Shown in pieces: positions 1 through 64,000 of a stretch of DNA of 64,000 nt (within the stretch, counting starts at the first letter, position 1; each line of letters opens with the position of its first letter). The stretch spans positions 1 to 64,000 of the forward strand of contig JAQZBR010000002.1 of assembly GCA_029237775.1 (NCBI GenBank). Direction: 5' to 3'. This stretch comes from Bacteroidota bacterium. GTDB taxonomy: Bacteria; Bacteroidota; Bacteroidia; 2-12-FULL-35-15. Below the pieces are notes generated by a model. It saw only the letters and a list, made by a program, of their open reading frames with translations. It was not told the origin of the DNA and made no database searches. A program made the position numbers and the translations under genes.

Positions 1-630
1 TAATGTTGCTGAAGCTCCTGAACAAATTGTTTCAGAATTAACTGTAATTGTTGGATTGGGGCCAATGGTAACAGTTGCCACAGCAGAGTTTGAACAGCCA
101 TGAGCATCTGTTCCAGTCACAGTGTAAGAAGTTGTCGTGGTTGGTGAAACATTAATGGAAGCAGTAGTTTCACCGCTAGACCATGAATATGCACTTCCTC
201 CAATACCAGTTAATGTTGCCGAAGTCCCGGAACAGATTGTTGGTGAATTAACTGTTATGGATGGTGTTGAATTAACTGTAACAGTAGATACCGCTGTACT
301 GCTGCATCCTGCTGCATCCACTCCTGTTACAGTATACGAAGTGGTTGCGTCTGGTAAAACAGTAACAGGATTACCTGACTGACCATCGCTCCATGTATAT
401 GAAACAGCTCCGGATGCGGTGAGCGCAGCCGATGCTCCTAAACAAATGGTCGCTGAATTTACAGTTATACTGGGTTGTGAAACCGTAACCGTAACAGTGG
501 CTGTGCCGTTGTTACCACTACAGGTGGTTCCATCAGTCCCGGTAACTGTATACGTTGTGGTAACAGCCGGTGATGCTGTAACAGTTGATCCACCGGTAGT
601 ATTTAATCCCGTGGAAGGAGACCATGTGTA
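1..630 (-). repeat. Three tandem 210-bp coding repeats
   Basis: Equivalent segments begin at 1, 211 and 421; the first two share the start TAATGTTGC(T/C)GAAG. Each encodes one 70-residue Ig-like domain. Repeats further upstream in the gene are longer and more diverged, so the left-edge units look like the most recently duplicated ones. Confidence 0.75.
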
Positions 631-1770
631 GGTTACGCCTCCCGAGGCTGTCAAGCTTACTGATCCACCCGGGCATATAACAGGATTTGTTGGCGTTACA
701 CTTACCTGGGCAACGCCACTATTAATGTTTACATGTAAAAAATTCGAGGTGCTTGTACAGCCTCCGGAGGTGACGGTTCTTTGGTAAAATCCGTTATTTA
801 CAGTTTGGGTCAAAGTAAGTGTTGGACCTGTTTGACCATTGATTGTTACAAATGGACCGTTATTGCCGGGACTGCTGAATCCCCAACTATATAAATAAGT
901 TCCGTTCCCTCCAGAAACCAATGGAGGCTGTCCTTCAATAATAACTCGGGCAGTGTTCGATGAAAGCTTACATACTGATTTTAGGACGATAGTGTTATTT
1001 ATAATAGGAGAACCAACAACAACGCTTGTTGTAGCGGCTGCACCCGTACAACCATTAACAGTTGCAGTTACAGAATAGGTCCCTGAAGCAACTGGTGTTG
1101 CACCGGTTATTACCGGAGACTGGAGATTTGAAGAAAAATTGTTCGGCCCTGTCCATGAATATACTGCACCCGAAACGCCAGAAGCAGATAGGTTAATTGC
1201 TGAACCTGAGCATACGGGAGAATTGCTACTTGCAGTCGGAGTAGAGGGTGGATTGTTCACCGTAACAATTGCTACAGCAGTTGAGGAGCACCCGAACGCG
1301 CTGCCTGTAACCGTATAAGACGTTGTAGAAGTTGGAGAAACGGAAACAGGATTCGATGAGCTACCAGTACTCCATATATATTCTGATGCACCTGAAGCTG
1401 TAAGGATCGTATTTTGGCCATTGCAAATGGCTGCGGAATTTACATTGATCAATGGATTAGGATTGACCGTGATATTTATAACGTCAGTCGCAACACACCC
1501 CGAAGTATCCGTTGCGGTTAACGTATAGGAAAATACGAGAGGGCCCGCTCCGCTGTTCGTTAGTGTAATTTGAGGGGATGAAATCTGATTATCTGAAAGG
1601 CCTGTCGCAGGGGACCAGCTGTATGAAAAACCACCGACAGGAGCACTGCCAATTTGAATGGAATTTCCTGAACAAATTGAAACATCATTACCGGCATCGG
1701 TTACACAGGTCTGAGCAATGGAACTTGTCCAGATCAGCACGGAAACGATGGTGAGTAAAATATATTTCAT
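1..1770 (-). CDS. Large secreted repeat protein, 5' part (3' end outside window)
   Basis: The minus-strand frame is open from the ATG at 1770 to the left edge (590 codons, no stop). Residues 1-20 form a Sec signal peptide ending in SIAQ. The rest is a string of about eight Ig/PKD-like beta-sandwich repeats of 70-100 residues, each with a core of the type VNSxTICSGxSATLTASG, then YxWSxG, then TTSYTVTGTDxxGCSxxA. The three repeats nearest the left edge are in exact 210-base register. Such proteins in Bacteroidota are usually cell-surface adhesins exported by the T9SS, with a sorting tail at the far C-terminus, which would lie outside this window; that part is inference. No -7 box of the TAnnTTTG type is clear upstream. 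Confidence 0.88.
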   Translation of the reverse strand, partial: MKYILLTIVSVLIWTSSIAQTCVTDAGNDVSICSGNSIQIGSAPVGGFSYSWSPATGLSDNQISSPQITLTNSGAGPLVFSYTLTATDTSGCVATDVINITVNPNPLINVNSAAICNGQNTILTASGASEYIWSTGSSSNPVSVSPTSTTSYTVTGSAFGCSSTAVAIVTVNNPPSTPTASSNSPVCSGSAINLSASGVSGAVYSWTGPNNFSSNLQSPVITGATPVASGTYSVTATVNGCTGAAATTSVVVGSPIINNTIVLKSVCKLSSNTARVIIEGQPPLVSGGNGTYLYSWGFSSPGNNGPFVTINGQTGPTLTLTQTVNNGFYQRTVTSGGCTSTSNFLHVNINSGVAQVSVTPTNPVICPGGSVSLTASGGVTYTWSPSTGLNTTGGSTVTASPAVTTTYTVTGTDGTTCSGNNGTATVTVTVSQPSITVNSATICLGASAALTASGAVSYTWSDGQSGNPVTVLPDATTSYTVTGVDAAGCSSTAVSTVTVNSTPSITVNSPTICSGTSATLTGIGGSAYSWSSGETTASINVSPTTTTSYTVTGTDAHGCSNSAVATVTIGPNPTITVNSETICSGASATL

Positions 1771-1991
1771 CTAAATATTTTTACTTCTTATCGCTAAAAA
1801 AACAAGCCTTGGCGAACGGGAAAATTATCTCGCTCGTTTAAAAAAACCGGCTATTTTTTTGTTTTGATTGGCGAGTCTTTTTCCGTTTTGAAAGTTTGGA
1901 AAGAATAAAAGTGGGAGGTGGTATATTTTTATTACCGGCCTGATAAAAAACATTGGCCCCTTGGATCTATATTGAATCCCAACCAAGTCAA

Positions 1992-2300
1992 CTAATTTAT
2001 AGTCAGTGCAATATCAATCTCGGAAATAATACTGATACTCTTAATAGGCCCTTCAAATGCGTATTTTCGGTCATCGAAATTTAAGGGTTGTCCGCTGCGG
2101 ATAAAGTTTTTAGGATAGTTGAATTTACTACCGTTCTTGTTTTCAAAGATAAAAAGTAGCGATAACGATTCTTCTGAATCGTGCTCAATTTTAAGCACAA
2201 GCTCTTTGAGACTATGTGTGAGTCGACCATTCAGATTGATTGCTGCCGGCTTCGCTTTTTTTAATTTTAATTGTTGTCTTTGGATCGCGTAGAGGTACAA
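1992..2300 (-). CDS. Orphan hypothetical ORF (102 aa), possibly a gene remnant
   Basis: The frame opens directly after a TAA and its only possible start is TTG at 2300; there is no internal methionine and no good -7 box. The product is mixed alpha/beta, with a charged centre (KIEHDSEESLSLLFIFENKNG) and a hydrophobic C-terminus, and codon use looks coding. I do not recognise the family. Lack of an ATG and of a promoter fits either a true TTG-started gene (other genes in this window must use TTG) or the 3' remnant of a longer gene. Confidence 0.35.
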   Translation of the reverse strand: MYLYAIQRQQLKLKKAKPAAINLNGRLTHSLKELVLKIEHDSEESLSLLFIFENKNGSKFNYPKNFIRSGQPLNFDDRKYAFEGPIKSISIISEIDIALTIN

Positions 2301-2434
2301 GGTTTATAAATTTAGATGTGATCAAGATACAAATTTCGATCGTAGGTCATCACTGTTAAATTTGTAATCGTTTCCACCTATTATGAGGGAAAAGGAAAAT
2401 TCTCAAAAAAAATTCCGAATAAAAAGATAAATAC

Positions 2435-2442
2435 TATATTTG
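2435..2442 (+). promoter_or_regulatory. -7 box of tRNA-Met promoter
   Basis: TATATTTG matches the Bacteroidota -7 consensus TAnnTTTG and lies 16 bases before the tRNA. No TTG -33 element is seen at the usual distance. Confidence 0.6.
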
Positions 2443-2458
2443 CGCCCTCAAACAAAAT

Positions 2459-2532
2459 GGCGAGGTAGCTCAGATGGTTAGAGCGCAGGATTCATAACCC
2501 TGAGGTCTCGGGTTCAACTCCCGATCTCGCTA
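2459..2532 (+). tRNA. tRNA-Met (CAT), probably elongator
   Basis: A cloverleaf can be folded: acceptor GGCGAGG/TCTCGCT, D stem GCTC/GAGC, anticodon loop TTCATAA with anticodon CAT, T stem TCGGG/CCCGA and discriminator A. CCA is not encoded. The anticodon stem lacks the three G-C pairs expected of the initiator, so elongator Met is preferred; an Ile2 tRNA with modified CAT cannot be excluded from sequence alone. Confidence 0.93.
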
Positions 2533-2539
2533 CAAAGGA

Positions 2540-2564
2540 AAAGCCCTATTCAGGGCTTTTTTTT
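2540..2564 (+). terminator. Rho-independent terminator after tRNA-Met
   Basis: The inverted repeat AAAGCCCT / AGGGCTTT with a four-base loop is followed by a run of T and starts eight bases after the tRNA. Confidence 0.85.
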
Positions 2565-2812
2565 ATTTGTTAAAGTGCGATTTAATAGCATGGGTGAAAG
2601 TTTTCCAAAATTTTACGCCTTCGGTACATTTCTCTCCCCTTGGATCCCGGAAAGTTTCTTTTGAAGTTAAGTTTCTGGTTTTAAGCGGTTTGCAGTTGTT
2701 GTTGCCGGGATAAACCAACTTACATTCAAATATCATGGAAAAATATAACCAATCTATAAAAAGCATCGGTTATTGGGTTGCAGCTTTCATCCGCATTTAA
2801 CTTTCTTTAATA
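2565..2812. other. Intergenic stretch without convincing gene
   Basis: Between the tRNA terminator and the next promoter I see no supported gene. A 67-codon minus-strand ORF (2563-2766) crosses it but resembles nothing recognisable and ends inside the terminator. Confidence 0.5.
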
Positions 2813-2841
2813 TTGACTAATTAGTTTTTTTTTATATATTG
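2813..2841 (+). promoter_or_regulatory. Probable promoter of the H1-like/START gene
   Basis: TTG at 2813-2815 (TTGAC) is followed about 19 bases later by TATATTG at 2835-2841, one T short of the TAnnTTTG consensus. The ATG lies 31 bases further on. Confidence 0.45.
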
Positions 2842-2871
2842 CGTGAAAATTTTGTGCTAATTTTTATTAAA

Positions 2872-4047
2872 ATGAGCAAAAAAGTGGTAAAGAAAAAAAT
2901 GGTAAAGAAGGCCGCCAAGCCTGTGAAATCTGCTTCAAAAGGAGCGAACAAATCAGCGGCTTCTTCTTCAAAAAAGTCTAATTCAGCTAAACCCGGAAAA
3001 GCCAGCAAGCCTTCCAATAAATCTGTCGCAAAAAAGGCGGCCAAAAAAGTTGTGTCCAAGAAATCTACTATAAAAAAAGCTTCTAAATCTATTGCTAAAC
3101 CTGTGAAAGCGCTTAAGAAAAGCGTATCAAAGGTGATCGCAAAAAAAGTATTAAAAAAATCAGCGAAGCCTGTTCAAAAAGTTAAAAGCGCATCTAAACA
3201 GGTAAAAAAGGTACTTAAGAAATCTGCTCCAAAGCCTAAAGCTTCGATAAACAAACTGGTTGCACCTAAAAAGGCATCCAAGCCTTTGGTTGAAAAGGCT
3301 CCAGCTAAAGGAAAAGCCGCTGTAAAAGAGGTTAAAAAAGAAGTCAAATCAGTTAAAGAGGAAAAAACAAAAGATAAAACAATTGGTAATGTTTTAAAAG
3401 CTGATAAGACGACTAAACCTTTGGACGCAAAGCCGATTAAAACAGAAAAATCCAAGCCTCGCAGAAAAAAGAAGAAGAACAAGGATGATGATGACGAACC
3501 TGCTATCGAAAATGATCCTTTGATTGAAGAGATCATCCGTTCAACAAAAAAGAGAAGTAGCCAACCGAAGAAACCAAAGATCATTCAGACTTTTGTAAAT
3601 CCTATGGCTTCTTTAGCAGTCGCTCCTGGCGCTGAAACGAGTAAAAAGGCTCAACCTAAAAAAGAACCAAAAGGCAAGTTTGAGTTAGAATACGTTGTCC
3701 GCACATCTGCCGGTATCTTATATGAATTCTTAACATCACCAAGCGGCTTATCTGAATGGTTTGCGGATGATGTAAATATCAGAGATGGAATATTTACTTT
3801 TTTCTGGGATGGAAGCGAGCAAAAAGCACGTCTACTCGGTTTTAAAGAAGATAAGTATGTACGCCTGCAATGGATTGATAAGCCGGAAGGATCTTTCTTT
3901 GAATTCAGAATAGATAAAGATGATCTGACAGGTGATATTTCCCTTATAATAATTGATTTTGCTGATGAAGGTTCTGATCTCGAAACTTCAAAGCGCTTGT
4001 GGGATAGTCAGGTTAATAAGCTGCTTCACGTTATTGGCTCATATTAG
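2872..4047 (+). CDS. Histone H1-like lysine-rich domain fused to START-like domain
   Basis: The ATG at 2872 (MSKKVVKKK) is preferred over an in-frame TTG at 2839, which overlaps the putative promoter; the product is 391 residues. Residues 1 to about 250 are low-complexity and very basic, built from AKK, KPVK and KSAxK segments like histone H1/Hc1 C-terminal tails, with a short acidic patch (KDDDDEPAIEND) near 210. Residues about 264-391 form a single START/SRPBCC (AHSA1-like) domain: KFELEYVVRTSAGILYEFL, then LSEWFADDVNIRDG, then LWDSQVNKLLHVIG. In Bacteroidota this domain normally exists alone as a protein of about 130 residues. The tail suggests nucleic-acid or polyanion binding (inference). 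Monocistronic by appearance. Confidence 0.88.
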   Translation: MSKKVVKKKMVKKAAKPVKSASKGANKSAASSSKKSNSAKPGKASKPSNKSVAKKAAKKVVSKKSTIKKASKSIAKPVKALKKSVSKVIAKKVLKKSAKPVQKVKSASKQVKKVLKKSAPKPKASINKLVAPKKASKPLVEKAPAKGKAAVKEVKKEVKSVKEEKTKDKTIGNVLKADKTTKPLDAKPIKTEKSKPRRKKKKNKDDDDEPAIENDPLIEEIIRSTKKRSSQPKKPKIIQTFVNPMASLAVAPGAETSKKAQPKKEPKGKFELEYVVRTSAGILYEFLTSPSGLSEWFADDVNIRDGIFTFFWDGSEQKARLLGFKEDKYVRLQWIDKPEGSFFEFRIDKDDLTGDISLIIIDFADEGSDLETSKRLWDSQVNKLLHVIGSY

Positions 4048-4088
4048 GGCCAGCCTTTGAATTTTACTGTTATTTTTACAGTATAATT

Positions 4089-4751
4089 ATGAATGTGAAG
4101 ACAGTTTTAAAGAATAATCTTGCTTTCCTGATTCCGTATCTGTTATTCCTGTTTTCGGGTGCTTTCCTGATTTTCATGAATGCCAAGGCTGATACTCACC
4201 TTGAATTCAATAAGCATCACAACACTTTTTTCGATTATTTCTTTCGTTTTTCAAGCTATCTGGGTGAAGGTTTTGCTATTCTTCTCACCGTGGTGATACT
4301 CCTGGCCGTTAGCTATCGTTATACACTTGTTGTTGCGGTCGCAAATATTTCATCGGGACTCATCACACAAACACTCAAGCATACCGTATTTGAAGATGTT
4401 GTGCGCCCGAAGAAATTCTTCGAAGGAATTCATGATCTTTATCTTGTACCTGACGTAGAGAATCATCTTTACAACAGCTTTCCCTCAGGACACACTACTT
4501 GCGCATTTGCTTTATATTTCTCGCTGGCTCTTATTATTAAAAAGCGGTCACTCAAGTTTCTTTGTTTTGTTATAGCAATGCTTGTTGGATATTCCAGGAT
4601 TTATTTATCACAACATTTTTTTGAAGATGTTTATGCAGGTTCTGCTATTGGCGTTACATCTGCATTTATCACATACATGTTATTTCAAAGTGCTGAAACT
4701 ACCGGTCTGGATAATTCACTTGTAAAGAAAAAGTTTTTTAACAGATCTTAA
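4089..4751 (+). CDS. PAP2-family membrane phosphatase
   Basis: This 220-residue polytopic protein carries the complete type 2 phosphatidic acid phosphatase signature: K97-x8-R106-P107, P132-S-G-H135 and S169-R170-x5-H176-x3-D180. Five to six membrane segments surround the motifs, which should face the periplasm. Family members dephosphorylate phosphatidic acid, phosphatidylglycerol phosphate, undecaprenyl pyrophosphate or lipid A; the substrate here cannot be chosen from sequence. It precedes a lipopolysaccharide-export type permease and two glycosyltransferases, which suggests an envelope lipid role. Confidence 0.93.
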   Translation: MNVKTVLKNNLAFLIPYLLFLFSGAFLIFMNAKADTHLEFNKHHNTFFDYFFRFSSYLGEGFAILLTVVILLAVSYRYTLVVAVANISSGLITQTLKHTVFEDVVRPKKFFEGIHDLYLVPDVENHLYNSFPSGHTTCAFALYFSLALIIKKRSLKFLCFVIAMLVGYSRIYLSQHFFEDVYAGSAIGVTSAFITYMLFQSAETTGLDNSLVKKKFFNRS

Positions 4752-4794
4752 CCTCCTGCATCTCTTATTCCCCAGGTTTTAGAATAGTTATTGT

Positions 4795-4802
4795 TATATT
4801 TG
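4795..4802 (+). promoter_or_regulatory. -7 box of the lptF/G-like operon
   Basis: TATATTTG is a perfect TAnnTTTG box ending only eight bases before the ATG at 4810. If initiation occurs at the usual distance, the mRNA would have a 5' leader of only a few bases. Confidence 0.6.
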
Positions 4803-4809
4803 TTGTGCT

Positions 4810-6249
4810 ATGAAAACGCTGCACAAGTTTATACTTAAGTCATACGTGGGCCCTTTTGTGATGACCTTCTTCATTGCAATGTTTGTGTTTTTCATGATGT
4901 TCATTTTTAAATACATCGATGATTTTGTGGGGAAAGGATTGGGTGCCGGGGTCTTATCGCAGCTTTTCTTTTATTTTTCTTTAACCACCATTCCAATGGC
5001 ACTTCCACTTGCCATCTTATTGTCTTCACTGATGACATTTGGTAATCTGGGTGAGCATTTTGAATTATCTGCGTTAAAAAGTGCAGGTCTTTCTTTACAG
5101 CGAATCATGTTTCCGCTTATAGTCACTGTCTTTTTGCTTTCAGTAGGTGCATTCTTTTTTTCCAATTATATTCTTCCAATCACTAATCAAGAGGCAGGCT
5201 CATTATTGTATGATGTGAGGCAGTCGAAGCCCGCATTGTTATTTAAAGAAGGTGTTTTCAATAACAGTATAGACGGATTCAGTATCAGGATAGGGGCGAA
5301 AGGGGATGATGGAAGAACATTAAAAGACATCATGATCTACGATCATCGTGCAATGCAGGGAAATAATGTGGTATTGTCTGCGAAGTCGGGTACTATGCAG
5401 GAAACTCCGGATAAAATGTTTCTTGTTCTTACATTGAAAAATGGTGTAAGCTATAAGGAAATGACTGAGTCGGAAAAGGATGCTAGGACACATCCACTTA
5501 TCAGGGATAAATTTGAGGAACGTGTGATCCGTTTCGATCTTTCTGAATTTAAAATGTCCCGCACTAACAAAGATCTCTTTAAAAGTAATTATCAGATGCT
5601 CAACCTTGCTCAACTAAAGCAGGCCGTAGACTCACTGAATTATAAAATGGAGAAAAGAAAGACTCAGTTCGGAGAGCAATTGATGAAAAGTTATTATGGC
5701 AGATCTGCAAAACAATTACAGAAAACAGATCCGGGAGTTAAGGCCGATGACTTTGATAAAAACTATTTCGATAAATTAAGCAAGGCTGAAAAAGCTAACG
5801 TTATTGAAACCGCAAGTAACATTGTAAGAAGCGCGAAGGCTTATTCAGAATCTGTTTCAAATGATTATTATTCTGATTTTTATTCGGTGCTCAGATACGA
5901 AATCGAATGGCACCGGAAATTTACTCTTTCGATCGCCTGTCTGGTTCTTTTTTTCATCGGTGCACCATTGGGAGCCATCATTCGTAAAGGTGGACTGGGA
6001 ATGCCTGTCGTGATCTCTGTTATTTTCTTTATCTCCTTTCATGTGTTGTCCATTACAGGTGAAAAGGTGGCGAAAGAAGGCAGCATGCCGACTTACCAAG
6101 GAATGTGGCTCGCTACAGCCGTTCTTTTGCCTGTAGGAATATTTTTGACTTATAAAGCTACCGCTGATAGCACTTTGTTTGATGTAACATCCTATTTCGA
6201 TTGGTTTAAGAAGCTTCTAAGGAAAAAGAAATCACAGGCAGGTTCATGA
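4810..6249 (+). CDS. LptF/LptG-family permease (YjgP/YjgQ)
   Basis: This 479-residue inner-membrane protein belongs to the LptF/LptG family, the transmembrane half of the ABC machine that extracts lipopolysaccharide from the inner membrane. Membrane segments lie near 13-38, 52-78, 98-125 and, after a periplasmic domain, near 370-395, 398-415 and 430-450. It is longer than typical members (about 360 residues) because of a polar, helical insertion at about 255-360 rich in K, Q and D. The 3' end overlaps the next gene by four bases (ATGA), so this is a translationally coupled three-gene operon. Confidence 0.9.
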   Translation: MKTLHKFILKSYVGPFVMTFFIAMFVFFMMFIFKYIDDFVGKGLGAGVLSQLFFYFSLTTIPMALPLAILLSSLMTFGNLGEHFELSALKSAGLSLQRIMFPLIVTVFLLSVGAFFFSNYILPITNQEAGSLLYDVRQSKPALLFKEGVFNNSIDGFSIRIGAKGDDGRTLKDIMIYDHRAMQGNNVVLSAKSGTMQETPDKMFLVLTLKNGVSYKEMTESEKDARTHPLIRDKFEERVIRFDLSEFKMSRTNKDLFKSNYQMLNLAQLKQAVDSLNYKMEKRKTQFGEQLMKSYYGRSAKQLQKTDPGVKADDFDKNYFDKLSKAEKANVIETASNIVRSAKAYSESVSNDYYSDFYSVLRYEIEWHRKFTLSIACLVLFFIGAPLGAIIRKGGLGMPVVISVIFFISFHVLSITGEKVAKEGSMPTYQGMWLATAVLLPVGIFLTYKATADSTLFDVTSYFDWFKKLLRKKKSQAGS

Positions 6250-7448
6250 GAATTCTTCAGATCTGTCATAAAGTTCCTTTTCCCCCGAAAGACGGTGGCT
6301 GCATTGCCATGAATAATCTGACCCAGGGCTTGATCGCTCAGGGGAACTCCATTAAGATCCTTGCAATAAATACTCCAAAACATTTTATTAAAATTGAAGA
6401 GCTTCCGGCTGAATATTTATCTAAAACAAACATTGAATCAGTGTTTGTTGATACCTCAGTAAAGCCAATACCTGCTCTTTTAAATTTGTTTTCCGATGGC
6501 TCGTACAACATCGATCGTTTTTATTCCAGGGAATTTGAGCAAAAAATAACCGATGAAATAAAAAAAGTTAAATATGATATTATACAGCTTGAGAGCATTT
6601 TCGTGAGTATGTACATTCCTGCCATCAGAAAAAATTCCTCAGCTAAAATTGTTCTTCGCTCTCATAATATCGAATATAAGATCTGGGAACGGAACGCAAC
6701 CCGGTCTTCGGGTTTATTAAAAAAAATATACTTTAATTTTTTAGCTCAGCGGCTGAAAAAGTATGAACTGTCTCAGCTCTCAGCTTACGATGCGGTTGCA
6801 GCTATAAGTTACGGTGATGCTAAATGGTTTAAAAAGAACTCCTTTCAAAAGCCGGTAATTATTACACCATTTGGGATCGAATCTGATAATAATATCCCGC
6901 GTAAGAATCCGCAACCTGAAAAGCGATCGGTATTCCATATTGGTGCTATGGATTGGCATCCCAACGTTGAAGGGATAAATTGGTTTTTGGCGAATGTCTG
7001 GGATGATGTTGTAAGATCATTTCCGGATGTTATATTATATCTTGCAGGCAGGAAGATGAGTAGTGCTGTAAAGGCTGAAGGCAAGAAGAATGTCATTATT
7101 CTTGGTGAAGTGGAGGATGCGCATGAATTTATGCATTCCAAGGGACTTATGATCATACCCTTGTTATCCGGTGGCGGAATGCGAATCAAACTGATCGAGG
7201 GAATGTCTCTTTCAAAGGTAATTGTAAGTACTTCTGTCGGGGCAGAAGGTGTTGATTGCACTGACAATGAAAATATTCTTATTGCAGATACACCGGAAGA
7301 ATTTGTAAACGCGATCGGTAAGTATCTGAATGATCCCGAATATTTAAATTCTATCGGAGAAAATGCAAATAATCTAGTTAACGCACATTACAGCAATAAT
7401 GTGATCAGTGAAAAGCTGAGCACTTTTTATAAAGAATTGATTTCATGA
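6246..7448 (+). CDS. Glycosyltransferase, GT-B fold (GT4-like)
   Basis: The 400-residue product has an N-terminal acceptor domain starting MRILQICHKVPFPPKDGG, a common beginning for Bacteroidota GT4 enzymes, and a C-terminal donor domain with the loop PLLSGGGMRIKLIEGMSLSKVIVSTSVGAEGV near 300-330, where the E-x7-E region normally sits. No signal or membrane segment is apparent, so it is likely cytoplasmic or membrane-associated and adds a nucleotide-activated sugar to a surface glycan (inference). It overlaps both neighbours by four bases. Confidence 0.87.
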   Translation: MRILQICHKVPFPPKDGGCIAMNNLTQGLIAQGNSIKILAINTPKHFIKIEELPAEYLSKTNIESVFVDTSVKPIPALLNLFSDGSYNIDRFYSREFEQKITDEIKKVKYDIIQLESIFVSMYIPAIRKNSSAKIVLRSHNIEYKIWERNATRSSGLLKKIYFNFLAQRLKKYELSQLSAYDAVAAISYGDAKWFKKNSFQKPVIITPFGIESDNNIPRKNPQPEKRSVFHIGAMDWHPNVEGINWFLANVWDDVVRSFPDVILYLAGRKMSSAVKAEGKKNVIILGEVEDAHEFMHSKGLMIIPLLSGGGMRIKLIEGMSLSKVIVSTSVGAEGVDCTDNENILIADTPEEFVNAIGKYLNDPEYLNSIGENANNLVNAHYSNNVISEKLSTFYKELIS

Positions 7449-8611
7449 GGATCCTTGTAATTTTATCACGCGTTCCTTACCCTCTTGAAAAAGGGGATAA
7501 GCTTCGTGCATTTAATCAGATAAAGGAGCTCTCGAAAAAACATCAGATAATATTGTTTGCTCTCAATGATGGCAAGCTAGATGAAAATGCGGTGGCAGAA
7601 TTAAAGAAATACTGTGTGGTAATTTCTATCATGCCGCTTCCCAAACAAACCGTTATTAAAAACCTTGTCCGTTCATTTCTCTCCGGTCTGCCAATGCAGG
7701 TTGGATATTTTTATTTCAAAAAGGCGCAAGATAAATTGGATCAGATCGTTCAGAAGCATAATCCTCAGCATATCTATTGTCAGCTCATCCGAACAGCTGA
7801 GTATGGCAAACGTTATTCAAAAATTCCGAAAACATTGGATTACATGGATGTTTTTTCGAAAGGAATTGAGCGCAGAAAAGAAACAGATCCTTTCTACATG
7901 AAGCCGGTGCTTATGATGGAGCACAAAAGGCTTTTAAGGTATGAGGGGAAGATTTTCTCTGCTTTTAATAATAGAACAATTATTTCAGCTCAGGATCGCG
8001 ATCTGATCCCTCATTCTGATAAACAGCTTATAACTGTGGTGCCAAATGGTGTTGATACTGAGTTTTTCAAGCCCCTGGCCAGGAAGAAAGAATTCGATCT
8101 TCTTTTTAACGGAAACATGAATTATCCTCCGAATGTTGAAAGCGTTGAGTTTCTGGTCGAGACGATTATGCCCTATGTGTGGAGCAAAAGGCCGGAAACG
8201 AATGTACTTATTTCCGGTGCGACTCCTAATGCAAAAGTTCTGGCGCTTGCATCAGATAAAGTGATCATCAGCGGTTGGGTCGATGACGTCCGTGAAAATT
8301 ACGCAAAAGCCAGAATGCTGGTGGCACCAATGCAGATCAGTATCGGTTTGCAAAATAAATTACTGGAAGCAATGGCGATGCAGATTCCGTGTGTAACCTC
8401 TTCACTTGCAAATAATGCACTTAAAGCCAAGTCCGGTGAGCAGATCATGGTGGCTGATACTCCAGAACAATATGCCCTGATAATTCTGGATCTTTTAAAT
8501 AACGAAGCGAAAGCACGGCAAATTGCATTAAGCGGACATCGTTATGCAATAGATAATTTTAACTGGAAAAGCACTACTTCAATTCTTGAAGAACTGATAG
8601 TAAAAAAATAG
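7445..8611 (+). CDS. Glycosyltransferase, GT-B fold (GT4-like)
   Basis: The 388-residue product begins MRILVILSRVPYPLEKGDKLRAFNQIKEL and has the donor-site segment MQISIGLQNKLLEAMAMQIPCVTSSLANNAL near 298-325. The layout resembles the family of exopolysaccharide sugar transferases that includes PEP-CTERM associated enzymes, although nothing else of that system is present. It is a distant homologue of the preceding glycosyltransferase, probably an old tandem duplication. Its TAG stop overlaps the terminator hairpin of the convergent gene. Confidence 0.87.
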   Translation: MRILVILSRVPYPLEKGDKLRAFNQIKELSKKHQIILFALNDGKLDENAVAELKKYCVVISIMPLPKQTVIKNLVRSFLSGLPMQVGYFYFKKAQDKLDQIVQKHNPQHIYCQLIRTAEYGKRYSKIPKTLDYMDVFSKGIERRKETDPFYMKPVLMMEHKRLLRYEGKIFSAFNNRTIISAQDRDLIPHSDKQLITVVPNGVDTEFFKPLARKKEFDLLFNGNMNYPPNVESVEFLVETIMPYVWSKRPETNVLISGATPNAKVLALASDKVIISGWVDDVRENYAKARMLVAPMQISIGLQNKLLEAMAMQIPCVTSSLANNALKAKSGEQIMVADTPEQYALIILDLLNNEAKARQIALSGHRYAIDNFNWKSTTSILEELIVKK

Positions 8612-8634
8612 GGTTTCGCTTTTACACGAAACCC
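8602..8634 (-). terminator. Terminator of the Trp-rich protein gene (minus strand)
   Basis: The stem GGGTTTCG (8611-8618) / CGAAACCC (8627-8634) read on the minus strand is followed by ATTTTTTTA. It lies between the convergent stops and may also slow plus-strand transcription. Confidence 0.8.
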
Positions 8635-8643
8635 TGTTCCTAG

Positions 8644-9060
8644 CTATTTTTTGTGGCCCATCATCCATAAGCTCCAATCCTTATCGAACTTATACCATGT
8701 GCCACTTGGCGCTTCCCATTTCCATTCAGGAACATCCGACCATGTTTTACCTCCGTCAGCTGACCATTTTAACATTTTAGCATCAACAATTTTCAGCCAT
8801 TTACCATCTTTGTCCTGCCACATTCCGTCCTTCACTGCTTCCCATTTCTTTCCATCCATCGACCACCAAAGGCTAGCATCTTTCATATCAAGTTTATACC
8901 AGACTTTTTTACCATCATGCATTCCATCCCATGTTCCTTCTTTAGATTTCATCCACTCATCAGAAACAGTAATCACTTTTGTAATACTGGTTTTTGTTTC
9001 AGCATTTACATTTACAAATGTAAAGCAGGCAAAACCTGCCAATAAGATCATCTTTTTCAT
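8644..9060 (-). CDS. Tryptophan-rich secreted repeat protein
   Basis: The 138-residue product has a Sec signal peptide (MKKMILLAGFACFTFVNVNA). The mature part is composed of about three imperfect units of the form GxW..DGKxWYKLD...LxWSxDGGKxW. It contains 15 tryptophans in 138 residues (about 11 percent) and many Lys/Asp; Cys is confined to the signal peptide. The repeats recall short W-rich beta-propeller or beta-prism blades, but I do not recognise a named family. The start codon is 272 bases from trpE, divergently oriented, with the trp leader between them. Function unknown; it is likely periplasmic or outer-surface. Confidence 0.8.
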   Translation of the reverse strand: MKKMILLAGFACFTFVNVNAETKTSITKVITVSDEWMKSKEGTWDGMHDGKKVWYKLDMKDASLWWSMDGKKWEAVKDGMWQDKDGKWLKIVDAKMLKWSADGGKTWSDVPEWKWEAPSGTWYKFDKDWSLWMMGHKK

Positions 9061-9157
9061 TTTGTTTATTTTTTAGGTTAATATCCTTACTTACGAGGAA
9101 AAGGAAGCCCTGGATTTTATAAGAATCAATTAATATTTAATTAAAAGCGGATTTATA

Positions 9158-9189
9158 TTGCAGATTAAATTTTTTAATATTTATATTTG
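9158..9189 (+). promoter_or_regulatory. Promoter of the trp operon
   Basis: TTG at 9158-9160 is followed after 21 bases by TATATTTG at 9182-9189, matching the Bacteroidota pattern TTG-N(17-23)-TAnnTTTG. The leader-peptide ATG at 9199 is only nine bases beyond the box, so the transcript would be leaderless or nearly so. Confidence 0.75.
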
Positions 9190-9198
9190 TCGCGATAA

Positions 9199-9258
9199 AT
9201 GAAAAAGCAATTATTAAATAACAGCTGGTGGTGGTCGTACTCTCTGAGAACGGCATAG
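9199..9258 (+). CDS. trpL: trp operon leader peptide (19 aa, three consecutive Trp codons)
   Basis: The ORF reads MKKQLLNNSWWWSYSLRTA and ends in TAG at 9256-9258. Three tandem TGG codons occupy 9226-9234. It sits between the promoter and a terminator hairpin that precedes trpE, exactly where an attenuation leader peptide belongs. Ribosome stalling on the TGG codons when charged tRNA-Trp is scarce would cover the first strand of the 1:2 hairpin. The symbol is used by functional analogy with enterobacterial trpL; there is no implied homology. Confidence 0.88.
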   Translation: MKKQLLNNSWWWSYSLRTA

Positions 9259-9299
9259 GTATTTATTTAATAAATCAAACTATATTATGACGCCCGTTC
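9236..9299 (+). promoter_or_regulatory. Attenuator: 1:2 hairpin and competing 2:3 antiterminator
   Basis: Segment 1 (9236-9242, CGTACTC) pairs with segment 2 (9246-9252, GAGAACG) with one A-A mismatch. Segment 2 extended by one base (9248-9253, GAACGG) can instead pair with CCGTTC at 9294-9299, which is the 5' arm of the terminator. The two structures are mutually exclusive. Segment 1 begins two bases after the last Trp codon, so a ribosome stalled there would mask it, free segment 2 and block the terminator. Confidence 0.75.
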
Positions 9300-9324
9300 A
9301 ACCAATGAACGGGCGTTTTTATTT
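9290..9324 (+). terminator. trp attenuator terminator (3:4 hairpin)
   Basis: An 11-bp perfect stem, ACGCCCGTTCA (9290-9300) and TGAACGGGCGT (9306-9316), encloses a five-base loop and is followed by TTTTTATTT. It ends nine bases before the trpE ATG, so it can only act as a conditional terminator for the operon. Confidence 0.92.
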
Positions 9325-9332
9325 CCTTTAAG

Positions 9333-10736
9333 ATGAAATACAGCTTTACAACAACATACAAAAAATTGCTTGCCGATACCATTACTCCGGTTAGTATTTA
9401 CCTTAAGCTTAGGGATAAATTCCCGAATTCCATATTGCTTGAGAGTTCAGACTATCATGGAAACGAGAACAGTTACTCATTTATCTGTTGTAAGCCGGTT
9501 GCTGGAATTGTAATTGAGAATGAACAGATCAGGTTAAGCTTCCCTGACGGCCGGACCGAATTGAAGAACATTACTAAAAATGTTAATGTTGCGGATGAAA
9601 TCAGCGCTTTCTCAAATAATTTCATCATGAATAATGTCGGAGAGAAGGTAATTAGCAATGGCCTGTTCGGGTATATTGGTTATGATTCGATCCGCTATTT
9701 TGAGGACATATCACTGAATGCTGAATCCAAAGACGATAAAAAGATCCCGGACGTAATTTATAATGTATATGAATACGTCATTGCCATTGACCATTTCCGG
9801 AATGAACTTTATATTTTTCAGAATTTATATCAACAGTTAGCTAATGAAGGTATCGGTTTCATTGAAGGAATAATTACGAATAAAAGTTTGCCCGCGTTCA
9901 GATTTAAGCTGAATGGAGAAGAACAATCAAATTTTAACGATCAGGAATTTCTTAAAATTATCGAACAAGGGCGCAAACATTGTAAACGAGGCGATGTTTT
10001 TCAAATGGTATTATCACGTGAGTTCTCGCAAGCTTTTCAGGGAGACGACTTTAATGTTTATCGTGCATTACGTTCAGTGAATCCCTCTCCCTATTTGTTT
10101 TATTTCGATTATGGTAACTTTAAATTATTCGGTTCTTCACCTGAAGCACAGCTTGTGATAAAAAAAGATATGGCTTCGATCCATCCGATCGCTGGAACTT
10201 TTAAGCGCACCGGGGACGATGAAGCAGATGCTGCATTGGCCGATATGCTGAAAGCTGATCCAAAGGAAAATGCTGAACACGTGATGCTTGTTGATCTTGC
10301 ACGTAATGATCTTAGTATAAATTGCACTGACGTGCGCGTTGAAATCTTCAGGGAAGTTCAATTCTATTCACATGTTATACATTTGGTATCAAATGTTAAA
10401 GGGAAGATGAAAAACAAATCAACTATGAAAGTGGTTGCTGATACATTTCCTGCTGGAACCTTGAGTGGTGCGCCAAAATATAAAGCCATGCAGCTGATCG
10501 ATAAGTACGAGAACGGAAGGCGCAGCTTCTACGGAGGATGTATAGGTTACATGAGTTTTGAGGGTGATTTTAATCATGCGATCATGATAAGATCTTTTTT
10601 GAGTAAGAACAATAATCTATTCTACCAGGCCGGTGCCGGTGTCGTGGAATCGTCAAATGAACAAAGTGAACTGAATGAAGTGAATAATAAGCTTGCTGCT
10701 TTAAAAAAGGCCTTACTATTTGCTGAAACAATTTAA
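9333..10736 (+). CDS. trpE: Anthranilate synthase component I
   Basis: The 467-residue product converts chorismate to anthranilate with ammonia supplied by TrpG. The LLES motif at 35-38 in the N-terminal domain is the tryptophan-binding feedback site in characterised TrpE proteins, and it is intact. The chorismate-binding domain shows GDVFQMVLSREF, NPSPYLFYF, PIAGTFKR, AEHVMLVDLARNDL, FPAGTLSGAPK and the C-terminal GGCIGYMSFEGD block. It is the first structural gene of the trp operon, nine bases after the attenuator. Both allosteric inhibition and transcription attenuation are therefore likely. Confidence 0.97.
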   Translation: MKYSFTTTYKKLLADTITPVSIYLKLRDKFPNSILLESSDYHGNENSYSFICCKPVAGIVIENEQIRLSFPDGRTELKNITKNVNVADEISAFSNNFIMNNVGEKVISNGLFGYIGYDSIRYFEDISLNAESKDDKKIPDVIYNVYEYVIAIDHFRNELYIFQNLYQQLANEGIGFIEGIITNKSLPAFRFKLNGEEQSNFNDQEFLKIIEQGRKHCKRGDVFQMVLSREFSQAFQGDDFNVYRALRSVNPSPYLFYFDYGNFKLFGSSPEAQLVIKKDMASIHPIAGTFKRTGDDEADAALADMLKADPKENAEHVMLVDLARNDLSINCTDVRVEIFREVQFYSHVIHLVSNVKGKMKNKSTMKVVADTFPAGTLSGAPKYKAMQLIDKYENGRRSFYGGCIGYMSFEGDFNHAIMIRSFLSKNNNLFYQAGAGVVESSNEQSELNEVNNKLAALKKALLFAETI

Positions 10737-10758
10737 AAATTAATTCAAATTTTTATAA

Positions 10759-11325
10759 ATGAAAATTCTCGTCTTCGATAATTATGACAGCTTCACTTAT
10801 AATCTCGTACACTACCTGGAAAAGGTGACGGATGCGGAAATAGAAGTGTTTCGTAATGATAAAATAGGCATTGATGAAATCGACAGGTTCGACAAGATCC
10901 TTTTATCTCCAGGGCCCGGTGTGCCTTCTGAAGCAGGTATTCTGATTGAGCTTATTAGAAGATACGCTTCTACTAAAAGCATTTTTGGTGTATGCCTCGG
11001 ACAGCAGGCTATAGGAGAAGCTTTTGGTGGCTCCCTGATAAATCTGAATAAAGTGTTTCATGGAATATCAACTCCTGTGAACATAGTAAAACAGGACGCT
11101 TTGTTTCGTGAGATTCCCCAAACATTTAATGTTGGCCGCTATCATTCATGGGTGGTGAATACACTTGACTTTCCGGGGGAACTGGAGATAACTGCAGTTG
11201 ATGGGGAAGGACAGATAATGGCGCTGCGTCATAAGCGCTTTGATGTCCGTGGAGTGCAATTTCATCCTGAAAGTATCCTGACGGAAAATGGTTTACAGAT
11301 CATTAAAAACTGGGTGAATTCATAA
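10759..11325 (+). CDS. trpG: Anthranilate synthase component II (glutamine amidotransferase)
   Basis: This 188-residue class I glutamine amidotransferase starts MKILVFDNYDSFTYNLVHYLE and has the nucleophile Cys79 in GVCLGQQ, and His169 and Glu171 in QFHPES. It hydrolyses glutamine to feed ammonia to TrpE. There is a 22-base gap after trpE, and its TAA shares bases with the trpD start (TAATG), so the two are translationally coupled. It could also serve PabB, as in some bacteria; no pab gene is in the window. Confidence 0.97.
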   Translation: MKILVFDNYDSFTYNLVHYLEKVTDAEIEVFRNDKIGIDEIDRFDKILLSPGPGVPSEAGILIELIRRYASTKSIFGVCLGQQAIGEAFGGSLINLNKVFHGISTPVNIVKQDALFREIPQTFNVGRYHSWVVNTLDFPGELEITAVDGEGQIMALRHKRFDVRGVQFHPESILTENGLQIIKNWVNS

Positions 11326-12320
11326 TGAAAGCTATACTCACAAATTTATTCGATCATAAGTCTCTTACCAGGGTGGAAGCCCGTGAGGTGCTTATGAATA
11401 TATCCTCGGGAAAATATAATCCATCCCAGGTAACTGCTTTTATGTCGGTTTACCTGATGCGCGCTATCACTGTTGAAGAACTTTCAGGATTAAGGGATGC
11501 AATGATGGAAATGAGTATCCAGCCCCAATTCGATACACACTCAACTATCGACATTGTCGGGACTGGTGGTGACGGAAAAGATACATTTAATATTTCTACG
11601 TTGTCGTGTTTTGTTGTTGCCGGAGCAGGATACAAAGTAACTAAGCATGGTAATTACGGAGTTTCATCTGTGAGCGGCTCTTCAGATGTTCTCGAAGCGC
11701 TTGGATATAAATTTACAAATGATAATGATGAATTGAATTCGCAATTGGATAAAGCGGGAATCTGTTTTCTGCATGCACCCTTGTTTCATCCCGCAATGAA
11801 AAGTGTTGCTCCTGTCCGAAAAGAACTTGGAGTGAGAACTTTTTTTAATATGCTAGGCCCGGTGGTAAATCCGTGCAAGCCGAAACTCGCTATGCTGGGT
11901 GTTTATAGCCTTGAGATGGCGCGACTTTATAACTATCTGTTACAAAGTGAAGAAATGAATTATTCCATAGTGCATTCCTTCGATGGCTATGACGAGATCT
12001 CGCTTACATCTGCCTTTAAGCTTATTTCAAAAAATAAAGAGATGATCCTTGAGCCCGAAATGTTAGGCTTGAAAAAGTTGAAGGCCTCAGATCTTCACGG
12101 AGGATCATCAGTTGAATCTGCAGCGCAGCTCTTTAAAGACATACTAAATGTAAATGCGACAATCGCTCAGCAAGACGTTGTGATCGCGAATTCTGCTATT
12201 GCGATCCAAACAATTGAACCTGCTTTTTCTATCGGCAAATGTGTCGGTCTGGCGCAAGAATCTCTTAAGTCAAAAGCGGCACTAAATGTATTTAATAAAT
12301 TAATAAATGATCAAGAATGA
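11325..12320 (+). CDS. trpD: Anthranilate phosphoribosyltransferase
   Basis: This 331-residue enzyme transfers phosphoribose from PRPP to anthranilate. The PRPP-binding loop GTGGDGKDTFNIST is at 79-92 and the KHGN motif at 107-110. Length is normal for the family. Start and stop overlap the neighbouring genes (TAATG with trpG, ATGA with trpC). Confidence 0.97.
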   Translation: MKAILTNLFDHKSLTRVEAREVLMNISSGKYNPSQVTAFMSVYLMRAITVEELSGLRDAMMEMSIQPQFDTHSTIDIVGTGGDGKDTFNISTLSCFVVAGAGYKVTKHGNYGVSSVSGSSDVLEALGYKFTNDNDELNSQLDKAGICFLHAPLFHPAMKSVAPVRKELGVRTFFNMLGPVVNPCKPKLAMLGVYSLEMARLYNYLLQSEEMNYSIVHSFDGYDEISLTSAFKLISKNKEMILEPEMLGLKKLKASDLHGGSSVESAAQLFKDILNVNATIAQQDVVIANSAIAIQTIEPAFSIGKCVGLAQESLKSKAALNVFNKLINDQE

Positions 12321-13138
12321 ATATCCTCGACAAGATAATTGCAAATAAGCATAAGGAAGTGAGTGAAAGGAAATCTTTGTATCCGGTTAAATTACTTGAA
12401 AGAACAGTGTATTTCAATTCTCCTTCAGTTTCCCTCAACAGGTATTTGCAGAGAGATGACAAGCATGGTATCATTGCTGAATTCAAAAGAAAATCTCCTT
12501 CAAGGGGTATCATTAATAAATATGCTTCCGTAGAGCGAACCTCCATCGGCTATATGCAGGCCGGAGCAAGTGCATTAAGCATATTGACCGACTCGGAATT
12601 CTTTGGCGGTAAAAATGAAGATCTTACTGAAGCACGTAAATTCAATTATTGTCCGATACTTCGTAAAGAATTTGTGATCGATGAATATCAGATCATTGAG
12701 GCAAAAGCGATCGGAGCTGATGTGATCCTCTTGCTTGCAAATGTACTCGATCAGTCTCAATTAAAAATATTTACGAAGACCGCCCGTGATCTGGGATTGG
12801 AAGTGTTGCTGGAAGTTCGTGACAAAAATGAGCTGAGTTCTCTTAATCAGTATGTGACTGCAGTCGGAGTTAATAACCGTGATCTTAAGACTTTTGAAGT
12901 TAATCTTTCACAATCTTATGAATTATCCTCACTTATCCCCAAAGAGTTCGTAAAGATCTCGGAAAGCGGAATTAATTCGGCCAAAGATCTCTTTGATCTA
13001 AAGCAAGCTGGCTTCCAAGGATTCTTGATGGGTGAAGCTTTCATGAAAAACGGTAGACCCGAAATGGCCTGTGCAGAATTTATCAAAGAAGTAAATGCTT
13101 ATTCATCTAAACTAATAAAGAATGAACCTCACTTATAA
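12317..13138 (+). CDS. trpC: Indole-3-glycerol phosphate synthase
   Basis: The 273-residue TIM-barrel enzyme closes the indole ring from CdRP. It shows IIAEFKRKSPSRG at 52-64 with the catalytic lysine, LRKEFVIDEYQI, EVRDKNEL, VGVNNRDLKTF and SESGI. It is monofunctional, since trpF is a separate gene. It overlaps trpD by four bases and the following GNAT gene by 17 bases. Confidence 0.97.
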   Translation: MNILDKIIANKHKEVSERKSLYPVKLLERTVYFNSPSVSLNRYLQRDDKHGIIAEFKRKSPSRGIINKYASVERTSIGYMQAGASALSILTDSEFFGGKNEDLTEARKFNYCPILRKEFVIDEYQIIEAKAIGADVILLLANVLDQSQLKIFTKTARDLGLEVLLEVRDKNELSSLNQYVTAVGVNNRDLKTFEVNLSQSYELSSLIPKEFVKISESGINSAKDLFDLKQAGFQGFLMGEAFMKNGRPEMACAEFIKEVNAYSSKLIKNEPHL

Positions 13139-13616
13139 AAAGGCAACAGAAAACGATCTGCCGATCATTTCATTTCTTGCCGAAAAGATTTGGAAGCGCC
13201 ATTACGTTGATATAATCTCCGGTGAACAAATTGAGTACATGCTGAATAAAATGTACTCATTGGCAAGTTTACGGGATCAGATGCAAAATGGTCATCAATT
13301 CACGCTTGCGTATTTCGATGGCTCACCGGTAGGTTACATGTCTTTAAGTACCAGAGATGAAAAGAATTATTTTCTTCATAAGTTTTATGTTGAAGTGGAT
13401 GAGCAGTCTAAAGGAATTGGAACTCAATTCTTGAATTATGTGATAAGTTCGTTGAATGACCCGAAAACAATCGAGCTTACTGTCAACCGCCAAAACTTCA
13501 AAGCTGTCAACTTCTATTTTAAAAATGGATTTATAATACGTGAAGTTGCAGATTTTGATATCGGAAATGCGTTTGTTATGAATGATTTTATAATGGTAAA
13601 AAAAATAAAAAAGTAA
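13122..13616 (+). CDS. GNAT-family N-acetyltransferase inside the trp operon
   Basis: The 164-residue protein has the GNAT fold: N-terminal ATENDLPIISFLAEKIW, a central beta strand LHKFYVEVDEQSKGIGTQFLNYV that holds the acetyl-CoA loop (Q-S-K-G-I-G-T), and the C-terminal NFYFKNGFI. It overlaps trpC by 17 bases and abuts trpF, so it must be co-expressed with tryptophan synthesis. The substrate is unknown; a pathway metabolite or an amino acid is possible (inference). Confidence 0.9.
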   Translation: MNLTYKKATENDLPIISFLAEKIWKRHYVDIISGEQIEYMLNKMYSLASLRDQMQNGHQFTLAYFDGSPVGYMSLSTRDEKNYFLHKFYVEVDEQSKGIGTQFLNYVISSLNDPKTIELTVNRQNFKAVNFYFKNGFIIREVADFDIGNAFVMNDFIMVKKIKK

Positions 13617-14221
13617 TGAAACTAAAAGTTTGCGGGTTAAAATATCCGGATAACATTAAACAGATTGCTGAGCTGAATCCTGACTATATGGGCTTTATTT
13701 TTTATGAAGGTTCAAAGCGTTTTGTGGGAAAGGATTTTGTTATGCCGGAGATCTCTGATAAAATTCAAAAATCAGGGGTGTTTGTAAATGCACCGTTGGA
13801 ATATGTCCTAAAGAATGTAAAAAAGCACAAACTTGATCTGGTTCAGCTTCATGGAGACGAAAGTCCGGAATACTGTTCTGAAGCTGCAAAACATATTCCG
13901 GTTGTGAAAGCTTTCGGTATTGATGAACATTTTAATATGGATGAGCTGAATAGTTATAAGCCATGCTGTAAATATTTTCTGTTCGACAACAAAACAGAAA
14001 AGTACGGTGGTAGCGGCAAGCCTTTTAACTGGGAACTGCTCAAGCAGTATGATAACTCAGTTCCATATTTTATCGCGGGTGGAATGGATCTGGAAAAATT
14101 CAGGATCGTAGAGCAGCTGGCTTTACCTGTTTTTGGAATTGATGTGAACAGCAAGTTCGAGATCAAACCCGGTTATAAGGACATCATTAAAGTGATGCAG
14201 ATAAAAAACAACATAAGATGA
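13616..14221 (+). CDS. trpF: Phosphoribosylanthranilate isomerase
   Basis: This 201-residue TIM barrel has the general base Cys6 in LKVCGLK, VQLHGDE at 76-82, the general acid Asp124 in FLFDN, and the phosphate-binding AGGMD and GIDVNS segments. It performs the Amadori rearrangement of PRA. It follows the GNAT gene with a one-base overlap and overlaps trpB by four bases. Confidence 0.96.
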
Positions 14222-15408
14222 AATTTGAAGTAAATGAACACGGCTATTACGGAAATTATGGAGGAGCATATATCCCTGAAATGCTTTTCCCCAATGTACA
14301 GGAGCTGAAGGAGAAATATCTTTTGATTATGAATGATGCTTCCTTTAAGGAAGAATTTGATCTATTGCTAAAAGATTATGTAGGACGCCCATCGCCCTTG
14401 TATTATGCTTCGAGGCTTTCAGTGCATTATAAAACAAAAATTTACCTGAAGCGTGAAGATCTTAATCATACCGGAGCTCATAAGATCAATAACACGCTAG
14501 GGCAGATCTTATTGGCAAAACGACTTGGCAAAACGAGGATCATTGCCGAAACAGGTGCCGGTCAGCACGGTGTTGCAACAGCCACTGTATGCGCTTTAAT
14601 GGGACTGAAGTGTATTGTTTACATGGGTGAGATAGATATTGAAAGACAAGCACCTAATGTAGCGAGAATGAAGCTGCTTGGCGCTGAAGTCATCCCGGCA
14701 ACAAGCGGAAGTAAGACACTTAAAGATGCAACCAATGAAGCTATCCGTGACTGGATCAATAATCCGGTAGATACTTATTATATTATCGGCTCTGTTGTCG
14801 GTCCACATCCATATCCCGATATGGTAGCGAAATTCCAGAGTGTGATAAGTGAAGAGATTAAAACGCAGCTTAAAGAGAAAACAGGAAAAGAAGATCCTGA
14901 TTTTGTTATCGCCTGTGTAGGTGGCGGAAGTAATGCTGCAGGCGCTTTTTATCATTTCCTGGATTCAGGGAATGTTAAGCTGATCGCTGTTGAAGCTGCC
15001 GGAAAGGGGGTTGATAGCGGGCATTCAGCTGCGACCAGTATTTTGGGCAAACCAGGGATCATTCATGGGAGTAAAACACTGCTCATGCAAACATTTGATG
15101 GGCAGATCACTGAGCCCTACAGTATTTCTGCGGGACTTGATTATCCCGGAGTAGGCCCAATCCATGCACATTTATTTGAAACAGGCCGCGCAACTTTTGC
15201 AAGTATCACAGATGAAGAGGCATTAGAAGCGGCCTATCTTCTGTGTGAGCTGGAAGGTATTATTCCTGCTTTGGAGAGCGCACATGCATTTGCTCATTTG
15301 AAATATTTGAATGCAAAGCCGGATGAAATTGTTGTTATTAATTTATCGGGACGTGGAGACAAAGACCTCGCAACTTATATCAGACATAAAGACCTTGCAA
15401 ATGAATAA
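14218..15408 (+). CDS. trpB: Tryptophan synthase beta chain
   Basis: This 396-residue PLP enzyme condenses indole with serine. It has the Schiff-base Lys89 in [12 protein letters not shown], Glu111 in AETGAGQHG and the phosphate-binding loop GGGSNA near 236. It begins [18 protein letters not shown] like TrpB1, the form that associates with TrpA. Its last eight bases overlap trpA. Confidence 0.98.
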
Positions 15409-16174
15409 GCTCAATCAATTGTTTAGTAAAAAAAATAAGAACATTCTGTCCGTATATTTTACTGCCGGTTTCCCAAAATTGGATGATACAGCTGAAATCC
15501 TCTCAGAATTATTAACCAATGGCGTTGATATGATCGAAGTAGGAATGCCCTTTTCGGATCCACTTGCTGATGGCGCTGTGATCCAACGAAGCAGTGAGCA
15601 AGCTCTGCAAAATGGTATGAGTATCGCAAAGTTGTTTGACCAGTTAAAAAATAATTCGATAAAATCTTCCTCCGCGGTACTTCTGATGGGGTATCTGAAT
15701 CCTGTTCTTCAATATGGTATGGAAAAATTTTGTAAAGATGCATCAGGTTTAGGAATCTCAGGTGTTATAATTCCGGACCTGCCTTTGCATGAGTATACTC
15801 TGCACTATAAAGAGTTATTTGAAAAATATGATCTGGCAAATATATTTCTTATCACTCCTCAAACTTCTGAATCCCGTATCAGACTTATTGACGATTGTTC
15901 ATCGGGGTTTATATATGTTGTTTCTTCTGCAAGTACTACCGGTGCAAAAGGTCAGATCGAACAATCGCAGGAAGAGTATTTTGAACGCATACGGTCTATG
16001 AATTTGAAGAATCCTTTAATGATCGGTTTCGGAATATCTGATTCAAAAACTTTTACAAAAGCATGTGAATATGCAAATGGTGCTATCATCGGAAGCGCTT
16101 TTGTAAAGGCTCTTTCAGGTAGCAACGACTTAAAGGCGAGTGTGAATAAATTCATTACTGAGATCCGTAACTGA
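15401..16174 (+). CDS. trpA: Tryptophan synthase alpha chain
   Basis: The start at 15401 ([14 protein letters not shown]) gives a family-typical 257 residues; the frame extends further upstream, inside trpB, but without homology. Catalytic Glu46 lies in [11 protein letters not shown] and Asp57 in PLADGAVIQ; the phosphate site GFGISD and the VSSASTTGA loop are present. It cleaves indole-3-glycerol phosphate and channels indole to TrpB. Confidence 0.97.
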
Positions 16175-16235
16175 TCCAATTCACAAACAACTAATCCCTA
16201 ATTACCAATTCCTAACTACCATCAACCAATTATAG

Positions 16236-17237
16236 ATGATCATTCAATTAGAAGAAAAAATAAAAAGCACTGATAAAGAAAATATCCTTTCCTCAGTAAA
16301 TGCTATTGGTTATAAAATCACTGATGTGAAAACCCAGGCGGGAAATTATCTCGTGTGTATCGGAAAGAATGAATTTGATATCAGGCTAGTTGGAAGCTTG
16401 CATGGAGTGAAAGACGTTCACAGGGTTTCAGAAGCATATAAGCTTGTATCATCGAAATGGAAAGTTGGTTCATCTACTATTGATCTTGGGGATGATGTGA
16501 AAATAGGGGATGGAAAGTGTGCTGTTATGGCCGGCCCTTGCAGTATAGAAAGTGAGGAGCAGGTGGAAAAGATTGTTGCCCACCTGGTACAAAACAATAT
16601 TAAGATCATGAGGGGAGGAGTGTTTAAACCCCGCAGCTCTCCTTACGCTTTCAGAGGAATGGGAATTGAAGGATTAAAAATGTTTCATCGCATTTGCAGG
16701 CAAAATGGAATTAAAATTATTACGGAGGTCATGCAGGTTTCTCAAATAGCAGAAATGCATGAGTATGTTGATGTTTTTCAGGTAGGTGCCCGGAATTCTC
16801 AAAACTTTAATCTGCTCGATGAATTAGGAAAAGTGGACAAGGCAATTTTAATAAAAAGAGGAATGAGCGGAACTATTGACGAACTGTTGCAATCGGCTGA
16901 ATATATCTTTTCAAACGGAAATGAAAAACTTATGCTTTGTGAAAGAGGAATCAGAACCTATGAAAATGCCTATCGCAATACCTTCGATATTAACGCAATT
17001 CCCATTCTCAAAGAAAAAACACATCTACCTGTGATTGCAGATCCTTCCCATGGAATTGGAATCCGTGAGCACGTGCCTGTGATTGCTTTGGCTGCAATGA
17101 TGGCCGGAGCTGATGGAGTTATTTATGAGGTTCATGAAAAACCGGAGGAAGCTGTCAGTGATGGACAACAGACATTGAATTTTTATGAATCAGAACACTT
17201 AATCAGACGACTGAATGCTAATATTCAGCTAAAATAG
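16236..17237 (+). CDS. aroF: DAHP synthase (type I-beta) with N-terminal ferredoxin-like domain
   Basis: This 333-residue enzyme makes the first shikimate intermediate from PEP and erythrose 4-phosphate. Residues 1-70 form a ferredoxin-like regulatory domain as in the Thermotoga-type enzymes; the barrel starts at the GPCSIES motif (100-106, metal ligand Cys102) and includes RGGVFKPRSSPYAFRG, QVGARNSQN, CERG and DPSHGIG. It lies 61 bases after trpA without a visible terminator, so it probably belongs to the trp transcript and shares its attenuation, coupling precursor supply to tryptophan need. Confidence 0.93.
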   Translation: MIIQLEEKIKSTDKENILSSVNAIGYKITDVKTQAGNYLVCIGKNEFDIRLVGSLHGVKDVHRVSEAYKLVSSKWKVGSSTIDLGDDVKIGDGKCAVMAGPCSIESEEQVEKIVAHLVQNNIKIMRGGVFKPRSSPYAFRGMGIEGLKMFHRICRQNGIKIITEVMQVSQIAEMHEYVDVFQVGARNSQNFNLLDELGKVDKAILIKRGMSGTIDELLQSAEYIFSNGNEKLMLCERGIRTYENAYRNTFDINAIPILKEKTHLPVIADPSHGIGIREHVPVIALAAMMAGADGVIYEVHEKPEEAVSDGQQTLNFYESEHLIRRLNANIQLK

Positions 17238-17286
17238 ATAAATTGAAATTTTATATTTCTTATATTGTAGTTAAATTACATTGAAA

Positions 17287-20200
17287 ATGCTACGTAAATT
17301 CTTGGTTTGCCTTCTGTGCCTTACTGTCACAAGCAATATTAATGCTCAGGACTGGGTAAAAAAAATGAATGACCCATCCGTAAATTTTTACGAGGTACAA
17401 AGATCATTCAACAGATATTGGCACAGAGAAGAACGGATTGCTAAGTTTAAAAGCTTTTTCAGTAATGGAAAAGATAATGAGGAAGAGAACGAAGGCCTCA
17501 TTCTCTATAAGCGCTGGGAATCTTTTGTTGAGCCAAGGGTATATCCTTCCGGAGACCGCTCTTTATTGCAGAAGAATTCAACAGAGCTTGAAAAGCTTAT
17601 CACCAGTCATTCCTACAAAAGCTCCCGTCAGGCAGGCGGAAACTGGCAACCTCTTGGCGCATTCAACGTTCCAACAGGTGGCGGTGGCGCAGGCCGTTTA
17701 AATTGCGTTCGCTTCAATCCTTCAGATCCTAATATTCTTTATGCCGGAGCACCGGTCGGAGGTTTATGGGTAAGTAATAATATGGGAAGCGGATGGACTA
17801 CTTCTACCGACAATCTTCCAACCTTAGGTGTTAATGATGTAGCCGTAGATCCAACTAACAGCAACATAATGTACCTCGCAACAGGTGATATGGATGCGGG
17901 AGATTCATATGGTGTAGGACTTCTTAAATCTGTTGATGGCGGTGTGTCCTGGAATATTACCGGATTGAATGCTGTAGTTTCACAGGGAAGATATGTTTCA
18001 CGGATCCTGATCAATCCTAATGATCATAATATGCTTTTCGCGGGATCAAGTGTGGGCCTTTTTAAATCAATAAACGCAGGTGTTACGTGGACAAAGGTTT
18101 TAACCTCTAATCCGGTTAGGGATATAGAATTCAAACCGGGTGATCCGACAATAATATATGCTGTGGCCTCCAAAACTTTTTACAGATCCAGCAATTCAGG
18201 TGATAGCTTTTTGCCTGTTTCGTCCGGCCTTCCTCAGGCTTTAAACGTGAACAGAGCTGCAATTGCAGTTACTGCGGCTGATCCTTCTTATGTGTATATC
18301 GTATATTCAAATACAAACACCAATGGCTTTTACGGTTTTTATCGCTCAGATAATTCCGGTGTGAGCTTTGGCTTACAAGCAAATTCTCCGAATCTTCTCG
18401 GATGGGATCCTAACGGAAATGATAATGACGGCCAGGGTTGGTACACATTATCCATTGCAGCTTCTCCTACAAATAAAGATGAAGTGATGGTTGGTGGTGT
18501 CAATATCTGGAAAACATTTGACGGAGGATCAAGCTGGAATATTACTGCACACTGGTATGGTGGAGGAGGAGTGGATTATGTTCATGCCGATATTCATGAT
18601 CTTGTTTATCGTCCCGATGGTAGTGCATGTTACGCTTCATGTGATGGCGGGATCTTTGAAACTTACGATGGTGGAAGCTCATGGCATGATAAAAGCGATG
18701 GGCTTCAGATTGGCCAGATGTATCGTTTAGGCTGTTCGGAAACTGATCCTGCAAAAGTGATTCAGGGCTGGCAGGATAACGGGACAAACTTGCTCGACAA
18801 TGGTACATGGGATAGAGTGATCGGAGGAGACGGGTTTGATTGTTTTATTGATTGGAGTAACTCAAACAACATGTTCGGAGAATTATATTACGGTGATATC
18901 TATCGTTCAACAAACGGTGGTAATAATTTCAGTAATATTAAAAACAATATTTCGGAGGATGGAGATTGGAATACACCATGGCAGCAGGATCCTCTGGATC
19001 CTCAAACGTTGTATGCAGGTTATAAAAATGTATGGAAATCAACCGATTTTGGAAATTCCTGGAGCCAGATTTCTACATTCGGAGGAGGAAATCTGAAGTC
19101 GTTGGTTGTTGCACCTTCTGATCCCAATTATATTTATGTTTCTAACGGGAGCACTGTTCGTAAAACGGTTGATGGTGGTGCCAACTGGACTACAGTTACA
19201 TATCCTCTTGCGGGAGTTGATGCAATAACGGGCCTGGCTGTATCCTCAACTAATCCACAAAAGATCTGGATGACACGTTCAGGCTTTTCTGCTGATAACA
19301 AGGTTTACACTTCGGACGATGGAGGCGCTACGTGGGCTAATCTTTCGAATGGATTACCTAATCTTCCAGCAAATTGTGTTGTTAATCAAATCGGGACCAA
19401 CAATGGTATTTATGTTGGTATGGATGCAGGAATTTATTACAGAGATGATAATCATTCTGCATGGTTCCCATATTCAAACGGACTTCCCAACACGGTGATC
19501 GATGATCTCGAGATCCAGTATTCATCGCGTAAGCTGCGCGCTGCAACATATGGCCGCGGTCTGTGGGAATCAGAGATTTTTGATCCGACTTCTGCTTTGC
19601 CATTCGCAAACTTTACTGCTGACTCAACAAGCGGTTGTCCAGGCTTAACCGTTCAGTATACCGACAGCTCATCAAATTCCCCTACATCCTGGAATTGGAC
19701 GTTCCCCGGAGGAATTCCTTCAACATCTACACTCCAAAATCCTGTGGTGACATACAATACTCCGGGACAGTATCATGATGTAAAGCTCGTTGTAGGAAAT
19801 ACTGCAGGTTTAGATTCTGCAATGAAATACAGCTATATCGCAGTAAGCCCTAATGTCAGGCCATCCATTACTCTTAATAATAATGATTCTGTCTGTTCAG
19901 GAACCACTGTTCAGCTGAAGGCATCGTTTGCACAGAATTATCTCTGGTCTACCGGAAATTCCGCTTATTTAATAAATGTGAACAATACAGGTACTTATAC
20001 AGTAAATACAAAAGATATTTACGGCTGCTGGACCACATCTTTACCTGTAAGTATTTATGTGTTTCCTTCGATACCTACACCGGTTATTTATCAGGTCAAT
20101 GATACTTTATTTTCAAATGCTTCAGTTGGTAATCAGTGGTACTATAATGGAACTGCTATTAACGGGGCAACAGATTCTATTTATATAATCACAACCAATG

Positions 20201-20547
20201 GTGGTGCCTACCATGTTGTTGTAAGCGATACCGCAGGAGTTTGCTCGGGCACTTCTTCAGTGATAATGGGTTTCAATGAAAAGAGTGATATCGGAATTAA
20301 TTTCAACCTTTTTCCAAATCCTAACAATGGGTTGTTCACACTTTCGATGATCACAGAAGAATCTTCCGATCTGAATATTGAAATTACAGATGTGATCGGC
20401 AAGATCGTTTTAGCAAAATCAATGACTCTTAAAAGTCGCTTACAATCGCAGACAGATATTGATCTTAGTCAGTTCGGAACAGGGATGTATATGCTTAAAT
20501 TAACTAATTCAAAAGGAAGCATTTCGCGTAAGATCGTAGTTTATTAA
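17287..20547 (+). CDS. Secreted T9SS beta-propeller protein with PKD and sorting domains
   Basis: The ATG at 17287 is preferred over a TTG six bases earlier; the product is 1086 residues. It has a signal peptide (LVCLLCLTVTSNINAQ). About ten Asp-box/BNR motifs of the form S.DGG.SW between residues 150 and 740 indicate a sortilin/Vps10-like beta-propeller. A PKD domain follows near 770-855, then an Ig-like region, and residues 1006-1086 form the type A T9SS sorting tail (LFPNPNNGLF ... GMYMLKLTNS..S.RKIVV). It is expected on the cell surface or secreted; propellers of this kind occur in glycosidases and adhesins, but no catalytic domain is visible. Confidence 0.92.
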   Translation: MLRKFLVCLLCLTVTSNINAQDWVKKMNDPSVNFYEVQRSFNRYWHREERIAKFKSFFSNGKDNEEENEGLILYKRWESFVEPRVYPSGDRSLLQKNSTELEKLITSHSYKSSRQAGGNWQPLGAFNVPTGGGGAGRLNCVRFNPSDPNILYAGAPVGGLWVSNNMGSGWTTSTDNLPTLGVNDVAVDPTNSNIMYLATGDMDAGDSYGVGLLKSVDGGVSWNITGLNAVVSQGRYVSRILINPNDHNMLFAGSSVGLFKSINAGVTWTKVLTSNPVRDIEFKPGDPTIIYAVASKTFYRSSNSGDSFLPVSSGLPQALNVNRAAIAVTAADPSYVYIVYSNTNTNGFYGFYRSDNSGVSFGLQANSPNLLGWDPNGNDNDGQGWYTLSIAASPTNKDEVMVGGVNIWKTFDGGSSWNITAHWYGGGGVDYVHADIHDLVYRPDGSACYASCDGGIFETYDGGSSWHDKSDGLQIGQMYRLGCSETDPAKVIQGWQDNGTNLLDNGTWDRVIGGDGFDCFIDWSNSNNMFGELYYGDIYRSTNGGNNFSNIKNNISEDGDWNTPWQQDPLDPQTLYAGYKNVWKSTDFGNSWSQISTFGGGNLKSLVVAPSDPNYIYVSNGSTVRKTVDGGANWTTVTYPLAGVDAITGLAVSSTNPQKIWMTRSGFSADNKVYTSDDGGATWANLSNGLPNLPANCVVNQIGTNNGIYVGMDAGIYYRDDNHSAWFPYSNGLPNTVIDDLEIQYSSRKLRAATYGRGLWESEIFDPTSALPFANFTADSTSGCPGLTVQYTDSSSNSPTSWNWTFPGGIPSTSTLQNPVVTYNTPGQYHDVKLVVGNTAGLDSAMKYSYIAVSPNVRPSITLNNNDSVCSGTTVQLKASFAQNYLWSTGNSAYLINVNNTGTYTVNTKDIYGCWTTSLPVSIYVFPSIPTPVIYQVNDTLFSNASVGNQWYYNGTAINGATDSIYIITTNGGAYHVVVSDTAGVCSGTSSVIMGFNEKSDIGINFNLFPNPNNGLFTLSMITEESSDLNIEITDVIGKIVLAKSMTLKSRLQSQTDIDLSQFGTGMYMLKLTNSKGSISRKIVVY

Positions 20548-20663
20548 ATATTGAACTTTAAAACACACGCCTGGATTTTTCCCATGCATGATTACGTTAT
20601 CTTATCGGTGAGAAAGGTTACCGAAGGGCTCAAGAACGTGTGAGAAGATTATACTGTTGTGAA

Positions 20664-21377
20664 CTAAAAGCCCAGATAATATTCTTTTGTAAGTTCCTTG
20701 TAAGCTTCAGTATAAGAATGTCTTTGATCTTCTTCAATGATTATAGAATCCTCAGAAAAAGATTTTCTTGTAAACTCGAACCGCATCAACCATCTTTTTT
20801 CAGGTTTATCAGTGCGGGTGATGACACGGGTCAGCTTGGTGAGAAACAGTTTATTTTCCTCGGCAAGGTCGCGGAACTGTTCACTTTCCTTAGTTGGAAG
20901 TATCACATAAAATTTACCATCGGGATTCAGAAGATTAAGTACGCCCTTGAGCAGATCATCGTAAGGTAGCTGATCAGTATGCCGGGCATTGCTTCTTGAT
21001 TCTTCAGATGCTTTTGATGAATCTATAAAGTAGGGTGGGTTACTTACTATGAGGTCGAATTTATCAGGATATTCTTTTGCAAATTCCTGTAAGGAAATAT
21101 GATGAACTCGGATATGTTCTTTCCATTTGCAGGCTGCAACATTTTCAGTTGCCTGAATAAAAGCATTTTTATCTATATCGATCGCATCAATAATTGCATT
21201 TGATCTTTGGGCAAGCATCAAAGCGATGATTCCCGTTCCGGTTCCTATGTCAAGAATAGAGTTCGCATTGTTCGTATTCACCCATGAGCCGAGCAAAACT
21301 GCGTCTGTGCCGACTTTCATCGCACATTTGTCCTGAATTATTTTGAATTGCTTAAAAACAAATTCCTGGTTGGGCAT
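20664..21377 (-). CDS. trmN6: tRNA1(Val) A37 N6-methyltransferase (TrmN6/YfiC)
   Basis: This 237-residue class I SAM methyltransferase starts with FKQFKIIQDKCAMKVGTDAVLLGSW, typical of the family. The SAM site LDIGTGTGIIALMLAQR and the N6-adenine motif NPPYF are present. It modifies A37 next to the anticodon of a valine tRNA. It is a single minus-strand gene between unlinked neighbours; its 3' end faces the T9SS protein gene. Confidence 0.92.
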   Translation of the reverse strand: MPNQEFVFKQFKIIQDKCAMKVGTDAVLLGSWVNTNNANSILDIGTGTGIIALMLAQRSNAIIDAIDIDKNAFIQATENVAACKWKEHIRVHHISLQEFAKEYPDKFDLIVSNPPYFIDSSKASEESRSNARHTDQLPYDDLLKGVLNLLNPDGKFYVILPTKESEQFRDLAEENKLFLTKLTRVITRTDKPEKRWLMRFEFTRKSFSEDSIIIEEDQRHSYTEAYKELTKEYYLGF

Positions 21378-21509
21378 AAAGAATCATTATTGCAAAGGCG
21401 ATAATGCAGTTTAAATCTTTAATAAAGTTAAACTAATTTATTTAAAAAACAATTCCTGCGGATTATGCTTACTCAGATATAAGCACAAAAGCTAATTAAA
21501 TCCATGACG

Positions 21510-22094
21510 CTATTCTTTAGTGTCAGAATCATTTTCAAAATCATCTGTATCAGGTTCCTCATGTGTAGGATCAAGATAAATATCTATAAGTCCTTCGGGT
21601 GGAGAAACGTGTATTGTTTTAGAAGGGCGGTCAATACTGATGATAAATTCATCTTTCACCGGAATCAGAATTTCCGTTTCTCCCTTTTTGATCTGAAACA
21701 ATGCCTGAGTCGGATAATCAAGAATGCTTAAAACATTTCCTATATCACCGTGAATTTTATCAACGACATTAAACCCTACTACTTCATGGTAATAGAATTT
21801 TTTACCTTTTAATGGCGGAAGAAAACTCAGTGGTAGGTAAAGTGAATGTCCTTTGAGGTGCTCAGCTCGCTCTGTTGTGTCGATTCCGTCAAAATTTACT
21901 TTTGCACCGTTGCTCCGCACTTCCATTCGTGTGATGAAAAACGGAACAAGCTCTTTGTTGATCTCCACAAAAACGGATTCCAATTTTTTGTACTTAAAAG
22001 GATCATCAACATCAAGTATCAGGATCAGTTCTCCTTTATTTCCAACTGTTTTGGCAATATATCCAAGACTGAAGCATTCGGATTTATTCATCAT
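21510..22094 (-). CDS. rimM: Ribosome maturation factor RimM
   Basis: The ATG at 22094 follows the DinB stop by one base; an in-frame TTG at 22109 would lie inside that gene. The product has an N-terminal RimM beta-barrel (SLGYIAKTVGNKGELIL) and a PRC-barrel (FYYHEVVGFNVVD ... ALFQIKKGETEILIPV). It assists maturation of the 16S 3' domain and binds S19. The acidic tail (DPTHEEPDTDDFENDSDTKE) is longer than usual. rpsP lies one gene upstream, the usual partner. Confidence 0.95.
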   Translation of the reverse strand: MMNKSECFSLGYIAKTVGNKGELILILDVDDPFKYKKLESVFVEINKELVPFFITRMEVRSNGAKVNFDGIDTTERAEHLKGHSLYLPLSFLPPLKGKKFYYHEVVGFNVVDKIHGDIGNVLSILDYPTQALFQIKKGETEILIPVKDEFIISIDRPSKTIHVSPPEGLIDIYLDPTHEEPDTDDFENDSDTKE

Positions 22095-22095
22095 G

Positions 22096-22617
22096 CTAAT
22101 TATGTTCAAGTATTAGTTTTAAATGGCCGCAATGTTGTTTGCCGTGCCAGGCATACAAAGCTACAAATTCATCGAGTTTGAATTCCCGCTGATATTCAGG
22201 GTGAATGTACTTTTTTGAAAAATCGCTTTCTGTCATTGAATTCAAAACATAAGTCCATCTTTCATGGATCGCTTCGATCATTTTTAAGGAAGAATGTATC
22301 GGAGATTTTTTCGAGTCGGTTAATGCCGCCCATGCATCCTGATCGTAAGGCTTAATTACCGGAGTGTTCTCAGTAAGGGTAAGCTTCACTCTTACCAAGG
22401 CGTTGGAATGGCTGTCTGCAAGGTGATGAATGATCTGTCTCGCTGTCCAGCCGTTCGGGCGATAGCTTTTCTCCAGAAGCTCTTCATTAAATTTTTCTGC
22501 GAGTGTATTTAAATCTGAAGGAAGATTTTGTATTGCAAGGATATTCCTGCTTGTGTCGTCATTTGAATATTGTATTCCATATTCAAATCTTCCGTAAGGA
22601 TATTTTAAATGTTCCAT
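22096..22617 (-). CDS. DinB-like metal-dependent YfiT-family protein
   Basis: The 173-residue four-helix DinB-fold protein starts YPYGRFEYG and has the metal ligands in HHLADSH (near 64-70) and WHGKQHCGH (near 157-165), the pattern of YfiT putative metal hydrolase/thiol transferase proteins. It is placed between rpsP and rimM and coupled to rimM by a one-base gap. The reaction is unknown; thiol transfer is likely by family. Confidence 0.88.
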   Translation of the reverse strand: MEHLKYPYGRFEYGIQYSNDDTSRNILAIQNLPSDLNTLAEKFNEELLEKSYRPNGWTARQIIHHLADSHSNALVRVKLTLTENTPVIKPYDQDAWAALTDSKKSPIHSSLKMIEAIHERWTYVLNSMTESDFSKKYIHPEYQREFKLDEFVALYAWHGKQHCGHLKLILEHN

Positions 22618-22620
22618 ATC

Positions 22621-22660
22621 ATTAAAATAAAACAGGCATCCTTTTTTGAAGAATGCCTGT
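22621..22660 (-). terminator. Terminator after rpsP
   Basis: On the minus strand ACAGGCAT pairs with ATGCCTGT and is followed by TTTATTTTAAT. It separates rpsP from the DinB-rimM pair, partly or completely. Confidence 0.75.
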
Positions 22661-22685
22661 CTGTTTAAAACTCAAAGCGTTATGT

Positions 22686-23210
22686 TTATGCTTCTGCTTC
22701 TGTCTGTGGAGCATCTGCTTCAGGAGCAGCTGTTTCTTCCGCAGCAGGAGGAGGAGTGTTCTTAGCTTCAATTTTCGCAGCTTTTGCAGCTTTTGCGTCC
22801 GCTTCAGCATTCATACGTTTTTTATAAGCGTCTTTTTTTGCGTTATCCAACTTAGATACTTTTCCTTCAACTTTAGCCTCTTTATCAGCAGTCCATTTAG
22901 CAAATTTAGCATCTGCCTGTTCCTGAGTTAAAGCGCCTTTAGTAACACCACCCTGTAAGTGTTTTTTGAACATAATCCCTTTGTAAGAAAGGATAGCACG
23001 ACAAGTGTCAGTTGGTTGAGCGCCATTATCTAACCAAGTCAACGCTTTTTCGTTGTCGATTAAAATAGTTGCTGGATTTGTAGTTGGGTTGTACGTACCA
23101 ATTTTCTCAATGAACTTTCCATCACGAGGTGCACGACCATCCGCAATTACAATATGGAAGAAAGCGGCTGCTTTTTTACCATGACGTTGTAATCTGATTT
23201 TTACTGGCAT
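22686..23210 (-). CDS. rpsP: 30S ribosomal protein S16 with long C-terminal tail
   Basis: Residues 1-80 are the S16 core (MPVKIRLQRHGKKAAAFFHIVIADGRAPRDGKFIEKIGTYNP). Bacteroidota S16 proteins carry an extension; here it reaches residue 174 and is rich in Ala, Lys, Glu and Pro, ending PPPAAEETAAPEADAPQTEAEA. Confidence 0.98.
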   Translation of the reverse strand: MPVKIRLQRHGKKAAAFFHIVIADGRAPRDGKFIEKIGTYNPTTNPATILIDNEKALTWLDNGAQPTDTCRAILSYKGIMFKKHLQGGVTKGALTQEQADAKFAKWTADKEAKVEGKVSKLDNAKKDAYKKRMNAEADAKAAKAAKIEAKNTPPPAAEETAAPEADAPQTEAEA

Positions 23211-23284
23211 TGTTTTTTGTTTTTATGTCCGGCTTACACGAAGTCAGACTGATTAATAAAAGTTCCCAATTCATTTTGGGAGGG

Positions 23285-23315
23285 CAAAGATACTAAAATG
23301 TACCATTTGATACAA
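23285..23315 (-). promoter_or_regulatory. rpsP promoter
   Basis: On the minus strand TTG (23313-23315) is followed after 20 bases by TATCTTTG (23285-23292), a full TTG-N20-TAnnTTTG match, leaving a 5' UTR of about 70 bases. Confidence 0.7.
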
Positions 23316-23450
23316 ATCTATTTCTTAAGAAAATCGTATACTTAGCCACTGGTCTGATAACCAGCCATCTCCAGACAGGCTCAACGTTGGGATTTGGCAG
23401 ATGAATATGTTATTTTTGTTGATAAGTTTTAAAAATGCCAATTTTTTTAG

Positions 23451-23458
23451 TACTTTTG
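23451..23458 (+). promoter_or_regulatory. -7 box of the universal stress protein gene
   Basis: TACTTTTG matches TAnnTTTG, 19 bases before the ATG. Confidence 0.55.
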
Positions 23459-23477
23459 CAAAAAATTAATGTAAACT

Positions 23478-24299
23478 ATGTCAAATCCAACCTCTTCAAT
23501 TTTAGTACCTATTGATTCCACTGAACAAACGATAATTGCATTAACCCAGTCTTATAACCTTGCACGACTTACAAATTCCAAGATCGTTCTTTTAAGCGTT
23601 GATGAAGGTAATCCTCCTTTTGCTCAGAAAAAACTTGATGAGCTGGCTAAAGAAACTTCCGCTAAGGCAGGTGTCCCTGTTGAAACAATGGTCCGCAAAG
23701 GCAACGTTTATGAAGAAATCAATAAAGTTGCAGATGTGTTAAACCCATTATTCGTGATGATCGGTTTGTCCTCAAAGATCAGTTTGAGCAAGATCATCGG
23801 ACAGAATGCTTTTAAAATGGTGCGTGAATCCAAACATCCTGTGATTACTATCCGTGGAAAGGTTCACCGTGACGGATGCAAAACCATTCTTTTACCTCTG
23901 GATCTTACAAAAGAAACACGTGAAAAAGTGAATAAAGCAATCGAACTTGCAAAAATATTCAATGCTGATATCCGCGTGATCTCTATTCTTGCTCAGAAGG
24001 ATGAAGATGCCGAAAATAAACTGATCTCATATTCCAACCAGGTTTGGAAATACATTAAAGATCAAAACGTTCGTTGTACAATAAAAACACTTCGCGGAAC
24101 TGATATTCCTCAAATGGTTCTTGACTATGGTCAGGAAGTGGAAGCGGATCTGATCCTGATCATGAGCAAGGCTGAATTGAGCATGAAAGAGTTCTTTATC
24201 GGTACTGTTGCTCAAAGAATCATCAACGAAAGTGAGATCCCTGTGTTAAGTTACCGTCCTATGGAACGTAAGGATACTACTGTTTTTACTCCTTATTAA
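23478..24299 (+). CDS. Universal stress protein with two tandem USP domains
   Basis: The 273-residue product begins with SSILVPIDSTEQTIIAL (first USP domain, residues 6-130) and has a second alpha/beta unit starting KTILLPLDLTKETREKV (about 135-265). The ATP-binding G-x2-G-x9-G loop is only partly recognisable in either half. Cytoplasmic; members help with starvation or redox stress. A good terminator follows, so it is monocistronic. Confidence 0.92.
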   Translation: MSNPTSSILVPIDSTEQTIIALTQSYNLARLTNSKIVLLSVDEGNPPFAQKKLDELAKETSAKAGVPVETMVRKGNVYEEINKVADVLNPLFVMIGLSSKISLSKIIGQNAFKMVRESKHPVITIRGKVHRDGCKTILLPLDLTKETREKVNKAIELAKIFNADIRVISILAQKDEDAENKLISYSNQVWKYIKDQNVRCTIKTLRGTDIPQMVLDYGQEVEADLILIMSKAELSMKEFFIGTVAQRIINESEIPVLSYRPMERKDTTVFTPY

Positions 24300-24319
24300 T
24301 CGAGAATATTTAAATTTTA

Positions 24320-24346
24320 AATCCCGGTCCTTACCCGGGATTTTTT
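24320..24346 (+). terminator. Terminator after the universal stress protein gene
   Basis: AATCCCGG and CCGGGATT form an 8-bp stem with a seven-base loop and a T6 tract, 20 bases after the stop. Confidence 0.85.
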
Positions 24347-24436
24347 GTTTTATATCAATGCAAAACCTGCATTATATCCGTCAACATATTTATTCTTGCT
24401 ATTTCATATTCTTTTTTACCTTTATAAAAAAACGCT

Positions 24437-25129
24437 ATGAAAAAGATCCAAGCACTTTTAATTCTTGTTATAACTTTTAGCCTGTCTGCTAATGCTCAGT
24501 CGGATGAGGAAAATGCATTTAGCCCCGGCCACTCAACAGCTACAGTTGGATACGGATTTCCAAATATCTATAAGGCAATTCTTAAATCACAGCTTGAAAA
24601 CAGAAATGCAGCCGGATTTTATTCGGGAAGCGACAATTATAAATATGAAGTAAAAGGGTATGGGCCTCTGTTTTTCAAATATGAGTACGGGTTGACAAAA
24701 TTGATAGGACTTGGTGCCGCGATCGGTTATTGGAATACAAAATATATTGAAACCCGCGATTATACCGAGAGTAACTACGATCCTAATACAGGAAACTATA
24801 TTTCAAATAATTATAAAGATGTTACCAATTTTACATTTTCCAGCCTTTCTGTAGGCGCCCGTTTGAATTTCCATTTTGGAACAGGGGAGAAGCTTGATCC
24901 GTACGCAGGTGTTGCAGGTGGATATACAAAAACTTCCTACACGGTTAGCACTGAATCAACAAATCCTAATCATGTTACAGGCCCTGTTTATACATGGTCG
25001 GGCATACCTATTTATTTTGCATTCACCGCAGGATTAAGATATTATTTCACTCCTAATATTGGAATCTATGGTGAGATAGGACTTGACAAATGGTCGATCG
25101 TACAGGGCGGAATGGCATTTCACTTTTAA
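24437..25129 (+). CDS. Outer-membrane beta-barrel protein
   Basis: This 230-residue protein has a signal peptide ending SLSANAQ. Alternating amphipathic strands run through it (TATVGYGFPNIYKAI, FKYEYGLTKLIGLGAAIGYWNTKY, SLSVGARLNFHF, LRYYFTPNIGIYGEIGL) and it ends in the aromatic sequence GGMAFHF, typical of the last strand recognised by BAM. It resembles small OmpW/OmpA-barrel type proteins. No ligand can be inferred. Confidence 0.87.
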   Translation: MKKIQALLILVITFSLSANAQSDEENAFSPGHSTATVGYGFPNIYKAILKSQLENRNAAGFYSGSDNYKYEVKGYGPLFFKYEYGLTKLIGLGAAIGYWNTKYIETRDYTESNYDPNTGNYISNNYKDVTNFTFSSLSVGARLNFHFGTGEKLDPYAGVAGGYTKTSYTVSTESTNPNHVTGPVYTWSGIPIYFAFTAGLRYYFTPNIGIYGEIGLDKWSIVQGGMAFHF

Positions 25130-25134
25130 AATTA

Positions 25135-25158
25135 AAAGCCTCGCAAGAGGCTTTTTTT
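25135..25158. terminator. Bidirectional terminator between convergent genes
   Basis: AAAGCCTC and GAGGCTTT enclose a GCAA tetraloop, with a T run on the plus strand and TTTTAATTTT on the minus strand. It overlaps the stop codon of the minus-strand gene. Confidence 0.85.
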
Positions 25159-27172
25159 AATACCCCTGCAAATCAGGATCTGTATCTTTTTCAGTCAGGC
25201 AGATTTTATCAATGGCCATCCAATTGCTATCAGATATTATTTTGATTAATTGATTGCCAACTTTTACTGATGCGGGAATTTCCACAGTGGCCCAGTGATT
25301 TTGTTTCATGTTCTTAAAAGTAGCTTTCCAATCGCCAATCGCTACAGTCCCATTTACATTTACATCTGAACGAAATAAAATTTTCAGATAGATTTTTTCG
25401 CCTGATATTTTTAGATCCGGATAAAACCCGATCCACTGACTTTTATTCATCAACAATATAGTTTCGGAAAGACTGAAATCTAGTGTTTTGCCTTCCGTTT
25501 TATAAGCACTTACCACTTTGATATCTCCCGAAGAAGTATCATTAACCTCGGCTTCATAGATCTGTTCTTTTCGCCAGCGCATCGGATGCTCGTATTGATG
25601 CCAGCGATCCAGTTGATAGAATATATAAGGTTTCACACTCCTGTCAAGAAAATAAACACTTCCTTGTCTGCGCGCATCAATAATATATTTTTCATCAGCG
25701 ATACCGATCTCAGTTTGTCGTTTAAGAGCAATACGTTCAGTATTTGATTCGGGCTGCAATGTAGCAGCGATGATATATTGCTCCTTAGTATTATGTTTTC
25801 TCACGCTTACAAGAATGTCACGTTCAGTTTTATCATTCAAAGGATACGTTACCACGGGTTCTCCTTTTTCGTCTTTCATAACATTCCCATTGCGAAAAAT
25901 ATCCTCGTATCGTGTTGTGATCGCTTGGGCATACGCAGGGATCACTGCCTGCCAGACATAATCAGACGGCTTTGTGAATGGAGCTTTAAGATTGAAATAC
26001 GCAACATAATAAAATTCTGCGCCTATCACCGACATACATTTAAGGAGCCCTAACCATTGTCCCGGACGCATATCCTCGCTGGCATTTTTAGACCAGCCGG
26101 CTGCGATAAATGGTGAAAAAAATCTATCACCATTTTTTATTTCAATCTTACGCCCATCATTGATCCACTTCCATCCATGCCATGCACCTTTCCACGTTCG
26201 CCAGTTGTTGGGGTAACGTGGATAGAAATCCGGAGTTGAATAATAATTACCTTTGATAAGTGAACATGTTTTTTTTGTGGAGTTCCAATCGAACCGGTTA
26301 ATTGGGCCGCCTTCAAGGCAATACACAGTAAACCAGGTGTTTTTTAATTCAGGCAATTGCATGAACTGCGAAGAATATAATTGCCTGAAATGTTTTTTCT
26401 TCTCTGAAGCATAGATATGCCAGCTTACAATTCCTAACTTTTTTTTATCCGCTATCATGTCTGAATCTTCTGACATCATTCCTTCAGGCATGACGCCTGG
26501 CGGCTCTTCACCGTTTTCGTTGATCATAGTGATCGGTCGCGTGAGTCCTGACAGAAGATTTTCGAGACACTGTCTTTGCATTTTACCATCATCAATAAAT
26601 AATGAGTCGGGCGCGGCAAAATTCAGCCTGCGTTTTATAACACTTCCCGAATTATCTTTTACATAGTATTTATCCGGATGTGTGGTTAGAAGTATGTTTG
26701 GCTTATCCTGGTTGTATCCGAGTTTTTTTGGCTGAAGTTGCATCCAGAAGATCGTGGTACCTAGTGGTATTTCAGGATATTTATTTGCAAGTTTTACAAA
26801 AGATCCGATAGGTGTAGATGGATCTTTTACAGCATTACGGTCAAGCGCGAAAGTTGAGTTAGGAATGAAAATAAAATAGTTCCAATGGAGTATAAGTTCT
26901 TCCTGCAGGAAAACTGCGGTTTCTATGGCCAGCTTTTTACTGATTCCCAGCTGTCCCTTTCCTCCCATATAGAGCGGATTCATCCAATTGAAAAGTCTTA
27001 TAAGATCATTGCCCTGCTTATACCTCGGATAGGGAAATGATTTGAGTTGAGTAAGTGCTGAGGGGGAATGATCCGGATAGCCCGGTTGAAATTCGAGAGT
27101 GTCAATCGACTGTGAAAGAGCTTTTGTAAATAATAATAAAAGTAGACAGGAGGATGCGAGGCTTTTAATCAT
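25157..27172 (-). CDS. Uncharacterised secreted protein, glycoside-hydrolase-like
   Basis: The 671-residue product has a signal peptide (SSCLLLLLFTKALSQ). The central part (about 90-450) has the rhythm of a TIM-barrel glycosidase, with acidic and aromatic strand ends such as DDGKMQRQ, MINENGEEPPGVMPEG, HIYASE, TVYCLEGGP and AAGWSK. The C-terminal 130 residues (YEAEVNDTSSGDIKVV ... ATVEIPASVKVGNQLIKIISDSNWMAIDKI) look like a carbohydrate-binding jelly roll. I cannot assign a named family or catalytic residues. Its start overlaps the upstream gene at one base, so they form a pair. Confidence 0.8.
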   Translation of the reverse strand: MIKSLASSCLLLLLFTKALSQSIDTLEFQPGYPDHSPSALTQLKSFPYPRYKQGNDLIRLFNWMNPLYMGGKGQLGISKKLAIETAVFLQEELILHWNYFIFIPNSTFALDRNAVKDPSTPIGSFVKLANKYPEIPLGTTIFWMQLQPKKLGYNQDKPNILLTTHPDKYYVKDNSGSVIKRRLNFAAPDSLFIDDGKMQRQCLENLLSGLTRPITMINENGEEPPGVMPEGMMSEDSDMIADKKKLGIVSWHIYASEKKKHFRQLYSSQFMQLPELKNTWFTVYCLEGGPINRFDWNSTKKTCSLIKGNYYSTPDFYPRYPNNWRTWKGAWHGWKWINDGRKIEIKNGDRFFSPFIAAGWSKNASEDMRPGQWLGLLKCMSVIGAEFYYVAYFNLKAPFTKPSDYVWQAVIPAYAQAITTRYEDIFRNGNVMKDEKGEPVVTYPLNDKTERDILVSVRKHNTKEQYIIAATLQPESNTERIALKRQTEIGIADEKYIIDARRQGSVYFLDRSVKPYIFYQLDRWHQYEHPMRWRKEQIYEAEVNDTSSGDIKVVSAYKTEGKTLDFSLSETILLMNKSQWIGFYPDLKISGEKIYLKILFRSDVNVNGTVAIGDWKATFKNMKQNHWATVEIPASVKVGNQLIKIISDSNWMAIDKICLTEKDTDPDLQGY

Positions 27173-27738
27173 TAGCCGATACGTTTTTGGACAACATGTT
27201 CCACCTTTTCAAACAGCTGCTGAGGACTGGAAGTTCTCCATGCCATATCATTAAGGCTTCCGCCACCAACAATGTAGTAATCAATATTTGCGTGGTTGAA
27301 TTCTTTCATAACATGGTCCCGGAAATTCAGAAAAGCGATCCATCCGTCTTCCACTTCTTCAAACCATTCTTCATAATAGCAATCATCAGAATAATGAAAG
27401 TTTAAAACATTCTCTCCTATAAGAATGAATTTATTTATTCCGAAAGCCATTATCTTTTCAATGATGTCACGCTTTAAAACCATGATATCATTATTGATGC
27501 AATCGTTCCATTCACCGATCAATTCAATGATCGCATAGCCTTGTTCGTATTCAACAAAAAGTATTTTTATATACAGAGTAGGGGAGTCGATGTCATCCCA
27601 TTGTGGATGTATGACGAAATTATAGATGGCATGGGTATACTCGAATTCACTGTATTCCCTTTCATAAAAAGGGGAACGCTCATCTTCTGATGCGATATAG
27701 AGATGCCTCCAGTTATAATATGGCTCTATGTCCTGCAT
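27172..27738 (-). CDS. Conserved hypothetical cytoplasmic protein (188 aa)
   Basis: This acidic soluble protein starts YYNWRHLYIASEDERSPFYERE and is rich in Tyr, Glu and Asp, with a GGGSLNDMAW segment near 165. No signal peptide or membrane segment is visible. The style is that of Bacteroidota-specific uncharacterised proteins. It is coupled to the downstream secreted glycosidase-like gene (start and stop share a base). Confidence 0.78.
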   Translation of the reverse strand: MQDIEPYYNWRHLYIASEDERSPFYEREYSEFEYTHAIYNFVIHPQWDDIDSPTLYIKILFVEYEQGYAIIELIGEWNDCINNDIMVLKRDIIEKIMAFGINKFILIGENVLNFHYSDDCYYEEWFEEVEDGWIAFLNFRDHVMKEFNHANIDYYIVGGGSLNDMAWRTSSPQQLFEKVEHVVQKRIG

Positions 27739-27775
27739 GACCTACGAATACTAATCTTACGAATTTACGAATCTG
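27739..27775 (+). repeat. ACGAAT-type dispersed intergenic repeat, copy 1
   Basis: The segment starting CCTACGAATAC contains three further ACGAAT-like units and ends TACGAATCTG. A second copy occurs at 47070-47105 with about 30 of 36 bases the same. It lies directly upstream of the 188-aa gene start. Confidence 0.6.
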
Positions 27776-27840
27776 GATTTGTTATGAATTTGTTTTGGTT
27801 GGTTGTAGATCCTCACTCAAAATCAAATGTTTGCCAACTG

Positions 27841-28659
27841 TTATTTGCCGACTACCTTCTTAAAACTATCAATAGCTTTTCTAACGCTACCGTATTTGAG
27901 CAATAATTCGTTTGCTTTTTTATAATTGATCTTTAATTCTTTTGCAACCATATTTGTGCCACGGTCCACCAGCTTATTATTACTTAGTTTCATGTCCACC
28001 ATCTTGTTTCCCTTCACCCTTCCCAGCTTGATCATTACAGAAGTGGAGATCATATTCAGTATGAGTTTTTGAGCTGTTCCTGATTTCATTCGGGTGCTGC
28101 CGGTGACAAATTCAGGACCCACAACAGCCTCTATCTTATATTTAGCGGCCTTCGCGACATTGCTGCCCTTATTACAAACGATACAACCTGTGGTAATATT
28201 GTTTTTGTTACAAGCTTCAAGAGCCGCGACAACATAGGGTGTTGAGCCGGACGCGGCAATGCCGATCACTACATCTTTCGAGTTTATTTTGTGTTTCAAA
28301 AGATCTTTCCAACCTTGCTCTGTGTCATCTTCCGCAAATTCCACAGCTTTTCTTATCGCCTTATCACCCCCCGCAATTATACCGATCACCATTCCGTGAG
28401 GAACACCATAAGTTGGCGGACATTCGCTTGCATCAACTATTCCGAGGCGCCCACTTGTCCCCGCTCCCATGTAAAATAATCTCCCGCCTTCTCTCATTTG
28501 TTTAACGATCGCATTGACAAGCTTTTCAATCTGGGGGATTATCTTTTCAATCGCCTGGGGAACGGTCTGGTCTTCTCTATTAATATTTACAAGCAATTCC
28601 TTCACACTCATCTGTTCGAGTGAGTTGTAGTTGGAATCTGATTCTGTAGTTCTTTTCAA
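27841..28659 (-). CDS. murQ: N-acetylmuramic acid 6-phosphate etherase
   Basis: This 272-residue SIS-domain enzyme splits MurNAc-6-P into GlcNAc-6-P and D-lactate during peptidoglycan recycling. It has the sugar-phosphate loop GAGTSGRLGIVDASECPPTYG and the conserved TGSTRMKSGTAQKLILN. The N-terminal TESDSNYNSLEQMSVKELL fits the family, which forces a TTG start at 28659; no in-frame ATG exists upstream. The palindrome 28675-28716 lies just before it. Confidence 0.95.
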   Translation of the reverse strand: MKRTTESDSNYNSLEQMSVKELLVNINREDQTVPQAIEKIIPQIEKLVNAIVKQMREGGRLFYMGAGTSGRLGIVDASECPPTYGVPHGMVIGIIAGGDKAIRKAVEFAEDDTEQGWKDLLKHKINSKDVVIGIAASGSTPYVVAALEACNKNNITTGCIVCNKGSNVAKAAKYKIEAVVGPEFVTGSTRMKSGTAQKLILNMISTSVMIKLGRVKGNKMVDMKLSNNKLVDRGTNMVAKELKINYKKANELLLKYGSVRKAIDSFKKVVGK

Positions 28660-28674
28660 TTTTTTAAAATTTTA

Positions 28675-28716
28675 AAGCCACAGATTTACAGACAAACATC
28701 TGTGAATCTGTGGCTT
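28675..28716. repeat. Palindromic element between E1 dehydrogenase and murQ
   Basis: AAGCCACAGATTTACAGA and TCTGTGAATCTGTGGCTT form an 18-bp stem with one mismatch or wobble. On the minus strand it is followed by TTTAAAATTTT, so it may also terminate E1 transcription. Confidence 0.7.
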
Positions 28717-28730
28717 CGATTATTCTCAAA

Positions 28731-31166
28731 TTAATATATCTCCGGAAATCTTTCAGGATCACTTTCACGCATCATTTCATACACCGCGTCAAAGACATCA
28801 TCAGGGCTCGGCTTGCTGAAATAATCCCCGTCTGAACCGTATGCCGGACGGTGATCTTTCGCAGCGAGTGTGCGGGGCTCTGTATCCAGGTATTTATAAG
28901 CGCCCTGCTCTTCAAGAACCTTTTGCATGATAAATGCACTTGCGCCTCCCGGTACATCCTCGTCAAGTATCAATAATCGGTTTGTTTTCTTAACCGACTC
29001 CGCAATAGCATGGTCAAGATCGAATGGTAGTAGGGTTTGTACATCGATCACTTCAACTGATATGTCAGCTTCTGCAAGCTGCTTTACTGCCTCCATCGCG
29101 ATCCTGCAGCAAGATCCGTAGGTGACTAAAGTGATATCGCTTCCTTCATTGATAGTTTCGATAACTCCGAGCGGAAGTTTGTATTCACCTATATTGCTTG
29201 GTAACTGCTCTTTTAAACGATATCCGTTTAATGGTTCTATCACTAAGGCAGGCTCATCAGCAGTTAAAAGGGTGTTGTAAAATCCTGCAGCCTGTGTCAT
29301 GTTTCGTGGTACACAAACATGGATCCCACGAATCGAATTAATGATCATCCCCATCGGAGAACCGCTGTGCCAGATTCCTTCAAGCCTGTGCCCACGTGTT
29401 CGTATGATCACCGGAGCTTTTTGTCCGCCTTTGGTACGGTATTGAATTGTTGCAAGATCATCACTCATGATCTGCAATGCGTAGAGTAAATAATCAAGAT
29501 ACTGGATCTCTGCGATCGGACGTAAACCACGAAGTGCAAGTCCAATAGCTTGTCCCATGATAGTCGCTTCCCTGATCCCTGTATCAAATACACGGATCTC
29601 TCCGTATTTATCCTGTAAGCCTTCAAGTCCCTGGTTCACCCCACCGATCTTACCGCTGTCTTCTCCGAAGATCATCACTTCCGGATATTTAGAAAGAATC
29701 TTATCAAAGTTCTCGCGCAGAAGCTCACGGCCGTCCACCTGCTTTTCTTCACCATCATATTCTGCTTCGACAGGCTTAACATTTAATGCACCCAGATCGG
29801 ATTCGCTGTACAGATAAGAGCTGTAGCGATCATGGTTTGCAATCCTTGATTCATTAAGCCAGTTGGAAAGTTTTGTTTTTGAAGAAATATTTTCACTGCG
29901 TGTTAGGCGAAGGACTTTTTTTGCAGCAACAATTATATCCTTGCGGATAGGCTCAAGTATACCATTAAGTTCAGAAGTGATCTTCTCAATAAAAGCTTTG
30001 TTATCCGAGTCTTTGGCAACTTCAGCAATCATTGCAATAACTTCTGATCTCTCATTTTTTATCGGATTTAAATAAGCTGTCCACGCTGCGCTCTTCGCTT
30101 CACGCACAACCTTTTTTGCATTCTCTTCTATTTCTGCTAATTCATTCTCTGTAGCGATCTTGTTACTTAAGATCCACTCGCGCATTTTTTTGATCCCATC
30201 AAAATCTGATTCCCACTGAAGACGTTCTTTTGATTTATAACGTTCATGTGAACCGGAGGTGCTGTGTCCCTGAGGCTGGGTTACTTCTTCTACGTGAACA
30301 AGAACCGGAACGTGCTCTTCACGGCAAACGCGTGAAGCTTTCTCATATGTTTCGCACAGATGAGCATAATCCCAACCTTTTGTTTTGAAGATCTCATAAC
30401 CGTTTCCGCCTTTTTCACGCTGGAAACCTGCCATGATCTCTGATATGCTTTCTTTGGTTGTCTGATATTTTTTTGGAACAGAAATTCCGTGGCCATCATC
30501 CCATACTGAGATCAGCATAGGAACCTGCATAACACCGGCTGCGTTTATAGCCTCCCAGAACAATCCTTCGGAGGTGCTGGCATCACCGATGGTACCAAAT
30601 GCGATCTCGTTTCCTTTATTAGAAAGTGATTGAAATTTTCCGCCTTGTAAATCCGGATTCTGCTTAAAATGTTTAGAAGCCATTGCTAAACCTAATAAAC
30701 GGGGCATTTGTCCGCCTGTTGGAGAAATATCCGGAGAAGAATTTTTCATTTTTGTAAGATCCTTCCAGCTGCCGTCAGCATTTAAGCTGCGGGTACCGAA
30801 GTGGCCTCCCATCTGACGGCCTGCACTCATTGGCTCAAGGTCAACATCTGTGTGGCCATATAATCCTGCAAACCATTCCTGAAGTGAAAGATTTCCGGTT
30901 GCAAACATAAATGTCTGATCGCGGTAATATCCCGAACGGAAATCCCCATTCTTGAAAGCTTTTGCCATAGCAAGCTGGGCGATTTCCTTTCCATCTCCGA
31001 AGATTCCGAATTTTGCTTTACCGGTAAGCACTTCACGTCTTCCCATTAAGCTTGCTTCACGGCTTTCGTTCGCTATCTTGAAATCATTGAGAACAATGTT
31101 CACAAATTCATCCTTTGAAAATATTTGTTTTTTTTCTGCTGTAATCGCGTCTCCTGATTTTGACAT
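28731..31166 (-). CDS. Fused alpha/beta E1 component of a 2-oxoacid dehydrogenase complex
   Basis: At 811 residues this protein joins the thiamine-diphosphate E1 alpha subunit (1 to about 430; ThDP motif GDASTSEGLFWEAINAAG...WDDGHGIS near 194-229) to E1 beta (about 475-811; RELLRENFDKILSKYPEVMIFGED ... VPGGASAFI ... DHRPAYGSDGDYFSKP). Such fusions are widespread in Bacteroidota and are usually annotated as branched-chain 2-oxoacid (2-oxoisovalerate) dehydrogenase. E2 and E3 are not nearby. A -7 box at 31200-31207 leaves a short leader. Confidence 0.93.
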   Translation of the reverse strand: MSKSGDAITAEKKQIFSKDEFVNIVLNDFKIANESREASLMGRREVLTGKAKFGIFGDGKEIAQLAMAKAFKNGDFRSGYYRDQTFMFATGNLSLQEWFAGLYGHTDVDLEPMSAGRQMGGHFGTRSLNADGSWKDLTKMKNSSPDISPTGGQMPRLLGLAMASKHFKQNPDLQGGKFQSLSNKGNEIAFGTIGDASTSEGLFWEAINAAGVMQVPMLISVWDDGHGISVPKKYQTTKESISEIMAGFQREKGGNGYEIFKTKGWDYAHLCETYEKASRVCREEHVPVLVHVEEVTQPQGHSTSGSHERYKSKERLQWESDFDGIKKMREWILSNKIATENELAEIEENAKKVVREAKSAAWTAYLNPIKNERSEVIAMIAEVAKDSDNKAFIEKITSELNGILEPIRKDIIVAAKKVLRLTRSENISSKTKLSNWLNESRIANHDRYSSYLYSESDLGALNVKPVEAEYDGEEKQVDGRELLRENFDKILSKYPEVMIFGEDSGKIGGVNQGLEGLQDKYGEIRVFDTGIREATIMGQAIGLALRGLRPIAEIQYLDYLLYALQIMSDDLATIQYRTKGGQKAPVIIRTRGHRLEGIWHSGSPMGMIINSIRGIHVCVPRNMTQAAGFYNTLLTADEPALVIEPLNGYRLKEQLPSNIGEYKLPLGVIETINEGSDITLVTYGSCCRIAMEAVKQLAEADISVEVIDVQTLLPFDLDHAIAESVKKTNRLLILDEDVPGGASAFIMQKVLEEQGAYKYLDTEPRTLAAKDHRPAYGSDGDYFSKPSPDDVFDAVYEMMRESDPERFPEIY

Positions 31167-31199
31167 AATAGGATGTTGTTTAAAAATAATCGGTTTTCA

Positions 31200-31207
31200 C
31201 AAATATA
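31200..31207 (-). promoter_or_regulatory. -7 box of the E1 gene
   Basis: TATATTTG on the minus strand, 33 bases before the start codon. Confidence 0.55.
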
Positions 31208-31286
31208 ACTATTTGCGGACTTTTAAAACAGGGCTTTTGAAATTTTGTGGGAAAAATTATCTCTCTTTTACAAAGGTCATTTTCTG

Positions 31287-31781
31287 TTAAAATCTCTGAT
31301 TGTATCGCTTAACCGCTTCCTTGTAATTTGCGTTTTTTCTGTGGTTTGCAACCGGAGAGATGATGATACAAGAGAGTGATATCGCCAGAATGCTTATTCC
31401 TGCGGGTTTCAGAAGACTTGATGTGCCGCTTTGCCTTACAAGTCCGGACGCCAGAATCCCCAATGGAAGTGCTGCGAAAGCGGCAAACTCGAGCTTCCTG
31501 TTCACTTCTGCTTTGTTCAACAGTTTGGTGATTTCCGGATCTTTCAGGCTTTTTAAATGCTGATCCATGGCTCTACCGCTGGAATTTTGGTAGATTGATT
31601 GGCTCGAAGCGTATAACAGTCTTTGTGCAGGTTGCAAGCCTGATACATGCTGAATTTCATATAAACTGAAAGATTCTACCGCGCGATCGTTCATTTCAGC
31701 AAGAGAGCTTTGTCCTCTCAAACTGTAGTATTGAAGAAGCAGAAGTACAACAGCAATTGATATATTTCTAATATCTTTCAT
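31287..31781 (-). CDS. Hypothetical envelope protein, shorter paralogue
   Basis: This 164-residue protein has a signal/anchor at the N-terminus and two hydrophobic segments (FAAFAALPLGILASGLV, ISILAISLSCIIISPVA), ending KNANYKEAVKRYNQRF. It shares the hydrophobic LPLGI segment and the tail (NxKxAV.xYNxRF/Y) with the upstream gene, so the two are tandem paralogues of which this one lacks the N-terminal domain. The genes overlap by 14 bases. Confidence 0.75.
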   Translation of the reverse strand: MKDIRNISIAVVLLLLQYYSLRGQSSLAEMNDRAVESFSLYEIQHVSGLQPAQRLLYASSQSIYQNSSGRAMDQHLKSLKDPEITKLLNKAEVNRKLEFAAFAALPLGILASGLVRQSGTSSLLKPAGISILAISLSCIIISPVANHRKNANYKEAVKRYNQRF

Positions 31782-32451
31782 TATAAAGCTCGACTGCTTT
31801 TTTATTTCCTACCGTGCGTTTATGCTTGAAAACACCACTGAGGACAGGACATGCAATGGCTGCTCCCAGTAGTAAAAAACTTCCTGTAAGTGCCCCGTCA
31901 TTAACCTGTCCGTACTGGTTAGTGCCACCAAGTAAAGTGGCAAAGGAGGCGATGCCTAAGGGAAATGCAGCAAATCCGATGTACTGTAAATGTTTTGCTT
32001 CCCTTGCAGACTGAATTTTCTGAATGATTTCTTTATCATTTGTTTTTAATAGCACCTCCTGCATTTCCCTTTCTCCGATCTTCCTTCCGTTGTATTTATA
32101 CCTTGCTCCATAAGGTTCCATCTTAACCCTGCTCACCACTCTCCCTGCATTAGGATCATAATAATCACCGGCTGCCGTTGCAGTTGAATTTGTTGCTGCA
32201 GGTTCAGTATGTATTACCGGATTGTTAAATATTTCTTTGATGCCATTGGAAAATTTAATGGAAGCGATATCGGACTTTGCTTCAATATAGGTTGGGCCGT
32301 CCTGAAAATTAAATTTTTTGTATTTAATCTGTGTTGACGAGATCTCAATAATCTTCGCCTGGATCATATCATTGTTTTTTTTAATAATGGTGTCCTGGGC
32401 GAACGAAATATTTACCAGTAAACAAAGAAATACTAAAGCTTTATTCTTCAT
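31768..32451 (-). CDS. Hypothetical envelope protein with N-terminal beta domain
   Basis: This 227-residue protein has a signal peptide (ALVFLCLLVNISFAQ). The part DTIIKKNNDMIQAKIIEISSTQIKYKKF...IASIKFSNG is a known type of small domain in Bacteroidota secreted proteins that contain two hydrophobic stretches. Here hydrophobic segments at about 155-200 follow, and the tail KKAVELYNERY matches that of its smaller neighbour. Function unknown. Confidence 0.78.
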   Translation of the reverse strand: MKNKALVFLCLLVNISFAQDTIIKKNNDMIQAKIIEISSTQIKYKKFNFQDGPTYIEAKSDIASIKFSNGIKEIFNNPVIHTEPAATNSTATAAGDYYDPNAGRVVSRVKMEPYGARYKYNGRKIGEREMQEVLLKTNDKEIIQKIQSAREAKHLQYIGFAAFPLGIASFATLLGGTNQYGQVNDGALTGSFLLLGAAIACPVLSGVFKHKRTVGNKKAVELYNERY

Positions 32452-32484
32452 AGTTGCGCATTTTAAACGAATATACGGAAAAAG

Positions 32485-32515
32485 AAAATCGCCCCGAAGA
32501 GTGCGGGGCGATTTT
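32485..32515 (-). terminator. Strong hairpin terminator downstream of the TonB-C-like gene
   Basis: AAAATCGCCCC and GGGGCGATTTT form an 11-bp perfect stem with a nine-base loop, followed on the minus strand by CTTTTTCC. Confidence 0.8.
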
Positions 32516-32522
32516 AATTTTG

Positions 32523-32599
32523 AGAAGGGCTGAAGAGAGAGAAATGCTACGAACTCTCTCTTCAGTTTTTTTGCACGAACTTTTTTACAGCCCTTCTTC
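32523..32599. ncRNA. Structured non-coding segment of unknown role
   Basis: A 12-bp perfect hairpin (32530-32541 with 32554-32565) is followed on the plus strand by T7. It is flanked by outer arms GAAGGGCTG (32524-32532) and CAGCCCTTC (32588-32596), which pair with each other and share three bases with the inner stem. The terminator-like hairpin at 32485-32515 lies beside it. There is no ORF here. It may be a small RNA, a structured 3' UTR of the minus-strand gene at 32640, or a decayed mobile element end. Confidence 0.4.
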
Positions 32600-32639
32600 G
32601 GTAGGATCTTTTAATTCTGACGTCTGAACTTTGTAAAAG

Positions 32640-32960
32640 TTACAGCACCTTAAAATTTATGTCTATAAGATATATTTCATTTTTCTTAATTGTCACACCT
32701 TTCAGGTCCAGCGTACTAAATTGAGAAATGATATACTGTTTTAACTCCGGTTTATGAGTCTCGACATTCAGCACTGTAACACTTCCGTTCTCAAGAATGG
32801 TAAATTCAACTTTAACCGTTTCATTAAGCTTTTCATTCTTTAGTTCAGCCGGCATTTTTATCTGCTTGCTTATTTGTGAATGAATTGTGTTTCCTGTTTC
32901 TGCATAAGTGACGATATAGCTGAAGAATATCAGCGTGATCAGCAAGACTATCTTTTTCAT
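32640..32960 (-). CDS. Small exported protein resembling a TonB C-terminal domain
   Basis: This 106-residue product has a signal peptide (MKKIVLLITLIFFSYIVTYA). The mature part (KMPAELKNEKLNETVKVEFTILENGSVTVLNVETHKPELKQYIISQFSTL) follows the pattern of a TonB C-terminal domain, where a strand with V-x-F-x-I is followed by G-x-V...; the membrane anchor and proline-rich spacer are absent. Periplasmic; possibly a soluble TonB-like domain. Confidence in the fold is moderate. Confidence 0.72.
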   Translation of the reverse strand: MKKIVLLITLIFFSYIVTYAETGNTIHSQISKQIKMPAELKNEKLNETVKVEFTILENGSVTVLNVETHKPELKQYIISQFSTLDLKGVTIKKNEIYLIDINFKVL

Positions 32961-33020
32961 GGGGATGTTGTTTTTAATTTGTTTTTACTTATGACGAAAT
33001 GATATGTATGAAGTTACTTT

Positions 33021-34787
33021 CTAGAAAAAATATTTATTGTTTTTTTCTGATGGCTCGGGTGGAGCTGGCGGAGGCGGGGGAACATCGTTCGCATCCATCT
33101 TGTGAAGCTTCTTTATGTAGCGATCGAGGCTATCATTGTCAAATTCTTTTTCCTCAAGTCCTTCACAGTCTAAACACTTAAGCCCTGCAGCAGTCATTTG
33201 CCATCTTCTGTTCACCATATCCCTGTCAAGCGCATCATCTACATTATCGATATCAAAAATGATCCTCTCAGTACGTTTACCGAGATAAACTATTTTTCCT
33301 ACAGGAACTTTAATGATAAGTTGAAGATCCTGTGCTCTTAATTTGTCTTCAGCGTTTATATCAAAAAAGCTGTTGAAAAGGATTGTCGAATCATTTTGGA
33401 CAAGCGAATAATCAATGTTCTTTGCTCTGTTAACCGCGTCTTTTTTGTCAAAGCCATGCGCTGTCCTGATTGCTACAAGCTCAAAAGAATCAGTTTCACT
33501 TGCAACAATATTAAGTTCCGGGTATCCGATCCTGAATTTGTTATCATCCTTCGATATTAGATTCCAGTCGCCAAAGTTGATTCTGTTGTGACGGTATCTG
33601 CTACCCAGTTCGATATCATCTTCTGCAGTAGGATTCACATCAAGATATAGAACTCCATTTGCAGGTTGTTTGATATCAATATGCTGCTTACTGTTTGCTT
33701 GTTCTTCAAAGTCGGTTCCTATTACAGTTCCGATGTAGAACACCATTACCAAACCGATCAGCCATAAAATATTAGCGGTATATTTTACGATCCTGTTTTT
33801 TTGTTTTATTCCGAAGAGATGACGGATCCCGGCATAAATGATGGATAATAACGGAACACCAAGAAAAAGGATAAGACTTATAACTACAAGCTGAATCGAA
33901 AGATCATTTGGAAGAACAGCCGATCCAAATTCATAAAGTGAGAAATGAATGTTGCTTCCGGGTGCATTGAATACTGAGATTGTTCCTTTGCCGAAGATAG
34001 TTGCCAGCAAGCCAACCATCAGTAAAATTCCAATTATCACGAGGAATACTGCCACGATCTTACCAAGCACCTTGATCATATTGTAAAATACATCCCCTAA
34101 AAACTCTGTTGCTTTTCTTGCAGAGGATTTAACGCGCTCCCTGTTTTCAGTTGAACCAACATTGTCGCCAAAGTTCTTCATTCTTTTTTTCAGATCGTCA
34201 AACTCTTCGGTGACTGCCTTTCCGATATTATTGATGTCTACTTTTTCACCGCGCATCTCTAGCTTTTCAGCAGTTGTCTTTGCTTCCGGGATAATGATCC
34301 ATAGTATAATGTATACGAGCAAGCCAGAACCAAATACAAAAAAGCTTATAGCGAATGCTGCTCTGAGCCAGATTGGATCAAAGTCGAAGTAGTTTGCTAT
34401 ACCTGAACAAACTCCGCCAAGCAGCTTTTCGTCCGGATCACGGAAAACTCGTCTTCTTCTTCCGTTGTACTGGCGTTGCTGATTTTCGTTTGCCGACTGT
34501 GAAGCAGTCTGTGATTGTTCATTATCACCGGCAAAATCTTCAGGGCGCCCCATTAAAGCAATAACCGATTCAACGTCCATCATGAGGACAGCTTGTTTTG
34601 TGTTGCTTACTTTCTCCTGAAGCATCTCGGCAATGCGGGATTCGATATCGTTCATGATCTCGTCTCTTCCGTCAGAATCTTTAAAGTAGCTTCTTATCGT
34701 AGATAAATATTTATTAAGCCTGTCGTATGCATCTTCTTCTATGTGAAAGATGATGCCGCTTAAGTTCATTGTGATTGTACGATTCAT
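33021..34787 (-). CDS. PspC-domain membrane protein
   Basis: The 588-residue product starts with a small domain seen in Bacteroidota PspC proteins (MNRTITMNLSGIIFHIEEDAYDRLNKYLSTIRSYFKDSD, residues 1-85). The PspC domain follows at about 113-175 (RDPDEKLLGGVCSGIANYFDFDPIWLRAAFA...YIILWIIIPE), then further membrane segments and a long extracytoplasmic beta-rich domain. PspC proteins sense or relieve membrane stress. It lies 35 bases after a PadR regulator and is probably controlled by it. Confidence 0.93.
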   Translation of the reverse strand: MNRTITMNLSGIIFHIEEDAYDRLNKYLSTIRSYFKDSDGRDEIMNDIESRIAEMLQEKVSNTKQAVLMMDVESVIALMGRPEDFAGDNEQSQTASQSANENQQRQYNGRRRRVFRDPDEKLLGGVCSGIANYFDFDPIWLRAAFAISFFVFGSGLLVYIILWIIIPEAKTTAEKLEMRGEKVDINNIGKAVTEEFDDLKKRMKNFGDNVGSTENRERVKSSARKATEFLGDVFYNMIKVLGKIVAVFLVIIGILLMVGLLATIFGKGTISVFNAPGSNIHFSLYEFGSAVLPNDLSIQLVVISLILFLGVPLLSIIYAGIRHLFGIKQKNRIVKYTANILWLIGLVMVFYIGTVIGTDFEEQANSKQHIDIKQPANGVLYLDVNPTAEDDIELGSRYRHNRINFGDWNLISKDDNKFRIGYPELNIVASETDSFELVAIRTAHGFDKKDAVNRAKNIDYSLVQNDSTILFNSFFDINAEDKLRAQDLQLIIKVPVGKIVYLGKRTERIIFDIDNVDDALDRDMVNRRWQMTAAGLKCLDCEGLEEKEFDNDSLDRYIKKLHKMDANDVPPPPPAPPEPSEKNNKYFF

Positions 34788-34822
34788 TTTTGTATGTGTT
34801 AAATGTGTCTGTTTGTTTTTGA

Positions 34823-35164
34823 TTATCCGTTTTGTGAGGTACGGTTAGTAGTTTTATTCACGGCTTCAACAAGCTCTTTCCAGGTTGTATCCAGTTCCTT
34901 AAGGAATTGTTCACCAACCGGTGTAAGTTTGTAATATTTTCTTGGGGGGCCTGAGGTGGATTCTTCCCAGCGGTAGCTTAACAAGCCATCATTTTTGAGG
35001 CGCATTAATAATGGATAGAGAGTTCCTTCCACAACAATGAGCTTTGCTTCTTTCATCTTTTCTATGATCTCAGAAGGATAATTTTCTCCATGAGAAAGGA
35101 TAGACAGAATACAAAACTCCAGGACCCCCTTCTTCATCTGCGCTTTTGTGTTTTCTATATTCAT
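34823..35164 (-). CDS. PadR-family transcriptional regulator
   Basis: This 113-residue winged-helix protein has the PadR signature (LEFCILSILSHGENYPSEIIEKMKEAKLIVVEGTLYPLLMRLKNDGLLSYRWEESTSGPPRKYYKLTPVGEQFL). It is the usual partner of PspC in Bacteroidota and is likely an autorepressor of the pair. A -7 box at 35279-35286 gives a leader of about 110 bases. Confidence 0.95.
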   Translation of the reverse strand: MNIENTKAQMKKGVLEFCILSILSHGENYPSEIIEKMKEAKLIVVEGTLYPLLMRLKNDGLLSYRWEESTSGPPRKYYKLTPVGEQFLKELDTTWKELVEAVNKTTNRTSQNG

Positions 35165-35278
35165 GTTTGGATTTATTTTAAATTTATTTTCTATGCTAAT
35201 GTTTGTCAGGACTGATTTTTTATGCTTTACAATCGTATGATCTTATTAATTAAGTGTTATACCAAATAACTGACATTG

Positions 35279-35286
35279 CAAAGATA
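35279..35286 (-). promoter_or_regulatory. -7 box of padR-pspC
   Basis: TATCTTTG on the minus strand, in an A/T-rich region that is also upstream of the divergent TerC gene; a PadR operator could lie here. Confidence 0.5.
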
Positions 35287-35386
35287 TATATAAAATGTAG
35301 TACCTTGTATCACATAGTACTAAAATAAATCATAAGTAGTTGATTTTCAATAATAAAAATTTTTAAAATAACAGCAAAAATCTATG

Positions 35387-35394
35387 TATTTTTG
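35387..35394 (+). promoter_or_regulatory. -7 box of the TerC gene
   Basis: TATTTTTG matches TAnnTTTG, 18 bases before the ATG. Confidence 0.5.
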
Positions 35395-35411
35395 TAAAAA
35401 ATGATCTTTAT

Positions 35412-36179
35412 ATGCATTTAGCCCAAGATTTTAACGAGCTTTTTTCAGTCGCTTCACTCATAAGTTTGCTTACTCTTTCGATTCTAGAAATTGTACTTGG
35501 AATTGACAATATTATCTTCATCTCGATCATAGCAGGTAAGTTGCCGAAAGCAAAGCAGGGAAGGGCCCGCGCGATCGGACTGATGCTTGCGCTTATTATG
35601 CGTGTGGCTTTATTATTCAGTATCTCCTGGATAGTGGGGTTGAAGGAACCTTTGTTTAATATACTGAGTTTTGGTGTTACGGGAAGAGATATGATCCTGT
35701 TTGCCGGTGGGGTTTTCCTGCTATATAAAACAACAACAGAACTCCATAATAAAGTTCAGGGGTATGATGAAGACGAGATGAGTGTTAAAAGAACCAGTTT
35801 CAAAGCGATAGTTTTGCAAATCGTCCTCATTGATATCGTGTTTTCTTTTGATTCGATCCTAACCGCTGTGGGCCTTGTTACTAACCTGTTGATTATGATT
35901 TTTGCCGTTATCATAGCAATGATCATTATGATTCTTTTTTCAGGTAAGGTCAGCAACTTTATTAATGATAATCCGACTATTAAAGTACTTGCTTTGTCAT
36001 TCCTGCTAATGATCGGTACGGTTTTGATCATTGAGTCTTTCCATGAGCACGTTGATAAGAAATTCATTTATATTTCAATTGCATTCTCTCTCTTCGTTGA
36101 ATCAATGAATATCAGGATGAGAAGGAAAGCGGAGAAAAAGCGGGAAGACCGAAATCAGGATCCGAGAGATCTTTTGTGA
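35412..36179 (+). CDS. TerC-family integral membrane protein
   Basis: The 255-residue product has about seven membrane segments and the family residues EIVLGIDNIIFISIIAGKLP near 28-47 and LIDIVFSFDSILTAVG near 139-154, where the acidic residues form the proposed ion site. Members export metals such as manganese during membrane protein metalation. It ends seven bases before the convergent YihY gene. Confidence 0.93.
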   Translation: MHLAQDFNELFSVASLISLLTLSILEIVLGIDNIIFISIIAGKLPKAKQGRARAIGLMLALIMRVALLFSISWIVGLKEPLFNILSFGVTGRDMILFAGGVFLLYKTTTELHNKVQGYDEDEMSVKRTSFKAIVLQIVLIDIVFSFDSILTAVGLVTNLLIMIFAVIIAMIIMILFSGKVSNFINDNPTIKVLALSFLLMIGTVLIIESFHEHVDKKFIYISIAFSLFVESMNIRMRRKAEKKREDRNQDPRDLL

Positions 36180-36186
36180 TCTATTG

Positions 36187-37119
36187 TTAATCCTCTCTGA
36201 GATGATCCTCCATATTTCTTTTGGCGGTATGAATGCTGGCGTTCAGATCAAATCCCAATAAGAGGATCAGAGAGTTGATATAGATCCACATCATAATTAC
36301 GATAAGAGTTCCGATTGAACCGTAAAGCTTATTGTATTTTCCGAAATTATTCACATAATAGGCGAATGCAAAAGAGGCCGCACCGATAAAGATCGTTGCC
36401 AGCATTGATCCTGCAGAAAAGAACCTCCAACCCTTCTTGCGTTTGGGCCCAACGTAATAGTTAAAGGAAATAAGACAGAAACAAAGCCCAAACAGCACTA
36501 TCCACTTCCCGAACAGAACCAGGTAATAAGCTACACTGTCCACATGAACCAGCCTGTGCAACCCGATCTCACTTAAGATGATAAGGGTTATTGCAATAGT
36601 GATCATAATGATGGTTACAAACACCATCAATAAAGAAATCAATCTTTGAATAAATGGCTTTCGCGTCTCAAGCGTGTGGTAGGTCTCATTAAATGCATTG
36701 ATCATTGCATTGAACCCATTGGTTGAGAAGTACAAGGCAGAGATAAAACCAAAAGAAAGTAAGCCGCTGCGAGGTTTCTGAATGATATCCGTTATTGTTT
36801 CTTCTGCAGCTTCGAATGCACTTTTAGGCATCACACTCCGCAGAAGTTCAAAAAGCTCTAGCTGGAAATTATCAATCGGAATGTAAGGAATCAGAGTAAA
36901 TAAGAATATGATAGACGGGAAAAGTGCCAGAAAAAAACTGAATGCAAGCGATGTTGCCCGCATGTTTACAGATCCGTTTTTCATTGCTTTAAAAAAGAAC
37001 TTGGAGACCACATAAAGCGATTGGCCTTCAAAGCCGGGAAAGACAAGCTTTCTGCTCCCTTTTACAAGTGAATGGGCAGGTTTGAACTTAACCAGTCGCC
37101 TTGTATGTCTTAACTCCAT
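36187..37119 (-). CDS. YihY/BrkB-family membrane protein
   Basis: This 310-residue protein has six membrane segments and the family core MKNGSVNMRATSLAFSFFLALFPSIIFLFTLIPYIPI, then the GSIGTLIVIMMWIYINSLILLLGFDLNAS block. The family was once annotated as ribonuclease BN, which is no longer accepted; its function is uncertain. The ATG overlaps the nadC stop. Confidence 0.93.
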   Translation of the reverse strand: MELRHTRRLVKFKPAHSLVKGSRKLVFPGFEGQSLYVVSKFFFKAMKNGSVNMRATSLAFSFFLALFPSIIFLFTLIPYIPIDNFQLELFELLRSVMPKSAFEAAEETITDIIQKPRSGLLSFGFISALYFSTNGFNAMINAFNETYHTLETRKPFIQRLISLLMVFVTIIMITIAITLIILSEIGLHRLVHVDSVAYYLVLFGKWIVLFGLCFCLISFNYYVGPKRKKGWRFFSAGSMLATIFIGAASFAFAYYVNNFGKYNKLYGSIGTLIVIMMWIYINSLILLLGFDLNASIHTAKRNMEDHLRED

Positions 37120-37991
37120 TATTTAAAAGCTTTTAGGCTAAGATCCAGACTTTTGATGTTATGTGTAAGCGCTCCGACAGAAATAAAATCAACTCCGCAT
37201 TTTGCATATTTTCCAATGGTTTTTTCATTGATCCCCCCGGAAGCTTCCGTTTCATATTTGCCGTTGATAAGCTTTACAGCCTGACGAAGATCCTTGTAAG
37301 TAAAATTGTCGAGCATGATCCTACGTACATTTCCGACTTCAAGGATTTGTTTTACTTCATCAAGATTACGGGCTTCGATTTCAATCTTTAATTTTTTCTT
37401 GTTGTTTTTCAGGTAAGCGTTTGCCGCCTCAATTGCCTGTTTTATCCCACCCGCATAATCCACGTGATTGTCTTTGATCAGGATCATGTCGTACAAGCCA
37501 ATGCGATGATTTGCACCGCCTCCGATCAAAACAGCCCATTTTTCAAGTCCGCGAACATTAGGCGTGGTTTTTCTTGTATCAAGCACCCTCGCCTTTGTCC
37601 CCTTGCAAAGTGTGACCATTGTATTGGTTTTGGTTGCAATCCCACTCATTCTTTGCATGCAGTTAAGAACAAGTCTTTCTGCCGCAAGTATGGATTGAGA
37701 TTTCCCTTCAACTGTGAGGACGATATCACCGGGTGTGATCTCAGAACCATCCTTCATCTTAACCATCACTTTGAGGCCCGGATCAACTGCTTTGAAAATT
37801 TTCTGTGCCATTTCCACTCCGGCAAGAATGCCTTTTTCTTTTACAAGCAAACGCGCTTTACCTTTTGCGGCAGAGGGGATACATGAAAGAGAGGTATGGT
37901 CACCATCACCAAGGTCTTCGGCAAGGGCCTGAGAAATGAAATCCTGTATACTGAAATTATAGAGCTTTTCCGGTTGAAGCGATCTACCCAT
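37119..37991 (-). CDS. nadC: Nicotinate-nucleotide pyrophosphorylase (carboxylating)
   Basis: This 290-residue enzyme converts quinolinate and PRPP to NaMN in de novo NAD synthesis. Family motifs include ALAEDLGDGDHTS, RKTTPNVRGLEKWAVLIGGGANHRIGLYDMILIKDNH and VRRIMLDNF with the C-terminal SGGI and VGALTH. nadA and nadB are not nearby. Its ATG overlaps the DUF4783 gene by eight bases. Confidence 0.96.
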   Translation of the reverse strand: MGRSLQPEKLYNFSIQDFISQALAEDLGDGDHTSLSCIPSAAKGKARLLVKEKGILAGVEMAQKIFKAVDPGLKVMVKMKDGSEITPGDIVLTVEGKSQSILAAERLVLNCMQRMSGIATKTNTMVTLCKGTKARVLDTRKTTPNVRGLEKWAVLIGGGANHRIGLYDMILIKDNHVDYAGGIKQAIEAANAYLKNNKKKLKIEIEARNLDEVKQILEVGNVRRIMLDNFTYKDLRQAVKLINGKYETEASGGINEKTIGKYAKCGVDFISVGALTHNIKSLDLSLKAFK

Positions 37992-38376
37992 TTTCTGTTT
38001 CGATTCTAAATTGCTGGATTAGGGTTTGCGCCCCCGAAGGCTTGATCAGAAAGTAAGTTCTGAACTTGCCATTTGTAGTTTCTAATGTTCCGATGACATA
38101 TTGCGAGCCGTTCTTTGGCTCACTTTTGTGAGCGACATTAAAGGATTTTACGGGATGCTTAGTGAAAAAATCTTTCAGGATCATTTCAGCTTGTTGCTTG
38201 CTGTAAACGTCTTCCTGATCAATTACTTTCAGGTCGATATTCTCAATAAAAAAACGTGATATGTTCTTTGGATTGCCTGATCGGATAGCCGAGGCCACAT
38301 CATCAGTTATGTCAAGTTTGAATGCAAGGGATGATAAAGCGATCACGAATAAAGCAACAATTGTTTTAGTTTTCAT
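37984..38376 (-). CDS. DUF4783-type exported protein
   Basis: This 130-residue protein has a signal peptide (KTIVALFVIALSSLAF). The mature part (DVASAIRSGNPKNISRFFIENIDLKVI...YSKQQAEMILKDFFTKHPVKSFNVAHKSEPKNGSQYVIGTLETTNG) has the NTF2/cystatin-like DUF4783 pattern common in Bacteroidota beside nadC. Function unknown. Confidence 0.9.
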   Translation of the reverse strand: MKTKTIVALFVIALSSLAFKLDITDDVASAIRSGNPKNISRFFIENIDLKVIDQEDVYSKQQAEMILKDFFTKHPVKSFNVAHKSEPKNGSQYVIGTLETTNGKFRTYFLIKPSGAQTLIQQFRIETENG

Positions 38377-38456
38377 TTAATTTTCTGAATTTTCTAAGCG
38401 GGTTGCAATAATTGAGCCACTTGTACCTTAAATCTCTTTAGAATATAAGGATTTCA

Positions 38457-38464
38457 TATCTTTG
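38457..38464 (+). promoter_or_regulatory. -7 box of rlmH
   Basis: TATCTTTG at 38457-38464 supports the ATG at 38513 over the TTG at 38462, which is inside the box. Confidence 0.55.
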
Positions 38465-38512
38465 GGTCCGAAGCAAAAATATGTGTTTTTTGTTTCAATT
38501 AATATCAAATCT

Positions 38513-38986
38513 ATGAAAATTACTCTTATCCTGAATGGCAAAACGGAAGATGATTATATCATTAGAGGATTTTCGATATATGAGCAGCGTTTAAAACATT
38601 ATATAGGCTTCGAGACCGTAGTGATACCTGCTTTAAAAAACACCAAGGCATTAAGTATTGAGCAGCAAAAACAAAAGGAAGGAGAGCTTATTCTGAAACA
38701 AACTCAGAGCTCCGACAAGCTGATCCTGCTTGATGAAAACGGAAAAGAGTACAACTCGATAGGTTTCTCTGATTTTATTCAGCAGCAGATGAACTCCGGG
38801 ATTAAGAACCTTGTTTTTGTTGTTGGCGGACCTTACGGTTTTTCAGATGAGATCTACAAAAGGGCAAACGGAAAGATCTCTCTTTCGAAAATGACCTTTT
38901 CGCATCAGATGGTAAGATTGTTTTTTGTAGAGCAGGTATACAGGGCAATGACGATTTTGAAGAACGAACCTTATCACCATATTTAA
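38513..38986 (+). CDS. rlmH: 23S rRNA pseudouridine-1915 N3-methyltransferase
   Basis: The ATG at 38513 gives a 157-residue SPOUT methyltransferase of family length. It contains the knot segment NLVFVVGGPYGFSDEIY and the terminal LSKMTFSHQMVRLFFVEQVYRAMTILKNEPYHH, the hallmark of RlmH. The upstream in-frame extension is not conserved-looking and overlaps the promoter. Confidence 0.96.
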   Translation: MKITLILNGKTEDDYIIRGFSIYEQRLKHYIGFETVVIPALKNTKALSIEQQKQKEGELILKQTQSSDKLILLDENGKEYNSIGFSDFIQQQMNSGIKNLVFVVGGPYGFSDEIYKRANGKISLSKMTFSHQMVRLFFVEQVYRAMTILKNEPYHHI

Positions 38987-39089
38987 TTGGAGAAGGAGAG
39001 AATGAGAGAATGCTAAAAAGGGGATAACCTGTTAAACTACTCACGATGGGAGATGTGACAAATTCTACATCAACCAATCCGCGAATCAC

Positions 39090-39920
39090 CTACCTTTTAA
39101 TATACTCGACACCTTTATCCGTAAGCTTTACCTGTTGCTCTTTGTAGAGTGCTCCAACGGCTTTTTTGAATGCTTTTTTACTGATCTGAAGCATCGCTTT
39201 TATTTCTTCCGGTGAGCTTCCATCGTGCAAAGGAATAGAACCTTTTTCTTTAAGAATGTTCAGGATCTTCCACTTCACATCATCTACCAGCTCGTAACCG
39301 CTTTTCTGTAAGCTGAGGTCAATCTTATTATCCTCACGTACCTGCTTTACATAACCTTTTATTTTATCTCCTATCCGGATCTTGTCAAAGATCTCATTAC
39401 GATAGATCAGTCCACTGTAAGTATTGTTGATTATCGCATTAAAGCCTTTATCTGTTTCCGAATAGATCAGCAGTTCAACAATGTCTCCCTCAACCAGATC
39501 AATGTCTTCATGCTCGATGAACTTATTCAGTTTCGCACTCGCAATTACGCGATCAGTTTCTTCATCCACATAAACATACACCACATAACTTTTTCCTTCC
39601 TGAAGCTTGTTGGGTTGTTCCCGGAAAGGAACTAACAGATTTTTTTCCATTCCCCAATCCAGAAATGCACCTATGTTGTTTACCTGCTGCACTTCAAGAA
39701 AGGCGAATTCACCTGCAATGGCGTAAGGCTTTACTGTGGTGCAAATCAATCTTCCTTCTGAATCGCGAAAAACGAAAACATCGAGGATATCATCAACCTT
39801 TGTCCCTGCAGGCACCCATTTCAAAGGCATAAGGATCTCGTGAATGCCATCACCAAGGTAAATTCCGAAGTCCATTTCTTTCAGGACTTTCAATTCATTA
39901 TAGCGGCCTACCTGGATCAT
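39090..39920 (-). CDS. cvfB: S1-domain RNA-binding protein CvfB
   Basis: The 276-residue product has three S1-like OB folds (GDGIHEILMPLKWVP, FLDWGMEKNLLVPFREQ, YSGLIYRNEIFDKIRIGDKIKGYVKQVREDNKIDLSL) and a C-terminal winged helix (LHDGSSPEEIKAMLQISKKAFKKAVGALYKE). It matches the CvfB layout, an RNA-binding regulator known from firmicutes. The leader contains a G-poor CAAT-type tract. Confidence 0.92.
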   Translation of the reverse strand: MIQVGRYNELKVLKEMDFGIYLGDGIHEILMPLKWVPAGTKVDDILDVFVFRDSEGRLICTTVKPYAIAGEFAFLEVQQVNNIGAFLDWGMEKNLLVPFREQPNKLQEGKSYVVYVYVDEETDRVIASAKLNKFIEHEDIDLVEGDIVELLIYSETDKGFNAIINNTYSGLIYRNEIFDKIRIGDKIKGYVKQVREDNKIDLSLQKSGYELVDDVKWKILNILKEKGSIPLHDGSSPEEIKAMLQISKKAFKKAVGALYKEQQVKLTDKGVEYIKR

Positions 39921-39979
39921 ATGAGTTAAAGTTATTGGTTAATTGTTTTTTCGTTTATGAGTAGTTATCACTTCTCAAT

Positions 39980-40345
39980 TTAAATGCTGCCATCCCCGTC
40001 ATCACGCTTTTTAATGCCTTCCAGCACGGAAGTCACCAGTGATAAGATCAGACTAAATAATAATGCCCACCAGAATCCGTCAACATGGAACCCATCAACA
40101 ATTTTTGCAGCAAGCATGATCATCAGTGCATTGATCACCAGGAGAAAAAATCCCAATGTGAATACCGTGATAGGGATTGTAAGTATGATCATGATCGGCT
40201 TTACAACAGCATTTAAAAATGATAGAACTGCAGCAACAACCAATGCTGTCAGAAAGCTATTGTCATCAATGTCTACGTGTGGCAAAAGATACGCGCTGAT
40301 GAGCACTGCCAGCGTTGATATAACGAGTTGAATTAGAAATTTCAT
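39980..40345 (-). CDS. Phage-holin superfamily IV (four-TM) membrane protein
   Basis: This 121-residue protein is almost entirely four hydrophobic segments (FLIQLVISTLAVLISAYLLP, VVAAVLSFLNAVVKPIMIILTIP, GFFLLVINALMIMLAAKIVDGF, WWALLFSLILSLVTSVLEG). It belongs to the widespread chromosomal four-TM holin family; no phage gene is near. Function unknown. Confidence 0.9.
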   Translation of the reverse strand: MKFLIQLVISTLAVLISAYLLPHVDIDDNSFLTALVVAAVLSFLNAVVKPIMIILTIPITVFTLGFFLLVINALMIMLAAKIVDGFHVDGFWWALLFSLILSLVTSVLEGIKKRDDGDGSI

Positions 40346-40361
40346 TGAGCTAATATTTTTG

Positions 40362-40369
40362 CAAAGTTA
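40362..40369 (-). promoter_or_regulatory. -7 box of the holin-like gene
   Basis: TAACTTTG on the minus strand, 16 bases before the start codon. Confidence 0.5.
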
Positions 40370-40380
40370 AGATTATAAAA

Positions 40381-42015
40381 TTAGAATGAGGTAGCGCGAA
40401 GCTTTCCTGCAACCGCGTTAGCACACTTTTGCCCGTCAATTGCTGCCGAAACTATTCCGCCTGCATAACCGGCTCCTTCAGCACAAGGGTACAAGCCTTT
40501 TACCTGCGGATGTTGTAATGTTGCATGGTCACGGGGAATGCGGACAGGGGAGGAGGTTCGCGATTCCACTCCGACAATCACCGCCTCATTGCTGAGATAT
40601 CCCCGCATTTTATTTCCGAACTCTTTAAAGCCTATTTGTAAACGCATTCCGATCTCAGGCGGAAGTAAATTGTTCAACGGAGCTGAAGAAATTCCCGGCT
40701 GATACGATACATCCGGCAGGTTTGATGATAATTTATTATTTACAAAATCCTGTAAACGCTGAGCTGGAGCAACTTGTCCTGTCCAACTTTCCTTATCTGT
40801 GTTTCCTCCGGCACTCCAGGCCATTTGTTCCAATGCCTGCTGGTAACGCAAGCCGGCAAGTGCACCATGTTCCTTTTGATATTTCTGGTAATCTTCCGGT
40901 TCTATTGTCACAACAATCCCCGAATTTGCATAAGGATTATTTCGTTTTGATGGTGACCATCCATTTGTCACGACTTCACCCGGAGATGTAGCACATGGTG
41001 CGATGATTCCGCCCGGACACATGCAGAATGAATACACTCCGCGGCCGAGAGCCTGATGAACAAGGCTGTAAGATGCTGCCGGTAAAAACTCGCGTTTATA
41101 CTGAACTTCTGAAACAGGACAGTGATACTGGAGGCTATCTATCAATGCCTGAGGGTGCTCCACACGAACTCCCATAGCAAAGGTTTTTCCTTCAATAAGA
41201 ATATTTTTTTTGTGAAGCAATTCGAAAATATCCCGTGCGCTGTGACCGGTCGCCAGGATCACGTTATCAGATGTAAATTCTTTTGAGGTATTTTCTATAA
41301 GGTCTTTGCAAATGACGCCCTTGACTGCATTCTCTTTAATGATCAGGTCATTTACCTGAGTGTTAAAATACACTTCGCCACCGGCATTTAGAATGCTCTG
41401 ACGCATTTCCTGAATGATTTTCGGCAGCTTATTGGTGCCGATATGCGGATGCGCTTCCACAAGAATAATTTCATCGGCACCATGCGCAACAAAGATCTCA
41501 AGAACTTTATTCACGTCACCGCGTTTGGTCGATCTGGTGTAGAGCTTACCATCACTATATGTTCCGGCACCACCTTCACCAAAACAATAATTTGAGTCGG
41601 GATTCACGATCTGCTGCTTGTTGATTGCCGCGAGATCACGCCTTCTGCTTTTTACATCTTTGCCACGTTCAATTACGATGGGCTTTTTGCCATTTTCAAT
41701 GAGCTGTAATGCAGCGAACAACCCTGCTGGACCGGCACCAACAACTATCACCGGCTCCTTTGAACTGACATCCGGATAATTCATTTTATAAGAAAGCGGA
41801 GATGGTTTTTCTGCCCCTGTGTAAACTTCGACCTTAAGATTGATTTTGATATTTCTGGAGCGCGCATCAACCGAGCGTTTCAGGATTTTAAAAAAGCTGA
41901 TTGTTATTAATGGAATAGAAAGTTGTTTTGCAACTATCTCTTTTAGGCGGTTCTCATTTGCTGCTTCTTCGGGAGAAACAACGAGATTTATTTCTTGCTT
42001 CATAATTTCAGGCAC
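40381..42015 (-). CDS. FAD-dependent dehydrogenase-like protein
   Basis: This 544-residue protein has an N-terminal adaptor (about 1-90), then the dinucleotide site VVGAGPAGLFAALQLIENGKKPIVIERG near 95-120, the GGAGTYSDGKLYTR loop and the C-terminal CAEGAGYAGGIVSAAIDG. This matches the uncharacterised FAD proteins of COG2509. Substrate unknown. A -7 box at 42063-42070 gives a leader of about 43 bases. Confidence 0.92.
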   Translation of the reverse strand: MPEIMKQEINLVVSPEEAANENRLKEIVAKQLSIPLITISFFKILKRSVDARSRNIKINLKVEVYTGAEKPSPLSYKMNYPDVSSKEPVIVVGAGPAGLFAALQLIENGKKPIVIERGKDVKSRRRDLAAINKQQIVNPDSNYCFGEGGAGTYSDGKLYTRSTKRGDVNKVLEIFVAHGADEIILVEAHPHIGTNKLPKIIQEMRQSILNAGGEVYFNTQVNDLIIKENAVKGVICKDLIENTSKEFTSDNVILATGHSARDIFELLHKKNILIEGKTFAMGVRVEHPQALIDSLQYHCPVSEVQYKREFLPAASYSLVHQALGRGVYSFCMCPGGIIAPCATSPGEVVTNGWSPSKRNNPYANSGIVVTIEPEDYQKYQKEHGALAGLRYQQALEQMAWSAGGNTDKESWTGQVAPAQRLQDFVNNKLSSNLPDVSYQPGISSAPLNNLLPPEIGMRLQIGFKEFGNKMRGYLSNEAVIVGVESRTSSPVRIPRDHATLQHPQVKGLYPCAEGAGYAGGIVSAAIDGQKCANAVAGKLRATSF

Positions 42016-42062
42016 GTGTTTATCGTGCAGTGTTAACGCCTCAACAGCGATGATTTATTTTG

Positions 42063-42070
42063 CAAAAGTA
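42063..42070 (-). promoter_or_regulatory. -7 box of the FAD protein gene
   Basis: TACTTTTG on the minus strand matches TAnnTTTG. Confidence 0.5.
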
Positions 42071-42112
42071 AGAAAAAAAGAGTTAGAATTTCCCTGAAAG
42101 AATTAGGATGTT

Positions 42113-42829
42113 TTATCCTTCGAAAGTGATTGAAACGAGGAATACCTTTGAATTAAGCTTGTCCACTGAATTTGAGAAGATCGTGTTATCTTTGATAAGC
42201 AGGTTAGTAGTTCCAATGCTAAGTTTGCCTTCAATTGCAAACTTGAAATATTCCAAATAAAATTCTGCACCTGCACCAACCTCATAAGAAAAATCATCAC
42301 GCTTTAACTTAACAATTGCGTCAGTTCCGGAGGTGTTTTGAACTTTACGCTTTGAAGCAAGATCAAGGCTGTAGCCTCCACCGGCCAAAACATATGCTCC
42401 GAAATTCTTTACCCGCTTAGAACGGATTTTCAGATCAAGTGGAAAATTTAGAAATGTAGACTCAATAGTTTTTTTTCTTACAATGGTATCAATCCCAGCG
42501 AAATAATATTCGAGACTTCTTTCAGCGAATGAAAGATTAGGGACAAAACGCAAGGTAATATATTCGTGAAGTCTTAATTCAGAAACGATGCCAAGGTTAA
42601 AGCCGGTTTTGGGTTTAGAGCGTACCCATTTCAAAGTGTCAAACGTTTCGAAATGAGGCGCGGGATGAATAATAAAATTAGTGCGGTTAACTCCCAGCGT
42701 AAAGCCAAAGTGTAGTGTTTCTTTGTAATAATTATTGAGATTGCCCCGCTCTTCCTGCGCGTGCGAGGACACACAGGCAAACAGGAGGGCGATCACAGAG
42801 TTATATTTAAATTTTGTTTTCAAATTCAA
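42113..42829 (-). CDS. porT: PorT-family outer-membrane protein (T9SS-associated)
   Basis: The frame starts right after a TAA with TTG at 42829 (a second TTG lies two codons on) and has no ATG, so a TTG start is required. The 238-residue product has a signal peptide ending SSHAQ and beta strands such as GFTLGVNRTNFIIHP and GFNLGIVSELRLHEYITLRFVPNLSFAERSLEY. PorT is needed for T9SS function, and pairing with ubiE is common in Bacteroidota, which supports the call; a related non-T9SS barrel is possible. Confidence 0.88.
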   Translation of the reverse strand: MNLKTKFKYNSVIALLFACVSSHAQEERGNLNNYYKETLHFGFTLGVNRTNFIIHPAPHFETFDTLKWVRSKPKTGFNLGIVSELRLHEYITLRFVPNLSFAERSLEYYFAGIDTIVRKKTIESTFLNFPLDLKIRSKRVKNFGAYVLAGGGYSLDLASKRKVQNTSGTDAIVKLKRDDFSYEVGAGAEFYLEYFKFAIEGKLSIGTTNLLIKDNTIFSNSVDKLNSKVFLVSITFEG

Positions 42830-42863
42830 ATTGCGTTAACAACGAAAAGAGCGTAAATATATT

Positions 42864-43592
42864 TCATTTTTTTGCAAAGTAAATAGTTGCAATACCAAAT
42901 GCCACGGTAGTAGCTCTTGTTGATTTGAAACCTGCTTTTTTAAGCACATTCAGAAAATCCTCTCCATCCGGGAATGCATTCACGGATTCAGGAAGGTAAC
43001 TGTATGCAGCAGTATCCTTAGAAAATATTCTGCCAACTGTCGGAGTAACGTATTTAGAATAAAACTTATAGAGCTGTTTGACCGGGAATGCGCGGGGCTT
43101 TGAAAACTCAAGGACTATAAGCGTCCCTTTCCTTTTTAATACCCGGTAGATATCGGAAATCCCTTTATCGAGATTCTCAAAATTGCGTACTCCAAACCCC
43201 ACAGTGACTGCATCAAAACTTTCGTTTGAAAAAAGGAGATTTTCTGAATCACCCCGCTGCAGCGCAATCTTATCGCTTAGGCCGAGTTTTCTGATCTTCT
43301 CCACACCGAGCTTAAGCATTCCTTCAGAAATGTCGACACCTACTATTTTCTCAGGGTGGATCCTCATTGCTTCGATAGCAAAGTCTCCTGTGCCTGTGGC
43401 TATATCCAGGATGGTATGAGGTTTTTCTGTCCCAAGCATTGTAATTGCTTTCTTTCGCCATCCTTTATGAATTCCAAGCGATAGTACCTGATTCAGGAAA
43501 TCATATTTAGGGGCAATATTATTGAACATCTCAGCAACCTGTTCCTTTTTGCCTGATGACGAATCTTTATATGGAGTTATACTTTTGCTCAT
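42864..43592 (-). CDS. ubiE: Demethylmenaquinone methyltransferase UbiE/MenG
   Basis: The 242-residue SAM enzyme has the family residues MFNNIAPKYDFLNQVLSLGIHKGWR, ILDIATGTGDFAIEA, VTVGFGVRNFENL and LEFSKP. It makes the final C-methylation of menaquinone (Bacteroidota use menaquinone). It lies 34 bases upstream of porT. Confidence 0.96.
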   Translation of the reverse strand: MSKSITPYKDSSSGKKEQVAEMFNNIAPKYDFLNQVLSLGIHKGWRKKAITMLGTEKPHTILDIATGTGDFAIEAMRIHPEKIVGVDISEGMLKLGVEKIRKLGLSDKIALQRGDSENLLFSNESFDAVTVGFGVRNFENLDKGISDIYRVLKRKGTLIVLEFSKPRAFPVKQLYKFYSKYVTPTVGRIFSKDTAAYSYLPESVNAFPDGEDFLNVLKKAGFKSTRATTVAFGIATIYFAKK

Positions 43593-43647
43593 TTTTTAAT
43601 TTTACAGAAATACTTCAATAAAGATGCCTGTTAATTGATCCGGTAAC

Positions 43648-44640
43648 CTATTGATTTAGTTCGAGCATCATTGCTTCTTTCAGCAATTCCTTTTTATTTA
43701 TTGGAACGACACCTACTTTTTCGCATACCAAGCCACCCGCAAGATTAGCAAGGGTGGCAGTATTTACGGACGAAAGGCCGATCGCCAGACACAATGCCGC
43801 CACACTTACCACTGTGTCACCGGCCCCGGAAACATCAGTAATATCACGTACATGAGCCGGTATCAGTGTTTTTATCTTTTTATCGTTTATGTACACACCT
43901 TTTTCAGAGAGAGTGATCAGAGAAGAATCAATTTTTTGCTTTTTCATAAAAGCGTCAACCAGTTTCGACAATTCCTTAATGTTGCTGCTGTCGAAATCGG
44001 CTTTAAGTCCTTCCTTTAACTCTTTCAGATTTGGCTTAAACATGGTCACCCCGCGATATTCCATAAAGTTCCTCTTTTTAGGATCCACGATCACAGGAAT
44101 TTTTTTTGTATTGGAAAATTCAATCACCGAGCTGATCAGGGCAGGAGTGATGCATCCTTTATCATAGTCTTCAAAAATGATCACGTTGATCTTTTTTGAG
44201 CTGACCATTTTTTTAACGGCTTCAAAAAGAGAGGATGTTTCTGCTGAGGAAACAGGGGTGTCAATTTCCTCATCAACACGGATCATTTGGTGATTACCGC
44301 CAAGGACACGCGTTTTAATTGTTGTGGTTCTTGACTTGCTTTTCAAGATACCGTCAGACGAAAGTTTTTGTTTTTTCATAAGTCCGAAAAAAAGTTTTCC
44401 TCCGTCATCATTACCAATAAACGAGCACAAATAGGGTGTAGCTCCCATTGCCTGAATATTGAGTGCGACATTTGCAGCTCCACCGAGGCGGTTCTCCTTT
44501 TTGCTTACTGCAACAATTGGTACAGGAGCTTCAGGGGAGATGCGGCTAACATTGCCCCACATGTATGAATCGATCATCACATCACCGATGATCAGGGCAT
44601 TCACTTTGTTAAAAGAATTGAAGATTTCCTTAAGATCCAT
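43648..44640 (-). CDS. rfaE1: D-glycero-beta-D-manno-heptose 7-phosphate kinase (PfkB family)
   Basis: This 330-residue ribokinase-type enzyme shows RLGGAANVALNIQAMG at 51-66, the substrate segment HQMIRVDEE, and the catalytic GAGDT at 272-276. The layout fits the kinase half of HldE/RfaE, which supplies ADP-heptose for LPS core. The cytidylyltransferase half is absent, as in split forms. Its ATG overlaps the upstream aminotransferase stop. Confidence 0.9.
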   Translation of the reverse strand: MDLKEIFNSFNKVNALIIGDVMIDSYMWGNVSRISPEAPVPIVAVSKKENRLGGAANVALNIQAMGATPYLCSFIGNDDGGKLFFGLMKKQKLSSDGILKSKSRTTTIKTRVLGGNHQMIRVDEEIDTPVSSAETSSLFEAVKKMVSSKKINVIIFEDYDKGCITPALISSVIEFSNTKKIPVIVDPKKRNFMEYRGVTMFKPNLKELKEGLKADFDSSNIKELSKLVDAFMKKQKIDSSLITLSEKGVYINDKKIKTLIPAHVRDITDVSGAGDTVVSVAALCLAIGLSSVNTATLANLAGGLVCEKVGVVPINKKELLKEAMMLELNQ

Positions 44641-45833
44641 TATTTGAGCTTTTCAAGCGCTGTTTTTATTCTTTTTACAGCTTCGATCAGTTTGTCTTCA
44701 GATGTGGCATATGAAAAACGGATACAATTATCATCCCCGAAAGCGTCACCTGACACAAGAGCTACATTGCCGAAATCAAGGAGATACATGCTCAGGTCAT
44801 TTGAATTTTTAATAGTATGTCCGTCATAAGACTTACCGAAATAATAGGAGATATCCGGAAAAATGTAAAATGCACCTTCAGGAATATTTGTTTTCATTCC
44901 AGGGATTTCTTTCATCAGCTCAAGTACCAGATCTCTTCTTTTCTTGAACTGATCCCGCATTCCGTAGGTAATGGAAGGGTCAGCTTTAATACCTTCCATT
45001 GCTGCCATTTGTGAAACAGAAGATGTTCCGGAAGTAAACTGTCCCTGCATTTTATCACACGCATCAGCGATCCATTTTGGAGCACCAATGTAACCAATGC
45101 GCCATCCGGTCATTGCAAAGCCCTTGGAAACGCCATTCACAGTGATCACACGTTCGTAGATAAAATCGAATTGTGCGATGCTTTCATGTTTCTTACCGAA
45201 GTTTATATATTCATATATTTCGTCCGATATGATGTAAAGATCGGGGTATTCGATAATTACAGAAGCTATAGCTTTTAATTCTTCTTTGTTGTAAACAGAA
45301 CCGCTCGGATTGCAAGGAGTGCTGAATACAATCATTTTTGTTTTCGGAGTGATCGCTTTTCTTAACTGTTCAGGCGTGATCTTGAAGTTAGATTCGATCG
45401 AAGTTGGGATTGTAACCGGAACTCCCTCCGCCAGCTTTATAGTTTCTATATAACTTACCCAGTAAGGAATAGGTACAATAACTTCTTCACCAGGATTGAT
45501 CATACTAAGGATAACATTCGCGATGGATTGTTTTGCCCCTGTAGATACGATGATCTGGTCAAATGAGTAATTTAAATTGTTATCACGTTTGAATTTCGCA
45601 GAAATAGCTTTGCGAAGCTCAAGAATTCCGGCAACAGGAGTGTAGTGAGTAACATTGTTATCAATGGCAAGCTTCCCCGCTTCTTTAATAAATTCGGGCG
45701 TATCAAAATCAGGTTCACCAATACTCAAACTGATAATATCTTTTCCCATTGCCTGTAGCTCACGACTTTTTTTAGCCATTGCTAAAGTCTGCGATTCGGA
45801 AAGATTATTTATTCTATCAGATAATTTACTCAT
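44640..45833 (-). CDS. PLP-dependent class I/II aminotransferase (aspartate-type)
   Basis: This 397-residue protein shows the fold-type I residues Asn175 (TPCNPSGSV), Asp204 (SDEIYEY) and the PLP lysine Lys237 in VNGVSKGFAMTGWRIGY. The arginine near the C-terminus is in CIRFSYATS. It resembles aspartate/prephenate-type aminotransferases of subgroup I-gamma. Its stop overlaps rfaE1, forming a two-gene unit behind a -7 box at 45852-45859. Confidence 0.93.
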   Translation of the reverse strand: MSKLSDRINNLSESQTLAMAKKSRELQAMGKDIISLSIGEPDFDTPEFIKEAGKLAIDNNVTHYTPVAGILELRKAISAKFKRDNNLNYSFDQIIVSTGAKQSIANVILSMINPGEEVIVPIPYWVSYIETIKLAEGVPVTIPTSIESNFKITPEQLRKAITPKTKMIVFSTPCNPSGSVYNKEELKAIASVIIEYPDLYIISDEIYEYINFGKKHESIAQFDFIYERVITVNGVSKGFAMTGWRIGYIGAPKWIADACDKMQGQFTSGTSSVSQMAAMEGIKADPSITYGMRDQFKKRRDLVLELMKEIPGMKTNIPEGAFYIFPDISYYFGKSYDGHTIKNSNDLSMYLLDFGNVALVSGDAFGDDNCIRFSYATSEDKLIEAVKRIKTALEKLK

Positions 45834-45851
45834 AAGGATTACTATTTAGGG

Positions 45852-45859
45852 CAAAGCTA
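45852..45859 (-). promoter_or_regulatory. -7 box of the aminotransferase gene
   Basis: TAGCTTTG on the minus strand, 19 bases before the start codon. Confidence 0.5.
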
Positions 45860-45922
45860 ACAAAATACTTATTTAAAGGAGAAGCAAAAACGATCAGAAC
45901 TTATTTTATGAACATGAAAATA

Positions 45923-46423
45923 TCAGTCCATTGCAGGTAAATTCATTTGTGCCCATTCTTCTTTTGAAGGGCCATAGACACCGGGTACCTTAGCTCCGGC
46001 AAAACGCATGAGAATAGTAAGCTGTCCGCGGTGATGAGCCTGATGTTTAATGAGAACGTTCAGGATCACACCTTTTTTCCAGGTTTCCCCATACATAGGC
46101 ATTTCGTCAGTCAGCTGATTGTCGGTCCAGTTTGCTTTTACCTGCTCCAAGACAGAAAGAGCTGAACTTTTATAGGCAGAGATTATTTCTTCAATGGTTG
46201 CAGGAGGCTTGCTGTGTTCAGAAGGGCCTTCGACTTTTAAGCCAGCCTTATTCATCATTTCGTTAAGTGTGATCGTGATGTGCCAGGCAAGGACTGCTAT
46301 AGTTCTGACGTTCTCATTATCCTTTTTACTCAGAATATCATTGTTGATATTACCAAAAACACTGAGCGTTGAATCACTTTCATATTTCCAGTCGGTTAAA
46401 AAATCTTCAATTTTTCTATACAT
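45923..46423 (-). CDS. DinB-family protein
   Basis: This 166-residue four-helix protein has metal-binding histidines in LAWHITITLN (near 47) and KHQAHHRGQLT (near 130-138), the DinB pattern. It is a single gene with no partners; the reaction is unknown. Confidence 0.9.
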   Translation of the reverse strand: MYRKIEDFLTDWKYESDSTLSVFGNINNDILSKKDNENVRTIAVLAWHITITLNEMMNKAGLKVEGPSEHSKPPATIEEIISAYKSSALSVLEQVKANWTDNQLTDEMPMYGETWKKGVILNVLIKHQAHHRGQLTILMRFAGAKVPGVYGPSKEEWAQMNLPAMD

Positions 46424-46549
46424 AATTTCATTTTAAATGACCGTACAAGTTTAGCGAATTATTGGTACAAAAAATCAATAAATATTACGATATTTAAGCC
46501 CGTAAAACAAACTTGATCACCTTAAGAATTCAAAACATAAAATAAAATA

Positions 46550-47068
46550 ATGGAGCCGGTTTTTCAAATTGCAATGATCATTCTTCCTTCGGGAATTGTT
46601 TTTTTAACCACGTATTATCTGGTAAAGAATTTTCTGGATCATGAAAGCAGAAAAAAAACACTTGATCTTAAGCTGGCGAATCAAACCGTGCTCACACCGA
46701 TACGTTTACAGGCTTATGAACGAGTTGTACTTTTTCTTGAACGTATCAATCCGAATGGGATGGTGATGAGGGCCAACAAGAATACCAGCGGTGCAATACT
46801 TCACGGAGATCTTTTAAAAACGATCCGTACCGAATTCGAACATAATCTTTCTCAGCAGATCTATATGAGCAACAAGTCATGGGAAGCTGTTGTAAAAAGC
46901 AAGGAAGAAACGATCAAGCTCATAAACGTGGCAGCATCCAAGGTTAGCTCGGATGCTAACGGACTGGAGCTGGCTCAGGCAGTTATTGCTGTATCCTCAC
47001 AGCTGACCGAAATGCCTACAAAAAATGCTATTGATGCGATAAAGAAAGAGATCGGTAAGGAATTCTAA
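46550..47068 (+). CDS. Conserved membrane-anchored hypothetical protein
   Basis: This 172-residue protein begins with one membrane segment (FQIAMIILPSGIVFLTTYYLV), followed by an alpha-helical cytoplasmic region with TPIRLQAYERVVLFLERINPNGMV and KTIRTEFEHNLSQQIYMSNKSWEAVV. Bacteroidota often keep a protein of this kind just upstream of the acyl-CoA mutase large subunit, as here. Function unknown. Confidence 0.82.
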   Translation: MEPVFQIAMIILPSGIVFLTTYYLVKNFLDHESRKKTLDLKLANQTVLTPIRLQAYERVVLFLERINPNGMVMRANKNTSGAILHGDLLKTIRTEFEHNLSQQIYMSNKSWEAVVKSKEETIKLINVAASKVSSDANGLELAQAVIAVSSQLTEMPTKNAIDAIKKEIGKEF

Positions 47069-47069
47069 A

Positions 47070-47105
47070 CCTACGAATACGAATAATTACGAATATACGA
47101 ATCTG
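47070..47105 (+). repeat. ACGAAT-type dispersed intergenic repeat, copy 2
   Basis: The segment starting CCTACGAATAC and ending ATACGAATCTG matches the element at 27741-27775 almost base for base and lies directly after a stop codon. Confidence 0.6.
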
Positions 47106-47106
47106 T

Positions 47107-47184
47107 GTAACAGCTAATAGCTAAACGATAGTTAACCGGGTACTCCCTAATAACCGATACCCATTTAACCAATCAACCAAGAGT
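47107..47184 (+). other. G-poor CCAAT/ATCAACCA leader tract
   Basis: The spacer before the mutase ATG has few G residues and contains CTAATAACCGATAC and TTTAACCAATCAACCAAG. Similar tracts precede the DAHP synthase (16175-16235), the MMPL gene (63105-63135, minus) and cvfB (39921-39960, minus). Confidence 0.5.
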
Positions 47185-48750
47185 ATGGAAGAAAAAGAAC
47201 GCAAAGAAAAGTTTTTAACGGATTCAGGTATTGAGATCAGGAGAGTTTACCCGAAGCTGAATGTTGAAGAAGAACAACCCGGGGATTTTCCTTATACACG
47301 TGGGGTTCAGTCGACCATGTATCGTAGCAGGTTTTGGACAATGCGCCAATATGCAGGATTTTCGACTGCTGAAGAATCCAATAAACGATATCACTATCTT
47401 TTAAATAATGGTACAACGGGGCTTTCGGTTGCTTTCGACCTTCCGACACAGATCGGGTATGATAGCTCGCATGAGTTTGCAGACGGAGAAGTAGGTAAAG
47501 CGGGAGTTGCTATTGATTCATTAAGGGATATTGAAATATTATTTGACGGGATCAAGCTGGAGAATATCACCACTTCAATGACAATCAATTCGACAGCATC
47601 GATTTTGCTTTCGATGTATATTGCGCTTGCTAAAAAACAAGGGGCTGATCTGAAGAAAATTTCAGGAACTATCCAGAATGATATTTTAAAAGAATATGCT
47701 GCGAGGGGAACTTACATTTATCCACCAAAGCCAAGCATGCGCATCATAACTGACATTTTCGCTTACTGCAGCAAGGAAGTGCCAAAATGGAACACAATTT
47801 CGATTTCCGGATATCACATCAGGGAAGCAGGTTCAACAGCCGTGCAGGAGCTGGCTTTTACGCTTGCGAATGGAAAAGCATATTTGAAAGCAGCAATTGA
47901 TGCCGGTCTTGATATAAATGTGTTTGCAAAACGGTTATCGTTTTTCTTTAATGCGCATAACAATCTTTTTGAAGAGGTAGCAAAATTCAGGGCAGCGAGA
48001 AGAATGTGGGCCAGGATCACAAAAGATCTGGGTGCTACTGATCCAAAAGCTCAGATGCTCCGCTTCCATACACAAACCGGAGGTTCAACCTTAACAGCAC
48101 AACAGCCGCATAATAATATTATCAGGGTTACTACCCAGGCACTATCAGCAGTTTTAGGAGGAACTCAAAGTTTACACACCAATGGATTTGATGAAGCTAT
48201 CGCTTTACCAACAGAGGAGGCTGCCCGCATCGCGTTACGTACTCAGCAGATCATTGCATATGAAAGCGGAGCAGCAGACACCGTGGATCCTCTGGCAGGT
48301 TCATATTTTGTGGAAGCACTGACAAATGAGGTGGAAGAGGCTGCCTGGGATTATATCAGGAAAATTGATGCAATGGGAGGCTCTGTATCAGCGATTGAGC
48401 AGGGGTATCTTCAGAATGAGATCGCTGCGTCTTCTTACAAATATCAAAAGGATATTCAAACTGGTGAAAAGATAATTGTGGGTGTGAATAAATTTACTGT
48501 TGAGGAATCGCCTTTAAAAGATATATTTACAGTGGATGATACGATCCGTCAGCTTCAGATCGATAAGATCAATAAGGTAAAAGCTGAGCGTGATAATGAA
48601 AAAGTGAAAGAGATTTTAAGCAAGCTCGATTCTTCTGCAAGAGCTGACATTAACCTGATGCCGGTCATTTTAGAGGCGGCTGAAAGTTACGCGACTTTAG
48701 GTGAGATTGCAGATACGATGAGAAATGTTTTTGGCGAATATACAGGGTAA
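47185..48750 (+). CDS. Acyl-CoA mutase large subunit (methylmalonyl-CoA mutase family)
   Basis: The 521-residue product has the substrate-binding barrel ([44 protein letters not shown] near 52-95; [22 protein letters not shown] near 292-313) but not the C-terminal B12 domain, which must be supplied by a separate small subunit. It therefore matches the split acyl-CoA mutase architecture. It could handle methylmalonyl-CoA or isobutyryl-CoA. A response regulator follows after a single base. Confidence 0.94.
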
Positions 48751-48751
48751 A

Positions 48752-49165
48752 ATGAAAAAAGATATAAAGGATCTATTGATCTATAGTGTTGATGATGACA
48801 AGGATGAACGTTTCTTTATAAAAGAAGCATTTACTGATTTCGTTGATGCCGGCCAGCTGCGCTTTTTTACAAATGGAGTTGAGCTCATCGAATCCCTTTC
48901 CGAGCATACCGGACCTTTACCCGATTTTATCATCATGGATCTCAATATGCCTTTAATGAATGGAAGGGAAGCGCTCGATATCATTAAAAACAATCCTGTC
49001 TGGAAAGAAATTCCTGTTGTAATATTCAGTACCAGTAATTATGAAAAGGATATTGCCAATTGTCTTTCTTCCGGGGCTATGAAATATATTTGCAAGCCTG
49101 CTAGCATGATGGAATACCCGAAAATTTTCGAGAGTCTGATAAAAGAAATAACATCGGAGCAATAA
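48752..49165 (+). CDS. Single-domain response regulator
   Basis: The ATG at 48752, one base after the mutase TAA, gives 137 residues; the upstream in-frame ATG at 48725 lies inside the mutase gene. The receiver has the acidic pair D14-D15-D16, phospho-acceptor Asp63 in IIMDLNMPLMNG, S/T in FSTSN and Lys in YICKPAS. No output domain. Its partner kinase is not in the window. Tight coupling to the mutase is notable. Confidence 0.93.
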   Translation: MKKDIKDLLIYSVDDDKDERFFIKEAFTDFVDAGQLRFFTNGVELIESLSEHTGPLPDFIIMDLNMPLMNGREALDIIKNNPVWKEIPVVIFSTSNYEKDIANCLSSGAMKYICKPASMMEYPKIFESLIKEITSEQ

Positions 49166-49239
49166 TCCACCCAAATATTTCTTGTTATTTTCTTTTATTT
49201 TTTTATATTAGCATAAGTTTACACAAACGGTTTTATGCT

Positions 49240-50241
49240 ATGAATAAAACGCTACTCATTCTGGCGATACTTTTTATTGGTTCAAATTTTCTTTTCTCGC
49301 GTACATGTACTTCGGGAAGCGGGACTTATACTTCATGGAATGCAGCCGCATGGTCATGTACGCCTGCTCCTGTAGGCGGACCTCCATTATGTAATGATAA
49401 TATAATTGTACAGGGTAATATCCAGATCAGTGCGGATGTAGATTATTCAGGTTGTCCGAGTCCGATAATACTAACTATCAATGGCGTTATGGATTTTAAT
49501 ACAAATGGTGTTAGATTCCAATTACCCTCTGGTTCTACAGTGATTTTAAACGCTGGAGCGAGGGTGGAAAAAACTTTTGCCGGAGGTGGTAGCTCAACTT
49601 TGATTTCCATCGGTGGTTCCAATGTATGGACAGCAGGTGACGGCACGTATACAGGACCTATGGTTTTGGGAACTCCTTTGCCTATCGATTTAATAAGCTT
49701 CACAGCCGCAATATGCGAAAAAGGTATTTGTTTGAACTGGATCACCGCATCCGAAACTAACAATGACTATTTTGAAATTGAAAAAACTGTTGACGGTTTT
49801 ACATATGAAAATATAGGAACAGTTAAAGGTGCCGGTAACAGCTCTTCTATTCGGAATTATCTTTTTACAGACCACTATCCATATGATGGTACTTCCTATT
49901 ACAGGTTAAAACAGACTGATTATAACGGACGCAATACGTATTCATCTTTAGAGTACATTGATTTTAACTCTACTGGGGAATTTTCTTTTGTGGTTTACCC
50001 GAATCCAAATAACGGTCAGGATATTTCTCTTGTTGTAGAAGGTGATGATGCCGAGGAAATACTGGTAGTTGTAACTGATATTACCGGAAATTATTCATAT
50101 TCCAAAGTGTTGGTTAAAGGGAAAACCCAAAAAAAAAATGTCTTTGCGTTGGATCCTTCGAAAAAACTTCCGGCAGGCATGTATCTTATAACTGCAACCT
50201 CGAAGCAGTCTGTTGTAAATAAGAAGTTAATCGTGAATTGA
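49240..50241 (+). CDS. Small T9SS-sorted secreted protein
   Basis: This 333-residue protein has a signal peptide (LLILAILFIGSNFLFS), a Cys/Gly-rich beta region (30-145) and the common LPIDLISFTA...CLNWITASETNNDYFEIEKTVDG...YYRLKQTDYNGRNTYSSL segment near 150-235. Residues 248-333 are the type A sorting domain (YPNPNNGQDI ... LPAGMYLITATSKQS). It is expected on the surface. No enzymatic domain is visible. Confidence 0.9.
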   Translation: MNKTLLILAILFIGSNFLFSRTCTSGSGTYTSWNAAAWSCTPAPVGGPPLCNDNIIVQGNIQISADVDYSGCPSPIILTINGVMDFNTNGVRFQLPSGSTVILNAGARVEKTFAGGGSSTLISIGGSNVWTAGDGTYTGPMVLGTPLPIDLISFTAAICEKGICLNWITASETNNDYFEIEKTVDGFTYENIGTVKGAGNSSSIRNYLFTDHYPYDGTSYYRLKQTDYNGRNTYSSLEYIDFNSTGEFSFVVYPNPNNGQDISLVVEGDDAEEILVVVTDITGNYSYSKVLVKGKTQKKNVFALDPSKKLPAGMYLITATSKQSVVNKKLIVN

Positions 50242-50242
50242 T

Positions 50243-50554
50243 TTATTGATTTTCTTCAACTATTACAAAGATCTCTTCATTATCCCGTTTCATGTAATAT
50301 TTCTCGCGGGCAAATTTTTCCAAGGTTTTTGGATTGGAGCTCAGGTCTCTGATGTCTGCCGTGATATCAGCAATTTCATGAGCGTAATAATTTCTTTCCT
50401 CCTCCAGTTGTCTTACTTCCTTTCGGAGTTCGATCTGAGTCTTAAGATCATTCTTATCAAAAAAAATAACCCATACTGACAGACCGATTACTGTCAGCAA
50501 ATATTTATTTTTAAATACGGAGATTATCTTTTTCACGTTCAGTAAATTTATCAT
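50243..50554 (-). CDS. FtsB/DivIC-family septum protein
   Basis: This 103-residue bitopic protein has one membrane segment (YLLTVIGLSVWVIFF) followed by a coiled coil (LKTQIELRKEVRQLEEERNYYAHEIADITADIRDLSSNPKTLEKFAREKYYMKRDNEEIFVI). The family bridges FtsL and FtsQ in the divisome. It ends one base after the convergent T9SS gene. Confidence 0.92.
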   Translation of the reverse strand: MINLLNVKKIISVFKNKYLLTVIGLSVWVIFFDKNDLKTQIELRKEVRQLEEERNYYAHEIADITADIRDLSSNPKTLEKFAREKYYMKRDNEEIFVIVEENQ

Positions 50555-50626
50555 GGTAAAAATAGGTGTGGATCGGCAGGCTTAATTCCTGTACAGGAAT
50601 CTTTTATTAACTTAGTAATTAACATT

Positions 50627-51370
50627 ATGTATCGTCTTTTAGCTTCTACAATCATTTGCCTGTTATTTTTCCATTCGCTTTATGGACAAACATTCAGGGA
50701 AACCCAAAAAAAATATCCACGTGTAAGAACGGCCTATACGGAAAAATGGGAGCCTCTCAGGCAGGAACTTGAGTCAAAAGGATTTAAAGGTCCTTTTAAT
50801 ATGATGATCCGTGCATTGAAACATGAAAAAAAGCTGGAGGTCTGGTTAAAACCCAATAATGGAAGTGCTTTCCGACTCTTCAAAAGCTATGACATATGTT
50901 ATTACTCGGGAGAATTGGGGCCAAAGCGTCATCAGGGTGATGGTCAGGTGCCTGAGGGATTCTACTCAATAGCGGTGTTTAATCCTTATAGTAATTATCA
51001 TTTGTCGTTAGGGATCAGCTACCCAAACTCAAGCGACCGGATCATGGGAAAGACGAATTTAGGTGGTGATATAATGATTCATGGTAATTGCGTCAGCATC
51101 GGATGCATTCCGCTTACAGATAAATTCATTAAAGAAGTTTACATACTTGCGGTAGAAGCCAGGAGTGGCGGACAATCCACAATTCCGGTCTGGATTTTTC
51201 CCGGTAAGATGGATGGTGACTTTTTACATGAGTTAAATAACAAATACAATCAGGATCCGGAGTTAATCTCCTTCTGGAGCAATCTGAAGACAGGGTACGA
51301 TATTTTTGAGAAGACAAAACAATTGCCTAAAGTTACTGCTGATAAAAAGGGTAAATATGTATTTCAGTAA
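50627..51370 (+). CDS. Murein L,D-transpeptidase family protein (YafK-like)
   Basis: This 247-residue protein has a signal peptide (LASTIICLLFFHSLYG). The catalytic motif HGNCVSIGC at 152-160 supplies His152 and Cys160, and the core FKSYDICYYSGELGPKRHQGDGQVPEGFYSI is typical of the YafK/YkuD group. It acts on peptidoglycan in the periplasm, linking proteins or peptides. Confidence 0.93.
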   Translation: MYRLLASTIICLLFFHSLYGQTFRETQKKYPRVRTAYTEKWEPLRQELESKGFKGPFNMMIRALKHEKKLEVWLKPNNGSAFRLFKSYDICYYSGELGPKRHQGDGQVPEGFYSIAVFNPYSNYHLSLGISYPNSSDRIMGKTNLGGDIMIHGNCVSIGCIPLTDKFIKEVYILAVEARSGGQSTIPVWIFPGKMDGDFLHELNNKYNQDPELISFWSNLKTGYDIFEKTKQLPKVTADKKGKYVFQ

Positions 51371-51376
51371 GAAAAA

Positions 51377-52321
51377 TTACTCAAGTTTGGCCGCCTGATA
51401 ATCACTGATCTTCCTCAGGTCCTGGGAAGTCTGGCCTTGTTCATTTGTACTGAAAACACTGATCCATTTCGCCCCATAAACAAGCTCCTCATGAGTGTAT
51501 GAATAACGGGTGCTTACATTTTGCGAGAATGTGTCGTCAAAACCATTTAACGAGATCAGGAACTCAACATCGGCTTTTGCCATATCCTCTGATGACATAC
51601 CAAAAAGAGGGCTGTTCTCATCAATCGGATGGTTGATTGTCCATGTCATTGGAAAAAACAGGATATTCGGAATTTCCAGTTCAAGCGGCCTGAACCTGCG
51701 AATCAAAACACCATTCTCTTCTTCTAATTTAGCGACCGTTACGCGGCAATTCATTTCGGTGATCTGACTGTTGCTCATTTTATTGGCTATGCGAAACTGG
51801 AACGCTTTTCCATCCCGGAATGGTGCTATGATAGCATTCTTACTGTAGAGTATTCTGGCCAGTGGCCGTGAAAATCTGGCGTAAAGTAAACCGGTAGCCA
51901 AGGCAAAACCTAATAAGCCAACAAGAGATTCAATTGTTGCAATGGTACTGATCATATTGCTGCCCGGGCTTAATCTTCCGAAACCAACTGTGCTAAGGGT
52001 TTGAGAACTGAAGAAAAATGCTTCGAGAAACTTATCCCTTTCAGTTACAGCTTCCATCCCTTTTAATCCTTCGATGTCGGAAAAGTAATAGAGGCATGCG
52101 AACAACAGGTTAATGGAAATAAAATAAACAAAAACAATTGCATTGAATTTAGCCCAGCGCATTCTGATCAGTGAATGATACATACTGGTAGAGCTCCAGG
52201 ACGACAGCTCAATGCGGTCAACATTGAACGACCCGTCTTTATTGATCAGTCTTGATCTTTGTGACGATGTTTTGGACCCAAAGCCCAATTCATTTTCTTT
52301 TTTCGACTTCCGAATTGCCAT
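51377..52321 (-). CDS. Inward-rectifier-type potassium channel (Kir)
   Basis: This 314-residue channel has two membrane helices (about 62-80 and 125-148) around the filter TVGFG (111-115), after a conserved RLINKDGSFNVDR slide-helix region. The C-terminal cytoplasmic immunoglobulin-like domain includes FQFRIANKMSNSQITEMNCRVTV. It belongs to the bacterial KirBac group. A -7 box at 52362-52369 lies back to back with that of the next gene. Confidence 0.93.
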   Translation of the reverse strand: MAIRKSKKENELGFGSKTSSQRSRLINKDGSFNVDRIELSSWSSTSMYHSLIRMRWAKFNAIVFVYFISINLLFACLYYFSDIEGLKGMEAVTERDKFLEAFFFSSQTLSTVGFGRLSPGSNMISTIATIESLVGLLGFALATGLLYARFSRPLARILYSKNAIIAPFRDGKAFQFRIANKMSNSQITEMNCRVTVAKLEEENGVLIRRFRPLELEIPNILFFPMTWTINHPIDENSPLFGMSSEDMAKADVEFLISLNGFDDTFSQNVSTRYSYTHEELVYGAKWISVFSTNEQGQTSQDLRKISDYQAAKLE

Positions 52322-52361
52322 ATTGTTTTAACAGGCTCCACGCATGATTGTTTAGCCCTAA

Positions 52362-52388
52362 CAAATATAGAATTAATTGATAATTTTG
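52362..52388. promoter_or_regulatory. Divergent -7 boxes: Kir channel (minus) and membrane protein (plus)
   Basis: TATATTTG on the minus strand (52362-52369) and TAATTTTG on the plus strand (52381-52388) face away from each other with 11 bases between them. Confidence 0.5.
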
Positions 52389-52402
52389 TTCTGAAATTAG
52401 CA

Positions 52403-52948
52403 ATGATGGAATACATAGGTAAAAGGATAAGCATAAAACACAGTGAAACTGAGACGAGCATAGTGATCGTTTCTCAGTCCGAAAAAATTAAGAATATACT
52501 TTTGTTTTCCTGGTTCTTTATATGGACCGTAAGTGGAATAATTGTGCTGTCACAGTATTTTAGAATCCAGGATCAAAATACAAAAGTTACGATCATCGTC
52601 TGGATGGGATTCTGGTTGTATTTCGAATACAAGATCTTCAGGGCATTCATGTGGAGAAAATATGGAGTCGAAAAGATCAAGCTAAGGGAAAACAAATTTT
52701 TTTACAAACGGGATGTCGCAGGTAAAGGAAAAGTGAAAGTGTATGAATTTGATTTTATAAAAGATCTTAGGATCATTGAACACAAGGAGAATTCTTTTGC
52801 TGACAACATGAATAACTCTTACTGGATGGTAGGAGGGGAGAAGCTCGCCTTCGATTATTACGGTAAAGAAATTAAATTTGCAATGCAGGTGGGAGACGAT
52901 GATGCTAAAGCTCTTATGAAGCTGATCAAAGGCCAAAAGAAAAAATAA
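52403..52948 (+). CDS. Hypothetical membrane protein
   Basis: This 181-residue protein has two hydrophobic segments (ILLFSWFFIWTVSGIIVL, VTIIVWMGFWLYFEYKIF) and then a PH-like beta-rich cytoplasmic part (EKIKLRENKFFYKRDVAGKGKVKVYEFDFIKDLRIIEHK). I do not recognise the family. It is divergent from the Kir channel and convergent with the GNAT gene. Confidence 0.78.
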   Translation: MMEYIGKRISIKHSETETSIVIVSQSEKIKNILLFSWFFIWTVSGIIVLSQYFRIQDQNTKVTIIVWMGFWLYFEYKIFRAFMWRKYGVEKIKLRENKFFYKRDVAGKGKVKVYEFDFIKDLRIIEHKENSFADNMNNSYWMVGGEKLAFDYYGKEIKFAMQVGDDDAKALMKLIKGQKKK

Positions 52949-52964
52949 GTGTCTTTAAAAAAAG

Positions 52965-53411
52965 CTAAAACTCTTTTTTCATAAGGTAATGCTGGATAGT
53001 TCCCCACATTAAAAAACTCTTTTCCTCAATTGTATACCCGCATCTTTTATAAAAGGGAACAGCAATTTCTCTGGCCTGAAGAATGAGGATCTTTGCATTG
53101 TTTTTTAGGGCCAGCTTTTCTGCATGGCTGATCAACATTTTTCCTATGCCCTGGCCCTGTGTGTTTTCACGAACACCCATAAAACGTAATTGAGCTTCCT
53201 CGGTGGAGTTGAACTGTAAGCGGCATACACCAAGGATTTCGTTTGATGAATTTACAGCCATTAAATGAATACATTCATCCTCCTGCTGATCCTTTTCAGA
53301 TCCCGGAGGCTGCCCCCAGGGTTTCCGAAGGACTTCAAATCTGACCAAATAATAAGCCTCAAACTGTTCTTTAGTTTGAGGCTCAATAATTTTTATTGAA
53401 TTGGAATTCAA
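52965..53411 (-). CDS. GNAT-family N-acetyltransferase (TTG start)
   Basis: The 148-residue protein begins IKIIEPQTKEQFEAYYLVRFEVLRKPWGQP and has the acetyl-CoA loop ENTQGQGIGKML near 86. No ATG is upstream; TTG at 53411 lies in frame four bases after the TAA of the DUF6089 gene, so read-through of that stop would fuse the two products. Substrate unknown. Confidence 0.9.
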   Translation of the reverse strand: MNSNSIKIIEPQTKEQFEAYYLVRFEVLRKPWGQPPGSEKDQQEDECIHLMAVNSSNEILGVCRLQFNSTEEAQLRFMGVRENTQGQGIGKMLISHAEKLALKNNAKILILQAREIAVPFYKRCGYTIEEKSFLMWGTIQHYLMKKEF

Positions 53412-53414
53412 ATT

Positions 53415-54380
53415 TTAGAATTTAGATCTTGTTCTTCTTTTGTATGGAACTTTATAAGAAACCGTTACATTAAGGAACATGTATGCATCCTTGTCTTTTG
53501 GATCTCCGCGTTGCTGAAGAGCTGCGGTTTGGTCAGCATTTACGGCAGTACCGCCAAGTTCAGCAGGATAATTTAAAAGTGATGGATCTGCGAGGTCTGC
53601 CGCCATATTACCTTTTGCTTCCCGTATTTTAGCATTGTCATAATAAACTGTACTAACATCATCGATATAATCGGTAAAGGTTTTTCTAACTCCGATCTCA
53701 AGTCCAACTGCCCAATCTTTATTCAGGTTATATTTTGCTCCGATACCATAGGGAATACAAATAGCAATGCGGGAATATTTCTTTGGTCCGTCAGGTAGTC
53801 CCTGACCTTCGGTGCTTAAGGGCTGAAGACTTACCCAGCTGCCGTTATACAATGCCTGAGGATTAAAATAGAAAGCACCAATACCCACGAACATATAGGC
53901 CTGGTAGTCATAGTTCTTCATTCCTTTTGCATTCTTGATCTTGTAGCGATGTCCCTGTTGTTCTTTTGTAATAAAAAGCTCTAACTGCCCGGAAACCTCA
54001 AATACATGTGAACGGAAACTAAGATTACGGTTATTCCTGAAGGGCTCTTTTGTTAATCTGTCAGCGCCACTCAAAAGTTGATAATAGAAACCACCTTTTA
54101 CAGCGAAGCGCTTGGCAAACTTGTAACGCATACCAATAGCAGCCGATGGACGTGTCATTGAAAACTCAAGATCCTTTACAAAATTGGTCCCTACCTGGTT
54201 GGCCCCACCCAGCTCTCCAAGGAAGTTGGAAGCACCCAGGCCGAAAACATACTCTTTACGGGCTTTGTTTTTGTGATTGGTGAAATTATTCGCTCGTTTG
54301 TAACGCTTACCCGGACGATATTGGGCAGACGCCATCAATGGAATGACCAACAGTAATGTAAGAAGTAGTTTTTTGTGCAT
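53415..54380 (-). CDS. DUF6089-type outer-membrane beta-barrel protein
   Basis: This 321-residue protein has a signal peptide (KKLLLTLLLVIPLMASAQ) and many beta strands (YVFGLGASNFLGELGGANQVG, AIGMRYKFAKRFAVKGGFYYQLLSG, WAVGLEIGVRKTFTDYIDDVS), ending AYMFLNVTVSYKVPYKRRTRSKF. It matches the DUF6089 group common in Bacteroidota outer membranes. The -7 box at 54410-54417 fits its start. Confidence 0.88.
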   Translation of the reverse strand: MHKKLLLTLLLVIPLMASAQYRPGKRYKRANNFTNHKNKARKEYVFGLGASNFLGELGGANQVGTNFVKDLEFSMTRPSAAIGMRYKFAKRFAVKGGFYYQLLSGADRLTKEPFRNNRNLSFRSHVFEVSGQLELFITKEQQGHRYKIKNAKGMKNYDYQAYMFVGIGAFYFNPQALYNGSWVSLQPLSTEGQGLPDGPKKYSRIAICIPYGIGAKYNLNKDWAVGLEIGVRKTFTDYIDDVSTVYYDNAKIREAKGNMAADLADPSLLNYPAELGGTAVNADQTAALQQRGDPKDKDAYMFLNVTVSYKVPYKRRTRSKF

Positions 54381-54409
54381 TGTCCTGTTCTTATAGCTAA
54401 GAAGATGAA

Positions 54410-54417
54410 CAAAAGTA
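54410..54417 (-). promoter_or_regulatory. -7 box of the DUF6089 gene
   Basis: TACTTTTG on the minus strand matches TAnnTTTG. Confidence 0.5.
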
Positions 54418-54471
54418 TTAAAAAATATGCATTTATCTTAATTTTATTGTAAATTATTTATGATCAAAGGG

Positions 54472-55542
54472 TTACTTCAGTTTGAAGACTGCTGTTCGCA
54501 CATTTAATGTTCTTTTGCCTGACAGCATGGACGAATTTATAAGATCTGAGGTTTTAGGATCTGAGAACACCTGTTTCAATGATTTTATCATACCTGCCGG
54601 AACATCTTTCCTGATAAAAGCTTCCATCAGGTTTTCAGAATTGAAATTTTTGAAGGCCTCGTTTAATAAAGGATAAAGCATATTTCTGTTCTTTACTCTT
54701 TGCGGGTTTGATATAAAACTTGGATCTTCAGTCAAGTACGGAACATTTAATAATTCACAAAGGTTTCTGAATTGTTTATCGTTACCTACTGCTAAAATTA
54801 TTTTTTTCTGATCCCCTGTTTCAAAAATTTCTCCATACGGAGCAATGTTGGGATGCAAGGATCCCATCGGCTGAGGGTCTATTCCTGTCATCAGCCAGTT
54901 GCTCGCCTGATTGGCGAGGGAAGCGATAGCGGCATCATAAAGTGAAACAGAAACCATTGAGCCTTTTCCTGTTTTCATTTTTTTTATAAGCGCGAGCAAA
55001 ATACCTTCTTTTAACTGGTGTGCTGCGAGAATATCAATCAACGCGACCGGCATTTTTACAGGGCCGCTTTCCTTGCTGCCATTCATAAAAAGAAAACCTG
55101 TCTCCGCCTGCAGGACCAGGTCATAAGCAGTCCGGTTCACATCGGGGCCAAACCCCGTAATATGCGCATAGATGATTCCGGGATTAATTTTTTTTATTGA
55201 TTCGTAATCCATTCCCAGCTTAAAGTCATCACCGGGCTTGTAGTTGGAAATAAGAATATCTGCATTAGCAAGCAAACCTAATACTTCCTTCCTGTCATCT
55301 TTATTATTAAGATCAGCAAAAACAGATGTTTTGTTCCAGTTAACAGATGCGTAATAGGCTGAGATATCCGAGGAAGGATCCTCGCCTGCAAGCTTCCAGC
55401 TTCGTGTAACATCACCGCCATTTGGCTTATTCTCAATTTTAACCACTTCGGCTCCAAGCTCTGAAAAAAACATCCCGACAGCAGGCCCGGCTAAAACACT
55501 TGCCAGCTCTATTACTTTAAGGTCTTTAAAAAAGTCTTCCAT
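54472..55542 (-). CDS. CaiB/BaiF-family (class III) CoA transferase
   Basis: This 356-residue protein starts KDLKVIELASVLAGPAVGMFFSELGAEVVKIE and has the segments AYYASVNWNKTSVFADLNNK, LVLQAETGFLFMNG and PVALIDILAAHQLKEGILLAL, with an aspartate (IDI) near the active-site position. The enzymes move CoA between organic acids. Partner acyl-CoA genes are absent, apart from the mutase 6 kb away. Confidence 0.93.
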   Translation of the reverse strand: MEDFFKDLKVIELASVLAGPAVGMFFSELGAEVVKIENKPNGGDVTRSWKLAGEDPSSDISAYYASVNWNKTSVFADLNNKDDRKEVLGLLANADILISNYKPGDDFKLGMDYESIKKINPGIIYAHITGFGPDVNRTAYDLVLQAETGFLFMNGSKESGPVKMPVALIDILAAHQLKEGILLALIKKMKTGKGSMVSVSLYDAAIASLANQASNWLMTGIDPQPMGSLHPNIAPYGEIFETGDQKKIILAVGNDKQFRNLCELLNVPYLTEDPSFISNPQRVKNRNMLYPLLNEAFKNFNSENLMEAFIRKDVPAGMIKSLKQVFSDPKTSDLINSSMLSGKRTLNVRTAVFKLK

Positions 55543-55569
55543 ATTAACTATGCTTTATATGTAGCTGAA

Positions 55570-56910
55570 CTATTTGTTTTTTAAATGCGGCCTCAGCCAT
55601 AAAATGATCCACCAGCCGACTTCTGCACTCAGTAAAGCCAGCAGCGCATATACAACCGGCAATGCAGCACCACCGCTATCAGAAAATGCACCAATAAGAG
55701 CTATTGAGTAAACTCCAACCGGTAAAAGCATCATCAGGCAAAGCCCGGGAATTCCAAGCGGGATCTTAAACGGACGAGGTTCATTCGGTAATTTTTTCCT
55801 GAGAACTATGAGTGTTATAAATTCAAGGAATAAAGCAGCTCCGTATAGCATTACATCAATGATCAGTAAATCTGCAAATGTTAACATGATCATTATACTT
55901 ACAAGAAGTGAACACGTAATGATGGACAGGTACGGTGTTCCGAATTTAGGGTGAAGCTTGTTCATCTTTCCCGGCAAGAGCTGATCATCGGCCATAACTT
56001 TCGGGATCCTTGATACAGACAGTAAAACGGCTGTGTACAAGCCGAGGCCTCCTGCCATCCCACCAAACGCAATGACAGCTCCAAGCACAGGTCCACCAAT
56101 TAAACTGCCGAGTGAAGGGAATCCTTCTTCACCCAGTTTTGCATGATCGATTCCTGAATTCACTGCAATAAGCATAGTGATAAAATAAATTCCGAAAATG
56201 AGAAGAAAGGCGAGCACCGCTGATAACAGGTAGGTTCTTACAGGTCTGGAAACTTCATCAGCGTATGTTGTAACGTTATCCCATCCCAGAAAATTCCACA
56301 TCACTGTATAGATTCCCAGGCCCAGTGCCGGCAGTTCGATGCCTTTTAGGGAAGGTGAAGGAAAAGAAACCGGACCCGTATGATTGAGCATAAAATAAAC
56401 GAACAGACAGATGAAAGGAGTTAGAACAATCACGCCAAGTAATAATGAAACTCTGCCAACAGGAACAATTCCACGAATATTAAGAAGAGCGCATGACCAG
56501 ATAATAGCAAGACAGATAGGGATTTTATATGCGTGTGCTTCCGGCCAGAAAAAAGAAAGATATTCAACAAACAAAACAGGGTAGATCGCAAGGTCGACAA
56601 AAGTATAGAGCCAGGTCCACCATCCTTCGTACCAGGCGAAACGTAAACCAAGACCACGTTTAACCCATTGATAGTAGCCGCCTTCAACAGGCATCATGCT
56701 GTTAAGTTCAAGCACCGTAAAAATTGTAGGAATATCCCACAGGAGCGGAGTAATAATTAAAAGAAGAAATACACCATTATTGCCAACGTAGCCTAACAAT
56801 GATTCCAGTCCGTAAGGGCCACCTGATATGGTAAGGAACATGACAGCCGCAAGTTGCAGGAGACGAAGTTTTTTTCGTGTTGCTACAGGACTCTTTTCTC
56901 TGGCGGTCAT
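55570..56910 (-). CDS. APC-family amino-acid permease
   Basis: The 446-residue polytopic protein has about 12 membrane segments and starts LLQLAAVMFLTISGGPYGLESLLGYVGNNGVF, typical of the AAT/PAT-like branch of APC transporters. Conserved segments include EGGYYQWVKRGLGLRFAWYEGWWTWL and WNFLGWDNVTTYADEVSRP. Substrate (amino acid or polyamine) unknown. It follows the tRNA-Leu terminator. Confidence 0.92.
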   Translation of the reverse strand: MTAREKSPVATRKKLRLLQLAAVMFLTISGGPYGLESLLGYVGNNGVFLLLIITPLLWDIPTIFTVLELNSMMPVEGGYYQWVKRGLGLRFAWYEGWWTWLYTFVDLAIYPVLFVEYLSFFWPEAHAYKIPICLAIIWSCALLNIRGIVPVGRVSLLLGVIVLTPFICLFVYFMLNHTGPVSFPSPSLKGIELPALGLGIYTVMWNFLGWDNVTTYADEVSRPVRTYLLSAVLAFLLIFGIYFITMLIAVNSGIDHAKLGEEGFPSLGSLIGGPVLGAVIAFGGMAGGLGLYTAVLLSVSRIPKVMADDQLLPGKMNKLHPKFGTPYLSIITCSLLVSIMIMLTFADLLIIDVMLYGAALFLEFITLIVLRKKLPNEPRPFKIPLGIPGLCLMMLLPVGVYSIALIGAFSDSGGAALPVVYALLALLSAEVGWWIILWLRPHLKNK

Positions 56911-56944
56911 GAACTAAAAATATTATATTTTTTTGAGTATTATA

Positions 56945-56982
56945 AAATAAAAAAGGTACTGAAAAAAATTCAGTACCTTTTG
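56945..56982 (-). terminator. Terminator after tRNA-Leu
   Basis: AAAAGGTACTGA and TCAGTACCTTTT form a 12-bp stem; the minus-strand reading ends in TTTTTTTATTTT. Confidence 0.85.
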
Positions 56983-56985
56983 ATG

Positions 56986-57065
56986 TGTCCGGGAAGAGAT
57001 TCGAACTCTCACGATTTCTCGCCACCCCCTCAAGGTGGTGCGTCTGCCAGTTTCGCCACCCGGAC
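56986..57065 (-). tRNA. tRNA-Leu (GAG)
   Basis: The minus strand folds as a class II tRNA: acceptor GTCCGGG pairs with CCCGGAC, the anticodon loop is TTGAGGG (anticodon GAG), a long variable arm follows, and the T arm is GAGAGTTCGAATCTC. It reads CUC and CUU. A -7 box TAACTTTG lies at 57075-57082. Confidence 0.95.
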
Positions 57066-57074
57066 AACTGCGTG

Positions 57075-57102
57075 CAAAGTTAAAATTTTTATTGAAAGCC
57101 AA
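57075..57102 (-). promoter_or_regulatory. tRNA-Leu promoter
   Basis: On the minus strand TTG (57100-57102) is followed after 17 bases by TAACTTTG (57075-57082), giving a start about five bases before the tRNA. Confidence 0.65.
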
Positions 57103-57109
57103 AACAGAT

Positions 57110-57643
57110 TTATTCCGTTACATTTAGCAGCACTGAAACGCTTAAGCTGTCTGCTAAACTGATGCTGTTCCCTCCAATTCCGAAATCTCTCCGGTTGATG
57201 CTGAAAGTGCCTTTGAATTCAGTCTTTTCAGGAAGCTTCATAAAATTAAAAGGGATCATTATGTTTTTTGTCACCCCTTTCATGCTCAGCTTAAAATCTC
57301 CCAGATAACTAATAGGTCCTGTTTTAGATATTTTTACAGATTGCATCGTAATGTGAGGGAACTTTTCAACATCAAAATAATCAGCCTTTTTTAGATGGCT
57401 ATCTCTCATGTCATTATCTGTATTGATAGATGCTGCATTAACTGTTGCAACAATTACAGCTTCTTCGGGCTTTGCAGGATTAAATTTTATTTCAGACACC
57501 AAGCCGTTGAAGGAACCGTCAACTGTTAATCCTGCATTCTTGATCTTAAAAGTTACAGATGAGGATTTCACCTTCCAGATATTGTCAGACAAAAAGAAAA
57601 ATGGAAGAGTTGCAACGAAGAGTTTGACGAGATATAATTTCAT
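57110..57643 (-). CDS. YceI-family periplasmic lipid-binding protein
   Basis: This 177-residue protein has a signal peptide (LYLVKLFVATLPFFFLS) and the lipocalin-like YceI barrel: SSVTFKIKNAGLTVDGSFNGL, INTDNDMRDSHLKKADYFDVEKFPHITMQS and LSMKGVTKNIMIPFNF. Related proteins bind polyisoprenoids or fatty acids. It is next to a CrtI-like oxidoreductase and a lipid cluster, so an accessory role is possible. Confidence 0.93.
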   Translation of the reverse strand: MKLYLVKLFVATLPFFFLSDNIWKVKSSSVTFKIKNAGLTVDGSFNGLVSEIKFNPAKPEEAVIVATVNAASINTDNDMRDSHLKKADYFDVEKFPHITMQSVKISKTGPISYLGDFKLSMKGVTKNIMIPFNFMKLPEKTEFKGTFSINRRDFGIGGNSISLADSLSVSVLLNVTE

Positions 57644-57726
57644 GAAAAAATTTATATGTTGACTTCAATTATTACGCCACGAAGCAAAGTTGCACTGGTT
57701 TACGACTAACTATTTCACGATCCAAA

Positions 57727-59241
57727 TTACGACTGGTTGATCTTCCGGATCAGATAATTTACTCCAACGAACTCTCCACATGTCCTGATGGCACCCACGG
57801 TAACTCCAAGAACACCATGCATATTCAGATTTTGTCCTGTGAATAAAAGATTAGGGATCTTTGTCTTAGGAGAAATGAATGTCCTCAAAGGATCTTTATA
57901 ATCTTTTGCTATTCCATATAATCCGCCATCTTTAGCGCCTATGTAATCTCGGTATGAAAGAGGGGAAGAGGTAGTATACGATTGAATGCAGCTTCTGAGT
58001 TCAGGCATTTTTTTCTCTACCTTGGAAATTAGTCTTTCGGCACGTTCAAGCTTAAACGCTTCATAGTCCTCACCACGGCTTTCGCGGAAATGCGGAATTG
58101 TGGCGAAGGTGTCATCCCATTGTTTCACTTCATCGTACTTCATGTAGCTAAGAATGGTCATGCTGTCGGCATACACATCAGAACGGGATGATTTTGGCAC
58201 GAAGATGCAATATCCGTCAGGCCAGGCATCACCTTCCACATGCACGCTATCCCACACGTTATTGTTCTTATAATGATAGTAATTATGGTTAATGAATTTA
58301 AATGTATTTGGTTTTAAAACAATGTCAACGATAAAAGCGGAAACGGAATTTTCCAGTCCCTGCAGCCTGTTACGATAAGCTTTTTTGAGCTTGTCTGATT
58401 CCAGAAGTGTCATTGTTGTTGACGGATGAATGTTGGAAATAAAATGTTTTCCTTCCACCTGTTCCCCGTCCTTTAATACAACGTGAGTGATCACTCCGTC
58501 TTTTTCAACGATTCTGGTTACTTCAGCATAGTTTCTGATCTCCCCGCCTAACGCTTTAATGTTTTTAGTTAAATGTTTTTCTATTTGTGCTCCCCCGTTA
58601 ACGCATTTGTATGAGCTTTCAATATAGGTGTTTACAACCAGCGCATGAACGTATAAAGGAGTTTTGTTACCGTCACCGGCATACAAGGGGTTTGATCCTG
58701 CAAGCACACTTTGAAGGCGTTGATTAGGAGTTATAGAAGCAATAAAATCCTTTGCATTGATATCAAGGTATTTGGTGCCAATGATAGGAGCTTCATCTTC
58801 GCGGAGTTTGTATAATGGAAAATAATCACAAACGTCCTGGATCTGTTTCGCGTAATTTTCAAGATTTGCGCGTTCACCGGGAAATTGATTTGCCAGCTGG
58901 TCGACAAAATTATCGTAACCTTGCGCATGACGATATTCGGTATCATCATCATCAAATGTGATACGGTCGAAGCCGTCATTATCCATCCGGTGAAGATTCA
59001 ACTTATCCATTATATTGAAATACTTAAAGCATTGATTAAGATTTTGTCCTTCATCGAGCCCTCCGATATAATGAATGCCGGTGTCAAAAATTGCTTTATC
59101 GCGAACAAAGATTTGGAGGCTACCGCCCAACTGTCGGTTCTTTTCGAGCACACAAACCTTGTAACCTTCTTTGCTAAGGATGTATGCGCTCTCTAATCCG
59201 CCAAGCCCGCTACCAATTATTACAACATCATACTTTGTCAT
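57727..59241 (-). CDS. CrtI-like FAD-dependent oxidoreductase
   Basis: The 504-residue product has the N-terminal FAD site VVIIGSGLGGLESAYILSKEGYKVCVLEKNRQLGGS and the C-terminal LFTGQNLNMHGVLGVTVGAIRTCGEF, typical of the phytoene desaturase/retinol saturase family. Bacteroidota flexirubin-type clusters contain a member of this kind. It lies five bases after the MMPL trifunctional gene, so they are in one operon. Acts on a polyene or fatty chain (inference). Confidence 0.9.
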   Translation of the reverse strand: MTKYDVVIIGSGLGGLESAYILSKEGYKVCVLEKNRQLGGSLQIFVRDKAIFDTGIHYIGGLDEGQNLNQCFKYFNIMDKLNLHRMDNDGFDRITFDDDDTEYRHAQGYDNFVDQLANQFPGERANLENYAKQIQDVCDYFPLYKLREDEAPIIGTKYLDINAKDFIASITPNQRLQSVLAGSNPLYAGDGNKTPLYVHALVVNTYIESSYKCVNGGAQIEKHLTKNIKALGGEIRNYAEVTRIVEKDGVITHVVLKDGEQVEGKHFISNIHPSTTMTLLESDKLKKAYRNRLQGLENSVSAFIVDIVLKPNTFKFINHNYYHYKNNNVWDSVHVEGDAWPDGYCIFVPKSSRSDVYADSMTILSYMKYDEVKQWDDTFATIPHFRESRGEDYEAFKLERAERLISKVEKKMPELRSCIQSYTTSSPLSYRDYIGAKDGGLYGIAKDYKDPLRTFISPKTKIPNLLFTGQNLNMHGVLGVTVGAIRTCGEFVGVNYLIRKINQS

Positions 59242-59246
59242 TCCAA

Positions 59247-62200
59247 TTAATTCTTTATTACGTAAATTACGTTCGAAGTTAACTTAGTATTATCGATCTT
59301 TTTAATTTCCAATCCTTCTCGTTTCACCACATCAATAATAAAAGTTGAAGGTACAAATTCTAATTTATTTTTGGTTTTATTGAAGCCAACGTTAGTTGAT
59401 ACAAATTCAGTGTATCGGGTTCCAAAATGTCTCTTGCTCATGCTACTGTCTGCATCTCGGATAAGTATCATGCCATTCGGATTCAGATTTCTGATGCATT
59501 TTACAATAAGCTTTTCCTGCTCAATAGCCGGAAGATAATGCAGAATATCACTCATGATGAATGCATCGCTTTTCGGCAGCTCACACTCTGTTGCATCAGC
59601 AGCGAAGAATGATATGTTTTTTGTCCGTGAAAAAGAATTGGCTGCAACCGCAATTTTTTCTTCATCATAATCAGTTCCGATCACCACTCTGTCTTCACTC
59701 ATAAAAGCAAGCATGTAGGGAAGGAATCCGTATCCGCAGCCAATATCAGTAATGGTACCTTTTTTCGGGAGCAGGGATTCGAAGAGCCTGTAATTATCTT
59801 CCATTTTCACTTTCACGCGCATATACCATTCTACCAGCGGGCCTTTATAAATATAATTCTTACTTAAGCGGTTGAAGTAATAGTCTACAGTTTCTATCTC
59901 TTCCCGCATCTTAGCATATTCAGCTTTGAAATATTTACTGATATTTTTTGTCTTGTCGGTATAGTTATCACCAAATGATTTATCGTCAGCTAAAATACGC
60001 GGGAGGTATTTTACAGTGATACGTCCGGGTTTCAAAAGGAAATTATCATCCTTCCCTTGCACGAAAGCTGTTCCGTGAAAAATGATAGGAACGATGTCAA
60101 CATGAAGTTTGTCTGCAATGTAAAAAGCTCCTTTATGAAAACGCCCGATCTTAGGTGTTTCAGAGCGCGAACCTTCGGGGAATATTCCCAGAGAATAACC
60201 ATCATCAAAAAGCTGTTTGATCTTACCAAGATTTTCCTCATACCCAGCTGATTTCGGAATAAAGCCTCCGAGGCGTACGATCGGACCCATGAAAGGAGAA
60301 TCCCACACCCAGTCATTCACCATTAAGATGAGCTTAGGATTTAGTGATTGCATTAATAATGAGTCTATGACTGAATGGTGATTTGAAACCACAACCGCAG
60401 GCTTCTCAAGTGTCTCATTCAGTTCATTGATATACTTTTTACGAACGTGTAAATGAACGAACATCATGGATTTAGTATACGCATGCCTGATCGCGTGGAA
60501 GATCTTCAGTCTTGTTTTTTTTGGGATCGGTAATAGTTTGATGATTATAAAGCCAAGAGGGATCAGCGTTAAACAGCCGAAGGTAAACCATAGGAATGCC
60601 CATACAGATTGTAACAGACTAAGGAAAGTAAATGGAACACGTTTCTTATCAGTGCGGTTTGTGATGAAGAATTTAAAGAGGGCAGGCTGGATCGTATTTG
60701 AAATAATGAGTACGGAAAACATTCCAATGATCGTGATCAGGCCAATTGATTTCAGGGCAGGATGCGAAGCAAAGATCAATACACCGATCCCGATCATTGT
60801 TGTTGTGGCCGAGATGAAAATCCCTGTTTTGTATGAATCTAAATTCTTCTGACCTGTTTTGTATTCATTCATTAAACCATCAGTAATGAAAATACTGTAA
60901 TCATCACCCAAACCAAAAATGAAGGTTGAGATAATGATATTGATAATATTAAATTTTATATCAAACGCTCCCATCAACCCAAGGATACACAGCCAGCTTA
61001 ATACCATTGGAATGTAGGTAATCAGAGCAAGCTCAAATCTTCCATAGGAAATGATCAGCATGATCAGAACGAGGAGAGACGATATGGTAAGGATAAGATT
61101 GAAATTGTTTTTAATGATCTCAATAAATCTGTTCGTCAGAAATTTTTTATCAAACACCACGAGATCTTCGTTTTCGGTGAATGAATTATAAACCTGGTCC
61201 TCGTTTTCTACAGTCGTTTTAATTACCGTTACAACCGTGGTCTCTTCCGGTTTTTCTGTAACATAATTATCCAGCAAGGTAGCTTTCAGGCCACTGAATG
61301 CTTCGATCCCTACGGGCGCGTATTGTTTATCAAGCGCTGCATAAAACTGATCAAAAGCGTTCTCTTTAAATTTATATTTCGCACTTTTTTCGATAAGCAT
61401 AGCTTTTAACTGTGCCATCTTTTCTTGAGTCCAATAGTTATTCCACCGCTGAATTCTTCTTTGCTGCTCTTCTGAAGAAAGAAGAAATGTGCTTACTGTC
61501 GAATATTTTTTAATTAACTGATCTTTTTCCAGCTGCTGAAGCTTCGATAAATTCTTTTCGTTATTCGTTAATGCCTCATCTAAATTTTTACCGCTTGAAA
61601 CAAGATAAATGCTTCGTAATGAAACATTGCTGATTGAATTTAGGTTCTGTTCGGCCTTAGCAAGCTTATCATCAACGTAATTCATCTTCATCACATCAGT
61701 TTCAAATCCTACTTTTTGTGATGTGAAGACTGAGATGAGACAGATCAGCAGAATGAAGGCAATTAGATATTTATTATTTTCAAATTTATAAGAAGCAATA
61801 CGTTCTATTATATTGGGCTTTCGGGAAAGGTCATGATCAGAAGCAATTTCTCCCTTTTTCTTTCTCATCAGGTGAGGAAAGATGACAAGAGTGAAAAGAG
61901 CTGCTCCTAATAAACTAAATGCGGCAAACATGCCGAAATCCTGAAGCGCTTCAGACTTGACGAAAGTTAAACTTAATAGTGCACCGATTGTGGTTGTGCT
62001 TCCAAGCGTCAGCGGGAAAGCAAGATCCTTAACCGTGTCTTCTGCAGAATTCAGATGCTTGAAATGCGTATAGAAATGGATCGTATAGTCCATTGCAATT
62101 CCCAAAATTATAGAACCGGCACCAATAGCAATCCCGGAAATTGTTCCTTTGAGAAGATAGAGTAGGGCTAATGAAAATGCTGCTCCAAAAACAACCGGGA

Positions 62201-63104
62201 TGAAAATGATAAAGAAAACTTCAATCCTTTTGAAAAAGAAAGTGATGAAAAGAAACAGACCGAGGATGGTTATCGTTAAGGTAAGCTTAACATCCTTTTT
62301 TATCTGAACAGCATTACCTGCAGCTACAGCAGCGCTTCCGAAATATTCCGCATAGATCCTGTTGCCGCTTAACGCAATGGTTTTATTTACTGCTGAATCA
62401 AGTCCGGCCAGAAGCTGAGAATTTTTTTCGGTCTCAGAAGACTTCACCTTTGGTACGATGAAAAACAGGAGATGTTTTTTATCCTTCGTAAAAATGTAGC
62501 CGTTGTCAAGCTCGAAATTATCATCGAATTGCAGGCTCTGCATTCGCTTCAAAGCATAAGGGGTAATACCGATAGGGTCGCGCAGAATGTTTTTTTTGAG
62601 AATAACACTAGCCGGTGATAATAATGTTTTGTAGTTCTTTTCAAGAGTCGTGTCGAGTCGCTCGGAGGTGATCAGATGATCGAGTGTAGTGTAATCTTTT
62701 TCTTCAAGGAAGACAGGAAGGTTGTCGATGAATGTATTATAGACATCATACATCACATCGTCATTGACTTTGTATGTAATGTCTTTAATGAGATTTGTAT
62801 CGATCTGCTTTATTCCTTCAACCAGACTGTCGGTGTACTCCATTAAAAGCTGCGGGTCAGCAGCAGCTGAGGAGTCAGGCAAAGAAACCGTTACAACGAG
62901 CTTATCAAGAAATTTAGAATTTTTGAAAATTGCGTTCAGTCGTTCAACTTTAGCATCCGAAGGCATCATCTTAGTTATGTCTTCTTCCAATCGGATCTGA
63001 GAAGCGAAGAATCCAGCAAATGCCAATGCGCCTATGAAAAGAAGAAAGAAAAGAACCCTTCTTTTTTTTAGTAAGCGATAGATATTTACGAAAACTGTCC
63101 CCAT
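59247..63104 (-). CDS. MMPL/RND exporter fused to acyltransferase and methyltransferase
   Basis: This 1285-residue protein has two MMPL/RND halves (1 to about 430 and 430 to about 840) with the AIGAGSIILGIAMDYTIHFYTHF and IISTFIFGLGDDYSIFITDG segments, a PlsC acyltransferase (motif HHSVID, an H-x4-D, near 904; FPEGSRS near 975) and a C-terminal SAM methyltransferase (ITDIGCGYGFLPYML near 1120). Such trifunctional proteins are known from Bacteroidota aryl-polyene/flexirubin clusters, where they may export and finish lipid-linked pigment. A G-poor CCAAT-type tract precedes the start. Confidence 0.92.
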   Translation of the reverse strand: MGTVFVNIYRLLKKRRVLFFLLFIGALAFAGFFASQIRLEEDITKMMPSDAKVERLNAIFKNSKFLDKLVVTVSLPDSSAAADPQLLMEYTDSLVEGIKQIDTNLIKDITYKVNDDVMYDVYNTFIDNLPVFLEEKDYTTLDHLITSERLDTTLEKNYKTLLSPASVILKKNILRDPIGITPYALKRMQSLQFDDNFELDNGYIFTKDKKHLLFFIVPKVKSSETEKNSQLLAGLDSAVNKTIALSGNRIYAEYFGSAAVAAGNAVQIKKDVKLTLTITILGLFLFITFFFKRIEVFFIIFIPVVFGAAFSLALLYLLKGTISGIAIGAGSIILGIAMDYTIHFYTHFKHLNSAEDTVKDLAFPLTLGSTTTIGALLSLTFVKSEALQDFGMFAAFSLLGAALFTLVIFPHLMRKKKGEIASDHDLSRKPNIIERIASYKFENNKYLIAFILLICLISVFTSQKVGFETDVMKMNYVDDKLAKAEQNLNSISNVSLRSIYLVSSGKNLDEALTNNEKNLSKLQQLEKDQLIKKYSTVSTFLLSSEEQQRRIQRWNNYWTQEKMAQLKAMLIEKSAKYKFKENAFDQFYAALDKQYAPVGIEAFSGLKATLLDNYVTEKPEETTVVTVIKTTVENEDQVYNSFTENEDLVVFDKKFLTNRFIEIIKNNFNLILTISSLLVLIMLIISYGRFELALITYIPMVLSWLCILGLMGAFDIKFNIINIIISTFIFGLGDDYSIFITDGLMNEYKTGQKNLDSYKTGIFISATTTMIGIGVLIFASHPALKSIGLITIIGMFSVLIISNTIQPALFKFFITNRTDKKRVPFTFLSLLQSVWAFLWFTFGCLTLIPLGFIIIKLLPIPKKTRLKIFHAIRHAYTKSMMFVHLHVRKKYINELNETLEKPAVVVSNHHSVIDSLLMQSLNPKLILMVNDWVWDSPFMGPIVRLGGFIPKSAGYEENLGKIKQLFDDGYSLGIFPEGSRSETPKIGRFHKGAFYIADKLHVDIVPIIFHGTAFVQGKDDNFLLKPGRITVKYLPRILADDKSFGDNYTDKTKNISKYFKAEYAKMREEIETVDYYFNRLSKNYIYKGPLVEWYMRVKVKMEDNYRLFESLLPKKGTITDIGCGYGFLPYMLAFMSEDRVVIGTDYDEEKIAVAANSFSRTKNISFFAADATECELPKSDAFIMSDILHYLPAIEQEKLIVKCIRNLNPNGMILIRDADSSMSKRHFGTRYTEFVSTNVGFNKTKNKLEFVPSTFIIDVVKREGLEIKKIDNTKLTSNVIYVIKN

Positions 63105-63172
63105 ATTTTGGTTGATCGGTTATTGGTCAGTGGTCATTTGGCTAGCCGAAATTAACTGAATAAGCCGTTTAA
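63105..63172 (-). other. Short spacer with CCAATAACC-type tract
   Basis: The minus strand reads CCAATAACCGATCAACCAAA just before the MMPL gene ATG, like the tracts before the mutase and DAHP synthase genes. No terminator is visible, so the upstream GT2-DUF2062 gene is probably co-transcribed. Confidence 0.45.
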
Positions 63173-64000
63173 CTATTTTGCGATTTCCTCCTTGTAAATT
63201 TTTTTCTCTGTTAATTTTAAAACAATAAAAGTTACCAAGCCGAAGAATATTGCCATAACTATTGCTAATACTACACTTCCCAACAAATATTCAAACAGGT
63301 GAAGTTTCATATGCTGCCAAATTTCAGGAACTGTATTAATACCTTCATCAAAAATGCTTTCACGAACATCCCTGTTCAAAACGAATTGCCCCGTTTTTAA
63401 ACTTCCGTAAATAATAAAAGGAATCATAGGCGGCACGCTGATCTGGGCTGCCAATCCAACAATTGCTTTATTCAACTTTAGAAAATGGGCTAGTACAAGC
63501 GCACTTACAAATTGGTAACCCCAGATAGGTATAATGCCCATGAAGACCCCAAAAGCAACCCCGGTCGATTTACGAATTACACTTTCATTTGAGTCCAGAA
63601 AATGTTTTTTCATGAATCCTTTGAAATTACTCCAGCTCATGTTCCTTATCAACCTTACGGGTTTGTGCCATAAAACAGTAAGGATGGTGAGGTAAACATT
63701 CAGTATGCTGATCCTCGTAAAATCTTTCGCGGGTCTGAAATGAGTCACACGCTTATTACCTTCGGCATAAAAAACTTTAATAGGAACCGGGATGACATTT
63801 ACACCACGCCAGGCGGCTTTCACCATTACCTCAATTTCAAATTCATATTTCGTACAGAAGTAGTTGGTCTTTCTGATCTTCTTAAGAGGATATAGACGGT
63901 AACCCGACTGAGTATCGGGTAAGTTAATGCCTGTCTGAAAACGAAACCAGAAGTTTGAGAATTTATTTCCGAACGTATTTTTCTTCGGCATGTTTTCCTG
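63173..64000 (-). CDS. GT2 glycosyltransferase/DUF2062 protein, C-terminal part (5' end outside window)
   Basis: The frame stays open past the methionine at 63991 (Q-E-N-M) to the window edge, so the protein continues upstream. The visible part has the end of a GT2 domain (KFSNFWFRFQTGINLPDTQSGYRLYPLKKI, CTKYEFEIEVMVKAAWRGVNVIPVPIKVFY) and a DUF2062 membrane domain (RKSTGVAFGVFMGIIPIWGYQFVSALVLAHFLKLNKAIVGLAAQISVPPMIPFIIYGS). In Bacteroidota this combination sits upstream of MMPL fusion proteins in pigment-lipid clusters. Confidence 0.9.
   Translation of the reverse strand, partial: QENMPKKNTFGNKFSNFWFRFQTGINLPDTQSGYRLYPLKKIRKTNYFCTKYEFEIEVMVKAAWRGVNVIPVPIKVFYAEGNKRVTHFRPAKDFTRISILNVYLTILTVLWHKPVRLIRNMSWSNFKGFMKKHFLDSNESVIRKSTGVAFGVFMGIIPIWGYQFVSALVLAHFLKLNKAIVGLAAQISVPPMIPFIIYGSLKTGQFVLNRDVRESIFDEGINTVPEIWQHMKLHLFEYLLGSVVLAIVMAIFFGLVTFIVLKLTEKKIYKEEIAK

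Follow-up and report, generated by a model that had tools for sequence, protein, structure and literature searches.

A predicted tryptophan leader-peptide attenuator before the trp operon of a Bacteroidota bacterium and its counterparts upstream of trpE in the phylum

The tryptophan biosynthesis operon of a bacterium of the phylum Bacteroidota (assembly GCA_029237775.1) is very probably controlled by a ribosome-mediated transcription attenuator, in which translation of a short leader peptide with three consecutive Trp codons would determine whether transcription terminates before trpE. The parts of this device are present in the window (the whole stretch of 64,000 nucleotides analyzed, contig JAQZBR010000002.1) and in relatives, its pairings are specific, and three ribosome states were folded computationally. 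Trp attenuation had been put forward in an original prediction, and it is supported by Trp codons kept in relatives, by the specific pairings and by the absence of the leader in two congeners where trpE is absent. The leader region comprises the following features:

9158–9160, + strand: TTG, candidate −33 element with a 21-nt spacer to the −7 box (direct reading and box scan)
9182–9189, + strand: TATATTTG, −7 box for the housekeeping sigma factor of Bacteroidota, with a predicted transcription start at about 9194
9199–9258, + strand: leader peptide ORF MKKQLLNNSWWWSYSLRTA, stop codon TAG at 9256–9258 (direct reading; kept in relatives)
9211–9221, + strand: 5' arm of the outer base stem, pairing with 9263–9273 (folding; swap test, z −8.2)
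9226–9234, + strand: three consecutive Trp codons (TGG), the sensor (direct reading; WWW in 111/153 leader ORFs)
9234–9254, + strand: 1:2 hairpin (folding; swap test, z −8.9)
9248–9253, + strand: strand 2, GAACGG (direct reading, swap test and ensemble folding)
9263–9273, + strand: 3' arm of the outer base stem, directly after the stop codon (folding; swap test)
9290–9316, + strand: 3:4 intrinsic terminator hairpin, ACGCCCGTTCA-ACCAA-TGAACGGGCGT (folding; terminator scan)
9294–9299, + strand: strand 3, CCGTTC, antiterminator partner of strand 2 (direct reading, swap test and ensemble folding)
9316–9320, + strand: T run (T5) of the terminator (direct reading)

A leader-peptide trp attenuator is recognized by a short ORF in which Trp codons follow one another, placed ahead of a trp biosynthesis operon, by an intrinsic terminator between this ORF and trpE, and by competing 1:2, 2:3 and 3:4 pairings, of which 1:2 and 2:3 stay complementary as leaders diverge; all of these were found, the last by swap tests and folding. 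The 19-codon ORF with its WWW run and the TTG-N21-TAnnTTTG promoter can be read directly where they had been described. Translation of the ORF is probable, to judge from its conservation and that of its Trp codons, and transcription would start near 9194, a position placed from the box location (−12 to −5) reported for Flavobacterium psychrophilum (PMC9723704). The terminator has 11 perfect base pairs, as originally claimed, or 12 when one G-U pair is counted; it folds with −20.5 kcal/mol (z −6.9; 0/200 shuffles equally stable) and is listed independently by a terminator scan. The competing pairing of GAACGG with CCGTTC is likewise present. The 1:2 hairpin exists too, but it does not begin two bases after the last Trp codon as had been proposed: folding pairs 9234–9238 with 9250–9254, so that its first paired base is the final one of the third Trp codon, the earlier placement having been up to three bases off. 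By itself this hairpin is no stabler than chance in the window (−7.9, z −0.3). It is enclosed by the outer stem (9211–9221 with 9263–9273), which had been missed earlier and has a counterpart in relatives.

The region downstream (9333–17237) holds a complete trp operon in the order trpE-trpG-trpD-trpC-GNAT-trpF-trpB-trpA-DAHP synthase:

9333–10736, + strand: trpE, encoding anthranilate synthase component I and first of the regulated genes (TIGR00564 as best family, with 416.2 bits below the cut-off of 517.7)
10759–11325, + strand: trpG (TIGR00566, over cut-off)
11325–12320, + strand: trpD (TIGR01245, over cut-off)
12317–13138, + strand: trpC (NF001377, over cut-off)
13122–13616, + strand: GNAT acetyltransferase within the trp operon (family search)
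13616–14221, + strand: trpF (best family NF002298, below cut-off)
14218–15408, + strand: trpB (TIGR00263, over cut-off)
15401–16174, + strand: trpA, start set at 15401 (TIGR00262, over cut-off)
16236–17237, + strand: DAHP synthase (aroG-like), probably the final gene of the unit (TIGR01361 and NF006421, over cut-off)

The GNAT gene lies between trpC and trpF here; two congeners that lack a trpE match have it next to trpG. Upstream, the operon adjoins a divergent gene (8644–9060, − strand) for a probably secreted protein of 138 residues, 15 of them Trp (10.9%), which has no family over cut-off; of 40 other genomes searched, two contain relatives of this gene; neither has a trpE match, and both have trpG beside the gene. 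The whole genome (G000, 96.6% complete) shows no match for hisG, ilvD or prephenate dehydratase, searches for which each succeeded in 13 or 14 of 14 control genomes; the organism thus appears to be auxotrophic for His, Ile/Val and Phe yet retains Trp synthesis.

Counterparts of the leader were sought upstream of trpE in three sets of genomes. TrpE had a match in 19 of 59 relatives (E ≤ 1e-60, own genome included) and in 90 of 295 genomes of the class (E ≤ 1e-100); at least 594 matches came from named genomes, and the best 80 of these were taken. One trpE of the class set (G090) was left out, as its contig starts 18 bases before the match, and among the resulting 175 loci, window included, four with less than 100 nt upstream (L009, L030, L156, L164) were dropped, leaving 171. 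According to record titles the named set covers Flavobacteriaceae, Sphingobacteriaceae, Chitinophagaceae, Saprospiraceae and Bacteroidales; some of its genera belong to Cytophagales. Sampling was aimed at one class. The sets overlap (L043 and L135 show the same leader), so locus counts are not independent, and statistics were computed on 81 non-redundant leaders.

A Trp-rich short ORF, defined by at least two Trp within five codons, stands upstream of trpE in 153 of the 171 loci (window included), and in 141 of the 171 it is accompanied by a terminator-like hairpin before trpE, against 2.7 expected from dinucleotide shuffles. The class set contributes 75/89 loci with a leader ORF (70/89 also with a terminator) and the named set 74/78 (67/78). 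Conserved Trp-codon ORFs had been named as a check on the attenuator, and the longest Trp run in the 153 ORFs is WWW in 111, WW in 28 and a single Trp in 14. Within the genus of the window six of seven trpE loci with upstream sequence carry a leader, with a peptide near MKxQLLNNxWWWSYSxRTA (L008 is the one without); between groups the peptide outside the Trp run varies widely. These counts indicate that Trp peptide-leader attenuation is the usual arrangement before trpE in the sampled Bacteroidota.

Conservation of the pairings was assessed with swap tests, in which one arm is paired with the partner arm of every other leader (81 non-redundant leaders, 2000 permutations); composition is kept and no alignment is needed. 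Pair counting on a MAFFT alignment (A2, 21 leaders) had been rejected since strand 3 is misaligned there between subgroups, hence the alignment-free test. Native partners were better than swapped ones by 1.9 kcal/mol for the outer stem (z −8.2), by 3.6 kcal/mol for 2:3 (z −12.1) and by 2.0 kcal/mol for 1:2 (z −8.9), with 0/2000 permutations as good in each case, so the stem pairings are specific in relatives. Controls gave much smaller values for the outer arm with sequence past the terminator (z 0.1), upstream of the ATG (z −1.6), with its reversed partner (z −1.3) or with strand 3 (z −1.0), and for strand 2 with reversed strand 3 (z −2.1; 45/2000). Less strict swap tests on 151 and 141 leaders had the same outcome. 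The native partner was among the best 5% in 21/81 leaders for the outer stem, 24/81 for 2:3 and 15/81 for 1:2, against 4 expected; not every leader shows every helix.

The competition between these pairings was followed by ensemble folding with strand 4 absent, for an RNA bearing no ribosome, a ribosome on the first Trp codons or a ribosome at the stop codon. The ribosome footprint used for masking runs from −14 to +15 from the P site. In the window the pair probability of GAACGG with CCGTTC is 0.01 without ribosome, 0.75–1.00 with the ribosome stalled on the Trp codons and 0 with the ribosome at the stop, where 3.5 expected pairs still link strand 3 to other unmasked leader bases. Across the 81 leaders the expected 2:3 pairs number 2.44, 10.0 and 1.1 in the same three states, the low value at the stop being in part a product of the mask, which covers strand 2; stalling raises 2:3 in 78 of the 81. 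Shuffling the 5' half of the leader increases 2:3 in the ribosome-free state from 2.44 to 8.03 expected pairs (native lower in 71/81), so the function of the 5' half is to keep strand 2 hidden.

The proposed course of events is as follows. The transcript initiated at about 9194 would carry, almost at its 5' end, the leader peptide with its three Trp codons. If charged tRNA-Trp runs short, the ribosome would stall on 9226–9234, disrupting the outer stem and covering strand 1, strand 2 would pair with strand 3, the terminator would not form and RNA polymerase would enter trpE. With plentiful Trp the ribosome would reach the stop codon at 9256–9258 and cover strand 2, allowing the 3:4 terminator to form. 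In the absence of a ribosome the outer stem and 1:2 would hide strand 2, and termination would again be the default. Since 2:3, with its 6 bp, is weaker than the terminator (−20.5 kcal/mol), antitermination must be kinetic, which is also accepted for E. coli trp.

An additional function in trans, besides the action in cis, is improbable, though it has a precedent: the terminated leader RNA or its peptide could act like rnTrpL/peTrpL of Sinorhizobium meliloti, the rhizobial counterpart being described as a leaderless dual-function RNA (PMC10117765), and plentiful Trp would always lead to release of a short RNA that is nearly leaderless and ends at the terminator; against this, the peptide beyond the Trp run is highly variable between groups. 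The two explanations that would replace attenuation fare much worse. If the hairpin merely terminated an upstream transcript and the short ORF were a chance reading, a strong terminator in an intergenic region would be expected, as found, but the nearest upstream gene on the + strand ends at 8611, about 680 bases before the hairpin, with a − strand gene (8644–9060) intervening, and neither the retention of Trp-rich ORFs at this place, the specificity of the antiterminator pairings nor the joint occurrence of leader and terminator (141/171 loci, 2.7 expected) fits such a terminator, which is thus very unlikely. Scarcely credible as well is a ligand-binding riboswitch, T-box or protein-sensing leader with an incidental ORF: a structured leader with a terminator is compatible with riboswitch-type control and PyrR is the top-scoring Rfam model at 9150–9350 (27.2 bits, cut-off 54), but none of the 42 weak Rfam matches there reaches its cut-off, no T-box is among them, the sole riboswitch model (THF-II) scores 13.9 bits against 41, and what relatives have retained is an ORF whose Trp codons are in frame.

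To our knowledge, Bacteroidota genes lack Shine-Dalgarno sequences and leaderless mRNAs are rare in the phylum. Of the 153 leaders, 115 have a full TAnnTTTG box in the 60 nt before the leader start codon (5% in mononucleotide shuffles). The gap between box and start codon has a median of 8 nt; it is at most 10 nt in 72 of these leaders, exactly 4 in 17 and never below 4, and the 43 of 115 with longer gaps include several from Flavobacterium. With the box positioned as in F. psychrophilum (−12 to −5), the AUG falls at +1 when the gap is 4, and the gap of 9 in the window predicts a 5'UTR of 5 nt. Among control long ORFs 16 of 345 have a full box, with a median gap of 31. Gaps of at most 10 nt occur in 35 of 52 non-redundant full-box leaders versus 2 of 16 control ORFs (Fisher p = 0.00014), the control being small and relying on first-ATG starts, with the full box nearest the start codon used in both sets. 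Many leader transcripts are thus predicted to be leaderless or nearly so, because the box is so near the start codon. Genome-wide, 5.5% of F. psychrophilum mRNAs are leaderless and the median 5'UTR length is 24 (PMC9723704), and about 3.7% of 5'UTRs are under 10 nt in Bacteroides thetaiotaomicron (PMC7366714).

On balance, the box positions favor, by a modest degree, the view that trp attenuator peptides of Bacteroidota are preferentially translated from leaderless or nearly leaderless transcripts, with the AUG at +1 to about +7. If so, the start codon would emerge first and allow immediate ribosome loading on the nascent RNA, and the phylum would offer a widespread leaderless design of a classical attenuator together with evidence of transcription-translation coupling. 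With so short a predicted 5'UTR, leaderless initiation can be tested directly on a regulatory peptide.

Attenuators of this kind are already known in Bacteroidota, and their spread is wider than the catalogued Rfam family shows. Lopatovskaya et al. (2010) may already list cases from Bacteroidetes. The E. coli trp leader has two Trp codons and a Shine-Dalgarno leader. It shares with the window a Trp-codon peptide, mutually exclusive 1:2, 2:3 and 3:4 pairings and a terminator before trpE, whereas the window has three Trp codons, a stem reaching upstream of them and a predicted 5'UTR of about 5 nt; its Rfam model (RF00513, Trp_leader) scores 21.5 bits in the window against a cut-off of 41. The trpL/rnTrpL system of S. 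meliloti, from another phylum, also has a Trp leader peptide and is without a 5'UTR (PMC10117765); its leaderless start is known, whereas the nearly leaderless start in the window is predicted. Closer in phylogeny, a 2021 article on F. psychrophilum, which belongs to the same phylum, reported "strong clues" that leader peptide attenuation acts ahead of amino-acid operons; its main text does not contain the words tryptophan or trpE (PMC9723704).

The nearest known relative is the Rfam family RF01692 (Bacteroid-trp, "Bacteroidete tryptophan peptide leader RNA"), which dates from 2010 (Weinberg et al., PMC2864571). It shares with the window the phylum, the position as a leader of trp genes and an AUG-started ORF with Trp codons; its consensus also has a long imperfect stem that opens ahead of the Trp codons and closes past the stop, and the 5' part of a terminator at the 3' end. 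Compared by eye, the window shows the same order of parts (AUG, Trp codons, stem, terminator start). As the consensus already contains an equivalent stem, the outer stem was dropped as a candidate new element. At the gathering score RF01692 has no match in the whole window; the leader scores 20.6 bits (span 9179–9298, E 4.4) and lies below the curated cut-off of 49. Strands 2 and 3 differ as well, being GAACGG/CCGTTC in the window and of the CGTGA/TCACG type in Flavobacterium-type loci. By the curated test the window is not a member of RF01692; it would work in the same way and is most simply taken as a diverged form. With strict filters the model exceeds its cut-off in 10 of 295 class genomes (14 at E ≤ 0.001; in G306 the match is on a different contig from trpE), and it matches 2 of 20 named loci (20 of the 80 were tested) and 0 of 20 other leader loci, five congeners included. 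Annotation of many genomes could improve, given leaders well beyond the reach of the Rfam model. The spread of attenuation also argues for transcription-translation coupling, because the ribosome must follow the polymerase closely, and the phylum concerned departs from E. coli in its initiation.

The script scan found no qualifying leader ORF in 18 of 171 loci and no terminator in 12 of the 153 loci with a leader ORF. By eye, several trpE genes without a leader follow an apparent trpB end (L075, L082–L084, L165, L166, L171, L175), and L171, counted among the 153, has a chance ORF inside the apparent trpB. RF01692 matches 1.2–1.3 kb further upstream in four class genomes (G106, G139, G170, G200) are consistent with the leader standing before trpB there. 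Further inspection by eye showed leader-like ORFs with one or two isolated Trp codons in L013, L038, L059 and L087, apparent script misses in L119, L120, L121, L124, L129 and L137, and no leader visible upstream of trpE in L008, L026, L033, L049 and L079. Weak hairpins are included among the 141 (L099, −2.1; L101, −5.0; L122, −6.4).

Two congeners, G018 (64% complete) and G005 (96%), have no trpE match. In both, the glycosyltransferase gene, the gene for the Trp-rich protein, trpG and the GNAT gene are still in place, as is trpF in G018; inspected by eye, the stretch from the Trp-rich gene to trpG shows no leader. This absence ties the leader to trpE rather than to the neighborhood; we infer that the absence of trpE itself is a loss and not the ancestral state. 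The two reduced trp loci (L199 in G018, L200 in G005) retain a trpG that may serve folate synthesis.

Four loci (L148, L150, L155, L117) show two Trp-rich leader ORFs in series, at about −340 to −40 from trpE, and a terminator-like hairpin follows each ORF, although in L150 and L155 the hairpin after the downstream leader was seen by eye only; for L117, L150 and L155 the script had picked the upstream one. A stricter re-scan recovered only L117 of these four, plus L065, which was rejected as its upstream ORF was judged to be a chance one. A pattern search for the tandem upstream leader in 395 genomes gave two sites, both, by eye, apparently in unrelated coding sequence. The four loci are possible tandem trp attenuators, and the upstream leader contains INTIWLPWWGLL in a Prolixibacteraceae locus and in both Draconibacterium loci.
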